This document shows positions 1 to 41,183 of a stretch of DNA of 41,183 nt, in pieces. The number at the start of each line of letters is the position of its first letter. Within the stretch, counting starts at the first letter, position 1. This stretch comes from Candidatus Nitrosopumilus sp. (GTDB lineage Archaea; Thermoproteota; Nitrososphaeria; Nitrososphaerales; Nitrosopumilaceae), in NCBI GenBank assembly GCA_029863275.1, contig JAOTVS010000011.1, positions 1-41,183 of the forward strand. Reading direction: 5' to 3'. Below the pieces are notes generated by a model. It saw only the letters and a list, made by a program, of their open reading frames with translations. It was not told the origin of the DNA and did no database searches. The translations under genes and the position numbers were made by a program.

Positions 1-887
1 ATATTGACCATTGTATTAAAGAGTCAATAAAATTTGGATTAGAACCTATAGATGCTATTTCAATGGCTTCAAAAAATTGTTTTGATTATTATAATATGGG
101 CAAAGATTTGGGAGGAATTGCACCTGGCAAATTAGCGGATATTATAATTTTCAATGATTTGAAGTCTGTAAAACCTTCCAAAGTCTTTGTAGGAGGAAAA
201 TTAGTTGTTTCTAATGGAAGTATTGTTACTTCAATTAAAAAGAAGATTCTTCCTCCGTGGATTAAAAATACTGTAAAACTAAAAAAATTTTCTACTAAAG
301 ATTTTGAAATCAAATCAAAAAAGAAAAAAGTATATGCAAATACTATACTTATGCAAACTGAGATTATCACAAAACTAGGTTCCACAGAATTAGATACATC
401 AAATGGAAACGTTTTACCTTCGATTGAAAAGGATGTTTGGAAAGTTGCCGCATTTGATAGAATTCATGGAACAAAAAATCATGTCATCGGATTTCTAGAA
501 AATTTTGGAGCAGATATTGGTGCGTTTGCATCAACTTGGAGTTTTCATGAAAATGACTTGATTGTTATTGGTTCAAATGATTCTGATATGGCAACGGCTG
601 CAAATACACTGAGAAAAAATCAGGGTGGATTAGTGGTAGTAAAGTCTGGAAAAATAGAGGCTTCTTTGCCTTTACAGATGGCAGGGATTATTTCTACCGA
701 TTCTTTTGAAAATGTTTCATCAAATTTTGAGAAAATCAATAACACAATAATTGAGTCAGGCTGTAAATTTACAAGACCTCATTTAATTCCACTATTTCTA
801 CCCTTCTTAGCTCTTCCATCAGTACGAATCCTTTCAAGAGGAATCGTTGATGTTAAGAAGAGATTATTCATCGATCCAATCAAGTAA
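1..887 (+). CDS. ade: Adenine deaminase, C-terminal part (5' end outside window)
   Basis: The reading frame is open from base 3, so the gene begins upstream of the window; the ATG at 63 is internal. Adenine deaminase converts adenine to hypoxanthine and ammonia in purine salvage. The visible part starts at the end of the amidohydrolase barrel, with the family's GLKDLGAIAPG-type segment seen as DLGGIAPGKLADIIIFND. It continues into the C-terminal domain with GAFAS, GSNDSDM and GGLVVVKSGKIEASLPL, all matching the family pattern. The metal-binding histidines of the N-terminal barrel are not visible, so activity cannot be judged. The usual His-Asp-Ser-His stretch of the C-terminal domain reads SFHEND here, a mild divergence. 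The thermosome gene follows 43 nt downstream on the same strand. Confidence 0.85.
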   Translation, partial: IDHCIKESIKFGLEPIDAISMASKNCFDYYNMGKDLGGIAPGKLADIIIFNDLKSVKPSKVFVGGKLVVSNGSIVTSIKKKILPPWIKNTVKLKKFSTKDFEIKSKKKKVYANTILMQTEIITKLGSTELDTSNGNVLPSIEKDVWKVAAFDRIHGTKNHVIGFLENFGADIGAFASTWSFHENDLIVIGSNDSDMATAANTLRKNQGGLVVVKSGKIEASLPLQMAGIISTDSFENVSSNFEKINNTIIESGCKFTRPHLIPLFLPFLALPSVRILSRGIVDVKKRLFIDPIK

Positions 888-930
888 GTAATATTAAAAA
901 GGGGCTTTAGGGGATTGAAGCTGAATCTTA

Positions 931-2532
931 ATGGCATCAATTCAACAAGGACCAAATGGACCTGTATTAGTTCTTAAGGAAAGTGCTTTACAGCAAAAAG
1001 GTAGAGATGCTCAGCAAAATAACATAGCTGCGGCAAAACTTGTTGCATCCTTGGTTAAAAGTAGTTTAGGTCCAAGAGGTTTAGACAAAATGTTAGTTGA
1101 CTCTTTGGGAGATGTTACTATTACAAATGATGGTGCAACTATTTTAAAGGAAATTGATGTTCAACACCCAGCCGCAAAAATGATGGTTGAAATTGCAAAA
1201 ACTGTTGATAACGAGGTTGGAGATGGGACCACATCTTCAGTAGTTTTTGGAGGAACACTTTTGGCAAGAGCCGAAGATCTTCTAAAAAAAGATGTCCATG
1301 CATCAGTAATAATTGATGGTTATCAAGCAGCAGCTGAAAAAACTCTAGAAATTTACGCTGAGATGGCAAAGACCATAAAATCTGATGATAAAGAATCTCT
1401 TTTAAAAATTGCAACTACTAGTATGCAATCCAAATTGATTTCAGAGGATAGTGGAATACTTTCTAAAGTAGTTGTAGATGCAATCCTAAACGTTGTAACA
1501 AAGAAAGGTGAAACTTACTCAGTGGATCTGGATAATATTAAAATCGAAAAGAAAACAGGCGGTTCAATACAAGACACCCAAATTGTCAAGGGTATAGTTT
1601 TAGATAAAGAAATTGTTCATAGCGGAATGCCAACAAGAATTGAAAATGCAAAAATTGCTTTAATTAACAGTGCCCTTGAAATAGAAAAAACTGAAATGAG
1701 TTCTGAAATTAGAATTACAGATCCAACTCAAATGCAGATGTTTTTAGAAGAAGAAAACAGAATGCTCAAAGGAATGGTTGACAAACTTCATGATATAGGT
1801 TGTAATGTCCTTATTTGTCAAAAAGGAATTGATGATATCGCGCAGCATTACCTATCAAAATATGGGATTTTAGCTGTACGTCGTGTAAAAGAAAGTGATA
1901 TGATTAAACTTGGAAAAGCCACAGGTGGTCGTGTTTCAGCCAATCTTGAAGATCTTTCAGAAAAAGATTTAGGTTCTGCAAATCTTGTACATCAAAAGAA
2001 AGTTGAATCTGACAAATGGGTTTTTGTTGAAGGCTGCAAAAATCCTCACTCTGTAACCATGTTAATCAGAGGTGGTTCTCAAAGAGTTATTGATGAGGTA
2101 GATCGTTCTATTCATGATTCTTTGATGGTAGTAAAAGATGTAATTGAAAAACCTCAAATTGTCGCAGGAGGAGGAGCTCCAGAATCATATGCTGCCTCAC
2201 AACTCAAAGATTGGGCTGATAACTTTGATGGACGAGAGCAACTTGCCATCAAAAAATATGCAGAGGCTCTCGAGATTATTCCTCTAACAATTGCAGAGAA
2301 TGCAGGTATGGATCCCATAGACACTATGGCAAAACTTAGAGCAAAACAAAGTCAAGGAAAAAAATGGACTGGAATTGATGCTAGAAACACAAAGATTGCA
2401 GATATGCTAGCAATTGATGTTATAGAACCTATTGCAGTAAAAGAACAAATTATCAAATCTGCAACTGAAGCAGCATGCATGATTCTTAGAATTGATGATG
2501 TTATAGCCACTTCGGGCGCACCAGGTTCCTAA
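931..2532 (+). CDS. thsA: Thermosome (group II chaperonin) subunit
   Basis: A full-length 533-residue subunit of the archaeal TCP-1-like chaperonin, a cytoplasmic double-ring ATPase that folds proteins. ATPase signatures are clear: [19 protein letters not shown] near residue 45, TNDGATIL near 65 and [13 protein letters not shown] near 93. The late IVAGGGAPE motif lies near residue 410, and ENAGMDPID near 475. The C-terminus is a short GAPGS tail, without the long Gly-Met repeats seen in some thermosomes. The start is ATG. An AT-rich stretch at 889-901 could be its TATA region, about 30 nt upstream, but this is weak. The symbol suffix is arbitrary, because thaumarchaea often carry more than one paralog. 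Confidence 0.96.
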
Positions 2533-2581
2533 TCGTAAAAAAACAATTTCCTGAAAACTTAAGCATTTCATTTGAATTAGT

Positions 2582-3448
2582 ATGTATAGAATAGGAATAG
2601 ATCTAGGAGGGACCAAAACTGAAGGAATTTTACTTGATAATTCATTAGATACAGTTGAAAGAAAACGGTTACCTACTCCCAAAAATAATTATCAAGAAAT
2701 TCTAAACACAATTCAATATCTTGTAAACGACATATCAAAAGAAATTGTCAATTATACTGTGGGAATTTGCACTCCAGGGGCGATATCAAAAAAAACAGGT
2801 TTGATCAAAAATAGTAATACTCAATGTTTGATTGGAAAACCATTAAAGGAAGATTTAGAAAAAAAGCTAGATAAAAAAATTTCAATTGAAAACGATGCCA
2901 ATTGTTTTGCAATATCAGAGGCAACTATGGGTGCAGCAAAAAATAATTCATTTGTTTTTGGTGCAATTTTAGGAACAGGTATTGGAGGAGGAATAGTAAT
3001 TGATGGGAAAATCCATCATGGCAGAACAAATATAGCTGGTGAATGGGGTCATCATACTTTACACAAAGATGGAAGAAGTTGTTATTGTGGTAAAAAAGGA
3101 TGTGTTGAATCCTATATCAGCGGACCTGCATTAGAGCAAAGGTGGAAAGAACTAACGGATAAAACCCAACCGTTACCTGAAATAGTAACTTCTTTTGAGA
3201 ATTCCCATTTCATACAGTGGAAGCAAGAATTTTTAGATAATTTTGGAACATCTCTTGCAAATGTAATCGATATTCTAGATCCAGATGTTATTATACTTGG
3301 GGGAGGAGTCTCAAACATAGATTTTCTATATTCTGAGGGGACCAAAAATGTTTATGAAAAAGTTTTCAGTGATCTTGTTGATACTCCTATAGTGAGAAAT
3401 CAACTTGGAGATTCTAGTGGAGTATTTGGGGCAGCCTTACTACCTTAG
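2582..3448 (+). CDS. ROK-family sugar kinase (glucokinase/fructokinase type)
   Basis: The 288-residue protein has the ROK-fold N-terminal phosphate-binding motif GIDLGGTKTEG (residues 5-15) and the second phosphate motif GAILGTGIGGG near residue 130. It also has the ROK zinc signature CYCGKKGCVE near 168-177, preceded by GEWGHH. ROK kinases phosphorylate hexoses such as glucose, fructose or N-acetylated sugars with ATP; the precise sugar cannot be read from sequence. A late ILGGGVS adenosine-side motif lies near residue 238. Length is typical of the family. It sits 49 nt after the thermosome gene and converges on a small unknown gene. A role in feeding hexose phosphates to the glycan cluster elsewhere in the window is possible but unproven. 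Confidence 0.9.
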   Translation: MYRIGIDLGGTKTEGILLDNSLDTVERKRLPTPKNNYQEILNTIQYLVNDISKEIVNYTVGICTPGAISKKTGLIKNSNTQCLIGKPLKEDLEKKLDKKISIENDANCFAISEATMGAAKNNSFVFGAILGTGIGGGIVIDGKIHHGRTNIAGEWGHHTLHKDGRSCYCGKKGCVESYISGPALEQRWKELTDKTQPLPEIVTSFENSHFIQWKQEFLDNFGTSLANVIDILDPDVIILGGGVSNIDFLYSEGTKNVYEKVFSDLVDTPIVRNQLGDSSGVFGAALLP

Positions 3449-3478
3449 ATTCTTAAAGAAACACGAGTACAATTTATG

Positions 3479-3838
3479 TCAATTTTCAGAGTATTTTGAT
3501 TGGATAGCCAAAATTTTATCTACTATTCCATTTACATTTGCACTTAATTCAGTAGCAATCAAAATTAATCCAGCTCCTCCAATAGGTATAGTTACTCGAT
3601 AAATTTTCTCATATTTTGCCATTGCATAAATTGGCTTGCCAATTTTAGAGATAGTCTTTTTTCTAGTTGCCCATCGATAAATTGCTTGAGATAAGGATAA
3701 TTCTGTTTCCTCTCTGGTAAGATAATTTGAAACTCCAGGTCTCATTTTATCATATAGTTCTCCATAATCATAGACTCCTACATATCTAATTTGATCATCA
3801 CAATTTAGAATTTCATCACATATTTTTTCATAATTCAT
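3479..3838 (-). CDS. Small conserved thaumarchaeal protein, unknown function
   Basis: A 119-residue soluble protein without signal peptide or membrane segment. I do not recognise a characterised function. It resembles, from memory only, a small protein family common in ammonia-oxidising archaea (possibly the one catalogued as DUF6659). Visible features are an acidic N-terminus with two cysteines, a basic central stretch YRWATRKKTISKIGKPIYAMAKYEK, and a hydrophobic beta-like segment VTIPIGGAGLILIATEL followed by a short helix. The layout faintly recalls roadblock/profilin-like small alpha-beta folds, but this is a guess. It converges with the ROK kinase gene and lies upstream of nothing on its own strand. 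Confidence 0.7.
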   Translation of the reverse strand: MNYEKICDEILNCDDQIRYVGVYDYGELYDKMRPGVSNYLTREETELSLSQAIYRWATRKKTISKIGKPIYAMAKYEKIYRVTIPIGGAGLILIATELSANVNGIVDKILAIQSKYSEN

Positions 3839-3904
3839 AACAAACGATTTTTCTACTCGAATAATAATAATTGTTGCATACCGTGCGAATAACTGATTAT
3901 CACT

Positions 3905-5428
3905 TTATTGTGGCTCAATAGTTGCAGGAGGTTTGCTTGAAATTGTATATGTTACCCATGTTACATCCTCAATCTCGTTTGTAATTCTATTACTCATCTT
4001 TTCTAATAATCCGTGTGGAAGCCTCGTCCAATCTGCAGTCATTGCATCAATGGAATCAACCACTCTTATCATTACAATATTCCCATACTTTCTTTCATCT
4101 CCAACAACACCAACTGCTTTATCATCCCCAACTGCAGCATAGGCTTGCCAAACATCACTGTAAATATTTGCCTCCATCAATTCCTCTTCAACAATTTTAC
4201 TTGCACGTTTAGAAATCTCAAGTTTTTTTGGAGTAACTTCTCCAATTATCCGTACTGCCAGTCCAGGTCCAGGAAATGGATGTCGCATGAAAAGCCTTTC
4301 TGGAACTTTCAAAATCTTTGCAATTGCTCTTACTTCATCTTTGTACAATTCTTTGAGAGGTTCTAAAATTTCTAAATTTAACCAATCCGGAAGACCACCT
4401 ACGTTATGATGTGATTTTATCACTGCAGCTGGACCTTTTGAAACTCCACTTTCTATCACGTCTGGATACAAAGTACCTTGAGCTAACCATTTGAAAGGTC
4501 CATTTTTTTCTGCAAATTCTGAAAAAACTGTAATGAATTCTTCGCCTACAATCTTTCTTTTTATTTCCGGATCTTTAACTCCTTTTAATTTATGCAAAAA
4601 AGTTTCTACAGCATCTATTCTAGTAAAATTTAATTTAAAATTATTTTTAAACATCTCATCAATTTCTTTTTCTTCATCTAATCGCAAAAGTCCATTATTT
4701 ACAAAGACACACTTTAATCTGTCTCCAATTGCTTTGTGTATTAACAAAGCAGCTACTGTTGAATCTATTCCTCCACTTACTCCACACAAAACATTACCTT
4801 CAATTTCTGAAATCTTTTTCACTTCAGATTCAATAAATCCCTCCATGGTCCAATCTTGTTTAGCGCGGCAAACTTTTAGTACAAAATTTTTGAGAATTTC
4901 CGTTCCTTGTTCAGTGTGAACTACTTCTGGATGAAACTGAATACCATAAATTGATTTTTCATTAGATGCAATTGCAGCAGCTTTTGCACTTTTAGTATGA
5001 GCGATAACTTGAAACCCTGCTGGCATTTCTTCTGCTTCATCCCCATGGCTCATCCATGCTCTAACGGATTCTCCTATTCCATTTAGAAGATCTTTATCAT
5101 TATCAATTGTAAGTAATGATGAACCATATTCTTTATTTGCTCGTTTTACTTTTCCCCCAAATTTGTTTACAATTAATTGATGTCCATAACAAATTCCAAG
5201 AAGAGGTAACTTCATATCAAAAATCTTATCATCTGGTATCGGAGCATCTGAATTATAAACACTAGATGGACCACCTGAAAAAATAATGCCCTTAGGATCG
5301 TGTTTTTGTAGTTCTTCTAAGGTAATATCATAGGGAACAAGCTCAGCATACACTGAAAAATCTCGAATCCTTCTACAAATAAGATGACTGTATTGAGAAC
5401 CAAAATCTAAAATAACAATTTTATCCAT
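3905..5428 (-). CDS. guaA: GMP synthase (glutamine-hydrolysing), single chain
   Basis: Converts XMP to GMP using glutamine and ATP. The N-terminal class I amidotransferase domain shows GICYGHQ with nucleophile C80, and FHPEVVH with H165 and E167. The ATP-pyrophosphatase domain has the P-loop SGGIDS at residues 217-222. The C-terminal dimerisation and XMP-binding part has MIRVVDSIDAMTADWTRLP and ends KPPATIEPQ, where most family members end in IEWE, so the last two residues differ. At 507 residues it is the fused bacterial-type form, not the split two-subunit form of many euryarchaea. A Shine-Dalgarno-like GGTGA precedes the ATG, and the unknown coiled-coil gene ends only 4 nt upstream, so it is co-transcribed. 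guaB, the preceding step, lies nearby at 7699. Confidence 0.97.
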   Translation of the reverse strand: MDKIVILDFGSQYSHLICRRIRDFSVYAELVPYDITLEELQKHDPKGIIFSGGPSSVYNSDAPIPDDKIFDMKLPLLGICYGHQLIVNKFGGKVKRANKEYGSSLLTIDNDKDLLNGIGESVRAWMSHGDEAEEMPAGFQVIAHTKSAKAAAIASNEKSIYGIQFHPEVVHTEQGTEILKNFVLKVCRAKQDWTMEGFIESEVKKISEIEGNVLCGVSGGIDSTVAALLIHKAIGDRLKCVFVNNGLLRLDEEKEIDEMFKNNFKLNFTRIDAVETFLHKLKGVKDPEIKRKIVGEEFITVFSEFAEKNGPFKWLAQGTLYPDVIESGVSKGPAAVIKSHHNVGGLPDWLNLEILEPLKELYKDEVRAIAKILKVPERLFMRHPFPGPGLAVRIIGEVTPKKLEISKRASKIVEEELMEANIYSDVWQAYAAVGDDKAVGVVGDERKYGNIVMIRVVDSIDAMTADWTRLPHGLLEKMSNRITNEIEDVTWVTYTISSKPPATIEPQ

Positions 5429-5432
5429 TAAA

Positions 5433-5993
5433 TCACCTTTTGATGTTCTCTAACATACGTGTAAACGACCAACCAACTGTGTTAATAATTTCGTTAACTC
5501 TTTCTTTTTCTTTATAATTCTTGATTATTATTTCACGGATATTTGAACCATTTTTATTAATTATATAATCAATGATAGAATCTTTTTGTATTTTTCCACT
5601 ATCTGCATCTGACGCATCTTTTCGCTTCATTTCTCCAATAATTCTGTCGATAAAAAAGGACTTGAATGGAGGAACATCTGCGGCAATTCCTATATCACTT
5701 TCCAAAATTATTTCAACCTGTTCTGATGATACAAACGCATTTGCAATAACTTTACCATCACTGCCACTAGTAATTGGGATAGATTTTCTCTCTTTTACTA
5801 TGGTTTCTTCAGAATTTTTTTTTACATTTTCTAGTGAGGATGCTTTAGTAAAACTTGATTCTTTTAACATCGAATCTAAAACTATTAGTCTTGCTTCAAG
5901 TATTTCTATTGCCTGAGTATGTTTTCCTATTTGCTTAATCAAATCTTCTCTCCAACTAGCAATCTCTTTAATCTGTTCCTCTGAATGCTTCAT
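5433..5993 (-). CDS. Conserved hypothetical protein between mptE and guaA
   Basis: I do not recognise this 186-residue protein. The first ~55 residues are strongly helical and probably coiled coil (KQIGKHTQAIEILEARLIVLDSML). A Ser/Lys-rich linker follows, then a more ordered region with VIANAFVSSEQVEIILE and a PPFKSFFIDRII segment, and a C-terminal basic helical part ending FTRMLENIKR. There is no signal peptide or membrane segment. A TTG at 6005 would add four residues. I prefer the ATG at 5993, because an ATTTAATAG box (6016-6024) lies the right ~27 nt upstream for a leaderless transcript. It lies 36 nt after mptE and 4 nt before guaA, so it probably belongs to that operon. Confidence 0.75.
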   Translation of the reverse strand: MKHSEEQIKEIASWREDLIKQIGKHTQAIEILEARLIVLDSMLKESSFTKASSLENVKKNSEETIVKERKSIPITSGSDGKVIANAFVSSEQVEIILESDIGIAADVPPFKSFFIDRIIGEMKRKDASDADSGKIQKDSIIDYIINKNGSNIREIIIKNYKEKERVNEIINTVGWSFTRMLENIKR

Positions 5994-6029
5994 ATTTGAA
6001 CTCAAGTAGATATGGCTATTAAATGCATT

Positions 6030-6794
6030 CTAGGTAATTATACTATCAAGATTTTGAAATGGGATCTTTTTAAATCCCAAAATTGGACTTGAGGTTGTAA
6101 ATAATTCAGACTTTGTTTTTATTGCCAGCCATTCCAACAAGGACTTTGCTTTTTTTAATTTTTTCAATTTTATTGTTCTTTCTGAGGGTTTGGTATTAGA
6201 AAATTTCCCAATTCGTTTTCCAAAATCCATTCCCAACAAAATAATTTTCTTCGCTTTAAAATAACTAGCAAGAAAAACAGCTCTATCTCCATCTGTAAAT
6301 CCACCAAAATTTTGTAATTTTCCAAAAGGTTTAGTCTGTGTAGTTCCAATACAATTTTTAAAATTTTTAATTAAATTTAGTTTAGAAATGTTATCGCCAT
6401 GTGCATGAACAACAAAAATAGTTTTAGACTTTCCAATTTTTCTAAAAGTTTCTTTATCGCCATCAAGATCTGTCACAATGATATCTGGTGTAATCCCATT
6501 TTCAATCAAATATTTAACTGCACTATCTGCTACAATTTTTATAGTTTTTTTAAACTGATGGAGAATGGGTATTGCATAAGACAAAGAAGGACCAGCTCCT
6601 ACTATGAAAACAGTTTGATTTTTAATTAATCCACAAATTTTTTCCAAATTAATTTCATCTCCTAATAAAGAATCTAACATTTTGGCAGAATCTAAATCGT
6701 CTTTCTTCTCATAGTTGAATTCCTTTAAAATTTTACTATATCTTGAGTTCCACCCTGAAATCATCATATGACTAAAATTAGAATGGTTCATCAT
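6030..6794 (-). CDS. mptE: 6-hydroxymethylpterin pyrophosphokinase, archaeal MptE-like (DUF115)
   Basis: A 254-residue DUF115-family protein resembling archaeal MptE, which pyrophosphorylates 6-hydroxymethyl-7,8-dihydropterin in folate or methanopterin biosynthesis. Family marks are FIVGAGPSLSYAIPIL near residue 65, VADSAVKYLIENGITPDIIVTDLDGD near 90-115, FVVHAHGDN near 130, GFTDGDRAVFLA near 165 and ILLGMDFGKRIG near 186. It is divergent from folP, the next enzyme of the pathway, with only 7 nt between start codons. The start is uncertain: two consecutive ATGs at 6794 and 6791, or internal Met-Met ten residues later. A CTATATTT-like box on the minus strand (6816-6823) favours the first pair. 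The unrelated bacterial FolK fold is not present. Confidence 0.86.
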   Translation of the reverse strand: MMNHSNFSHMMISGWNSRYSKILKEFNYEKKDDLDSAKMLDSLLGDEINLEKICGLIKNQTVFIVGAGPSLSYAIPILHQFKKTIKIVADSAVKYLIENGITPDIIVTDLDGDKETFRKIGKSKTIFVVHAHGDNISKLNLIKNFKNCIGTTQTKPFGKLQNFGGFTDGDRAVFLASYFKAKKIILLGMDFGKRIGKFSNTKPSERTIKLKKLKKAKSLLEWLAIKTKSELFTTSSPILGFKKIPFQNLDSIIT

Positions 6795-6801
6795 AAATCA
6801 T

Positions 6802-7668
6802 GTGACAAGACTTGGAAATATAGGCGTAGGTGGTAAAAACCCTGTTCGTATTATGGGAATTTTAAACACTAGTCCTGAATCGTTTTACAAAAAATCCATT
6901 AAAACAACTAAACAAAACATATCAAAATCTATAATGAAAATGGAAATTGATGGGGCAGATTTTATTGATATTGGTGGAATGTCAACTGCTCCTTATCTAT
7001 CTACAATAATTTCCGAAAAAGTAGAATTAAATCGAATTTCCAAGGCGATAAAAATTATTCAAAATGTTTCCAATCTGCCTATTTCAGTGGATACATGTAG
7101 AGCAAGCGTAGCAAAATCTGCATTGGATCTTGGAGCTGACATCATTAACGATATTTCTGGATTAAAATATGATGAAAAAATGATTGATGTTATTTCAAAA
7201 TATGATCCTTCATTAATTTTAGGTGCATTTAGCATAAAAAAAATATCTGGGAACCAAGTTGTTCTAGCTAAAAGTCTTTTAAAGAAAAGTATTGACACTT
7301 TAAAAAAAATTGGTTTCTCATCTAACAAAATAGTTGTAGATCCTGCAATTGGTTTTTTTCGAAGATCTGGAAAAGGTCCTTTTTTTACAAAAATAAATTC
7401 TGATTGGGTTACACGAGATATTCAAATTATACAAAGCTTAAATTCAATAAAACAAAATTACCCAGTTCTGATCTCAGTTTCAAACAAATCTTTTATCGGA
7501 AAACTTTTAGGAAAAGATGATCCATCTGATCGACTATTTGGATCAATTGCAGCAGAGATAGTAGCTGTTCAAAACGGTGCTGACATAATACGAACTCACA
7601 ACATTTTAGAGACAAATGATGCAATTAAAGTCGCATTAAAGCTATCTAAAGGAAACAAAGGCTTATAA
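6802..7668 (+). CDS. folP: Dihydropteroate synthase-family protein
   Basis: The 288-residue TIM-barrel protein joins pterin pyrophosphate to a p-aminobenzoate-type substrate. Recognisable motifs are RIMGILNTSPESF (residues ~12-24), IDIGGMSTAP (~55), ISVDTCRASVA (~94), DIINDISG (~113), VVDPAIGFF (~178), VSNKSFIGKLLG (~230) and IIRTHNI (~268). The catalytic Asn, Asp, Lys and the R-x-H pair are kept. The usual GGESTRPG loop, however, reads GGMSTAPY, losing the conserved Glu and Arg, and SRK reads SNK. That divergence may reflect the archaeal cofactor or its aryl substrate. The start is GTG. guaB follows 30 nt downstream and its probable TATA box overlaps the folP stop codon. Confidence 0.88.
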   Translation: MTRLGNIGVGGKNPVRIMGILNTSPESFYKKSIKTTKQNISKSIMKMEIDGADFIDIGGMSTAPYLSTIISEKVELNRISKAIKIIQNVSNLPISVDTCRASVAKSALDLGADIINDISGLKYDEKMIDVISKYDPSLILGAFSIKKISGNQVVLAKSLLKKSIDTLKKIGFSSNKIVVDPAIGFFRRSGKGPFFTKINSDWVTRDIQIIQSLNSIKQNYPVLISVSNKSFIGKLLGKDDPSDRLFGSIAAEIVAVQNGADIIRTHNILETNDAIKVALKLSKGNKGL

Positions 7669-7671
7669 TCA
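7663..7671 (+). promoter_or_regulatory. Probable TATA box for guaB, overlapping the folP stop
   Basis: The stretch CTTATAATC lies about 30 nt before the guaB TTG start and overlaps the last codons of folP. Position and composition fit an archaeal TATA element. Inference from sequence only. Confidence 0.45.
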
Positions 7672-7698
7672 ATATTTGACTTTCTTAACAAGGTTCAG

Positions 7699-9132
7699 TT
7701 GGAATTTAAAGAAGGATTAACTTTTGATGACGTTCTTCTTGTCCCCAAATATTCTGATATTACAAGTAGATCTCAAACTGATTTAAGCACAAAACTATCT
7801 CGAAACATCTCTCTTAACATCCCATTTACCAGTGCCAATATGGACACAGTCACAGAATCTGCAATGGCAGTTGTTATGGCTCGTGCTGGAGGGATAGGAT
7901 TTATTCACAGATTTTTAACCATCCAAGAACAAGCAAATGAAGTTCTTAAGGTAAAACGATCTGGCAGTGTAATTATAGAAAATCCATATATTATCAATCA
8001 AGATAAAACTGTGCAAGATGCTATTGACTATGCTAATGAAAAAGAAGTATCTGGTCTTTTAGTAGTGGATTCAAACTCAAAACTTACTGGAATCGTTACA
8101 GACCGAGATTTATTATTTGAAAAAAACACTACTCATTTAATTAAAGATGTAATGACTAAAGATGTTGTTACTGCTAAATCTGGGACAAGTCCAGAAGAAG
8201 CTAAAGAGATTTTACATAAACACAGAATAGAAAAACTACCAATAGTAGATGATTCAGGTTCCATCGCAGGTCTAATTACAAGTAAAGATATTACAAACAT
8301 TGCAGCCTATCCACTAGCATCAAAAGATAAGAAAGGAAGACCTCTTGTCGGAGCTGCAGTTGGAGTAAAAGGAGACTTTTTAGAAAGAACAGAGGCTTTA
8401 TTGGGTGCAGGAGCTGATGTCTTAGTAGTAGACATTGCACACGGTCACAGTGAAAATGCGATTAATACTGTTCGAAATATAAAAAAAGCATATCCTGATT
8501 GTGAATTAATTGCTGGAAATGTTGCAACCTCTCATGGAGCTGAAGATTTAATCAAAGCTGGTGTAGATGCAGTTAAAGTTGGTGTAGGATCTGGTTCAAT
8601 TTGCATTACTCGAGTAATAACGGGATCTGGAGTACCACAATTAACTGCAGTAATGGATTGTGCAAAAATTGGTCGTGAATATAGTATTCCAATTATTTCA
8701 GATGGTGGAACTAGAACATCTGGTGATGCTACTAAGGCATTAGCTGCTGGTGCTTCTTCAGTAATGGTAGGAAGTATGTTGGGAGGAACAGATGAATCTC
8801 CAGGTACTGTATTGACTAAAAATGGAAAACGTTTCAAAGTTTATCGTGGAATGGCCTCACTTGGAGCCTCTTTGGGGAGAAAATCAAAAGATTCTGGATC
8901 AGTTTCATTTGATGATGATCTAAATGATTATGTTGCCGAAGGGGTTGAAGCAATGGTTCCCTACAAGGGTACAGTAACTGATATTCTCAAACAGCTAACT
9001 GGCGGTGTTCGTTCTGGTCTAAGCTATTGTGGAGCTCATAATATTACTCAAATGCAAGACAATGCAGAATTTATTAAAATGTCAAGAGCAGGATTTGCAG
9101 AAAGTCAACCTCATGATGTTTCAGTCATGTAG
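7699..9132 (+). CDS. guaB: IMP dehydrogenase
   Basis: Oxidises IMP to XMP with NAD, the first committed step to GMP. The 477-residue protein begins MEFKEGLTFDDVLLVP, the standard IMPDH N-terminus, which supports the TTG start. A pair of CBS domains is inserted at about residues 90-205. The catalytic loop GVGSGSICITR carries the nucleophile C302. The IMP phosphate and flap regions are seen in SDGGTRTSGD, GSMLGG, YRGMASLGA and the late RSGLSYCGAHN. All key residues appear intact. It lies just downstream of folP in the same direction. guaA is encoded close by on the other strand, so this segment covers IMP to GMP. Confidence 0.97.
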   Translation: MEFKEGLTFDDVLLVPKYSDITSRSQTDLSTKLSRNISLNIPFTSANMDTVTESAMAVVMARAGGIGFIHRFLTIQEQANEVLKVKRSGSVIIENPYIINQDKTVQDAIDYANEKEVSGLLVVDSNSKLTGIVTDRDLLFEKNTTHLIKDVMTKDVVTAKSGTSPEEAKEILHKHRIEKLPIVDDSGSIAGLITSKDITNIAAYPLASKDKKGRPLVGAAVGVKGDFLERTEALLGAGADVLVVDIAHGHSENAINTVRNIKKAYPDCELIAGNVATSHGAEDLIKAGVDAVKVGVGSGSICITRVITGSGVPQLTAVMDCAKIGREYSIPIISDGGTRTSGDATKALAAGASSVMVGSMLGGTDESPGTVLTKNGKRFKVYRGMASLGASLGRKSKDSGSVSFDDDLNDYVAEGVEAMVPYKGTVTDILKQLTGGVRSGLSYCGAHNITQMQDNAEFIKMSRAGFAESQPHDVSVM

Positions 9133-9347
9133 TTTTCAAAATTTTTAAAGAAAAAAATTAATCTCAAACATCATGTTTATTCAATTAGACTAGATATACT
9201 ATATTCTACATCCCATGTTAGAAACCTCTATCTTGTAATTTCAAAATAATTGTTAATAATTTTTTTAGAAAATTAAAATTTAATTGAAAAATATTTTTTG
9301 AAAATATCGAAATATCATAAATATAGCATAATAGATTACCTATGCAA
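9133..9347. other. AT-rich intergenic region
   Basis: About 215 nt between guaB and the first zinc-ribbon gene. Just after the guaB stop there are short T runs (9135-9150) that could terminate guaB transcripts. The rest is very AT-rich with small imperfect inverted repeats near 9270-9300. No convincing gene or RNA was seen apart from the promoter element listed at 9305. Confidence 0.5.
9305..9327 (+). promoter_or_regulatory. Promoter element shared with the downstream paralog
   Basis: Contains TATC-nn-AATATCATAAATA-n-AGC. The same 23-nt pattern (20 identical bases) recurs at 10123-10145. In both places it starts exactly 43 nt before the ATG supported by protein alignment (9348 and 10166). 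CATAAATA is the likely TATA box, about 30 nt before the start, fitting a leaderless transcript. Confidence 0.62.
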
Positions 9348-9998
9348 ATGGATTCAATATTTGATAATATTACCTCTTTAATCAAAAAAGATTTAGGAGA
9401 TCCATACCGACTTGCACACATTAAATCCAGGTTAGAACGAAATAAAAAACTAACATTATCAGATACAAATTATCTAAATCGCCTATTGACTTTATCAAAT
9501 CTCAGGAATATTGAAAATAATGAAAATCCAATAATAACAACAGAACCAATTATATCTTCGGAAGAAAGTTCTGAATTTAATTATTGTTGGAATTGCAAGA
9601 CAAAAAATCCTAAGGCCAATGCATTTTGTACAAATTGTGAATCACCAATTGATGTTGTAAAATCTAGTATAGAAATTCATTTACCAAAAACCATCCCTAT
9701 AACTAAAAAGATAAGAAAGGAATTAGTAATACTGGGATTCATAATAATGATTTTTGGGATCGGTGGATTTATTGTTCCCTTTGGAGATTCAAATGGGATT
9801 GTAAAAGATTTGGATTCCTTTTGCAAGAGCGGTTTGGGATTAACTATACAAACAATTTTTGTAACGCAAAAATCAACAGACTGTAATATTGCATTTCAAC
9901 TTTTATTGCTAGCTGATTTTCTAGTAGTCTTAGGCATAATTTTGATAATCTTGGGCTTAACAGTAAAAAAGTGTTTTCAAAAAGAAAACATAATTTGA
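9348..9998 (+). CDS. Zinc-ribbon membrane protein, first of a tandem pair
   Basis: A 216-residue protein of unknown role. Residues 1-45 form a conserved helical module (SLIKKDLGDPYRLAHIKSRL then LSDTNYL) shared with the next gene. A variable linker leads to a double-CxxC zinc ribbon, YCWNCKTKNPKANAFCTNCESPI, near residues 80-102. Two hydrophobic segments follow, LVILGFIIMIFGIGGFIVPF near 125 and LLLLADFLVVLGIILIILGL near 185. Between them an outside loop contains two cysteines (CKSGLG and TDCNIAF) that could pair. The soluble domain is probably cytoplasmic. An ATG at 9342 exists, but alignment to the paralog and the promoter spacing favour 9348. Confidence 0.78.
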   Translation: MDSIFDNITSLIKKDLGDPYRLAHIKSRLERNKKLTLSDTNYLNRLLTLSNLRNIENNENPIITTEPIISSEESSEFNYCWNCKTKNPKANAFCTNCESPIDVVKSSIEIHLPKTIPITKKIRKELVILGFIIMIFGIGGFIVPFGDSNGIVKDLDSFCKSGLGLTIQTIFVTQKSTDCNIAFQLLLLADFLVVLGIILIILGLTVKKCFQKENII

Positions 9999-10056
9999 AT
10001 TAAAACAACAATGATATTTGGTAGACAAGGAAAAAGATAAAATCAATGAATTTTAA

Positions 10057-10083
10057 TATTACAAAAAATATTTTTTTGTAATA
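10057..10083. terminator. Perfect 12-bp inverted repeat, probable terminator hairpin
   Basis: The arms TATTACAAAAAA and TTTTTTGTAATA are exact reverse complements separated by TAT. The hairpin lies 59 nt after the first zinc-ribbon gene and before the promoter of the second. Its six-to-seven T run would suit archaeal T-tract termination. It could also be a remnant of the duplication that made the gene pair. Confidence 0.5.
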
Positions 10084-10122
10084 ATCTGAGACATGATTAG
10101 AAAGATAAACAAACTTAGAGAT

Positions 10123-10145
10123 TATCACAATATCATAAATAGAGC
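10123..10145 (+). promoter_or_regulatory. Second copy of the shared zinc-ribbon gene promoter
   Basis: Matches 20 of 23 bases at 9305-9327 and has the same 43-nt distance to the ATG. The core AATATCATAAATA is identical in both. The conserved spacing suggests the two genes respond to the same basal or regulatory factors. Confidence 0.62.
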
Positions 10146-10165
10146 CATTTTAATTATCAATCCAG

Positions 10166-10750
10166 ATGAATTCGTTACTGGATCAGGTTAACTCTCTGAT
10201 CAAAATGAATGTAGGAGATCCATACCGACTTGAACACATTAAATCTAGATTAGAAGAAAACAAAGTACTTGCCCTATCAGATAAGACCTATCTTAATGAC
10301 TTGTTAGAGCGTCATATCAGAAATGTTGAAACTGTTACACCTCAACCTTCAAAAATAGAACCAACTTCCTCTTCCCCTGTAAATTCTGTTTCTAATTATT
10401 GTTGGAAATGTGGAACTGAAAATCCTAATCTGGCAAAATTTTGTAATAATTGTGGGAGTCCCATTGAAAAATTAAATGATAGACCAAAGGTAACTTCTGA
10501 AAAACTAAAACAAGATTCCCAATCTTGGATTCAAACAAGGTCAACAACTATGCCAAAACGTATGGGAAAAGGAAAGAAAATTTTGATTGCTATTGGAATA
10601 ATATTAGTTGTGATAGTTATAGTGGGATTAATTGAAGGTGAGAGATTTTTAAAGATTATTGAGAAAATATTTGCTGATTTCCAACAACAAATAGGTTCAT
10701 TATTAGAAAGATTGTCGATTAAATCAAATGCCACTCATAACTCTCATTAG
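10166..10750 (+). CDS. Zinc-ribbon membrane protein, second of a tandem pair
   Basis: A 194-residue paralog of the preceding gene. The N-terminal module (SLIKMNVGDPYRLEHIKSRL, then LSDKTYLNDLL) aligns without gaps. At DNA level the stretch beginning at 10214 is almost identical to 9396 onward. A zinc ribbon YCWKCGTENPNLAKFCNNCGSPI lies near residues 75-97. Unlike its neighbour it has only one membrane segment, ILIAIGIILVVIVIVGLI near 138-155, followed by a ~35-residue tail. So the module plus ribbon was kept while the membrane part diverged. Function unknown; such N-terminal modules may act as protein-interaction or oligomerisation elements (inference). Confidence 0.78.
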   Translation: MNSLLDQVNSLIKMNVGDPYRLEHIKSRLEENKVLALSDKTYLNDLLERHIRNVETVTPQPSKIEPTSSSPVNSVSNYCWKCGTENPNLAKFCNNCGSPIEKLNDRPKVTSEKLKQDSQSWIQTRSTTMPKRMGKGKKILIAIGIILVVIVIVGLIEGERFLKIIEKIFADFQQQIGSLLERLSIKSNATHNSH

Positions 10751-10830
10751 AAAAATAATAGATTTTAAGAGTAATTTCTACTAAAAAATAATTCGCTAAT
10801 TTTTTAAGCGGTATATCAAATCAATGAATT

Positions 10831-11298
10831 GTGTTATCTAAGAAAACTATTATCGGAATTATTGTTGGAAGTATAATTATTGCACTTGGGGCTGTTTCTT
10901 TAATAGTACATGTAGGAACTCTTACCATAAATGAAAATTATTTGGTTGAATATGGCGATCAAATATCTTATACCATCCCAGCTCCTGCAAATACGCCCCA
11001 ATCCATGAAAATAATTGGGGATTCTTTTAATCTAAATCTAAAAAGCCCTGGCAATGGATTACAAATTTTAAACAAATCCTATACAGAGGAATTAAAATTA
11101 GATTGGGTACACTCTGAGGAAGGAGAGACTAAAATCCAAATACGAAATACTGGAAATACCGAATTAGAAATCACAGGAGTTTTAATTCGAAGTTCTGATC
11201 CTATCTGGTTTACATATGATTTAATGGTGATTATAACGGGAGTTGTAATAATTGGATTTAGTATGGGCTTAACATTTAGAAAACCCAAAGGATTTTAA
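10831..11298 (+). CDS. Two-TM protein with extracytoplasmic domain, unknown
   Basis: A 155-residue protein starting at GTG. A hydrophobic N-terminal segment (residues ~6-28, TIIGIIVGSIIIALGAVSLIV) and a C-terminal one (~128-148, LMVIITGVVIIGFSMGLTF) flank a ~95-residue domain rich in predicted beta strands. The topology suggests that domain faces outside, with a short basic cytoplasmic tail RKPKGF. I do not recognise the family, although such small membrane proteins are common in this lineage. Its stop codon overlaps that of the convergent prephenate dehydratase gene by 4 nt. Confidence 0.72.
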   Translation: MLSKKTIIGIIVGSIIIALGAVSLIVHVGTLTINENYLVEYGDQISYTIPAPANTPQSMKIIGDSFNLNLKSPGNGLQILNKSYTEELKLDWVHSEEGETKIQIRNTGNTELEITGVLIRSSDPIWFTYDLMVIITGVVIIGFSMGLTFRKPKGF

Positions 11299-12110
11299 TT
11301 TAACTTCGCGGAAGGATAAGAACCCAAAATTTTCATAAACAATGTTTCATTTTTAATTTTTTCAAGCATCTTTGAAACATGCTGATTTTTTGCATGACCT
11401 TCAAAATCGACATAAAAATTGTATTCCCAATTTGTTGATTTTGTTGGTCTTGATTCAATTTTGGTTAGATTAATGTTATATTTCTGGAAATTCTCGATAA
11501 TCCGGAAAAGAGATCCAGGTTCATGAGTTATTGAAAACATTATAGATGTTTTATCGGTTCCAGTTTCTTCACTAGTTTTTTTAGATAGAACAAGAAATCT
11601 TGTATAATTATTAAGATCATCAGTAATTTTTTCTGATATAATAGGCATATTGTAAATTTGTGAAGCTGTTTTACTTGCAATGCATGAAATATTTGCCTTG
11701 TTTAATTCTTTGATAATTCTTACACTTCCAGCAGTATCATAAGTCGGAACTGTTTTCATATTGTACTTCTGAATAAAATCTCTGCATTGTCCTAAAGCTT
11801 GAGGGTGAGAATATACAGTATCAACTTCTTCTAATTTACCATTTCCAATTAAGCAATGTTCTATTCTATAGTAAATTTCACCTACCGCATTTAGGGAAGT
11901 GGAATATAGTAAATCATAACTTTCTCCAACGCTACCTTCCAAGGAATTTTCTACTGGCAAGACCGAATAATCTGTAATGTTTGAAACTGTACTTTCTAAA
12001 ACCTGTGCAAATGTTGAAAATGGAATTGTTTCAATTTCCTCAGCAAAAAATGATCTAGCTGCTGCCTCGCTATATGCTCCTCGCTCCCCTTGGAACGATA
12101 CTTTAGTCAT
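11295..12110 (-). CDS. pheA: Prephenate dehydratase
   Basis: Makes phenylpyruvate from prephenate in phenylalanine biosynthesis. The 271-residue protein begins KVSFQGERGAYSEAAA and has the catalytic-domain motifs PVENSLEGSVGESYDLL near residue 55 and NYTRFLVLS near 168, the conserved TRF. The C-terminal ACT domain carries the allosteric-site motifs GSLFRI and ESRP near residues 197-217, so feedback control by phenylalanine is likely. No chorismate mutase domain is fused, unlike the E. coli P-protein. It starts at ATG and lies 9 nt downstream of csl4 on the same strand. Confidence 0.95.
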   Translation of the reverse strand: MTKVSFQGERGAYSEAAARSFFAEEIETIPFSTFAQVLESTVSNITDYSVLPVENSLEGSVGESYDLLYSTSLNAVGEIYYRIEHCLIGNGKLEEVDTVYSHPQALGQCRDFIQKYNMKTVPTYDTAGSVRIIKELNKANISCIASKTASQIYNMPIISEKITDDLNNYTRFLVLSKKTSEETGTDKTSIMFSITHEPGSLFRIIENFQKYNINLTKIESRPTKSTNWEYNFYVDFEGHAKNQHVSKMLEKIKNETLFMKILGSYPSAKLN

Positions 12111-12119
12111 TTTATATAC

Positions 12120-12665
12120 TCACAAATGAACAAAATCACTGTTACCAAAGTTTGTTGAAAGTTTTCTTTCATCAATCCAAGAACATTCCGTGCATTTTAT
12201 AGCATCACGCATTTGAACAACTTTTCCACCACATTTTCTACATTTTGTAAATAAAACTCCTAAATTCGGCTCATCTATTGTTGCATGTATAGTTCCATTA
12301 AGGTGATTTAAAATTTTTAGGGTAACAATATCGTTTAACAAAGCCACATTTTTTTTTCTAAGATTCCTTATTGAACATACACACTCTACTTTGGATGTTG
12401 TAGGTTTTCCGTTTATGTAATCAATAGTTACTGCAATCATTGAAGACATAGCTGCGGCAACAGTACCAATAATGATATCTCCCACTTGCGGAATTGATAA
12501 CATTTTAGGATGTTTTATGCTAACAATTCGAGATGTTTTGTCTAAATTTTTTTCCCCAACAGTAGAGGCACGTACCATATCACCATCATCAAAGGTGTTG
12601 TATCCAGCCTCAAATTCCTCAATTGAAGCAATTTTATCTCCAGGAAATGCTATGGATTCAGACAT
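12120..12665 (-). CDS. csl4: Exosome RNA-binding subunit Csl4
   Basis: A 181-residue cap protein of the archaeal RNA-degrading exosome, which binds substrate RNA above the Rrp41-Rrp42 ring. The N-terminal domain (residues ~1-55) begins with the family pattern FPGDKIASIEEFEAGYNTF. The S1-like domain follows at ~60-135 (VGDIIIGTV...). A C-terminal zinc ribbon has cysteines at 142, 145, 158 and 161 (CRKC...CTEC). All three expected modules are present. A CATAAAATAG box at 12679-12688 on the minus strand lies ~20 nt before the ATG. It leads a two-gene unit with pheA, which looks like an arbitrary pairing. Confidence 0.93.
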   Translation of the reverse strand: MSESIAFPGDKIASIEEFEAGYNTFDDGDMVRASTVGEKNLDKTSRIVSIKHPKMLSIPQVGDIIIGTVAAAMSSMIAVTIDYINGKPTTSKVECVCSIRNLRKKNVALLNDIVTLKILNHLNGTIHATIDEPNLGVLFTKCRKCGGKVVQMRDAIKCTECSWIDERKLSTNFGNSDFVHL

Positions 12666-12718
12666 GCTGTGATTCTCTATTTTATGATTATAATTGTTTG
12701 TGGTTCTAGGATTGGGTA

Positions 12719-12728
12719 ATTCATATAA
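12719..12728 (+). promoter_or_regulatory. TATA-like box for the MDR reductase gene
   Basis: TTCATATAAC lies about 25 nt before the ATG at 12749. The spacing fits leaderless transcription and argues for that ATG rather than the TTG at 12731. Confidence 0.4.
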
Positions 12729-12748
12729 CTTTGAAAAATTTTCCTAAA

Positions 12749-13822
12749 ATGATGAAGGCCTTAGTGTATGAAGAGTATACCACGAATGATGATTTTTCCA
12801 AAATTTTAAAAATTAAAGACATTCCTGAACCAACACCTAGATCTAATGAAGTTATTTTTAAAGTAAAATCTGCTGCCTTAAATTATGACGATATCTGGGG
12901 TATGAGAGGAAAACCTCTTGCAATACCTCTTCCACATATTTCTGGAACAGATGCTGCCGGAGAAGTAATCGCCATTGGCAGTGAAGTAAAAAATATTGAG
13001 ATAGGTGACAGGGTTGTTTCTCATGGAAATATGTCTTGTCGTATTTGTAAATATTGCACTTCAGGACGTGAATATGATTGCAGACAGAGAAAGATATGGG
13101 GTTTTGAAACAGGTCCTCTTTGGGGAGGATATTGTGAAGTTACACACCTTCCAGAAGAAAATGTGGTAAAAATTCCTAAAAATGTAACTTATGATGAAGC
13201 CGCAGCTGCATCCATGACTTTACTTACATCATGGCATATGTTGGTAGGTAGAGCAAACATTCAACCAGGACAATTAGTTTTAGTTATGGGTGGAAGCTCA
13301 GGTATTGGAACTTTTGGGATACAGATTGCCAAATTGTTTGGCTGTACTGTAATTGCGACATCAAGTCCAGATAAATTAGATAAATTATTAGATCTAGGCG
13401 CAGACTATGCAGTAGATCATAGAAGGGAGGATTGGAATAAAGAAGTGCGTGAAATTTCAAAGAAAATTCCAAAACCTTTTGGAGACACTACTGGAATAGA
13501 TGTAATTTTTGAGCACATTGGTGGTTCACACTGGAATAAAGAACTGACCTTGTTAAAATATGGGGCTACAATTGTAACAACAGGTGCCACTACTGGATAT
13601 GATGCTAAAACGGATTTACGTCATATTTTCTTTAAAGGAGTTAACATTTTAGGTTCAACACAAGGAAATCGAGCTGAATTAGAGCAAGGGTTGTATTGGA
13701 TCTCAAAAGGGAAAATTAAATCCATAATTGATTCTGTTTTCCCTTTAGAACAAGCAGCAGAAGCTCATACAAAGATGCTAAAAGGCAAGGGTCTTTTTGG
13801 AAAGATCTTAATGCAACCATAA
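12749..13822 (+). CDS. Zinc-containing MDR oxidoreductase, enoyl/acryloyl-CoA reductase-like
   Basis: A medium-chain dehydrogenase/reductase of 357 residues from ATG 12749; a TTG at 12731 would add six. In numbering from that TTG, the structural-zinc cysteines are 103, 106, 109 and 117 (C-x2-C-x2-C-x7-C). The Rossmann motif VMGGSSGIGTFGIQIAK is near 186-202. The usual catalytic-zinc Cys position reads ALNYDDIWGMRG, so catalytic zinc is unlikely. NYxxxW and RKIWGFET resemble crotonyl-CoA carboxylase/reductase-type MDRs. Reduction of an enoyl- or acryloyl-CoA is therefore a reasonable inference. A quinone-oxidoreductase or generic alcohol dehydrogenase role cannot be excluded. The TPR gene follows 13 nt later. 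Confidence 0.85.
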   Translation: MMKALVYEEYTTNDDFSKILKIKDIPEPTPRSNEVIFKVKSAALNYDDIWGMRGKPLAIPLPHISGTDAAGEVIAIGSEVKNIEIGDRVVSHGNMSCRICKYCTSGREYDCRQRKIWGFETGPLWGGYCEVTHLPEENVVKIPKNVTYDEAAAASMTLLTSWHMLVGRANIQPGQLVLVMGGSSGIGTFGIQIAKLFGCTVIATSSPDKLDKLLDLGADYAVDHRREDWNKEVREISKKIPKPFGDTTGIDVIFEHIGGSHWNKELTLLKYGATIVTTGATTGYDAKTDLRHIFFKGVNILGSTQGNRAELEQGLYWISKGKIKSIIDSVFPLEQAAEAHTKMLKGKGLFGKILMQP

Positions 13823-13835
13823 ATCTTTTCTGAAA

Positions 13836-14438
13836 ATGACAACCAATCCCAAAATAAATTCAGTTTTAGATGAGGCAAATAGATTATTTTTATTAGGTAA
13901 ACTTCAAAAAGCAATTTCTTATTACGATAAAATTCTTGAAGAAAATCCCAATCATTTAGGATGTTTGAATAACAAAGGATATGCTCTAAGTAAGTTAAAA
14001 GATTATGATTCTGCCTTAATATGCTATAATTCTGCATTGAAATTAAATCCAAACGATCTTTCTTTGTTAGTAAATAAAATATCATCTTTACGAAAAAAAG
14101 GAGATCTACTTGAAGCTCTTTCTGATTGTGATGTAATTTTACATTCAAATCCAGGATACAAGATTGCATTATACCACAAGGAAAGAATTTTACTATCCTT
14201 AGAAAAATTTGAGGAATCTATTGTTTGTTGTAACAAAATTTTGAAGGATTACCCAAATAATAGCGATGTTCTTTTTGATAAATCATGCAATCTTCTCATG
14301 CTATCGAGATTAAATGAGGCACTTGATAATTTAGAAATGTCAATTACACAAAAAAGTCAAAATAAAATAAAGGCCAAGAAATCCAAATTTTTTGAAAAAC
14401 TAAACGACCATCCAAGATTCCAAAGCCTAATTTCGTAA
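13836..14438 (+). CDS. TPR-repeat protein
   Basis: A 200-residue soluble protein made almost wholly of five tandem 34-residue tetratricopeptide repeats, at about residues 7-40, 41-74, 75-108, 109-142 and 143-176. Each has the usual small/large residue pattern (for example GKLQKAISYYDKILEENPNH and KDYDSALICYNSALKLNPND). The repeats form a helical scaffold for protein-protein contact; the partner is unknown. No signal peptide or catalytic domain is visible. It lies 13 nt after the MDR reductase gene, so the two may be co-transcribed. It converges tail-to-tail with dph2, with 2 nt between the stops. Confidence 0.88.
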   Translation: MTTNPKINSVLDEANRLFLLGKLQKAISYYDKILEENPNHLGCLNNKGYALSKLKDYDSALICYNSALKLNPNDLSLLVNKISSLRKKGDLLEALSDCDVILHSNPGYKIALYHKERILLSLEKFEESIVCCNKILKDYPNNSDVLFDKSCNLLMLSRLNEALDNLEMSITQKSQNKIKAKKSKFFEKLNDHPRFQSLIS

Positions 14439-14440
14439 AT

Positions 14441-15454
14441 TTACAACCAGTGTGGGAGCTCTAGATATTCTTCTATGTCTTCATTTCTTAAGACTTTCAA
14501 AAGAGCATTAGCTTGTGGGGATGATAAAACAGGTTTATCAAATTGATTATCAGTTGATATTCTAGGACATGCTACTTGGATAAATGCATCGATTCCTTTT
14601 AAATTGTTTAATCTTTCACTGGTTATATCAGTTAATGCAAATAATTGAACAGTTTTCCCCTCTTTTTCTAATTCTTTTTTGAATTTTAAAGCAAACAATT
14701 TTGATAATTGACCTTCTTTAAGTCCAACAATTACTCCAAACGATTTGGCCTCGGCTGCTTTGTAAATTGCCAGAGTTGCTTTTCTTTTTAATTTCTGCGC
14801 AAATTCAGTTATCTCTCTTACTTCATTAAAATACGGATCCAAAACATATGTGGGCATATTAGTTGACAAGGCAATTCCAGATGCGTGAAAGTTACTTTGT
14901 CCCAAGAATACATATGCATCTACTTCTTCTTTTAGCTTTGTTGCCGGATAAAATTCACATCCAAATACTTGACCATCATTTAATTGTCCTCCCCCCTTTC
15001 CAATTTTTACCTTAATGTTATTCTTTGTTAGAATACCTTCAACCTTCTTCATTTGATTAAGATGTTGACTGTCTGTTATGAGACCAATAGTTTTTCCGGA
15101 TAAAATCACTGCACATTTTTCGGCAACACTGTCAAACTTGATATCATCAAATGCATCAATCAAAATTACATTTTTTTCAATAGATTCGGTGTTTATAGTA
15201 TGACCAATGTTAAATTGAATTCCAGTACCTAAAATTTTTCCAGCATTTGAATTCAAATCACATGTTCCCCATGTAGTATCAGCTAGAACATATGCTGGAA
15301 TTCCAAATTTGTTTGTAATATTTACAGCAGTCTGTTGAATTTGAGGCAGAATTCCATCAGGACCATTTAAAGAAACTGAAGCTGGTTGTTTTGATTGAAT
15401 TTCTTTGAAGATTCTATCTTCATCTACTATTATCAATTTAACTACAAATTCCAA
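14441..15454 (-). CDS. dph2: Diphthamide synthase radical enzyme Dph2
   Basis: Catalyses the first step of diphthamide formation on elongation factor 2, transferring the aminocarboxypropyl group of SAM to histidine with a [4Fe-4S] cluster. The three cluster cysteines are visible at the expected places in the three homologous domains: C65 (TTWGTCDLN), C166 (GQVFGCEFYP) and C296 (FIQVACPRIS). Length (337 residues) matches archaeal Dph2 homodimers. The best start is TTG, giving MEFVVKLIIVDED. It is divergent from tiaS, another translation-modification enzyme, with 65 nt between starts. Confidence 0.94.
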   Translation of the reverse strand: MEFVVKLIIVDEDRIFKEIQSKQPASVSLNGPDGILPQIQQTAVNITNKFGIPAYVLADTTWGTCDLNSNAGKILGTGIQFNIGHTINTESIEKNVILIDAFDDIKFDSVAEKCAVILSGKTIGLITDSQHLNQMKKVEGILTKNNIKVKIGKGGGQLNDGQVFGCEFYPATKLKEEVDAYVFLGQSNFHASGIALSTNMPTYVLDPYFNEVREITEFAQKLKRKATLAIYKAAEAKSFGVIVGLKEGQLSKLFALKFKKELEKEGKTVQLFALTDITSERLNNLKGIDAFIQVACPRISTDNQFDKPVLSSPQANALLKVLRNEDIEEYLELPHWL

Positions 15455-15519
15455 GATTTTAATTTAAACCAACTGTAAAACTCGACAACTAAAAATGACT
15501 GGAATAAAACAATGAATCA

Positions 15520-16839
15520 ATGAGTACATTGCATATTGGATTTGATGACACTGATTCTCCAAAGGGGATGTGTACCACCTTTTTGGCCTACAAAGTCGTA
15601 GATTATTTAAAAAAACAAGATTCTGAACTCCTAGATTTTCCCAAATTAATTAGATTTAATCCAAATATACCATGGAAAACTAGAGGAAATGGAGCAGTAT
15701 CCCTGAAAATAAAAACTAAGAACCCTACTAAAATTAAAAATAAAATCAAAAATTTTATCTCCAAATATTCAGATACCAAAAATGGGGCAAATCCTGGATT
15801 AGTTTTTTATGAAAACGAGACCATTCCTTTGAATTTTATAGAATTTAGTGAATTGGCCTTGTGGCAACTAATTAATAGAAATCAAGCAAAAAAATTTGCG
15901 TCAAAAAATAATCTTGAAATTTTTTACATTGGAAACGGACAAGGATTAGTTGGTGCTATTGGTGCAATAGGATATCAATTTAATGATCACACTCTAGAAT
16001 TGTTAAGTTATAGAAAGCAATCTAAGTTTGGAAAAGAAAGACAACTTTCTTCAAAAAGTGTAAAAAAAATGCAAAACAAAACATTTCCTCATACTTTCAA
16101 TAGCTTTGATAATAAAAAATCAAGAGTTTTGATTACACCCCATGGCCCTGATCCTGTATTTTATGGGATACGTGGTGAAAGGGTTGATTCATTATTGAAA
16201 GCAACAAAAATTTTGGAGACTAAGGAAAAATTGGCAGGTCACATGATCTTCAAATCTAATCAAGGAACTAATGATCACCTAAAAAATACATTTACAAAAT
16301 TAACATTGAAACCATATGCCTCTGGAACAATAACTGGAATTGTCCTGAGTAATCCCATCAGAGAAAAAGGAGGACATGTGTTTTTTTCAATTAGTTGTAA
16401 TGGTGAGAAAATCCACTGTGCCGTATACAAACAGACTGGAATATCCTTAGTTGCCTTAGGTTTGATCAAGGGAGATAAAATTTGTGTAGGAGGTGGAATG
16501 AGAAAAGCTTCTAAAACTTATCCTAGAATTCTAAATTTAGAATTTATTGATATTGTTAATCTTAAAAAAAATATGGTAAAATCAAATCCCTTATGTAAAA
16601 ATTGTAATAAATCAATGAAATCTAAAGGACAGAATCAGGGATATCAATGCATAAAATGTGGTAAAACTTCAAAAAAAAAGACCAATTTAGAAATTCCAAG
16701 AAAAATCCAAAAAAAACTATACATTCCGGATGTTTCTGCCCATAGACACCTTAGCAGACCAATAACTAGATTAGGAAAGATAAATAAAAAATCTAAATTT
16801 GATGATTCTTCCTTATGGTTTTCTATATATGAAAATTAA
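15520..16839 (+). CDS. tiaS: tRNA(Ile2) 2-agmatinylcytidine synthetase TiaS
   Basis: Modifies C34 of the CAU-anticodon isoleucine tRNA with agmatine, so that it reads AUA. The 439-residue protein starts with the family signature HIGFDDTDSPKGMCTT. It has GNGAVS near residue 64, the central FGKERQ and HGPDPVFYGIRGE region near 165-220, and an OB-fold near 270-345. A C-terminal zinc ribbon (CKNCNKSM...CIKCGKTS) is near 358-385. All domains of TiaS are present. The ATG is clear. The tRNA gene just downstream, on the other strand, also has a CAT anticodon but is the initiator, so it is not the substrate. Confidence 0.95.
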   Translation: MSTLHIGFDDTDSPKGMCTTFLAYKVVDYLKKQDSELLDFPKLIRFNPNIPWKTRGNGAVSLKIKTKNPTKIKNKIKNFISKYSDTKNGANPGLVFYENETIPLNFIEFSELALWQLINRNQAKKFASKNNLEIFYIGNGQGLVGAIGAIGYQFNDHTLELLSYRKQSKFGKERQLSSKSVKKMQNKTFPHTFNSFDNKKSRVLITPHGPDPVFYGIRGERVDSLLKATKILETKEKLAGHMIFKSNQGTNDHLKNTFTKLTLKPYASGTITGIVLSNPIREKGGHVFFSISCNGEKIHCAVYKQTGISLVALGLIKGDKICVGGGMRKASKTYPRILNLEFIDIVNLKKNMVKSNPLCKNCNKSMKSKGQNQGYQCIKCGKTSKKKTNLEIPRKIQKKLYIPDVSAHRHLSRPITRLGKINKKSKFDDSSLWFSIYEN

Positions 16840-16840
16840 A

Positions 16841-16930
16841 TAGCGGGGAGTAGATTTGAACTACTGATTTGCGGGTTATGAGCCCGCCGGGATGACTTAG
16901 CCCTAAATAGTCTGACTTCCCCACCCCGCT
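16841..16930 (-). tRNA. Initiator tRNA-Met (CAT) with an expanded D-loop
   Basis: A full cloverleaf folds on the minus strand. The acceptor is AGCGGGG/CCCCGCT with A1-U72 and discriminator A73. The D stem is GGGA/TCCC, and the anticodon stem GCGGG/CCCGC encloses loop CTCATAA (anticodon at 16878-16880). A 5-nt variable loop and T arm AGTAG-TTCAAAT-CTACT complete it. The A1-U72 pair and the three G-C pairs at 29-31/39-41 mark the archaeal initiator. The gene is 90 nt without CCA, because the D-loop (16893-16917) is 25 nt rather than about 8-11. The extra ~15 nt may be a non-canonical intron. The loop is bounded by AGTCA direct repeats. Confidence 0.93.
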
Positions 16931-16951
16931 GATTCGTAAGTGAGTAGGCGC

Positions 16952-16961
16952 CGTATATACG
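16952..16961 (-). promoter_or_regulatory. TATA box of the initiator tRNA gene
   Basis: The self-complementary CGTATATACG lies 22-31 nt upstream of the mature tRNA 5' end on the minus strand, the ideal place for an archaeal TATA box. Because it is palindromic it could also nucleate transcription rightward. Confidence 0.6.
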
Positions 16962-17013
16962 CGTTATCAAATTTTTGAAAGTAATTAATAGGATTTACAA
17001 AAATTAATTCTTC

Positions 17014-18108
17014 GTGGATAAGAGACTAAGAATTGCAGGAATTGTAGGAGCAGTAGCATTTTCAATTTTTGTCTTGACATCTCCTAATGATCCTATTCCT
17101 CTTCCAGAACTTCCATCTGAGAAATTAAACAATCAATCTATTGAAATCTTGGCAGAAGGTCTGGAAAACCCAAGATCACTTGCATTTACTAATGATAAAA
17201 TTTTTGTTACAGAAAAAGATGGGAGGATCAAAGTAGTTTATCAGAATGAATTATTAGATGAACCATTAGCTACATTACGTCCAGCACAGGTTTTTGATGG
17301 AGGGCTTCTTGGAATCACAACTCATCCTGACTTTGAAGACAATCATTTTCTTTATGTTTTTTTTACATATGAAGAAGATACTATGTTATGGAATAAAATT
17401 TTAAAAATTACAGAATCAAATAACAAACTAAAAGATGCAAAAACAATTTTTGATAAAATTCCAGGTTCTGTATTTACTAATGGCGGATTTTTAAAATTTG
17501 GTCCTGATGGAAAATTATATGTAGGAACCGGCACTATCTCAGATGCTTCTCATCTTCCTCAGGATTTAGATTCCTTGGCTGGAAAAATCTTAAGATTAAA
17601 TGATGATGGAACAATTCCTGAAGATAATCCCTTTCCCAATTCCCCAGTATACTCCCTTGGATTTAGAAATCCTCAAGGAATGGCATGGGATAACGCAGGC
17701 AACTTGTATGTTGTAGATCTTGGTCCTGAAAAAAACGATGAAATCAATTTAATTGAATCAGGAATGAATTTTGGTTGGCCAGAACAAGAATGCCTTGGAA
17801 ATGAAAAATTTGAAGCTGCTGTAATGTGTTATGATCCAGGAATAGAGCCAGGAGGGATTCTTTTTTACTCTGGAGATACTATTCAACTTGAGAACTCTTT
17901 TGTTATGGCCTCTTTGAGGGCCTCAAATCTTTACCAATTAGATCTAAATGATGGATTAAAATCTCAAAAGAGCATTTTAAGTGGAGTGGGACGTGTTCGT
18001 GATGTTGTACAAGGTTCTGATGGTAGTCTTTATGTCATCACTTCAAATACTGATGGAAAAGGTTTTCCAGATAGAATGGATGATAAATTATTGAGGATCT
18101 TAAAATGA
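17014..18108 (+). CDS. Membrane-anchored PQQ-dependent sugar dehydrogenase-like beta-propeller
   Basis: A 364-residue protein of the glucose/sorbosone dehydrogenase family. An N-terminal hydrophobic anchor (residues ~6-24, IAGIVGAVAFSIFVLTSP) is followed by a Pro/Glu-rich linker and a six-bladed propeller. Family motifs are GLENPRSLAFTNDKIFVTEKDGRI near 48-72, GLLGITTHPDF near 93-103, LKFGPDGKLYVGTG near 160-173, AGKILRLNDDGT near 190-201 and LGFRNPQGMAWD near 215-226. The domain would sit outside the membrane. The substrate and whether PQQ is bound are unknown. The GTG start lies ~25 nt after an AATTAATAGG box. Its stop overlaps the hmgA start by 4 nt. Confidence 0.88.
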   Translation: MDKRLRIAGIVGAVAFSIFVLTSPNDPIPLPELPSEKLNNQSIEILAEGLENPRSLAFTNDKIFVTEKDGRIKVVYQNELLDEPLATLRPAQVFDGGLLGITTHPDFEDNHFLYVFFTYEEDTMLWNKILKITESNNKLKDAKTIFDKIPGSVFTNGGFLKFGPDGKLYVGTGTISDASHLPQDLDSLAGKILRLNDDGTIPEDNPFPNSPVYSLGFRNPQGMAWDNAGNLYVVDLGPEKNDEINLIESGMNFGWPEQECLGNEKFEAAVMCYDPGIEPGGILFYSGDTIQLENSFVMASLRASNLYQLDLNDGLKSQKSILSGVGRVRDVVQGSDGSLYVITSNTDGKGFPDRMDDKLLRILK

Positions 18109-19361
18109 AAGACTCGTCTATCCCAAAATTTTTTAAAAAATCTAGAAAAGAAAGATTAGAGATTGTTAAATATTTTTCAGATTTATCTGATGAAGAAATA
18201 AAATTACTAGAAAATACTGATGGAGGTATTTCTTTTGAAAAAGCCGACAAGATGGTAGAAAACGCTATTGGCACCTTCTCTTTACCCCTTGGAGTTGCAA
18301 CGAATTTTATGATTAATGGTAAAGACTATGTAATTCCAATGGTCATTGAAGAGCCATCAGTAATTGCAGCTGCCTCAAAGGGTGCAAAAGTTGCTAGAAT
18401 TTGTGATGGGTTTACTGTTGAATCTAGCGAGTCTTATAGTATCGGTCAAATTCAAATGTTAGATGTAGATATTCCAACAGCTATTCAAAAAATCAAAAAA
18501 TCATCCAAGGAAATCTTGGATATTGCAAATTCAAAGAGTAACACATTATCCAAAATGGGTAAAGGTGCAAAGGAAGTAACATGTAAAGAAATTGACACTC
18601 CAGTTGGAAAAATGCTAATTGTCGAACTTTTAATTGATGTCGGTGATGCAATGGGTGCCAATATCACAAATACAATGTGTGAAGCAGTCTCTCCTTTCTT
18701 AGAAAAAATCATTGGAGGAAGAGCCCTTTTACGTATTTTATCAAATTATTCCACAAGACGAATTACAAAAGCCAAAGCAATTTTTAACAAAGACACAGTA
18801 GGAGGTGAGGATATAGTTGATAATATTATTTTGGCATATCAATTTGCAGATAATGATATTTTCAGAGCAGTCACACACAATAAGGGAATAATGAATGGAA
18901 TCATCGCAGTAGCAAATGCTACAGGGCAAGATAGTCGTGCTATTGAAGCTGCAGCAAATGCATATGCTGCCAAATCTGGAAAATATCGATCTCTTAGTAA
19001 ATGGACAAAAGATGATAGTGGGAATTTAGTTGGATCCTTGGAATTGCCTTTAGCCGTTGGAATTGTTGGAGGTATTGCCAATGTTCATCCTATCGCTAAA
19101 ATATGTAATAAAATTCTTGGAGTTTCTTCTGCTCAAGAACTAGCTTCTGTAATGACTGCCGCAGGATTGGCACAAAATTATAGTGCAATTAGGGCATTAG
19201 CTACTGAAGGAATCCAAAAAGGACACATGAGATTACATGCTAGAAATTTAGCAGCAGCTGCTGGAGCAAAAAATGATCAAATCGATATAATAGTTAAAAA
19301 AATGATTGATGAAAATAATATTTCTCTTGATAAGGCCAAAGAGCTGATAAAAAAAATTTAA
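18105..19361 (+). CDS. hmgA: 3-hydroxy-3-methylglutaryl-CoA reductase
   Basis: Reduces HMG-CoA to mevalonate with NADPH, the rate-setting step for archaeal isoprenoid lipids. The 418-residue protein has ENAIGTFSLPLGVATNF near residue 50, EEPSVIAAASKGAK near 81-94, the catalytic-region DVGDAMGANITNT near 177-190, LAVGIVGGIANVHP near 310, and the C-terminal catalytic His in GIQKGHMRLHARN near 370. It is a single-domain archaeal enzyme without membrane anchor. It overlaps the upstream propeller gene by 4 nt (ATGA), so they are translationally coupled, although no functional link is known. The his operon starts 39 nt downstream with its own promoter. Confidence 0.96.
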   Translation: MKDSSIPKFFKKSRKERLEIVKYFSDLSDEEIKLLENTDGGISFEKADKMVENAIGTFSLPLGVATNFMINGKDYVIPMVIEEPSVIAAASKGAKVARICDGFTVESSESYSIGQIQMLDVDIPTAIQKIKKSSKEILDIANSKSNTLSKMGKGAKEVTCKEIDTPVGKMLIVELLIDVGDAMGANITNTMCEAVSPFLEKIIGGRALLRILSNYSTRRITKAKAIFNKDTVGGEDIVDNIILAYQFADNDIFRAVTHNKGIMNGIIAVANATGQDSRAIEAAANAYAAKSGKYRSLSKWTKDDSGNLVGSLELPLAVGIVGGIANVHPIAKICNKILGVSSAQELASVMTAAGLAQNYSAIRALATEGIQKGHMRLHARNLAAAAGAKNDQIDIIVKKMIDENNISLDKAKELIKKI

Positions 19362-19366
19362 AATCC

Positions 19367-19374
19367 TATTATAT
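19367..19374 (+). promoter_or_regulatory. TATA box of the histidine operon
   Basis: TATTATAT is centred about 30 nt before the hisG ATG, just after the hmgA stop. The spacing fits a leaderless his transcript separate from hmgA. Confidence 0.5.
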
Positions 19375-19400
19375 GGCTAAACTATTTTAAAAAATCAACA

Positions 19401-20378
19401 ATGTCTCAGGTAAAATTTGCCATACCAAAAGGCAGTCTTGAAGAAGCAACTTTTAAGCTACTTGAAAAATCTTGGACCAAAGTTAATAGAAAAAGCAGAA
19501 CCTACCGTGTATTTTTAGATGATCCAAATATTATTGTAAAAATGCTCAGACCACAAGAAATTCCCACTCTAGTTTACGAAGGACTCTATGATGTTGGAAT
19601 AACAGGAAAAGATTGGGTAGGAGAAACCAAAGCAGATGTTGAACCAATTTTAGATTTGGAATATGGAAAAATTAAACTTGTAATTGCATTTCCTGACAAG
19701 TATTCTTACAAAAACCTTGATTCAATGATTGCTGATTATGCAAAAAAGAAAAAAACCCTACGTATTTCTTCAGAATATTTGACCACTGCAGCTAAATTTC
19801 TCAAACAGTGCAAATCTTATCAAAAGTATTATGGTTCAAAAGAACCTTTGATTGTAACTCCTTGGGTTAGGTTGGGAACAAACAAAAATGTCCAAATCCA
19901 TTTATCGTTTGGAGCAACTGAGGCCAAACCTCCAGAAGATGTTGATGCCATAATGGATGTCACTGAAACAGGGACTACTTTGAAACAAAATAAATTAAAA
20001 ATTGTAGATGAAGTCTTGACCTCCACTGCTCATTTAATTGTGAACAAAAAATCCCTCAAAGATCCAAAAAAACGTGAAAAAATATTTGATATTGTAACAT
20101 TAATGAGGGGCGCAGTCCATGGAAGGAAATATTTGCATATTTACCTCAATGTAGAAGAAAAAAATCTCAAAAAATTACTTTCTCAGATGCCTTCTTTGAA
20201 AAGGCCTACAGTAAGCCCCTTAAGCGAAGATGGATGGTTTGGAGTAAATACGGTGATTAAAAAAGAAGAATTTCACAAACTAATTCCCAAGTTAAGAAAA
20301 ATTGCACAAGGACTTGTGGTTCATGAACCACGACAAATATTGGAGCTTGAGGAGATTAAACGTGATGAAGAGAATTGA
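19401..20378 (+). CDS. hisG: ATP phosphoribosyltransferase, long form
   Basis: First enzyme of histidine biosynthesis, joining PRPP to ATP. At 325 residues it is the long, self-sufficient HisG. It has a catalytic part (KFAIPKGSLEEAT at the N-terminus, YDVGITGKDW near residue 70, and a PRPP-loop segment DAIMDVTETGTTL near 182-194). The C-terminal ACT-like regulatory domain (~225-315) includes PTVSPLSEDGWFGVNTVI. Feedback inhibition by histidine is expected of this form, and no HisZ partner is needed. The ATG lies ~30 nt after a TATA box. Its stop overlaps hisD by 4 nt. Confidence 0.96.
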   Translation: MSQVKFAIPKGSLEEATFKLLEKSWTKVNRKSRTYRVFLDDPNIIVKMLRPQEIPTLVYEGLYDVGITGKDWVGETKADVEPILDLEYGKIKLVIAFPDKYSYKNLDSMIADYAKKKKTLRISSEYLTTAAKFLKQCKSYQKYYGSKEPLIVTPWVRLGTNKNVQIHLSFGATEAKPPEDVDAIMDVTETGTTLKQNKLKIVDEVLTSTAHLIVNKKSLKDPKKREKIFDIVTLMRGAVHGRKYLHIYLNVEEKNLKKLLSQMPSLKRPTVSPLSEDGWFGVNTVIKKEEFHKLIPKLRKIAQGLVVHEPRQILELEEIKRDEEN

Positions 20379-21649
20379 TGAAAATATTTCGAGTTTCTAA
20401 TGTTGAACGTTTTGCATCTAAGATCATTCCAAAACAACCTCAAAAAAACAAGAAAATAGTAGAATCCATTCTCAAAAAAGTTCAGAAAGATGGAGATTTA
20501 GCAATAAGAAAATATGAAAAAAAATTTAGCGGAGCAAAACTTGATTCATTTCGTGTATCTAAAACTGAAATTAAAAATGCTTACAAAAAAATTTTAAAAC
20601 AAGAAATTCTAGCAATTAACCTATCTAAAAAGAGATTAGAAAAAACTGAATCAATAGTAAAGTCTGTTTTAAAAAACAAAACAATTAACACTGATGGAAT
20701 AAAAATCTTTAAAAAATTTGTACCTATTCAAAGTACAGGCTGTTACATTCCAGGTGGCCTTGCAAAATATCCAAGCTCCGTAATAATGTCAGTAATTCCT
20801 GCTAAGGTAGCAGGTGTAAAAAAAATAATCGTAGTCTCCCCCCCAAATTCTGATGGAAAAATAGATCCTCTAACTATAGTAGCAGCAGATATTTGCGGAG
20901 CAAATGAAATTTACAAAGTAGGCGGTGCTCAAGGAATAGCTGCTTTATCTTTTGGAACAGAATCTATACCCAAAGTTGATAAAATTGTTGGACCTGGGGG
21001 AGCATTTGTAACTATTGCAAAATATTTGATTAGCCATAGAACTGCTATTGATATGCTTGCAGGTCCAACTGAATTAGGGATAATTGCAGATAGTTCTGCA
21101 AATCCAGAATTTGTTGCTTTGGATTTGATTTCACAATCCGAACATAGTAAAGATACATTTTGTTTTCTAATTACAAATTCAGAAAAACTTGCCAAATCCG
21201 TAAATCAAAACATTCAAGATTTAATTAAAAAAGTAAAACGTTCTGACTTGGTACAACAAAGTCTTAAACAAAATGGATTCATTGCCATTTGTAATAAAAA
21301 ATCAGATATGATTAAACTAGCAAATGAACTTGCCCCAGAACATTTACAGATTATGACTAAAAATCCTCAAAGTATTGCCTCAAAAATCACTTCAACAGGC
21401 TTGATTTTAATCGGAAATGACACTCCTTCTTCAGCTAGTGACTATATTTTGGGCTCAAATCACATTTTACCTACTAATGGATTTGGCAAAACAAGAGGTT
21501 CTCTATCTGTTTTGGATTTTATAAAAATTGAAACTCAAGTCACCGCAAGTAGGACTTCTTTGTCCAAAATTTCAAAATATCTTGATGTATTTACTAAAGC
21601 AGAAGGTCTCCCAAATCACTTTGAGGCAGTTCGAGGTAGATTGAAATGA
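20375..21649 (+). CDS. hisD: Histidinol dehydrogenase
   Basis: Catalyses the last two oxidations, histidinol to histidine, with NAD and zinc. The 424-residue protein has CYIPGGLAKYPSSVIM near residue 122, KVGGAQGIAAL near 180-190, and the signature DMLAGPTELGIIAD near 226-239. SQSEHS near 255-260 carries the zinc and catalytic His/Glu. APEHLQIM is near 322-330, and the C-terminal GLPNHFEAVRGRLK supplies further active-site residues. It overlaps hisG upstream and hisC downstream by 4 nt each, so translation is coupled. Confidence 0.97.
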   Translation: MMKIFRVSNVERFASKIIPKQPQKNKKIVESILKKVQKDGDLAIRKYEKKFSGAKLDSFRVSKTEIKNAYKKILKQEILAINLSKKRLEKTESIVKSVLKNKTINTDGIKIFKKFVPIQSTGCYIPGGLAKYPSSVIMSVIPAKVAGVKKIIVVSPPNSDGKIDPLTIVAADICGANEIYKVGGAQGIAALSFGTESIPKVDKIVGPGGAFVTIAKYLISHRTAIDMLAGPTELGIIADSSANPEFVALDLISQSEHSKDTFCFLITNSEKLAKSVNQNIQDLIKKVKRSDLVQQSLKQNGFIAICNKKSDMIKLANELAPEHLQIMTKNPQSIASKITSTGLILIGNDTPSSASDYILGSNHILPTNGFGKTRGSLSVLDFIKIETQVTASRTSLSKISKYLDVFTKAEGLPNHFEAVRGRLK

Positions 21650-22716
21650 AAACTGGATGGGTTGAAAAAAAAATAAAGGAATTATCATCAATTGGGGGAT
21701 ATCAAAAACCAGAGTTACAACAGGATTCTTTGAAACTTGATTCAAATGAAAATTATGTGATATCAAAACAATTTCAAAGCGACATTATTTCTGGTGCAAA
21801 AAAAAATTCTGATGTTAGAGAATATCCACTTGGGGGGGTTGAGCGATTAATCCAGACAATTTCAAAATTCATAAAAATTCCAATTTCAATGATTGGAGTT
21901 GGAAACGGATCTGATCAAATACTGGATCTGATACTTTCAAATTTTGCAACAAAACAAACAAAAGTTTTAACATCAAATCCTACATTTGGGTTTTTTGAAG
22001 AGAGATGTAAATTATATTCTATCCCAATGATTGCATTACCTTTTTCACATGATATGAAGTTAGACATTAAGGAATTTACAAAGCAATCTAAAAATGCTGA
22101 TATTTTATATCTTGATTCTCCCAACAATCCAACGGGATTTCAATTTTCAAAAAATGATTTACAAAAACTGGTAAAATCATTTGATGGGCTAGTAATAATT
22201 GATGAAGCATATGGAGATTTTAGTAATTATTCACTAGCTAGTATGGTAAAATCTCAAAAAAATTTAGTGGTAGTCCAAACTGTTTCAAAATCATTTGGAT
22301 TAGCTGGCTTGAGACTTGGATACTTTATTGCGAACAAACAATTTACTGAGATATTTAACACCGTTTTACAATATCCTTATCCATTAAGTACACTTACAAT
22401 AGAATCAGGAATTCTAGCATTTGAAAAATCACAACAAATGAAAGATTCTATTCAGATAATAAAACAAGAAAGATCAAGGATGATTGAAAATTTGAAAAAA
22501 TACAACACCTTTGAGGTCTTTGATTCTGAGGCTAATTTTGTCTTATTTGATGCTCATGGATCTTATTCTAGAGTATATACAGCACTATCTGAACAGGGAA
22601 TTTCAATTAGAAAATTGGGAAAAATTGGAAATCATGAAGGCTGTCTAAGAGTTACTATTGGAACTAAAGAAATGAACTCGAGATTTTTACTGGCAATTCG
22701 TGATTTACTACGATGA
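21646..22716 (+). CDS. hisC: Histidinol-phosphate aminotransferase
   Basis: A PLP fold-type I aminotransferase of 356 residues that converts imidazole acetol phosphate to histidinol phosphate. N-terminal LDSNENYV, PLGG near residue 61, GNGSDQILDL near 86-95, DSPNNPTG near 157-164 and DEAYGDF near 186-192 are typical. The PLP lysine is K215 in TVSKSFGLAGLRLGY. The C-terminal arginine region is LRVTIGTKEMN. Its start overlaps hisD and its stop overlaps the HAD gene, each by 4 nt. The position in the operon supports a histidine role rather than another aminotransferase of the same class. Confidence 0.96.
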   Translation: MKTGWVEKKIKELSSIGGYQKPELQQDSLKLDSNENYVISKQFQSDIISGAKKNSDVREYPLGGVERLIQTISKFIKIPISMIGVGNGSDQILDLILSNFATKQTKVLTSNPTFGFFEERCKLYSIPMIALPFSHDMKLDIKEFTKQSKNADILYLDSPNNPTGFQFSKNDLQKLVKSFDGLVIIDEAYGDFSNYSLASMVKSQKNLVVVQTVSKSFGLAGLRLGYFIANKQFTEIFNTVLQYPYPLSTLTIESGILAFEKSQQMKDSIQIIKQERSRMIENLKKYNTFEVFDSEANFVLFDAHGSYSRVYTALSEQGISIRKLGKIGNHEGCLRVTIGTKEMNSRFLLAIRDLLR

Positions 22717-23687
22717 CTCTGCTGAAAAAACAAGAGGGTATCTACATAGATGACTCTTTAATTGATTTTTCAAAAGAAAGTGATGGGATTATCTTTGATT
22801 GCGATGGCGTTTTGATAGATATTACACAATCTTACGATCTCACAATTATTAAAACAGTCAAATATGTTTTAGAAAATATTTCCAATATTTCTGATTCGAT
22901 AAAAATTGATTCAAAAATAATAGAAGGATTCAAGTCAACAGGAGGATTCAATGACGAGGTTGATTTGACATACGCATCAATCATTGCCCTTGTAGCTGCA
23001 AAAAATCTTCATAGAGATCAAAGAGAATTTATTTTTGAAGTAATTCAAAACTGTGATAGCAGTGGAATACTCTCTGCAGAAAAATATATTGAATCTCTTA
23101 CTGACATTGATGAAATTAAAAATGATTTATCTTATCCCGGACCACATCATAACAATCCATTATACAAAATATTCGATCAAATTTTTTATGGACCAGAACT
23201 TTATGAAAGACTTTTCAATATTAAATCAAAATTTTTAGAAAAAGGTTTGATTGAAAATGATACTTTAATTATAAACAACCCATTAATTTCAAAACTCAAA
23301 ACAAAATTTAATTCTAAAATTTCTATTGTAACTGGAAGAGGAAAAGAATCAGTTAGGTATTCATTAAAAAAACTATTAGACCAATTTGATTTGAAGAATT
23401 CTGCTTTTTTAGAGGATGAACCAAGGGAAATGGCAAAACCAAATCCATTTTCTCTAGTTCGAACAATAAAGGGTATGAATATTCGTAATTCTATCTACGT
23501 AGGTGATTCTATGGAAGATCTCATCATGGCTAAAAAAGCAACCGAGCAGGGATATACCACAACATTTTGTGGAATAATTGGAACAAGCAAGAATCCGCAA
23601 GAAAAGCTAGAATTATTTAAAAAAAATGGAGCTTTGTTAGTATTAGAATCAATAAATTTACTACCGAAGGTATTAAATTTAGAATAA
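22713..23687 (+). CDS. HAD-superfamily hydrolase, candidate histidinol-phosphatase
   Basis: A 324-residue HAD-family protein with the four catalytic motifs: I, FDCDGVLID with D29 and D31; II, ISIVTGRGKES near residue 205; III, the lysine in EMAKPNPF near 240; and IV, YVGDSMEDLIMAKKA near 268. A helical cap (~40-190) is larger than in simple subfamily IA phosphatases. It lies inside the his operon, overlapping hisC by 4 nt and 17 nt before hisB. No other histidinol-phosphate phosphatase (PHP-type HisJ, HisB-N or inositol monophosphatase-like HisN) is seen in the operon. Dephosphorylation of histidinol phosphate is therefore the likely job, inferred from context. Confidence 0.87.
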   Translation: MTLLKKQEGIYIDDSLIDFSKESDGIIFDCDGVLIDITQSYDLTIIKTVKYVLENISNISDSIKIDSKIIEGFKSTGGFNDEVDLTYASIIALVAAKNLHRDQREFIFEVIQNCDSSGILSAEKYIESLTDIDEIKNDLSYPGPHHNNPLYKIFDQIFYGPELYERLFNIKSKFLEKGLIENDTLIINNPLISKLKTKFNSKISIVTGRGKESVRYSLKKLLDQFDLKNSAFLEDEPREMAKPNPFSLVRTIKGMNIRNSIYVGDSMEDLIMAKKATEQGYTTTFCGIIGTSKNPQEKLELFKKNGALLVLESINLLPKVLNLE

Positions 23688-23704
23688 GGTAGAGTTTATT
23701 TTCT

Positions 23705-24301
23705 GTGGTAAATATGAAATCAAGAAAAAGTTCCATTAATCGCAACACAAAAGAAACTAGTATTTCTGTCTCAGTAAATCTAGATGGCACAGGAAAAACT
23801 ACAATTAAAACTGGAATTAATTTCCTTGATCATCTAATTGTATCTTTTGGAAAACACTCAATGATCGATCTAAAGGTTAATGCCAAATCAAATGACAAAA
23901 TCGAGCACCACTTGATTGAAGATACTGCAATCACTATTGGAATGGCAATTGACAAAGCTTTGGGAAATAGATCTGGAATTACTAGATTCAGTTATGCATC
24001 TGTTCCAATGGATGAATCCTTAGCAGAGGCATCAATTGATCTAGTAAAAAGACCATTTTGGAAATTGATCTTATCAATTAAAAGAAATAAGATTGAAGAT
24101 GTATCCAAAGAAGATTTAGAACATTTCTTTCAATCATTACTTCAAAACCTAAACTGCTGTATTCATCTTACTGTAAAGTATGGGGATAATGATCACCACA
24201 AGGCAGAAGCTGCAATAAAATCATTGGCAGTTGCTATTAGATTTGCCTCATCATATGATAGGAAACAAAAAGGTATCCCAAGTACAAAGGGTTCTATGTA
24301 A
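23705..24301 (+). CDS. hisB: Imidazoleglycerol-phosphate dehydratase
   Basis: Dehydrates imidazole glycerol phosphate to imidazole acetol phosphate with manganese. The protein is the monofunctional form (198 residues from GTG). Metal-binding motifs of the two half-repeats are [11 protein letters not shown] with H68, H69 and E72, and [14 protein letters not shown] near 162-175. [12 protein letters not shown] near 40-51 is also typical. An alternative ATG at 23714 would remove three residues. It has no fused phosphatase domain, unlike enterobacterial HisB, in keeping with the separate HAD gene immediately upstream. Its stop shares a base with the hisH ATG. Confidence 0.96.
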
Positions 24302-24909
24302 TGGTAAGTGTAGCAATATTTGATTATGGAGCTGGAAATATTTTCAGTCTAAAAAATTCACTTGAAAAAGTGGGAGCTACTGTTGATGTTATTACGACTT
24401 TTGATAACCCAAATCATTATTCAGGTCTTTTACTTCCTGGAGTGGGTAATTTTGATCCAGCTATACAAAGTATTCATGAACACTCTAAAATAGATTTCAA
24501 AGATTATGTAAAAGACAATACTCCTGTTTTAGGAATTTGTTTAGGAATGGAGATGTTTTTTGAGAAAAGTGAAGAAGGTCAGGAACAAGGATTAAACGTA
24601 ATCTCAGGAGAAGTAATAGAACTTCCATCAGGTATGAAGATACCACATATGGGTTGGAATAACTTGGAGATCAAAAAATCAGGAAAAATACTTGAAGGGG
24701 TAAATGATGGTTCTTGGGTATATTTTGTTCATTCATTTCGAGTAAAACCTTCATCTGCTGATATTATCACTGCCGAATCTGATTATGGGATTAAGGTCCC
24801 TGCTGTTATAGAAAAAGACAATTTTTTTGGAACCCAATTTCATCCTGAAAAATCAGGCAAAGTGGGAAGCATAATGATTCAAAATTTCCTAAATGAGTGT
24901 AAAAAATGA
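24301..24909 (+). CDS. hisH: Imidazole glycerol phosphate synthase, glutaminase subunit
   Basis: Supplies ammonia from glutamine to HisF. The 202-residue class I amidotransferase has PGVGNFD near residue 46, the nucleophile C80 in GICLGMEMF, and the H181/E183 pair in TQFHPEKSG. HMGWN (~116-120) and VYFVHSF (~140-146) are family-typical contacts. All catalytic residues are present. It overlaps hisB by one base and hisA by 4 nt. Confidence 0.97.
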   Translation: MVSVAIFDYGAGNIFSLKNSLEKVGATVDVITTFDNPNHYSGLLLPGVGNFDPAIQSIHEHSKIDFKDYVKDNTPVLGICLGMEMFFEKSEEGQEQGLNVISGEVIELPSGMKIPHMGWNNLEIKKSGKILEGVNDGSWVYFVHSFRVKPSSADIITAESDYGIKVPAVIEKDNFFGTQFHPEKSGKVGSIMIQNFLNECKK

Positions 24910-25613
24910 AGATAATCCCTGCAATTGACATAATGGATGGCATGGTAGTACGACTCTACAAAGGCGATCCCAAACAAAAAACAATCTATAGTGACAATCC
25001 GATAGACATTGCCAAAAAATGGGAACAAAATGGCGCTGACATGCTTCATATTGTAGATCTTGATGCTACATTAGGAATTGGGTCAAATTTGTCTTTAATA
25101 AAAAAAATAATACAAAATGTTTCAATTCCAATAGAAGTTGCAGGAGGTCTAAGAGACGAATCAATAGTTATGGAAACTGCACAAATCTCAACAAGGGTTG
25201 TAATAGGCACATTGGCATTTAAAGACACAAACACTATGGAAAAAATACTTCAAAATTTAGGTCCTAAAAAAATTGTAATCTCAGTTGATCATAAAGATGG
25301 TGAAATTGTAACACATGGATGGCAAAAAGAAACAGGAATTAAATTAATCGATGCTATAAAAAAATTTCTTGAGATGGGATTTTCTGAATTTCTTTTAACT
25401 AATGTTAATCGTGATGGAACCCTTGAGGGACCCGATTTAAAATTTTTAGAGCAAGCATGTAATTTAAAAAATGCAAATGTAATTGCAAGCGGGGGAATCT
25501 CAAATATAAAAGACATACAAGATGTTAAAGAAAAAAAATCATTTGGAGTAATACTAGGCAAGGCCTTGTATGAAAATAAAATTTCAATACAGGAGGCAAA
25601 AAAAATAGCATGA
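24906..25613 (+). CDS. hisA: ProFAR isomerase
   Basis: A 235-residue TIM barrel that isomerises the aminoaldose ProFAR to PRFAR. It begins MKIIPAIDIMDGMVVRLYKGD with the catalytic Asp in AIDI. The phosphate-binding half-barrel motifs AGGLRDES near residue 79-86 and ASGGISNIKDI near 195-205 are present, as is the second catalytic Asp region NVNRDGTLEGPD near 165-176. It is related to hisF next door, and the two motif sets keep them apart. It overlaps hisH and hisF by 4 nt each. Confidence 0.96.
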   Translation: MKIIPAIDIMDGMVVRLYKGDPKQKTIYSDNPIDIAKKWEQNGADMLHIVDLDATLGIGSNLSLIKKIIQNVSIPIEVAGGLRDESIVMETAQISTRVVIGTLAFKDTNTMEKILQNLGPKKIVISVDHKDGEIVTHGWQKETGIKLIDAIKKFLEMGFSEFLLTNVNRDGTLEGPDLKFLEQACNLKNANVIASGGISNIKDIQDVKEKKSFGVILGKALYENKISIQEAKKIA

Positions 25614-26413
25614 CTCTAACAAAAAGAATTATTCCATGCCTTGATGTCAAAAATGGAAGAGTAGTAAAAGGTCTTAGATTTAAATCAATTAAAGACGCAG
25701 GTGATCCCGTTGAGCTTGCAAAACAATACAGTGATGAAGGAGCAGACGAATTAGTTTTTTTAGACATTACAGCATCTGAGGAGCAACGCGAAACGATAAA
25801 GAAATTGGTAAGAAAAGTAGCATCTGTTATCAACATTCCCTTTACAGTTGGAGGGGGTGTAAAATCATTAGAGGATGCTCGAAATATTTTACTTAATGGT
25901 GCAGATAAAGTAGGCATTAACACCACTGCTGTAAAAAACCCAGAAATCCTTACCGAACTGATGAAAATTTTTGGGCGACAATGTGTAGTAGTGGCAATTG
26001 ATGCTAAAAGAAATTATGATCTCAAAGAAAACATCAATATATTTACAGAAAATGGCAAAAAGTTTTGGTTTGAGGTTTTCATTTTTGGCGGAAAAAAAGA
26101 GACGGGAATCGACGCTATAGAATGGGCAAAACAGGCACAAAAATTAGGAGCAGGGGAAATTCTCCTTACCAGCATTGATAAAGATGGAACCAAAGATGGG
26201 TATGATATTTTACTTACCAAAGAAATTGTAAACTCTACCTCAATTCCTGTAATTGCATCAGGAGGTTGTGGAAAACCTGATGATATGGTCCAAGTATTCA
26301 GAGAATCAAATGTAGATGCAGCCCTGGCAGCTTCTATATTCCATTTTCAGACTCATGGCGTAAATGGTGTCAAGCGGTATCTTAAGGACAAACAAATTCC
26401 TGTAAGGTTATAA
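25610..26413 (+). CDS. hisF: Imidazole glycerol phosphate synthase, cyclase subunit
   Basis: A 267-residue TIM barrel that uses HisH-derived ammonia to make imidazole glycerol phosphate and AICAR. It starts with RIIPCLDVKNGRVVKG, the catalytic Asp in CLDV. Further marks are VGGGVKSLEDA near residue 82-92, AIDAKRN near 128-134, TSIDKDGTKDGYD near 182-194 and ASGGCGKPDDM near 218-228. AICAR feeds back into purine synthesis. hisI follows after 22 nt. Confidence 0.97.
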   Translation: MTLTKRIIPCLDVKNGRVVKGLRFKSIKDAGDPVELAKQYSDEGADELVFLDITASEEQRETIKKLVRKVASVINIPFTVGGGVKSLEDARNILLNGADKVGINTTAVKNPEILTELMKIFGRQCVVVAIDAKRNYDLKENINIFTENGKKFWFEVFIFGGKKETGIDAIEWAKQAQKLGAGEILLTSIDKDGTKDGYDILLTKEIVNSTSIPVIASGGCGKPDDMVQVFRESNVDAALAASIFHFQTHGVNGVKRYLKDKQIPVRL

Positions 26414-26435
26414 AACACAAGATTAGAAACTTGTT

Positions 26436-26765
26436 ATGGAAAAATCCGTTGATGATATAGATTTTAAAAAAAGTGGAGGGTTGATTCCAATAATAGTTCA
26501 AGATGCAAACACCAAAGACGTCTTAACATTGGCATATTCCAACAAAGAATCACTTGAATTAACAAAAAAAACCGGAAATTCATGGTTTTGGAGTCGCTCA
26601 AGAAATAAACTTTGGATGAAGGGAGAAGAATCAGGTAATACTCAAAAGGTAAAAGAAATTCTAGTTGATTGTGATTTAGACGCAATTATTTATCTCGTAG
26701 AGCCATCAGGACCAGCTTGTCATACTGGTAAGAGAGTTTGTTTTCATAATAATTTAGAAAAATAA
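26436..26765 (+). CDS. hisI: Phosphoribosyl-AMP cyclohydrolase
   Basis: Opens the purine ring of PR-AMP. The 109-residue protein is the monofunctional form. Metal ligands are visible as DCDLD (D78, C79, D80, D82), and C95 and C102 in ACHTGKRVC. The fingerprint SWFWSRSRNKLWMKGEESGN near residues 49-68 is standard. No HisE (phosphoribosyl-ATP pyrophosphohydrolase) domain is fused, and the next gene is on the opposite strand 2 nt after the stop. HisE must therefore be elsewhere. It is the last gene of the his operon. Confidence 0.96.
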   Translation: MEKSVDDIDFKKSGGLIPIIVQDANTKDVLTLAYSNKESLELTKKTGNSWFWSRSRNKLWMKGEESGNTQKVKEILVDCDLDAIIYLVEPSGPACHTGKRVCFHNNLEK

Positions 26766-26767
26766 TT

Positions 26768-27334
26768 TTAGCATACTGGATCTATGCTTGTTCCAGGAAT
26801 AACTTTGTCTATAATTTCAAAATTCAAATTTGGATAATTTGTCCCTCTAAAAACCAGAGCCCATTTTCCCATTATGTCATCTACTGAACACAATCCACGT
26901 ACTGCTGATAATTGAGGACTCAAGTAATAATTGAATCCCTCTTTATTTGCTCCATCAAATGGAACAGTAAGGTATACTGAATAATGTGTATTATTTAGTG
27001 GCCTCATAACTGCAATTTGACCTTTCTCTTGTACACCTAATCCTCCAATTCTTAGGAAAATCTTTTCACCTATAGCGTATTGGTTTCTATCAATTTGAAA
27101 TGGTCCTGAGGTTTGCCATTCTCTTGGTAATACTTCATATTCATTTTCATCAGCAATTTTTTCAATCTCATCTAATTTCTCATCAACTTCAGGAGAATCA
27201 CTTGTTCTAATTTCTTTATCCAGAATATCTTCAATCTCCATATTTGAACTCTCATTTGACATAGTTGCCATTGCAATTACACCTACAATAATGGCAATTA
27301 CTATTGGGATTGCAATAATAATACCCTTATTCAT
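26768..27334 (-). CDS. Exported or membrane-anchored protein, unknown
   Basis: A 188-residue protein starting [22 protein letters not shown], an N-terminal signal or anchor segment. The frame could be extended 32 residues to 27430, but that would put a long non-signal leader before the hydrophobic segment. An acidic, probably coiled linker (IEDILDKEIRTSDSPEVDEKLDEIEKIADENE) leads to a beta-rich domain of ~120 residues (for example YAIGEKIFLRIGGLGV). Two cysteines, GLCSVDD and the C-terminal IDPVC, could form a disulfide outside the cell. The family looks like an extracytoplasmic protein common to this lineage; I do not know its function. It converges with hisI. Confidence 0.75.
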   Translation of the reverse strand: MNKGIIIAIPIVIAIIVGVIAMATMSNESSNMEIEDILDKEIRTSDSPEVDEKLDEIEKIADENEYEVLPREWQTSGPFQIDRNQYAIGEKIFLRIGGLGVQEKGQIAVMRPLNNTHYSVYLTVPFDGANKEGFNYYLSPQLSAVRGLCSVDDIMGKWALVFRGTNYPNLNFEIIDKVIPGTSIDPVC

Positions 27335-27491
27335 GGGATTGATTTTGGAAAAATCTCTAAAAACCTTACTCCTAATTGAAATATTTACAAAAATTTGATT
27401 TTCCCTTAAATTTTTCCAAAAAATAAGCAAGACTATGGATTTTTTCAGGAAAATCCCTTATAAACAACATTAAATTTTTGATGGATTTAGA

Positions 27492-27506
27492 TTAAGTATT
27501 ACTTAA
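27492..27506. promoter_or_regulatory. 15-bp palindrome upstream of thrC
   Basis: TTAAGTATTACTTAA is a perfect palindrome around one central base, with 7-nt arms. It lies 47 nt before the thrC TTG start. It falls between two TATA-like stretches, CTTATAAAC (27457-27465) and TTTTTTATGTA (27520-27530). If the first is used, it covers the start of transcription. If the second is used, it lies just upstream of the box. Either place suits a regulator dimer site. Confidence 0.5.
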
Positions 27507-27553
27507 CTTGATATTAGGATTTTTTATGTATGGTTTAAGGGGAAAACAAGATC

Positions 27554-28768
27554 TTGAGTAGAACTTCATTGCAATGCAGAGAATGCAAAAAGGAATATGA
27601 AACTGCATTCAAATACATTTGTGATGAATGTTTTGGGCCACTTGATGTAAAGTATAATTTTCCAAAGATTTCAAAAAATACGTTTTCTAATCGTGAGCAT
27701 ACCTACTGGAGATATTTTGAATTACTGCCAATAGAGGACAAATCAAATATCGTAAGCATTAGTGCCGGAATGACACCACTTATCAGAGCAGACAAGCTTG
27801 GAGAAAAATTGGGACTCAAGAATCTTTATATCAAAAATGATTCTGTAAATCCAACATTTTCATTCAAAGATAGGCCTGCAGGCGTTGCAATATCTAAAGC
27901 AAAAGAATTTGGATTATCTGCAGTTGGATGTGCCTCCACTGGTAATTTAGCATCAGCTACTGCAGCTCATGCTGCAAAAGGCGGATTTCCATGTCATATT
28001 TTTGCGCCAAGCGATATTGAAATGGCAAAAATAGCACAGGCATTATCATATGGTGCAAATTACATTGCAGTTGATGGAACATATGATGATGCAAATAGAA
28101 TAGCTGCGCAAATTGGTGACAGTAAAGGAATAGGAATTGTAAATATTAACATGCGTTCCCACTATGTTGAAGGCTCAAAAACCTTAGCCTTTGAAGTTGC
28201 AGAACAACTTGACTGGCAAGTACCTGATCAACTCATAGTTCCTGTAGGAAGTGGTGCAATGCTTAATGCTATTTGTAAGGGATTCGAAGAGCTACAAACA
28301 GTTTCGTTATTGGATAATGTATCAAATATGCACATGATAGCAGCACAACCACATGGATGTGCTCCCATCGTTGATGCATTTAAAAAAAATAGCAAGGATG
28401 TAATTCCAGTTGAAAACCCAGATACTATTGCAAAAAGTTTAGCCATAGGTGATCCTGGAGATGGCAGGTATGTACTCAAAAGATTACAACAGTACAATGG
28501 CTTTGCCGAAGAGTGCAATGATAAAGAAATTTTAGATGCTATACTACTTTTAGCACAAACAGAGGGTATCTTTACAGAGCCTGCAGGGGGCGTTTCAGTA
28601 TCTGTCTTGCAAAAGATGGTAGAGCAGGGGAAAATTGATTCTGGCGATAAAGTAGTGTGTTATGTGACTGGAAATGGGCTTAAAGCAACTGAATCTATCA
28701 TGCAAGTATTGCAAAAACCAAAGGTACTCAAGGCAGATGTAGCTGAAATATCGGCGGTAGTAAACTAG
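27554..28768 (+). CDS. thrC: Threonine synthase family PLP enzyme
   Basis: A fold-type II PLP enzyme of 404 residues expected to convert O-phosphohomoserine to threonine. An N-terminal zinc finger has cysteines 8, 11, 23 and 26. The PLP lysine is K105 in NPTFSFKDRPAG. CASTGNLASATAAHAA near residue 135-150, PVGSGAMLNAI near 232-242 and the late EPAGGVSVSVL are typical. The start is TTG, preceded by a weak purine-rich AAGGGGA. The stop is only 2 nt from the MoaD-E1 fusion gene. This pairing suggests coupling to a sulfur-carrier system, so a related sulfur amino acid reaction is an alternative (inference). Confidence 0.93.
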   Translation: MSRTSLQCRECKKEYETAFKYICDECFGPLDVKYNFPKISKNTFSNREHTYWRYFELLPIEDKSNIVSISAGMTPLIRADKLGEKLGLKNLYIKNDSVNPTFSFKDRPAGVAISKAKEFGLSAVGCASTGNLASATAAHAAKGGFPCHIFAPSDIEMAKIAQALSYGANYIAVDGTYDDANRIAAQIGDSKGIGIVNINMRSHYVEGSKTLAFEVAEQLDWQVPDQLIVPVGSGAMLNAICKGFEELQTVSLLDNVSNMHMIAAQPHGCAPIVDAFKKNSKDVIPVENPDTIAKSLAIGDPGDGRYVLKRLQQYNGFAEECNDKEILDAILLLAQTEGIFTEPAGGVSVSVLQKMVEQGKIDSGDKVVCYVTGNGLKATESIMQVLQKPKVLKADVAEISAVVN

Positions 28769-28770
28769 TC

Positions 28771-30111
28771 ATGGCCACCATTACATTTACAATTCCATCT
28801 GTACTAAATCAAGGTGCAGGAGAAAAGAAAACTGAAATCTCAGCTGACACTTTATTAGATGCTTTTGCAAAAATCTCTGAGGTATTAGGTGACGATTTTA
28901 AACGCCGAGTATTAGAAAATGATGGCACTCCACGTTCTCTGATTAATATTTACATTAATGGAAAAAATGCAAAATTTTCAGACGGAATGGATACTTCACT
29001 TAATGATGGTGATGATGTGTATATTTTACCTGCAGTAGCTGGCGGTTCTGGTGAGTTATCCTCAAAAGAACTTGATAGATTTTCCCGTCAAGTAATGCTT
29101 GAAGAAATTGGATATCAGGGACAACTAAAGTTAAAAAATAGTAAAATTTGTGTTGTGGGAGTTGGTGGCCTTGGAAACCCTATAACATCTCGTCTTGCAG
29201 CAATGGGTGTGGGTACTTTGCGTATAGTTGATAGAGATGTAATTGAATTATCGAATTTGCATCGACAGACAATGTTTGATGAAGATGATGTTGGTCAAAT
29301 CAAAGTTGAAGTTGCAGCAAAAAAATTACAAAAACTAAACCCTGACTGTAAAATTGAATCCCTAGCAGTTTCAGTTAATGATTATACCGCACTTGAAGTA
29401 ATTGAAGGATGTGATGTTGTAATTGATGCACTAGATAGTGTCAATGCACGATATGCATTGAACAAGGCCTGTGTGAAATTCAATATTCCATTTGTTACTG
29501 GGGCTGCAGTTGGGGTATCTGGTCAAGCATTTACAATTCTCCCTAAAACTAGTGCTTGCTATTATTGCATGTTCCCATCATTAGATGAGGATTCAATGCC
29601 CACATGTAGCATTGAGGGCGTTCATCCATCAATTCTATCAATTATTGGTGGAATAGAGGTTGCAGAAGCAGTCAAAGTGGTTTTAGGAAAAAAACCAAGT
29701 CTCTCTGAGAAAATACTACATGTAGATATTGAAAACCTTGACTTTACTACCACTAGAACATTTAGGGCAGAAGAATGTCCAGTTTGTGGAACCGGCACAC
29801 CTGAGCAAGTAGTAAAAGAAGAACTAATTCTCGAAGAACTCTGCGGAAGAAACAGAGGAAAAAGAACCTTCTCAATTACCCCAACTAGTACATTTGATCT
29901 CGACGTTGATTCTGTGACTGGAATCGCAAAGGAAAAGGGATTCCTAATTGATAATCAGGGTCAGTTGGGGTTATCCTTAAGGACAAATGAACTGTCAGTT
30001 AGTTTCATGAAAAAGGGTTCTGCCGTAATCGTTGGACCAAAAGATGAGGCAGATGCAATTTCTCTTTACAATGAGTTGTTGGGAAAAACTCTCTCAAAAC
30101 CTGCAAATTAA
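28771..30111 (+). CDS. MoaD/ThiS-like ubiquitin fold fused to E1-type adenylyltransferase (MoeB/ThiF)
   Basis: A 446-residue fusion. Residues 1-92 are a beta-grasp sulfur-carrier domain ending PAVAGG, the diglycine (91-92) being internal rather than C-terminal. Residues ~100-345 form a MoeB/ThiF/UbaA-type E1 with GVGGLG (130-135), RDVIELSNLHRQ, the zinc pairs CYYC and CPVC, and the thioester cysteine region MPTCSIEGVHP. Residues ~350-446 are an extra alpha-beta domain, not a rhodanese. Such enzymes adenylate a carrier Gly-Gly end for sulfur transfer in molybdopterin, thiamin, cysteine or tRNA thiolation. The fused carrier needs cleavage after GG to be used, or acts in cis. It follows thrC by 2 nt. 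Confidence 0.92.
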   Translation: MATITFTIPSVLNQGAGEKKTEISADTLLDAFAKISEVLGDDFKRRVLENDGTPRSLINIYINGKNAKFSDGMDTSLNDGDDVYILPAVAGGSGELSSKELDRFSRQVMLEEIGYQGQLKLKNSKICVVGVGGLGNPITSRLAAMGVGTLRIVDRDVIELSNLHRQTMFDEDDVGQIKVEVAAKKLQKLNPDCKIESLAVSVNDYTALEVIEGCDVVIDALDSVNARYALNKACVKFNIPFVTGAAVGVSGQAFTILPKTSACYYCMFPSLDEDSMPTCSIEGVHPSILSIIGGIEVAEAVKVVLGKKPSLSEKILHVDIENLDFTTTRTFRAEECPVCGTGTPEQVVKEELILEELCGRNRGKRTFSITPTSTFDLDVDSVTGIAKEKGFLIDNQGQLGLSLRTNELSVSFMKKGSAVIVGPKDEADAISLYNELLGKTLSKPAN

Positions 30112-30136
30112 ATATCATTACTTGCAAACAATTTCA

Positions 30137-30583
30137 ATGAAATCAAAGATAATTCTTACAGGCTTGTTTCTTTTAATTGTAATATCTTTGACTAATTACA
30201 CACAAGCATATCAAACAGAAATTGGAGATGGTGTTTTTATTTTTGTTCAAACATCTGTTAGAAACTCTGAAGGCCAACTAGTTGTATATCTTGAATCCTC
30301 AAAATTCACTAATCTTAATTTAGAAATGATGGAATCATTTTTAGATTTGGAGGCCTCTATAGGTAATGATCCAATAGTTACAATAAATGAAAAAGAGTAT
30401 CAAGTAATTCGTAGAGTCCACTCTATGATATTTCCAACCGAAGATTTTGTAGCTAGTACAAATTTGTCTGACAATATTGATGGACAAATTATACATCTTG
30501 CCCGATTTGCCCACGATGGTTATACAGTGTCGGCTGGAGATTCGATGGAATCAATGTGGACATTTGTCAGACCTGTCTCTTAG
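30137..30583 (+). CDS. Small secreted protein, unknown
   Basis: A 148-residue protein from the ATG at 30137 with a clear signal peptide (KSKIILTGLFLLIVISL, probable cleavage after TQA near residue 24). The mature part is acidic, with beta-like segments (GVFIFVQTSVRN, EGQLVVYLESS) and no cysteines. I do not recognise the family; a surface or periplasmic role is the most that can be said. An in-frame ATG at 30032 lies inside the preceding gene and would bury the signal peptide, so it was not used. The 3' end overlaps the convergent membrane protein gene by 17 nt. Confidence 0.75.
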   Translation: MKSKIILTGLFLLIVISLTNYTQAYQTEIGDGVFIFVQTSVRNSEGQLVVYLESSKFTNLNLEMMESFLDLEASIGNDPIVTINEKEYQVIRRVHSMIFPTEDFVASTNLSDNIDGQIIHLARFAHDGYTVSAGDSMESMWTFVRPVS

Positions 30584-31838
30584 ATAACAATACTCCAACT
30601 CCTATTGCAAAAAACACCACTAGTGGAACAAATCTGTAAGGTTGGTTTGTTTGATTTGTAAATCCAGTCAATATTGGTGCAATTAACAGCATTCCTGAAA
30701 TAAATACCATAATTGATTCTCCATGTTTTATTCCACTTTTTGAGACTAGGAACAAACCTACCATTAATGGAATCATAAATAACAAAACTAGACCATCAAA
30801 TCTTAATTGATATGAAAAAGATGTAAAACCCATCCAAAACTCTTTAGCATTGAATTCCTCTTCTGTTCCCTGGGAAGTAGAAAATCCTCCCAAAGATGCA
30901 ATACCACCTACTAAAATTATTCCAGCCGTTATTCCTGCAGTAATCATTTTTTGTTTTGTTGAAATATTACTTCTTAAAATAAAGTAAATTGACATTGGTA
31001 AAAATACCACAGTTAAGGCCTTTGAGAAAATTGACAATACATATGAGACTGGGGACAGGTACCAAAACTTGTAAACAAGATACAGCGATAGTAAATAAAA
31101 CAAAATCCAGAAATTTGTGTAAGAAACAGAAGTATCATATGCCAAAAATAAATTGCTTTGAAGTAGAATTAAAACTGAGACAATACCTGCAAATCTTTTT
31201 TGGGTGATTGTTTTGGTTAAAAAATAAGTCACCACAAGCAAAGCTGCAGATGCTAATAGTGGTATTACTTTGTCATTTCCAAATAGAACAGTTGATGACT
31301 TGAGGAAAAAATATCTCACATGAGGCTCAAATGATTTAATTTGATCTGGCTGCCACGAATCTAAACGATTTTTCACACCTACATAATCTTCAAAATTTTC
31401 TTGATTCGATAGTTCTGTTGAACTAGCAGAAATGTAAATTATCAACAATACTAGCAATATTATGAATGCAGTTTTTTTAGAAATCTCAAATGCAAATAAT
31501 TTTCTAAATAATGATGAAAGAAAGTCTGGAAGTTTATTTTTAAAATACAAAATTGTTAGACTAAATATTATGAAGCTTGATATGATTACACCCATTGACC
31601 AAACACCTGTCTCAAATGGTTCAGGAGTTACAGGATCAATTCCTGGAATTTTTACTGTGTCTGAAACAAGAATTAGGGCAGGAAAAATTACTGAAGTAAA
31701 ACTGATTAAAACAATGCTAATTGAGAAAAGAAAAACTATCCATGGGATAATCTGTTTGTTTTTTGGTTTTATTGGATCGATATCAGTTTTTTCTATTTTA
31801 TCAGACGACTCCTTTCTTTTCTTTTCTGCTCTTTTCAC
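30567..31838 (-). CDS. Polytopic membrane protein, GT-C glycosyltransferase-like
   Basis: A 423-residue protein with a basic cytoplasmic N-terminus (KRAEKKRKESSDK) and about 10-11 hydrophobic segments. The arrangement resembles GT-C transferases of the GT39/PMT kind, which use lipid-linked sugars outside the membrane. There is an early long loop (about residues 148-178) with acidic residues, then FEPHVRYFFLKSSTVLFG, similar to the HPPLYY-LFG motif. A helix pair LLASAALLVVTYFLTKTI plus RFAGIVSVLILLQSNLF follows. The catalytic acid cannot be assigned with certainty. It is adjacent to, but divergent from, orc1. A role in protein or lipid glycosylation is likely but inferred. Confidence 0.7.
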   Translation of the reverse strand: MKRAEKKRKESSDKIEKTDIDPIKPKNKQIIPWIVFLFSISIVLISFTSVIFPALILVSDTVKIPGIDPVTPEPFETGVWSMGVIISSFIIFSLTILYFKNKLPDFLSSLFRKLFAFEISKKTAFIILLVLLIIYISASSTELSNQENFEDYVGVKNRLDSWQPDQIKSFEPHVRYFFLKSSTVLFGNDKVIPLLASAALLVVTYFLTKTITQKRFAGIVSVLILLQSNLFLAYDTSVSYTNFWILFYLLSLYLVYKFWYLSPVSYVLSIFSKALTVVFLPMSIYFILRSNISTKQKMITAGITAGIILVGGIASLGGFSTSQGTEEEFNAKEFWMGFTSFSYQLRFDGLVLLFMIPLMVGLFLVSKSGIKHGESIMVFISGMLLIAPILTGFTNQTNQPYRFVPLVVFFAIGVGVLLSKRQV

Positions 31839-31936
31839 TGGACTTTAGAAAATTCGGACGTATTTGTTATTTTATCTTTTCAAGATGAACTGCGAATTTT
31901 AGTTTTCTCGTTTAGATAATTCTCTAAAGATCAATA

Positions 31937-31969
31937 ACCTTATAAGGTATTATACCGTACCATACGGTA
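31937..31969 (+). promoter_or_regulatory. Nested palindromes over the orc1/cdc6 promoter
   Basis: ACCTTATAAGGT (31937-31948) is a perfect 12-bp palindrome holding the likely TATA box. TACCGTACCATACGGTA (31953-31969) is a 7-bp inverted repeat around CCA. Half-sites GGTA and TACC also pair across 31946-31956. The second repeat covers the expected transcription start, 13 nt before the GTG codon. This looks like a repressor or Orc1 autoregulation site, or part of an origin; binding is not shown. Confidence 0.6.
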
Positions 31970-31981
31970 AGAGAGTTATAT

Positions 31982-33298
31982 GTGTTGCCAGTGGAATTAA
32001 CTAAACAAAAGATCAAGGACTTACGCACAAAAATAGAAAAGAAAAACTCTGTATTTTCCAAAAAAAGATTTCTAGATTCAATGTTTTTACCATCAAAAAT
32101 AATTGGGAGGGAGAACGAATCAGAGATTCTTTTGAAACATATTTTGAGTCTTAAAGATGGGTTTGTTGTACCCTTTGTTTCAGTTTATGGAAGAAGCGGT
32201 TCTGGCAAATCCACTGTTGTAAAATTTGTCTGCGAAAATTTGAGGGATATTATTTCATTTCGATTTGTCAATCTTAGAAAAGCAAAAACGGTATTTGGAT
32301 GCACAAATATGATTCTATCAAGTCTTGGAGACAAATCACTTAGCAGTGCTCAAGGTCTTAACAAAGCCATTGATTGTATTCAAGAACAAATTGAATCAAT
32401 TTTGAAAAAAGAAAACAACAAGTTTTTTGTTCTGATACTTGATGAATATGATGTAATATTTTCTGATCCGCGAAGTAATCCATCAGACTTTGTATACAAA
32501 CTATTACAAATGGAGGAAAACTTGAGGGAAAAAGGATTATGGAACTGTACTATTACTATATCAAATAATTCATTGCAAGAGCATGATCTTGATGATCGAG
32601 TAAAATCAAGAATGGGCGGAGCGTCTGTAGCCTTTGCGCCATACCCCCAGTCTGATGTGTTTGGAATTTTACAGGATAGAGCAAAAAAAGCATTTAAAAT
32701 TAAAATATCAAAAGAGGTTTTGGAATATTGCTCACAACTATCCTCATCTGACCACGGAGATGCAAGACGTGCATTAGATTTTTTGAGAACCGCAGGTGAA
32801 ATTTGTAATGGGACTCAAATTACTAAAGGTGATATTGACTCTGCTCAAAAGTATCTGCAAAAAGACAAAGCGCAAGAAATTGTTTCCAGTGCAACATATC
32901 ATATGAGATGTGTTGTAGCTTCAATCTGTTCTCTGGCAATAGTTAATGAACAATCCTGGGCTGCTACTTCTTCTATATACAAAAAGTACACAGAAATTGT
33001 ATCAAAAGATGATAAACCTCTTTCATACAGACGTATATCTGATCTTTTAGTAGAACTTGAAAATTCTGGTCTTGTAGTCTCTCGAGCGTATTCTCGTGGA
33101 CGAAATGGATATGGAAAAGAATACAAGCTAAAGGTATCGCCTGAACTAGTAGGACCTGAAGTAAATCAAGAATTCTATGAATCGCTGATAAAACGTAAAG
33201 TCGAGATTGATAGGAATAAAGAGATTCAGAAAACCCTACAATCTTTGGATAAAAAACCCAATTGGTATCGCTATTCCAATTTATTAGAAAATCTTTAA
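31982..33298 (+). CDS. orc1: Orc1/Cdc6 replication initiator ATPase
   Basis: The archaeal origin-binding and helicase-loading AAA+ protein. The 438-residue sequence has Walker A GRSGSGKST (residues 70-78), Walker B LILDEYDVI with D154/E155, and sensor 1 ITISNN near 193. Sensor 2 is in GDARRALDFLRTAG near 260. A C-terminal winged helix (~340-415), with RISDLLVELENSGLV, binds DNA. The start is GTG at 31982, preceded by palindromes that overlap its promoter. Archaeal origins often lie beside orc1/cdc6 genes, but no AT-rich unwinding element with clear origin boxes was identified in the 143-nt upstream gap. Confidence 0.95.
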   Translation: MLPVELTKQKIKDLRTKIEKKNSVFSKKRFLDSMFLPSKIIGRENESEILLKHILSLKDGFVVPFVSVYGRSGSGKSTVVKFVCENLRDIISFRFVNLRKAKTVFGCTNMILSSLGDKSLSSAQGLNKAIDCIQEQIESILKKENNKFFVLILDEYDVIFSDPRSNPSDFVYKLLQMEENLREKGLWNCTITISNNSLQEHDLDDRVKSRMGGASVAFAPYPQSDVFGILQDRAKKAFKIKISKEVLEYCSQLSSSDHGDARRALDFLRTAGEICNGTQITKGDIDSAQKYLQKDKAQEIVSSATYHMRCVVASICSLAIVNEQSWAATSSIYKKYTEIVSKDDKPLSYRRISDLLVELENSGLVVSRAYSRGRNGYGKEYKLKVSPELVGPEVNQEFYESLIKRKVEIDRNKEIQKTLQSLDKKPNWYRYSNLLENL

Positions 33299-33310
33299 CT
33301 TTTACAAATT

Positions 33311-33318
33311 CATATATT
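33311..33318 (+). promoter_or_regulatory. TATA box of the phosphosugar isomerase gene
   Basis: CATATATT is centred about 26 nt before the ATG at 33340, just after the orc1 stop. The spacing indicates a leaderless transcript. Confidence 0.5.
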
Positions 33319-33339
33319 GTAATTTTTGAATAAATTATA

Positions 33340-34356
33340 ATGCTTGAATATTCACAAATTGAAAAATTTGATCCTGCTGGAATGCACAAAGTGTATGATA
33401 AATGGCCTGAGATTGCCAGGTCAGCTTATGAATCTGATTTAGAACCCATTCATTTTGAGGGAATTGATCACATAATTTTTGTTGGTATGGGAGGTTCTGG
33501 AGCTATTGGGGACTTGTTTGCATCAATCCTATCAAAGACTAACATTCATGTAAATGTAGTAAAAGGATATCTTTTACCAAAAACAGTAGGACCAAAAACT
33601 TTGGTAGTAGCAACTAGTATTTCAGGAAATACAATTGAAACATTAACTGTATTAGAATCAACTAAAAATTCTGATTGTAAGGTGATTGGATTTTCATCTG
33701 GTGGTAAAATGGAATCTTTTTGTAGTAAAAACAATATTGAATACAGAAAAATTCCAATGATTCATTCACCTAGAGCCTCGTTTGTTAGATTTGTATATTC
33801 TATTTTGCATATTTTAGATTCAATCATACCAATCAAAGATAATAACGTGATTGAATCAATCGAAAAACTTGAGGAAAAATCTAAATTAATTTCATCTTCA
33901 AATTTATCAGAAAATAACCCATCCTTGAAATTAGCACAATTTCTTAATAATACTCCGTGCATATATTATCCACATGGTTTGTATGCCGCTGCTATTCGTT
34001 TTAAGAGCTCAATACAAGAAAACGCCAAAATGCATGCATTTGTTGAAGATGTAATTGAGGCATGTCACAATGGAATTGTATCTTGGGAAAGAAAATCTGA
34101 AATTAAACCATTGATCATCCGAGGCACAGAAGATTATTCTAAAACTAAGGAACGGTGGGATATACTAAAACAGTATTTCGATGAAAACCAAATAGAATAT
34201 TGGGAAGTGATTTCAATTGAAGGAAATATACTGTCAAAAATAATGAATTTAATATATCTGCTAGATTTTGCTTCAATCTATAGGGCAATTTTATCAAAAA
34301 CCGATCCCTCAACCATAAAATCAATTGATTATATCAAAGAAAAACTAGAATTATGA
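33340..34356 (+). CDS. Bifunctional phosphoglucose/phosphomannose isomerase
   Basis: Interconverts glucose-6-P, fructose-6-P and mannose-6-P. The 338-residue protein has the archaeal PGI/PMI signature: FVGMGGSGAIGDLF near residues 48-60, ATSISGNTIETL near 91-102, and PRASFVRFVYSIL near 147-160. The second SIS half contains YYPHGLYAAAIRFKSSIQENAK near 208-229, with the catalytic Glu/His region following (VEDVIEACHNGIVSW). The single-chain, tandem-SIS layout is complete. It can supply mannose-6-phosphate for the GDP-mannose pathway whose later enzymes are encoded just downstream. The next gene starts 18 nt later. Confidence 0.93.
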   Translation: MLEYSQIEKFDPAGMHKVYDKWPEIARSAYESDLEPIHFEGIDHIIFVGMGGSGAIGDLFASILSKTNIHVNVVKGYLLPKTVGPKTLVVATSISGNTIETLTVLESTKNSDCKVIGFSSGGKMESFCSKNNIEYRKIPMIHSPRASFVRFVYSILHILDSIIPIKDNNVIESIEKLEEKSKLISSSNLSENNPSLKLAQFLNNTPCIYYPHGLYAAAIRFKSSIQENAKMHAFVEDVIEACHNGIVSWERKSEIKPLIIRGTEDYSKTKERWDILKQYFDENQIEYWEVISIEGNILSKIMNLIYLLDFASIYRAILSKTDPSTIKSIDYIKEKLEL

Positions 34357-34374
34357 TATTATTGTAGATTCAGA

Positions 34375-35259
34375 GTGGACCAAAATGATCTAGTTTCAAT
34401 AGTAATTCCTGTATACAATTCTGAAAAATTTTTGATTGAATGTTTAGAATCTGTTTTGAATCAAACTTACAAACAAATTGAAATTATTACAATAAATGAT
34501 GGATCTACTGATGGTTCATTAAAAATATTGCAGGAATATTCAGACAAAATTACAATAATCTCCCAAAAAAATCAGGGATTGGCATCTGCACTTAATGTTG
34601 GAATTAAAAACATGAATGGAGGTTGGTTTAAGTGGTTTTCTCCTGATGATATTATGCATCCTAAAGCAATTGAAACTCTAGTAAATGCAGCTAAAAATTT
34701 GCAAGATAATACAATAATTTATTCAAATTGGGATATTGTTGATATTAATGGAAAGAAATTAAGAAGCTTTGAAGAATCTAATTATAATTCACTAAATTCC
34801 TTTGAATTTAATGTAAGATTATGTGATGGTCAACAAATAAACGTCAATACTACATTAATCCCAAAATTATTATGTCAAAATTTCATTTTTGATAAAAACA
34901 TAGATCCAATTTTGATAGATTACTACTTTTTTCTAAATTCAGGATTACTCAATAAAACTAAATTTCATTTAATTGAAAAACCATTAATAAAATCCAGAGT
35001 TCACCAGAATCAATTATCTCACAAAAACATTGTAAATAGTTTGAACCATTTACATTTTGTTCGAAATATTGTTTTTTCTAAATTAGATAAAATTGAAAAA
35101 ATTCTTTATGAGGACGCCATTGAAAAATATACCCAAAATAAACCTCTTTCAAAAAAATTCATGGAATTAGGACTAAAACTTCTTTCCACAACACTTCCCA
35201 ATTATATCACTGATAAAATTTTAATCTTCTATTTGAACAAAATACGAAGTAGAAGATAG
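34375..35259 (+). CDS. Family 2 glycosyltransferase
   Basis: A 294-residue GT-A fold transferase. The N-terminus VSIVIPVYNSEKFLIECLESVLNQT, the nucleotide-sugar motif NDGSTDGS near residues 41-48 and the metal-binding SPDD near 91-94 define GT2. The catalytic-base region is harder to assign. No membrane segment is present, so it acts at the cytoplasmic face on a lipid-linked or protein acceptor. The sugar cannot be predicted. It starts at GTG, 18 nt after the phosphosugar isomerase gene, and converges on gmd. Confidence 0.9.
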   Translation: MDQNDLVSIVIPVYNSEKFLIECLESVLNQTYKQIEIITINDGSTDGSLKILQEYSDKITIISQKNQGLASALNVGIKNMNGGWFKWFSPDDIMHPKAIETLVNAAKNLQDNTIIYSNWDIVDINGKKLRSFEESNYNSLNSFEFNVRLCDGQQINVNTTLIPKLLCQNFIFDKNIDPILIDYYFFLNSGLLNKTKFHLIEKPLIKSRVHQNQLSHKNIVNSLNHLHFVRNIVFSKLDKIEKILYEDAIEKYTQNKPLSKKFMELGLKLLSTTLPNYITDKILIFYLNKIRSRR

Positions 35260-35283
35260 CTTTGTTAAAGTTTTTAGAATAAT

Positions 35284-36318
35284 TTAAGATTTTTTGTTAA
35301 ATGCAGAATCTTCACCTGATGTAAAAGCATCCCATGGAAATATTTCTCTTTTACCCCATCTTTCCCATCGTGATATATCTTCTTCAACCATTATTTTTAT
35401 TAATTTTTTAAATTTAGTTTTAGGTTTCCATCCTAATTGTTTTCTAGCTTTTTTATAATCTCCTTGTAAATGTTTGACATCATTTATTCTAAAGTTTTCT
35501 TTGGAGGAAATAATGGATTTTACAGAAACACCTCCAATTTTACATGCTTCGGCAACTAACTCTTTTATTGAATGAGATTCATCTGTTCCTAATACAAAAT
35601 TATCTGGTCTTTTTTGTTTCATCATCAAATACATTCCTTCTACATATTCTGGGGCATATCCCCAATCCCTTACAGCAGATAAATTTCCAAGATGCAGAGT
35701 TTTTTCTATTCCAAGAGATATTTTTGCTATCCCATTTGTAACTTTTCTGGTAACAAATTCTAATCCTCTTATTGGGGATTCATGATTAAAAAGAATTCCA
35801 CTTGTACAGAACATCCCATACGATTCTTTGTAAAAATTTGTCGTATGATGAGCAAATACTTTTGCGATCGCATAAGGACTTGCCGGATGGAATTGAGTAT
35901 CTTCATTTTTCTTTATTGATTTTTCATTTCCAAACATCTCGGACGATGAGGCTTGATAAAACTTTATTTTGTTATCAAATTTTTTAATTTCATCAAGTAT
36001 ACGCATTGTTCCCAAACCAGTAGCTTCACTTGTGTACAGTGGTTGGTCAAATGACACTCCCACAAAACTCTGTGCCGCAAGATTGTAAACTTCTTTTGGT
36101 TGGGATTTTTTTAAGGCAGTAGAAAGGGAGGCTGAATCTAAAATATCGGCAGGTATGAGTTCGATTTTATTAAAGATATCAAGATAATGTAATCGCCAAA
36201 AATTTGGAGTTGATAATCTTCTATATACTCCAAATACTCGATAGCCTTTTTTTAATAAAAATTTAGCTAGATAAGCTCCATCTTGACCTAAAATACCTGT
36301 AATTAAAACTGATTTCAA
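35284..36318 (-). CDS. gmd: GDP-mannose 4,6-dehydratase
   Basis: Converts GDP-mannose to GDP-4-keto-6-deoxymannose. The 344-residue extended SDR has TGILGQDGAYLAKFL (residues 7-21), the GMD form of the Rossmann motif. AAQSFVGVSF is near 81-90, SSSEMFG at 124-130, the catalytic Y149-x3-K153 (YAIAK) and the GMD hallmark LGNLSAVRDWGYAPEYVEGM near 217-236. These separate it from dTDP-glucose dehydratases. The start is TTG. It is divergent from the following SDR gene, with 59 nt between, and the two probably act in one nucleotide-sugar pathway. Confidence 0.93.
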   Translation of the reverse strand: MKSVLITGILGQDGAYLAKFLLKKGYRVFGVYRRLSTPNFWRLHYLDIFNKIELIPADILDSASLSTALKKSQPKEVYNLAAQSFVGVSFDQPLYTSEATGLGTMRILDEIKKFDNKIKFYQASSSEMFGNEKSIKKNEDTQFHPASPYAIAKVFAHHTTNFYKESYGMFCTSGILFNHESPIRGLEFVTRKVTNGIAKISLGIEKTLHLGNLSAVRDWGYAPEYVEGMYLMMKQKRPDNFVLGTDESHSIKELVAEACKIGGVSVKSIISSKENFRINDVKHLQGDYKKARKQLGWKPKTKFKKLIKIMVEEDISRWERWGKREIFPWDAFTSGEDSAFNKKS

Positions 36319-36377
36319 TTTGTTACTAAAATTAACTCTATGAAATGTATTTTAAAAGTATCTTTCAAAAATAATCA

Positions 36378-37286
36378 ATGACATATCGTGATAAAAAACA
36401 GGTACTTTTGACGGGTTCAATTGGGTTTATCGGATCAAATTTTTTAAAAAAATTAACTACTAAATATAATGTAATTGGAATAAACAACGTTCAAGATATA
36501 AAATCCCATAATTATCATCCCATTAAAAAAAATATTAATAAATTGAAATCAAATGAAATACCAAATGATCTATACTCTATTTTACATTTAGCAGCAATCA
36601 CTGATACTAATTTTTGTGAGCAATATCCTCAGAAATGTTTTGATACAAATGTTTGTGGAACACAAAATCTTTTGGAGATTGCAAGGAAAAAAGATTCTAA
36701 ATTTGTCTATGTAAGTACAAGTCATGTCTATGGAGCACCAAATAATCTACCTATCTTAGAGGAAGATCCTAAAAAACCACTTTCCATGTATGCCACAACC
36801 AAACTTGCTGGGGAAATTAGCTGTTTGGGATATGGAAATTCTTATGGAATGGATGTTTCAATTGCAAGATTATTCTCAGTTTATGGGCCGAAAAGCCCAC
36901 CTCATCTTGTTACTTCAAGAATCATGTCACAAATAAAAGGAAATTTCATCAATCTTGGAAATTTATATTCAGAAAGGGATTTTATTTTTATAGACGATGT
37001 AATCTCTGCTTTAGATATAATTCTACGAAAAACCCATGGATATAATGAATATAATGTTGGAACTGGTAAATCTTACTCCATTCAAAAAATCTATGAAATT
37101 ATAAAAAAACTATCAAAACATCAAACCCCGATTAAATCATCTAATCGACTATTCAGAAAAAACGATGTCAAAAAAATAGTTTGTAATCCTACTAAATTAA
37201 AAAAACTCGGTTGGAAACCTAAAACATCTATTTATTCTGGACTTCAACAGACCTGGGAGTGGTTTGATAGAAATTTAATTACCTAG
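36378..37286 (+). CDS. NAD-dependent epimerase/dehydratase (extended SDR)
   Basis: A 302-residue nucleotide-sugar SDR with TGSIGFIGSNFL (residues 12-23), LHLAAITD near 69-76, VSTSHVYG at 112-119 and the catalytic Y138-x3-K142. Conserved VYGPKSPPHLV and ERDFIFIDDVISAL are typical of sugar epimerases and 4-ketoreductases. Beside gmd, it may reduce or epimerise GDP-4-keto-6-deoxymannose to give a rhamnose-, fucose- or talose-type sugar. The exact product is unknown. A UDP-sugar 4-epimerase role is the main alternative. It is followed by a GT2 gene after 35 nt. Confidence 0.9.
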   Translation: MTYRDKKQVLLTGSIGFIGSNFLKKLTTKYNVIGINNVQDIKSHNYHPIKKNINKLKSNEIPNDLYSILHLAAITDTNFCEQYPQKCFDTNVCGTQNLLEIARKKDSKFVYVSTSHVYGAPNNLPILEEDPKKPLSMYATTKLAGEISCLGYGNSYGMDVSIARLFSVYGPKSPPHLVTSRIMSQIKGNFINLGNLYSERDFIFIDDVISALDIILRKTHGYNEYNVGTGKSYSIQKIYEIIKKLSKHQTPIKSSNRLFRKNDVKKIVCNPTKLKKLGWKPKTSIYSGLQQTWEWFDRNLIT

Positions 37287-37321
37287 AAAAACATGATAAA
37301 GAAGATCTATGAGATAGTAAC

Positions 37322-38272
37322 ATGATTCCTATTATCTCAATTATTATAATAAATTATTCAGAAAAAAAACTTCTTTCTGAATGTCTCCAGTCAGTTAAAA
37401 AAACAAATTATGAAAATTATGAAATTATTGTGGTGGATAACAAATCAGATGATTACAGTGTTGAATTCCTCAATAAAGAATATCCTGACATTAAAGTAAT
37501 CAAACTCAGTAAGAACTGTGGATTTGCAATCCCAAATAATTTAGCTGCTAAAACGGCCAAAGGAAAATATTTGGTATTTTTAAATAATGATACTATCGTC
37601 AAGCCTACCTGGCTAGAAGAATTACTAAAATGTCTAGAAAAGGATGATAGAATAAAAATTGCTCAAAGTTTACTATTAAAACCAGATTCCTCTGTAGATT
37701 CAAGTGGAGATTTTATTGATCATTATGGGAGAGCTTATAGTAAACACGATATTCCAAAAAAACCCAGAAATATTTTAAGCGCCAAGGCTGCTTGTATGAT
37801 AATAGAAAAAGAATTCTTTTTAGATTTGGGGGGATTTGACGAATCTTATTTTGCTACATTTGAAGATGTTGAACTAGGTTGGAGATGCTGGCTTTATGGA
37901 TTTAAAGTAATTCTTGTTCCTAGTTCCATAGTTATTCATAAAGGTGGAGAAACCATTAAAAAATTACATAACGAAATTTCGTTCCACGGGGTAAAAAACA
38001 ACATTTCTTTACGATTGACTCATCTTGATTTCTGGGATTCATGTAGAACTCTTTTTTCAATGTTTTTCATTTTATTTTTTAAGAAATTTTTTAGATTTTC
38101 AATAGTTAATGAAGTCGATCAAAAATTTAATATCCCAAACATCTCAACTGTTATCAAGGCTTTTTTTTGGATTTTAAAGAATCTTAATAAGATTTCCAAA
38201 AAAAGAAAACATATCAGATCAAGAATGACAACAAAAAATCAGGAACTAAAAAATTTAGGCTTGATAAATTAG
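37322..38272 (+). CDS. Family 2 glycosyltransferase, rhamnosyltransferase-like
   Basis: A 316-residue GT2 protein. It has ISIIIINYSEKKLLSECLQS at the N-terminus, VVDNKSDD near residues 38-45, GFAIPNNLAAKTAKGKYLVFLNNDT near 66-90 (the NND metal site), and the acceptor-side GGFDESYFATFEDVELGWR near 172-190, with the ED catalytic pair. This layout matches GTs that add rhamnose or similar deoxysugars (WbbL/RfbF-like), which suits its place after the dehydratase and SDR genes. A hydrophobic stretch TLFSMFFILFFKKFFRF near 243-260 may anchor it to the membrane. Its stop is 2 nt from the convergent gene. Confidence 0.9.
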   Translation: MIPIISIIIINYSEKKLLSECLQSVKKTNYENYEIIVVDNKSDDYSVEFLNKEYPDIKVIKLSKNCGFAIPNNLAAKTAKGKYLVFLNNDTIVKPTWLEELLKCLEKDDRIKIAQSLLLKPDSSVDSSGDFIDHYGRAYSKHDIPKKPRNILSAKAACMIIEKEFFLDLGGFDESYFATFEDVELGWRCWLYGFKVILVPSSIVIHKGGETIKKLHNEISFHGVKNNISLRLTHLDFWDSCRTLFSMFFILFFKKFFRFSIVNEVDQKFNIPNISTVIKAFFWILKNLNKISKKRKHIRSRMTTKNQELKNLGLIN

Positions 38273-38274
38273 AC

Positions 38275-40659
38275 TTAATCTAAAATTATATCTAGACGCT
38301 TTAAAATTTGTTCTCCTACGACATTAAAGTTGAGTTGTTTTTTGACATCTTCATATCCTTGCAATCCTACTTTTTTAGCTTCATCTTTATTTTCATAAAC
38401 CTCTTTCATAAGATCCGATGCTTGAATAATATTTGGTTCTGCCCAAACACTTCCTTTTTGATAAGGTTCATAATCTTTTTCTAATTTTACTAACTTGTAT
38501 TTTACAGGATAACTATTGTTCAAATTCATAAAATCTGTATTTCCTCCGTAATGTGTGGCAATCACTGGTTTTTTTGCATACATTGCCTCAGCAATAGTTA
38601 ATCCTAGTCCTTCACCTCTATGTAAAGAAATATAGCAATCACAAGATGCTATTAGCACCAATAATTCATTTCTGTCTAAATATTTATCAAGAAGAGTAAT
38701 GTTTTTCACTCCACAATCTTTTACCAGTTTTTTGTTTTTTTCAGGAAATTTATCCCCATTTGTACATTTAATTACTAAACGAACCTTCTCGTTTTCTTTA
38801 AAAGATCTTTTAAAGGCTTCAATTATAGCTAAGGGATTTTTTCTCTCAAAAATACTATTATAATCAAATATAAATAAAAACAGAAATTCATCTTCCTCAA
38901 AACCAAATTTTGACTTGTCAGAAATCATCTTTGTTTCATCAATCTCAAAAGGACTTTCAATTTTTACAACAGGTATTGGGGATATTTTTGATAAGGAATT
39001 TGCAATAAAATTACTTGCGACCCAAATTTCATCAAAATAGTTGAAACTATTCATCCATTTTTTTGGGAAATCTGCAATTTCCCAAAACCAAACGGCTATG
39101 TTGTATTTATTTTTAAAATATTCACTTCCCTTAGTATTGTAAAAAAATTCTGATTGATCAGCATTAACGCAAATTAAATTTACAGGAAAGGGATTTTCAT
39201 TTTCGAATTTGTTAAATGTTTTATCATTATTTCTGTGTGCAGGAGAATTAATATTATTTAAAACAAAGGGAATATTCACCTTGCTGATAGATTTAACATA
39301 ATTTCTTGCAGCTTCAGCAACCCCAAATTCACCCTTAAAATATCCTGCAACATTGATTCCTCTTTTATCTAAATGTAATTTATTTCCGTTCTGGGAAATA
39401 AAATTATTTTTAATCTCAGGTTTAATAGATACCAAATAATTTTCTTTCTGATTCTCTGGATAACAAAAAACTTTATCTAATTTGTATTCATTTTTTAAAG
39501 AATTCTTTATCCATTCAGCAAACTCATTCCTGTTTTGATCCAACGGATCTGGGAAATGATGTTTGAGATCTTCTCTCTCTTGATAAATCTTGAACCAAAG
39601 TCTACTAATGTATGGCTGTTTATCATCAATATTTTCATTAAGATAATTTAAAAATGAATTTAACTCATTTGTTGAAAATGGATTTTTAAAATTTTGGTTA
39701 TTATTTATTGTATCAACAAAAATTTTTCTAGCTTCTTCTGGAATTTTAATCCCGTTATCAAAATAATCAAATTTGCATTTCCATTTTTTTGTCTTAAAAT
39801 ATTCCTTTTCAATTAACAGATCCCTATACAATTCAAAGAAAGGTCTTAAATTTTTTAGATTTGATAAGGTAAATCTATTTTGGTGTTTTGATACTTTTTC
39901 AATATCCTCTACTACAAATCCACTAAAATGAAAAAAATACATCGGTTTTCCATTTACAGATATTTTACCCCCACTAACCTTCACAGTTCTTTGCATAAGA
40001 TTCCAATAAGCAACATTGTAACCTGGGTGATTAATTATGAAAACATCTTTAAATTTTGAAGGTACTTCATCTACCCATTTTTGATCCGTAAACATTCCTT
40101 TTTTAACATCATTAAAACCAAATTCTAATAATTTTGATTCCCACCAATCAAGAAATTTTTTAGCTGATTCAGAATTTGAAATTCCAATAAATCCTAAATT
40201 GTATATACCAGAATTGGTAATTTCAGATTCTGTAGGTCTTTTATCATCTTTAATATGTTCAGTAATATGTGGAGTCAGTAAAATGGATTTTTTATCCAAA
40301 ACTTTCCATAAGTTTTCTAAACTATTTGTGAAAAATATATCCGGATCAAAATATGCAATTTTTTTTAAATTATATCGATTTAAAAGAAATTTTAGAAAAC
40401 TAGCCTTTATCCCTGTGTTTCGTTCTAATATTGTATATTTGAAACAAAAGGATTTGAGATTTTCTATTTTTATGTCTTCAATGTTAAATAAAGTAAATTT
40501 TTCTTTTTTTGGATCGAATCTTTCTTCTAGCGTATCAGTTAATAGAACAAATACTCTCCCGTTTGAATTATTTTTCAGGAACGAATCTGTTAGAACACGA
40601 GCATGAGCTAAATAATTTTTAGAAATTATCGTACAAATGGAAATTTGTTCTTTTGACAT
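38275..40659 (-). CDS. Two-domain glycosyltransferase (GT-A-like plus GT4-like)
   Basis: A 794-residue protein with two catalytic modules. The N-terminal part (~1-330) looks like a GT-A transferase: ICTIISKNYLAHARVLTDSF, then the metal-binding DPD at 105-107 in YFDPDIFF, and GFIGISNSESAKKFLDWW. The C-terminal part (~430-794) is a GT-B family 4 transferase, with GYFKGEFGVAEAARNYV early, VASNFIANSL, and the donor-binding HRGEGLGLTIAEAMYAKKPVIATHYGG (E-x7-E) late. Two different sugars may be added in sequence by one polypeptide. It starts at ATG, 6 nt after the end of the coiled-coil gene, and is co-directional with it. Confidence 0.9.
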   Translation of the reverse strand: MSKEQISICTIISKNYLAHARVLTDSFLKNNSNGRVFVLLTDTLEERFDPKKEKFTLFNIEDIKIENLKSFCFKYTILERNTGIKASFLKFLLNRYNLKKIAYFDPDIFFTNSLENLWKVLDKKSILLTPHITEHIKDDKRPTESEITNSGIYNLGFIGISNSESAKKFLDWWESKLLEFGFNDVKKGMFTDQKWVDEVPSKFKDVFIINHPGYNVAYWNLMQRTVKVSGGKISVNGKPMYFFHFSGFVVEDIEKVSKHQNRFTLSNLKNLRPFFELYRDLLIEKEYFKTKKWKCKFDYFDNGIKIPEEARKIFVDTINNNQNFKNPFSTNELNSFLNYLNENIDDKQPYISRLWFKIYQEREDLKHHFPDPLDQNRNEFAEWIKNSLKNEYKLDKVFCYPENQKENYLVSIKPEIKNNFISQNGNKLHLDKRGINVAGYFKGEFGVAEAARNYVKSISKVNIPFVLNNINSPAHRNNDKTFNKFENENPFPVNLICVNADQSEFFYNTKGSEYFKNKYNIAVWFWEIADFPKKWMNSFNYFDEIWVASNFIANSLSKISPIPVVKIESPFEIDETKMISDKSKFGFEEDEFLFLFIFDYNSIFERKNPLAIIEAFKRSFKENEKVRLVIKCTNGDKFPEKNKKLVKDCGVKNITLLDKYLDRNELLVLIASCDCYISLHRGEGLGLTIAEAMYAKKPVIATHYGGNTDFMNLNNSYPVKYKLVKLEKDYEPYQKGSVWAEPNIIQASDLMKEVYENKDEAKKVGLQGYEDVKKQLNFNVVGEQILKRLDIILD

Positions 40660-40665
40660 GTGAAT

Positions 40666-41183
40666 CTATTTTAAATTATTTGAATTTTCATCAATTATAA
40701 ATTCATCATTCTCTAATTCGTTACGGGTATGAGATTTTAATTTTAATCTCTGTTTTTTGTTTTTCTTAACATTTTCAAATAATTCAATTTCAGCTTCTTC
40801 TGAAAATTTCATTTCTGATAGAACTTTAAATTCACGTCTGTCAATCTTTGTCTTGACATCAGAGATATACTGTTTTACCCCTTTTTCATCCAATACTATT
40901 ACACTAGTCGTTAAAATTTTTTTAAAATCTCCACGCCGTGAATTATTTGGAAACACTTGGTCAAATTTTTTTGTTATGCGATTGATCGTTTTAAAAATAA
41001 TGCTATTTTTAATATATTGTAATTCATCGCGCAAATAGATTATCTCATGTTTCATATTTTCATTTAGCTGATCTAACTGCCCATTCTCAGTATCTTTCTG
41101 TTTTACTAATCCATCTAACTGCCCAATCTCAGTATCTTTCTGTTTTACTAATCCATCTAACTGCCCAATCTCAGTATCTTTCT
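40666..41183 (-). CDS. Coiled-coil protein of the glycan cluster, 5' end outside window
   Basis: The frame is open to the right edge, so the ATG at 41055 is internal and the gene begins outside. The visible 171 codons start with a 14-residue repeat, QLDGLVKQKDTEIG, present about 2.7 times (two heptads each). A further helical stretch IIYLRDELQYIKNSIIFKTINRI follows, then a basic region with NNSRRGDFKKIL and a variable acidic/basic tail. Short modules of this last kind often link coiled coils to glycosyltransferase or methyltransferase domains. Here the chain ends, and a separate double glycosyltransferase gene begins 6 nt later. The coiled coil may organise or measure the glycan machinery (inference). 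Confidence 0.78.
   Translation of the reverse strand, partial: KDTEIGQLDGLVKQKDTEIGQLDGLVKQKDTENGQLDQLNENMKHEIIYLRDELQYIKNSIIFKTINRITKKFDQVFPNNSRRGDFKKILTTSVIVLDEKGVKQYISDVKTKIDRREFKVLSEMKFSEEAEIELFENVKKNKKQRLKLKSHTRNELENDEFIIDENSNNLK
41071..41183. repeat. 42-bp tandem repeat, about 2.7 copies, truncated by window edge
   Basis: Copies lie at 41071-41112, 41113-41154 and 41155-41183 (partial). The first two differ at one base (CCATTC versus CCAATC). The unit is 14 codons, so copy-number changes keep the frame and the heptad phase. The array may continue beyond the window. Confidence 0.9.

What the first reader, a model, noticed from the sequence alone, without database searches (positions are those of the whole stretch)
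27554..30111. thrC coupled to a ubiquitin-like/E1 fusion with an internal Gly-Gly
Seen: a MoaD/ThiS-like domain ending PAVAGG (residues 91-92) is fused in frame to a complete MoeB/ThiF-type E1 and an extra C-terminal domain. The gene begins 2 nt after a threonine-synthase-family gene. Known: E1 enzymes of this group adenylate a free C-terminal Gly-Gly; sulfur-carrier systems for cysteine or homocysteine are found beside PLP enzymes in some bacteria. Inference: the carrier is either released by a protease (for example a JAMM type) or used in cis. The PLP enzyme may accept sulfur from it, making this a sulfur amino acid module rather than plain threonine synthesis.
Basis: partly seen in the sequence, partly recalled or inferred. 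Interest (0 to 1): 0.7.

Follow-up and report, generated by a model that had tools for sequence, protein, structure and literature searches.

The report
Threonine-synthase look-alike with ubiquitin-like sulfur carrier
In ammonia-oxidizing archaea, a gene labelled threonine synthase has lost the signature residues of real threonine synthases and is locked in an operon with a ubiquitin-like sulfur carrier fused to its activating enzyme, so it probably makes a sulfur amino acid, perhaps the homocysteine for which these organisms have no recognised enzyme.

Summary
thrC1 (27554-28768) is followed after 2 nt by a Ubl-E1-C-terminal-domain fusion (28771-30111) with an internal PAVAGG. The fusion itself is published (2010, 2024). 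Its link to this thrC was in no paper I could search. The pair is adjacent in 79 of 80 related loci (the exception is cut by its contig). In deeper relatives it is three genes, thrC1-Ubl-E1, with the Ubl usually ending exactly at Gly-Gly and sulfite reductase plus TusA following in four loci. One family member has re-split the fusion exactly after Gly-Gly. All 92 Ubl-linked ThrC1 share motifs (STGNL, R[PS][YH]YxEGSKT, SLAIGxPxDG) that six canonical threonine synthases lack. The genome holds a second, canonical thrC, one true E1, two JAMM proteases, and no free-standing Ubl that I could detect. No sampled Nitrosopumilaceae genome has the DUF39 homocysteine enzyme or a convincing Cys/Met-metabolism PLP enzyme. 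Best reading: the fusion is cut after Gly-Gly, the carrier is thiocarboxylated, and ThrC1 uses it to make a sulfur amino acid, most likely homocysteine, possibly cysteine. Substrate, cleavage and sulfur transfer are inferred, not shown. Seven genomes lack the module and any true E1, so it is not universal.

The parts
27554..28768 (+). thrC1: fold-type II PLP enzyme annotated threonine synthase. PLP Lys105 (27866-27868); diagnostic changes STGNL (residues 128-132), RSHYVEGSKT (201-210), GSGAM (232-236), SLAIGDPGDG (295-304)
28771..30111 (+). Ubl-E1-CTD fusion gene (446 aa)
   Evidence: structure model
28771..29046 (+). Ubiquitin-like (CysO/SAMP1-like) domain, residues 1-92, ending PAVAGG
   Evidence: PF02597; NF041918 SAMP1, below its cutoff; Mtb CysO 3dwg E 1.4e-10; alignment A2
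29041..29046 (+). Codons of Gly91-Gly92: inferred processing and activation site (GG|S)
   Evidence: invariant in 81 of 81 fusions; pLDDT below 50 at residues 89-94, a flexible junction; free C-terminus in split relatives
29053..29805 (+). MoeB/ThiF-type E1 domain, residues 95-345: Zn cysteines 263, 266, 336, 339; Cys279 aligned to the ThiF 'rnCrtaGV' cysteine
   Evidence: alignment to ThiF 1zfn; invariant columns in 40 E1s; Foldseek to ThiF and MoeB
29824..30081 (+). C-terminal domain (residues 352-437, called TBP-like by Makarova and Koonin), with invariant Cys358, Gly416, Tyr433
   Evidence: (PRK12475 covers 102-438)

Best explanation
This is a protein-thiocarboxylate sulfur-transfer module. 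The fused precursor is cleaved after Gly92, most likely by one of the genome's JAMM metalloproteases (inferred). The E1 part adenylates the free Gly-Gly end and it becomes a thiocarboxylate, with sulfur ultimately from sulfite reduction (inferred from family knowledge and gene context). ThrC1, a threonine synthase paralog with altered substrate and PLP-phosphate loops, uses the carrier thiocarboxylate as nucleophile on an activated amino acid. The likeliest product is homocysteine, from O-phosphohomoserine or another activated homoserine (about 0.4); cysteine from O-phosphoserine is the main alternative (about 0.2). Shown: architecture, conservation, motif divergence, gene context, presence and absence in genomes. 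Inferred: cleavage, protease identity, thiocarboxylation, substrate and product.
For: thrC1-Ubl adjacency in 79 of 80 family loci and in all 12 split-gene or distant loci where thrC1 was found, with E1 adjacent or close in most; split Ubls mostly end at GG/GGG. thrC1-Ubl-E1-sulfite reductase-TusA in L124-L127, with homoserine dehydrogenase inside the L124 operon. An actinomycete has a ThrC1-like gene (44%) followed by a free Ubl ending PAVAGG, besides its own Mec-CysO-CysM cluster. G141 re-split the fusion exactly after GG; its E1 lies elsewhere without a Ubl. Motifs: 92/92 Ubl-linked vs 0/6 canonical; each group is one side of a branch, 87/87 and 99/97. Second thrC with canonical motifs. HcyBio 0/31; Cys_Met_Meta_PP hits at most 38 bits, partial, and the top own hit is really DegT (356.6 bits). 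Relatives carry tails after GG, and C. subterraneum JAMM processes SAMP precursors (PMC6043591). MoaX must be cut at GG|S to work (PMC4326299).
Against: No biochemical evidence. ThrC1 still passes the curated thrC cutoffs. Seven genomes (G068, G125, G128, G132, G133, G144, G145) lack thrC1, Ubl-E1 and any true E1; those also sampled for homocysteine enzymes have neither HcyBio nor a convincing MetY. So either they are auxotrophs or another homocysteine route exists. The two JAMM genes are not linked to the module and persist without it (G068). Homoserine dehydrogenase is in the operon in only one relative. Two other PALP enzymes (CysM-like L005, 525-aa L008) could supply cysteine or homocysteine.
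Confidence: 0.6

Rival explanations
1. The module makes cysteine: ThrC1 acts on O-phosphoserine with the Ubl thiocarboxylate, as CysM-CysO does in Mycobacterium tuberculosis.
For: The Ubl matches CysO (E 1.4e-10) and shares the PAVAGG end with a bona fide CysO. From general knowledge, a ThrC-family enzyme (cysteate synthase) has moved to O-phosphoserine.
Against: The genome already has a CysM-like enzyme (259 bits to cysM) without a Ubl beside it. The cysteate synthase profile scores only 81 vs 325. The actinomycete has both CysO-CysM and ThrC1-Ubl, which argues for a different product. L124 has homoserine dehydrogenase in the operon.
Confidence: 0.2
2. The Ubl-E1 fusion is a general sulfur relay or protein modifier (tRNA thiolation, SAMPylation), and ThrC1 is its modification target or a mere operon partner.
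For: It is the only true E1 in the genome. Dual-use Ubls are known in archaea (SAMPs; PMC4443979 and PMC11323500 found, abstracts only).
Against: Seven genomes have no true E1 at all yet the ones examined keep Ubl-Cgi121. In G141 the Ubl stayed with thrC1 while E1 moved away. ThrC1's diverged motifs are not explained by modification.
Confidence: 0.15
3. ThrC1 is an ordinary threonine synthase and the neighbourhood is operon convenience.
For: Passes TIGR00260 and PRK08197 cutoffs; nearest solved structures are threonine synthases, best 2zsj E 5.9e-69.
Against: A second thrC with canonical motifs is present; motif differences are absolute, 92/92 vs 0/6; adjacency to a Ubl extends from archaea to an actinomycete.
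Confidence: 0.12
4. The Ubl is never released: it works in cis or is a structural or regulatory part of the E1, and a different free carrier is charged.
For: The junction is short, one to three residues before the E1 helix, and its length is nearly constant in 80 of 81. Bacterial Ubl-ThiF fusions that accompany a free ThiS are described in PMC1779556.
Against: No free GG-ending Ubl was found in the genome. The free Gly-Gly is ancestral and re-evolved in G141. A carboxyl in a peptide bond cannot be adenylated.
Confidence: 0.1

Closest known systems
CysO-CysM-Mec cysteine pathway (Mycobacterium tuberculosis)
   Same: CysO-type Ubl with PAVAGG end beside a fold-type II PLP enzyme; a JAMM protease of related type in the genome
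   Different: PLP partner is ThrC-type, not CysM; Ubl is fused to E1 (a separate protein there); the JAMM is not in the operon; both clusters coexist in one actinomycete
Wolinella HcyS protein-thiocarboxylate methionine pathway (from own knowledge; mentioned in PMC5764234)
   Same: Carrier-fed synthesis of homocysteine is the proposed logic; sulfite reductase, TusA-type protein, Ubl and E1 clusters are listed in PMC1779556 Table 1 row 4e
   Different: The PLP enzyme there is an O-acetylhomoserine sulfhydrylase (Cys_Met_Meta_PP), which is absent here; ThrC paralog instead
Ubl-E1-TBP fusion of Thaumarchaeota (Makarova and Koonin 2010, PMC2948915); MoaD-MoeB fusion, 61 of 98 Thaumarchaeota (PMC11237513)
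   Same: This is that fusion
   Different: Those texts do not mention the threonine synthase link, the split ancestral operon or the re-split in G141
MoaX, the MoaD-MoaE fusion of M. tuberculosis (PMC4326299)
   Same: Internal GG followed by Ser; in MoaX cleavage between Gly82 and Ser83 is needed for activity
   Different: Fused partner is MoaE, not E1

Membership tests
Threonine synthase (ThrC, TIGR00260) | Curated profile cutoff | tested here: met
   299 vs 167 bits
Threonine synthase (ThrC, TIGR00260) | Canonical motifs STG[ND]T and EGQKT shared by solved threonine synthases | tested here: not met
   STGNL and EGSKT in 92 of 92 Ubl-linked copies; canonical form in 6 of 6 references including the genome's own second thrC
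Threonine synthase (ThrC, TIGR00260) | Conversion of O-phosphohomoserine to threonine | not testable with these tools
   needs enzyme assay
MoeB/ThiF-type E1 | ThiF domain, four zinc cysteines, catalytic-position cysteine | tested here: met
   PF00899 E 1.3e-72; C263, C266, C336, C339, C279 invariant in 40 E1s; ThiF and MoeB top Foldseek hits
CysO-CysM-Mec system | CysO-type Ubl ending in Gly-Gly | tested here: met
   3dwg E 1.4e-10; PAVAGG; the Gly-Gly is internal here
CysO-CysM-Mec system | CysM-type PLP enzyme beside the carrier | tested here: not met
   partner is ThrC-type
CysO-CysM-Mec system | JAMM (Mec) gene in the cluster | tested here: not met
   two JAMM genes lie on other contigs, C8 and C14
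HcyS-type methionine pathway | O-acetylhomoserine sulfhydrylase partner (Cys_Met_Meta_PP) | tested here: not met
   only partial hits up to 38 bits in 31 genomes; own top hit is DegT
Released sulfur carrier (ubiquitin-like precursor) | Cleavage after Gly-Gly to a free carrier | not testable with these tools
   needs mass spectrometry; indirect support from tails in relatives and the re-split in G141

The most novel reading that the evidence does not exclude
ThrC1 plus the Ubl thiocarboxylate is the missing homocysteine synthase of ammonia-oxidizing archaea: the first threonine-synthase-type enzyme fed sulfur by a ubiquitin-like protein, with homologous pairs from archaea to actinomycetes that databases call threonine synthase.
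Probability: 0.35. Interest if true: 0.8.

Novelty: new variant of a known kind. Interest (0 to 1): 0.62.

Why it matters
Ammonia-oxidizing archaea are very abundant and pure cultures grow without vitamin supplements (PMC4303638); published surveys give them B12-dependent methionine synthase (PMC4303638, PMC8397731), but no recognised homocysteine-forming enzyme was found in the 31 genomes sampled here. If right, a gene family annotated as threonine synthase is really a carrier-fed sulfur amino acid synthase, which fills a pathway gap and corrects annotation in archaea and some bacteria. Price et al. 2018 (PMC5764234) state that at least one more homocysteine pathway remains to be discovered; this is a concrete, testable candidate.

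Tried and rejected
Methionine synthase MetE (PF01717) as a discriminator failed: it is absent from the window's genome and present in only 8 of 41, with no match to presence of the module. The idea that the JAMM genes are dedicated to this module was rejected: E1-less genomes such as G068 keep two. Ubl-Cgi121 as a substrate of this E1 is weakened: its Gly-Gly is kept in genomes without the E1. The 814-aa frame around the Ubl in G134 was a spurious open frame in GC-rich DNA, not a larger fusion. Plasmid-borne thrC genes of about 35% identity have no Ubl annotated beside them in the three checked and lack the ThrC1 motifs. The thrC1/Ubl-E1 co-occurrence (28 genomes with both, 5 with a truncated thrC1 match, 8 with neither) is not independent evidence, since neighbours fall into the same assembly gaps. 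PDB sequences in the motif table were taken from the phmmer alignments.

Full report
Observation. The window holds thrC1 at 27554-28768 and, 2 nt later, a 446-aa gene at 28771-30111. The second gene has a ThiS/MoaD-type Ubl domain ending PAVAGG at residue 92, a complete ThiF/MoeB-type E1 and a C-terminal domain. The genome is 1.76 Mb, 99% complete, and its relatives are Nitrosopumilaceae, ammonia-oxidizing archaea.

What was known. Makarova and Koonin 2010 report 'Ubl-E1-TBP in Thaumarchaeota' (PMC2948915) and a 2024 fusion survey reports MoaD-MoeB in 61 of 98 Thaumarchaeota (PMC11237513). Neither main text links the fusion to threonine synthase: 'threonine synthase' is absent from the first, and its single mention in the second is a cysH-thrC fusion in Thermoplasmata. 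That second point is an independent hint of thrC-type enzymes in sulfur assimilation. Literature searches for a thrC-Ubl link found none in the held library, which misses most subscription journals.

Conservation. In 80 loci from other genomes thrC1 directly precedes the fusion in 79, with gaps of -1 to +9 nt; the last locus is cut by its contig. Gly91-Gly92 are invariant in 81 fused proteins and the next residue is Ser in 99%. The AlphaFold model has well-folded Ubl, E1 and C-terminal domains, and pLDDT is below 50 at residues 89-94, the Gly-Gly junction. The E1 part resembles E. coli ThiF and MoeB.

Ancestral state. Deeper relatives in the phylum have separate genes in the order thrC1, Ubl, E1. 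The Ubl there usually ends exactly at GG or GGG; in one family (f9) it carries short variable tails after GG (for example GGGNPSIF, GGGILKSQ), as expected of precursors that need trimming. In L124-L127 sulfite reductase and TusA follow E1, and in L124 homoserine dehydrogenase lies between Ubl and E1, with a cysteine-desulfurase-like gene and a DsrE gene upstream. One member of the window's own family, G141, has gone back: thrC1 is followed by a free 92-residue Ubl ending PAVAGG-stop, and its E1 is on another contig without a Ubl (L158, L164). These facts indicate that the functional carrier ends at Gly92 and belongs with ThrC1.

Beyond archaea. The actinomycete Nonomuraea gerenzanensis has a ThrC1-like gene (44% identity, same motifs) followed by a free Ubl ending PAVAGG (L149). 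Elsewhere the same genome has a Mec-CysO-CysM cluster (L147). So ThrC1-Ubl is a separate module from CysO-CysM.

ThrC1 is not a standard threonine synthase. Numbered as in Thermus thermophilus 1uim, all 92 Ubl-linked copies have Leu for Thr88, Ser for Gln164, Ser for Asn188, Ala for Arg242 and R[PS][YH]Y before EGSKT. All six references (five solved threonine synthases and the genome's own second thrC) have Thr88 and EGQKT. The Ubl-linked set and the canonical set each fall on one side of a branch (87/87 and 99/97), although thrC2 and the plant enzyme are long branches. That these positions lie in the substrate-binding and PLP-phosphate loops of fold-type II enzymes is established family knowledge, not tested here. 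ThrC1 still passes curated thrC cutoffs, so annotation pipelines will call it threonine synthase.

Genome inventory. There is one true E1; the second PF00899 hit is below the cutoff, and its 390-aa reading frame resembles a malic-type enzyme by eye. There are two Ubl domains above cutoff: this one and a Ubl-Cgi121 fusion, both with internal GG. A sensitive profile adds only a weak 160-aa protein without GG. Six PALP enzymes: a threonine dehydratase (assigned by eye), ThrC1, a CysM-like enzyme, a second thrC, TrpB (by eye), and a 525-aa cysteine-synthase-like protein. Two JAMM proteins both carry HxHx7Sx2D; one is related to desampylase and to PDB JAMM1.

The homocysteine gap. HcyBio (DUF39) is absent from 31 of 31 family genomes. 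Cys_Met_Meta_PP gives only partial hits up to 38 bits, and the best own hit is a DegT aminotransferase (356.6 bits). Published work gives AOA a methionine synthase, mostly the B12-dependent type (PMC4303638, PMC8397731), and pure cultures grow without vitamin supplements. No recognised homocysteine-forming enzyme was therefore found, and ThrC1 is the best-placed candidate.

Mechanism proposed. Translation of the fusion; cleavage after Gly92, probably by a JAMM (C. subterraneum JAMM cleaves SAMP precursors, PMC6043591; MoaX needs cleavage at GG|S, PMC4326299); adenylation and thiocarboxylation by the E1; transfer of sulfur by ThrC1 to an activated homoserine or serine; hydrolysis or recycling of the carrier. 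Only the anatomy, conservation and context are shown.

Limits. In a sample of 41 family genomes, 28 have both thrC1 and the Ubl fusion (split in G141), 5 have a truncated thrC1 match without the Ubl, and 8 have neither. Seven of those eight have no true E1 and one has only a divergent E1. They also lack known homocysteine enzymes where sampled, so the module cannot explain homocysteine in every member of the family. Assembly gaps remove neighbouring genes together, so co-absence alone is weak evidence, but two genera each lack it in both genomes sampled. The homoserine link rests on one operon. Confidence: carrier-fed sulfur amino acid synthase 0.6, homocysteine specifically 0.4.

Noticed in passing
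G000:C80:56324-57097 (L010:1465-2238): Ubl-Cgi121 (KEOPS) fusion with internal HGG followed by Ser; Gly-Gly is kept even in family genomes that have no true E1, so its role there is unexplained.
   Followed up: partly
window 29842-29844 (Cys358 of the fusion): A cysteine in the C-terminal domain (LCGR motif) is invariant in all 40 aligned E1s, fused and split; possible thioester or persulfide site.
   Followed up: no
G000:C87:25943-26869 (L008): 525-aa PALP protein matching cysteine synthase profiles in two stretches, all below cutoff; function unclear.
   Followed up: no
L132-L135, Ubl C-termini: Free Ubls of one related family carry short variable tails after GG, typical of precursors needing a protease.
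   Followed up: partly
G129:C142:3660-4049 (L167): A divergent E1-like 400-aa protein in a genome lacking the module; family unknown.
   Followed up: no
L013, L055, L042: MAG records titled Nitrosomonas or Robiginitomaculum carry clearly thaumarchaeal contigs: mislabelled or mixed bins.
   Followed up: no
G000:C67:365-847 (L157): 160-aa protein with a weak N-terminal match to the Ubl profile (20 bits) and no Gly-Gly; similar weak hits in two other family genomes; no Pfam family.
   Followed up: partly
window 23705-26765: A run of histidine-biosynthesis-like genes lies just upstream; a hisI-like gene also precedes thrC1 in G141 (L158:393-734).
   Followed up: no
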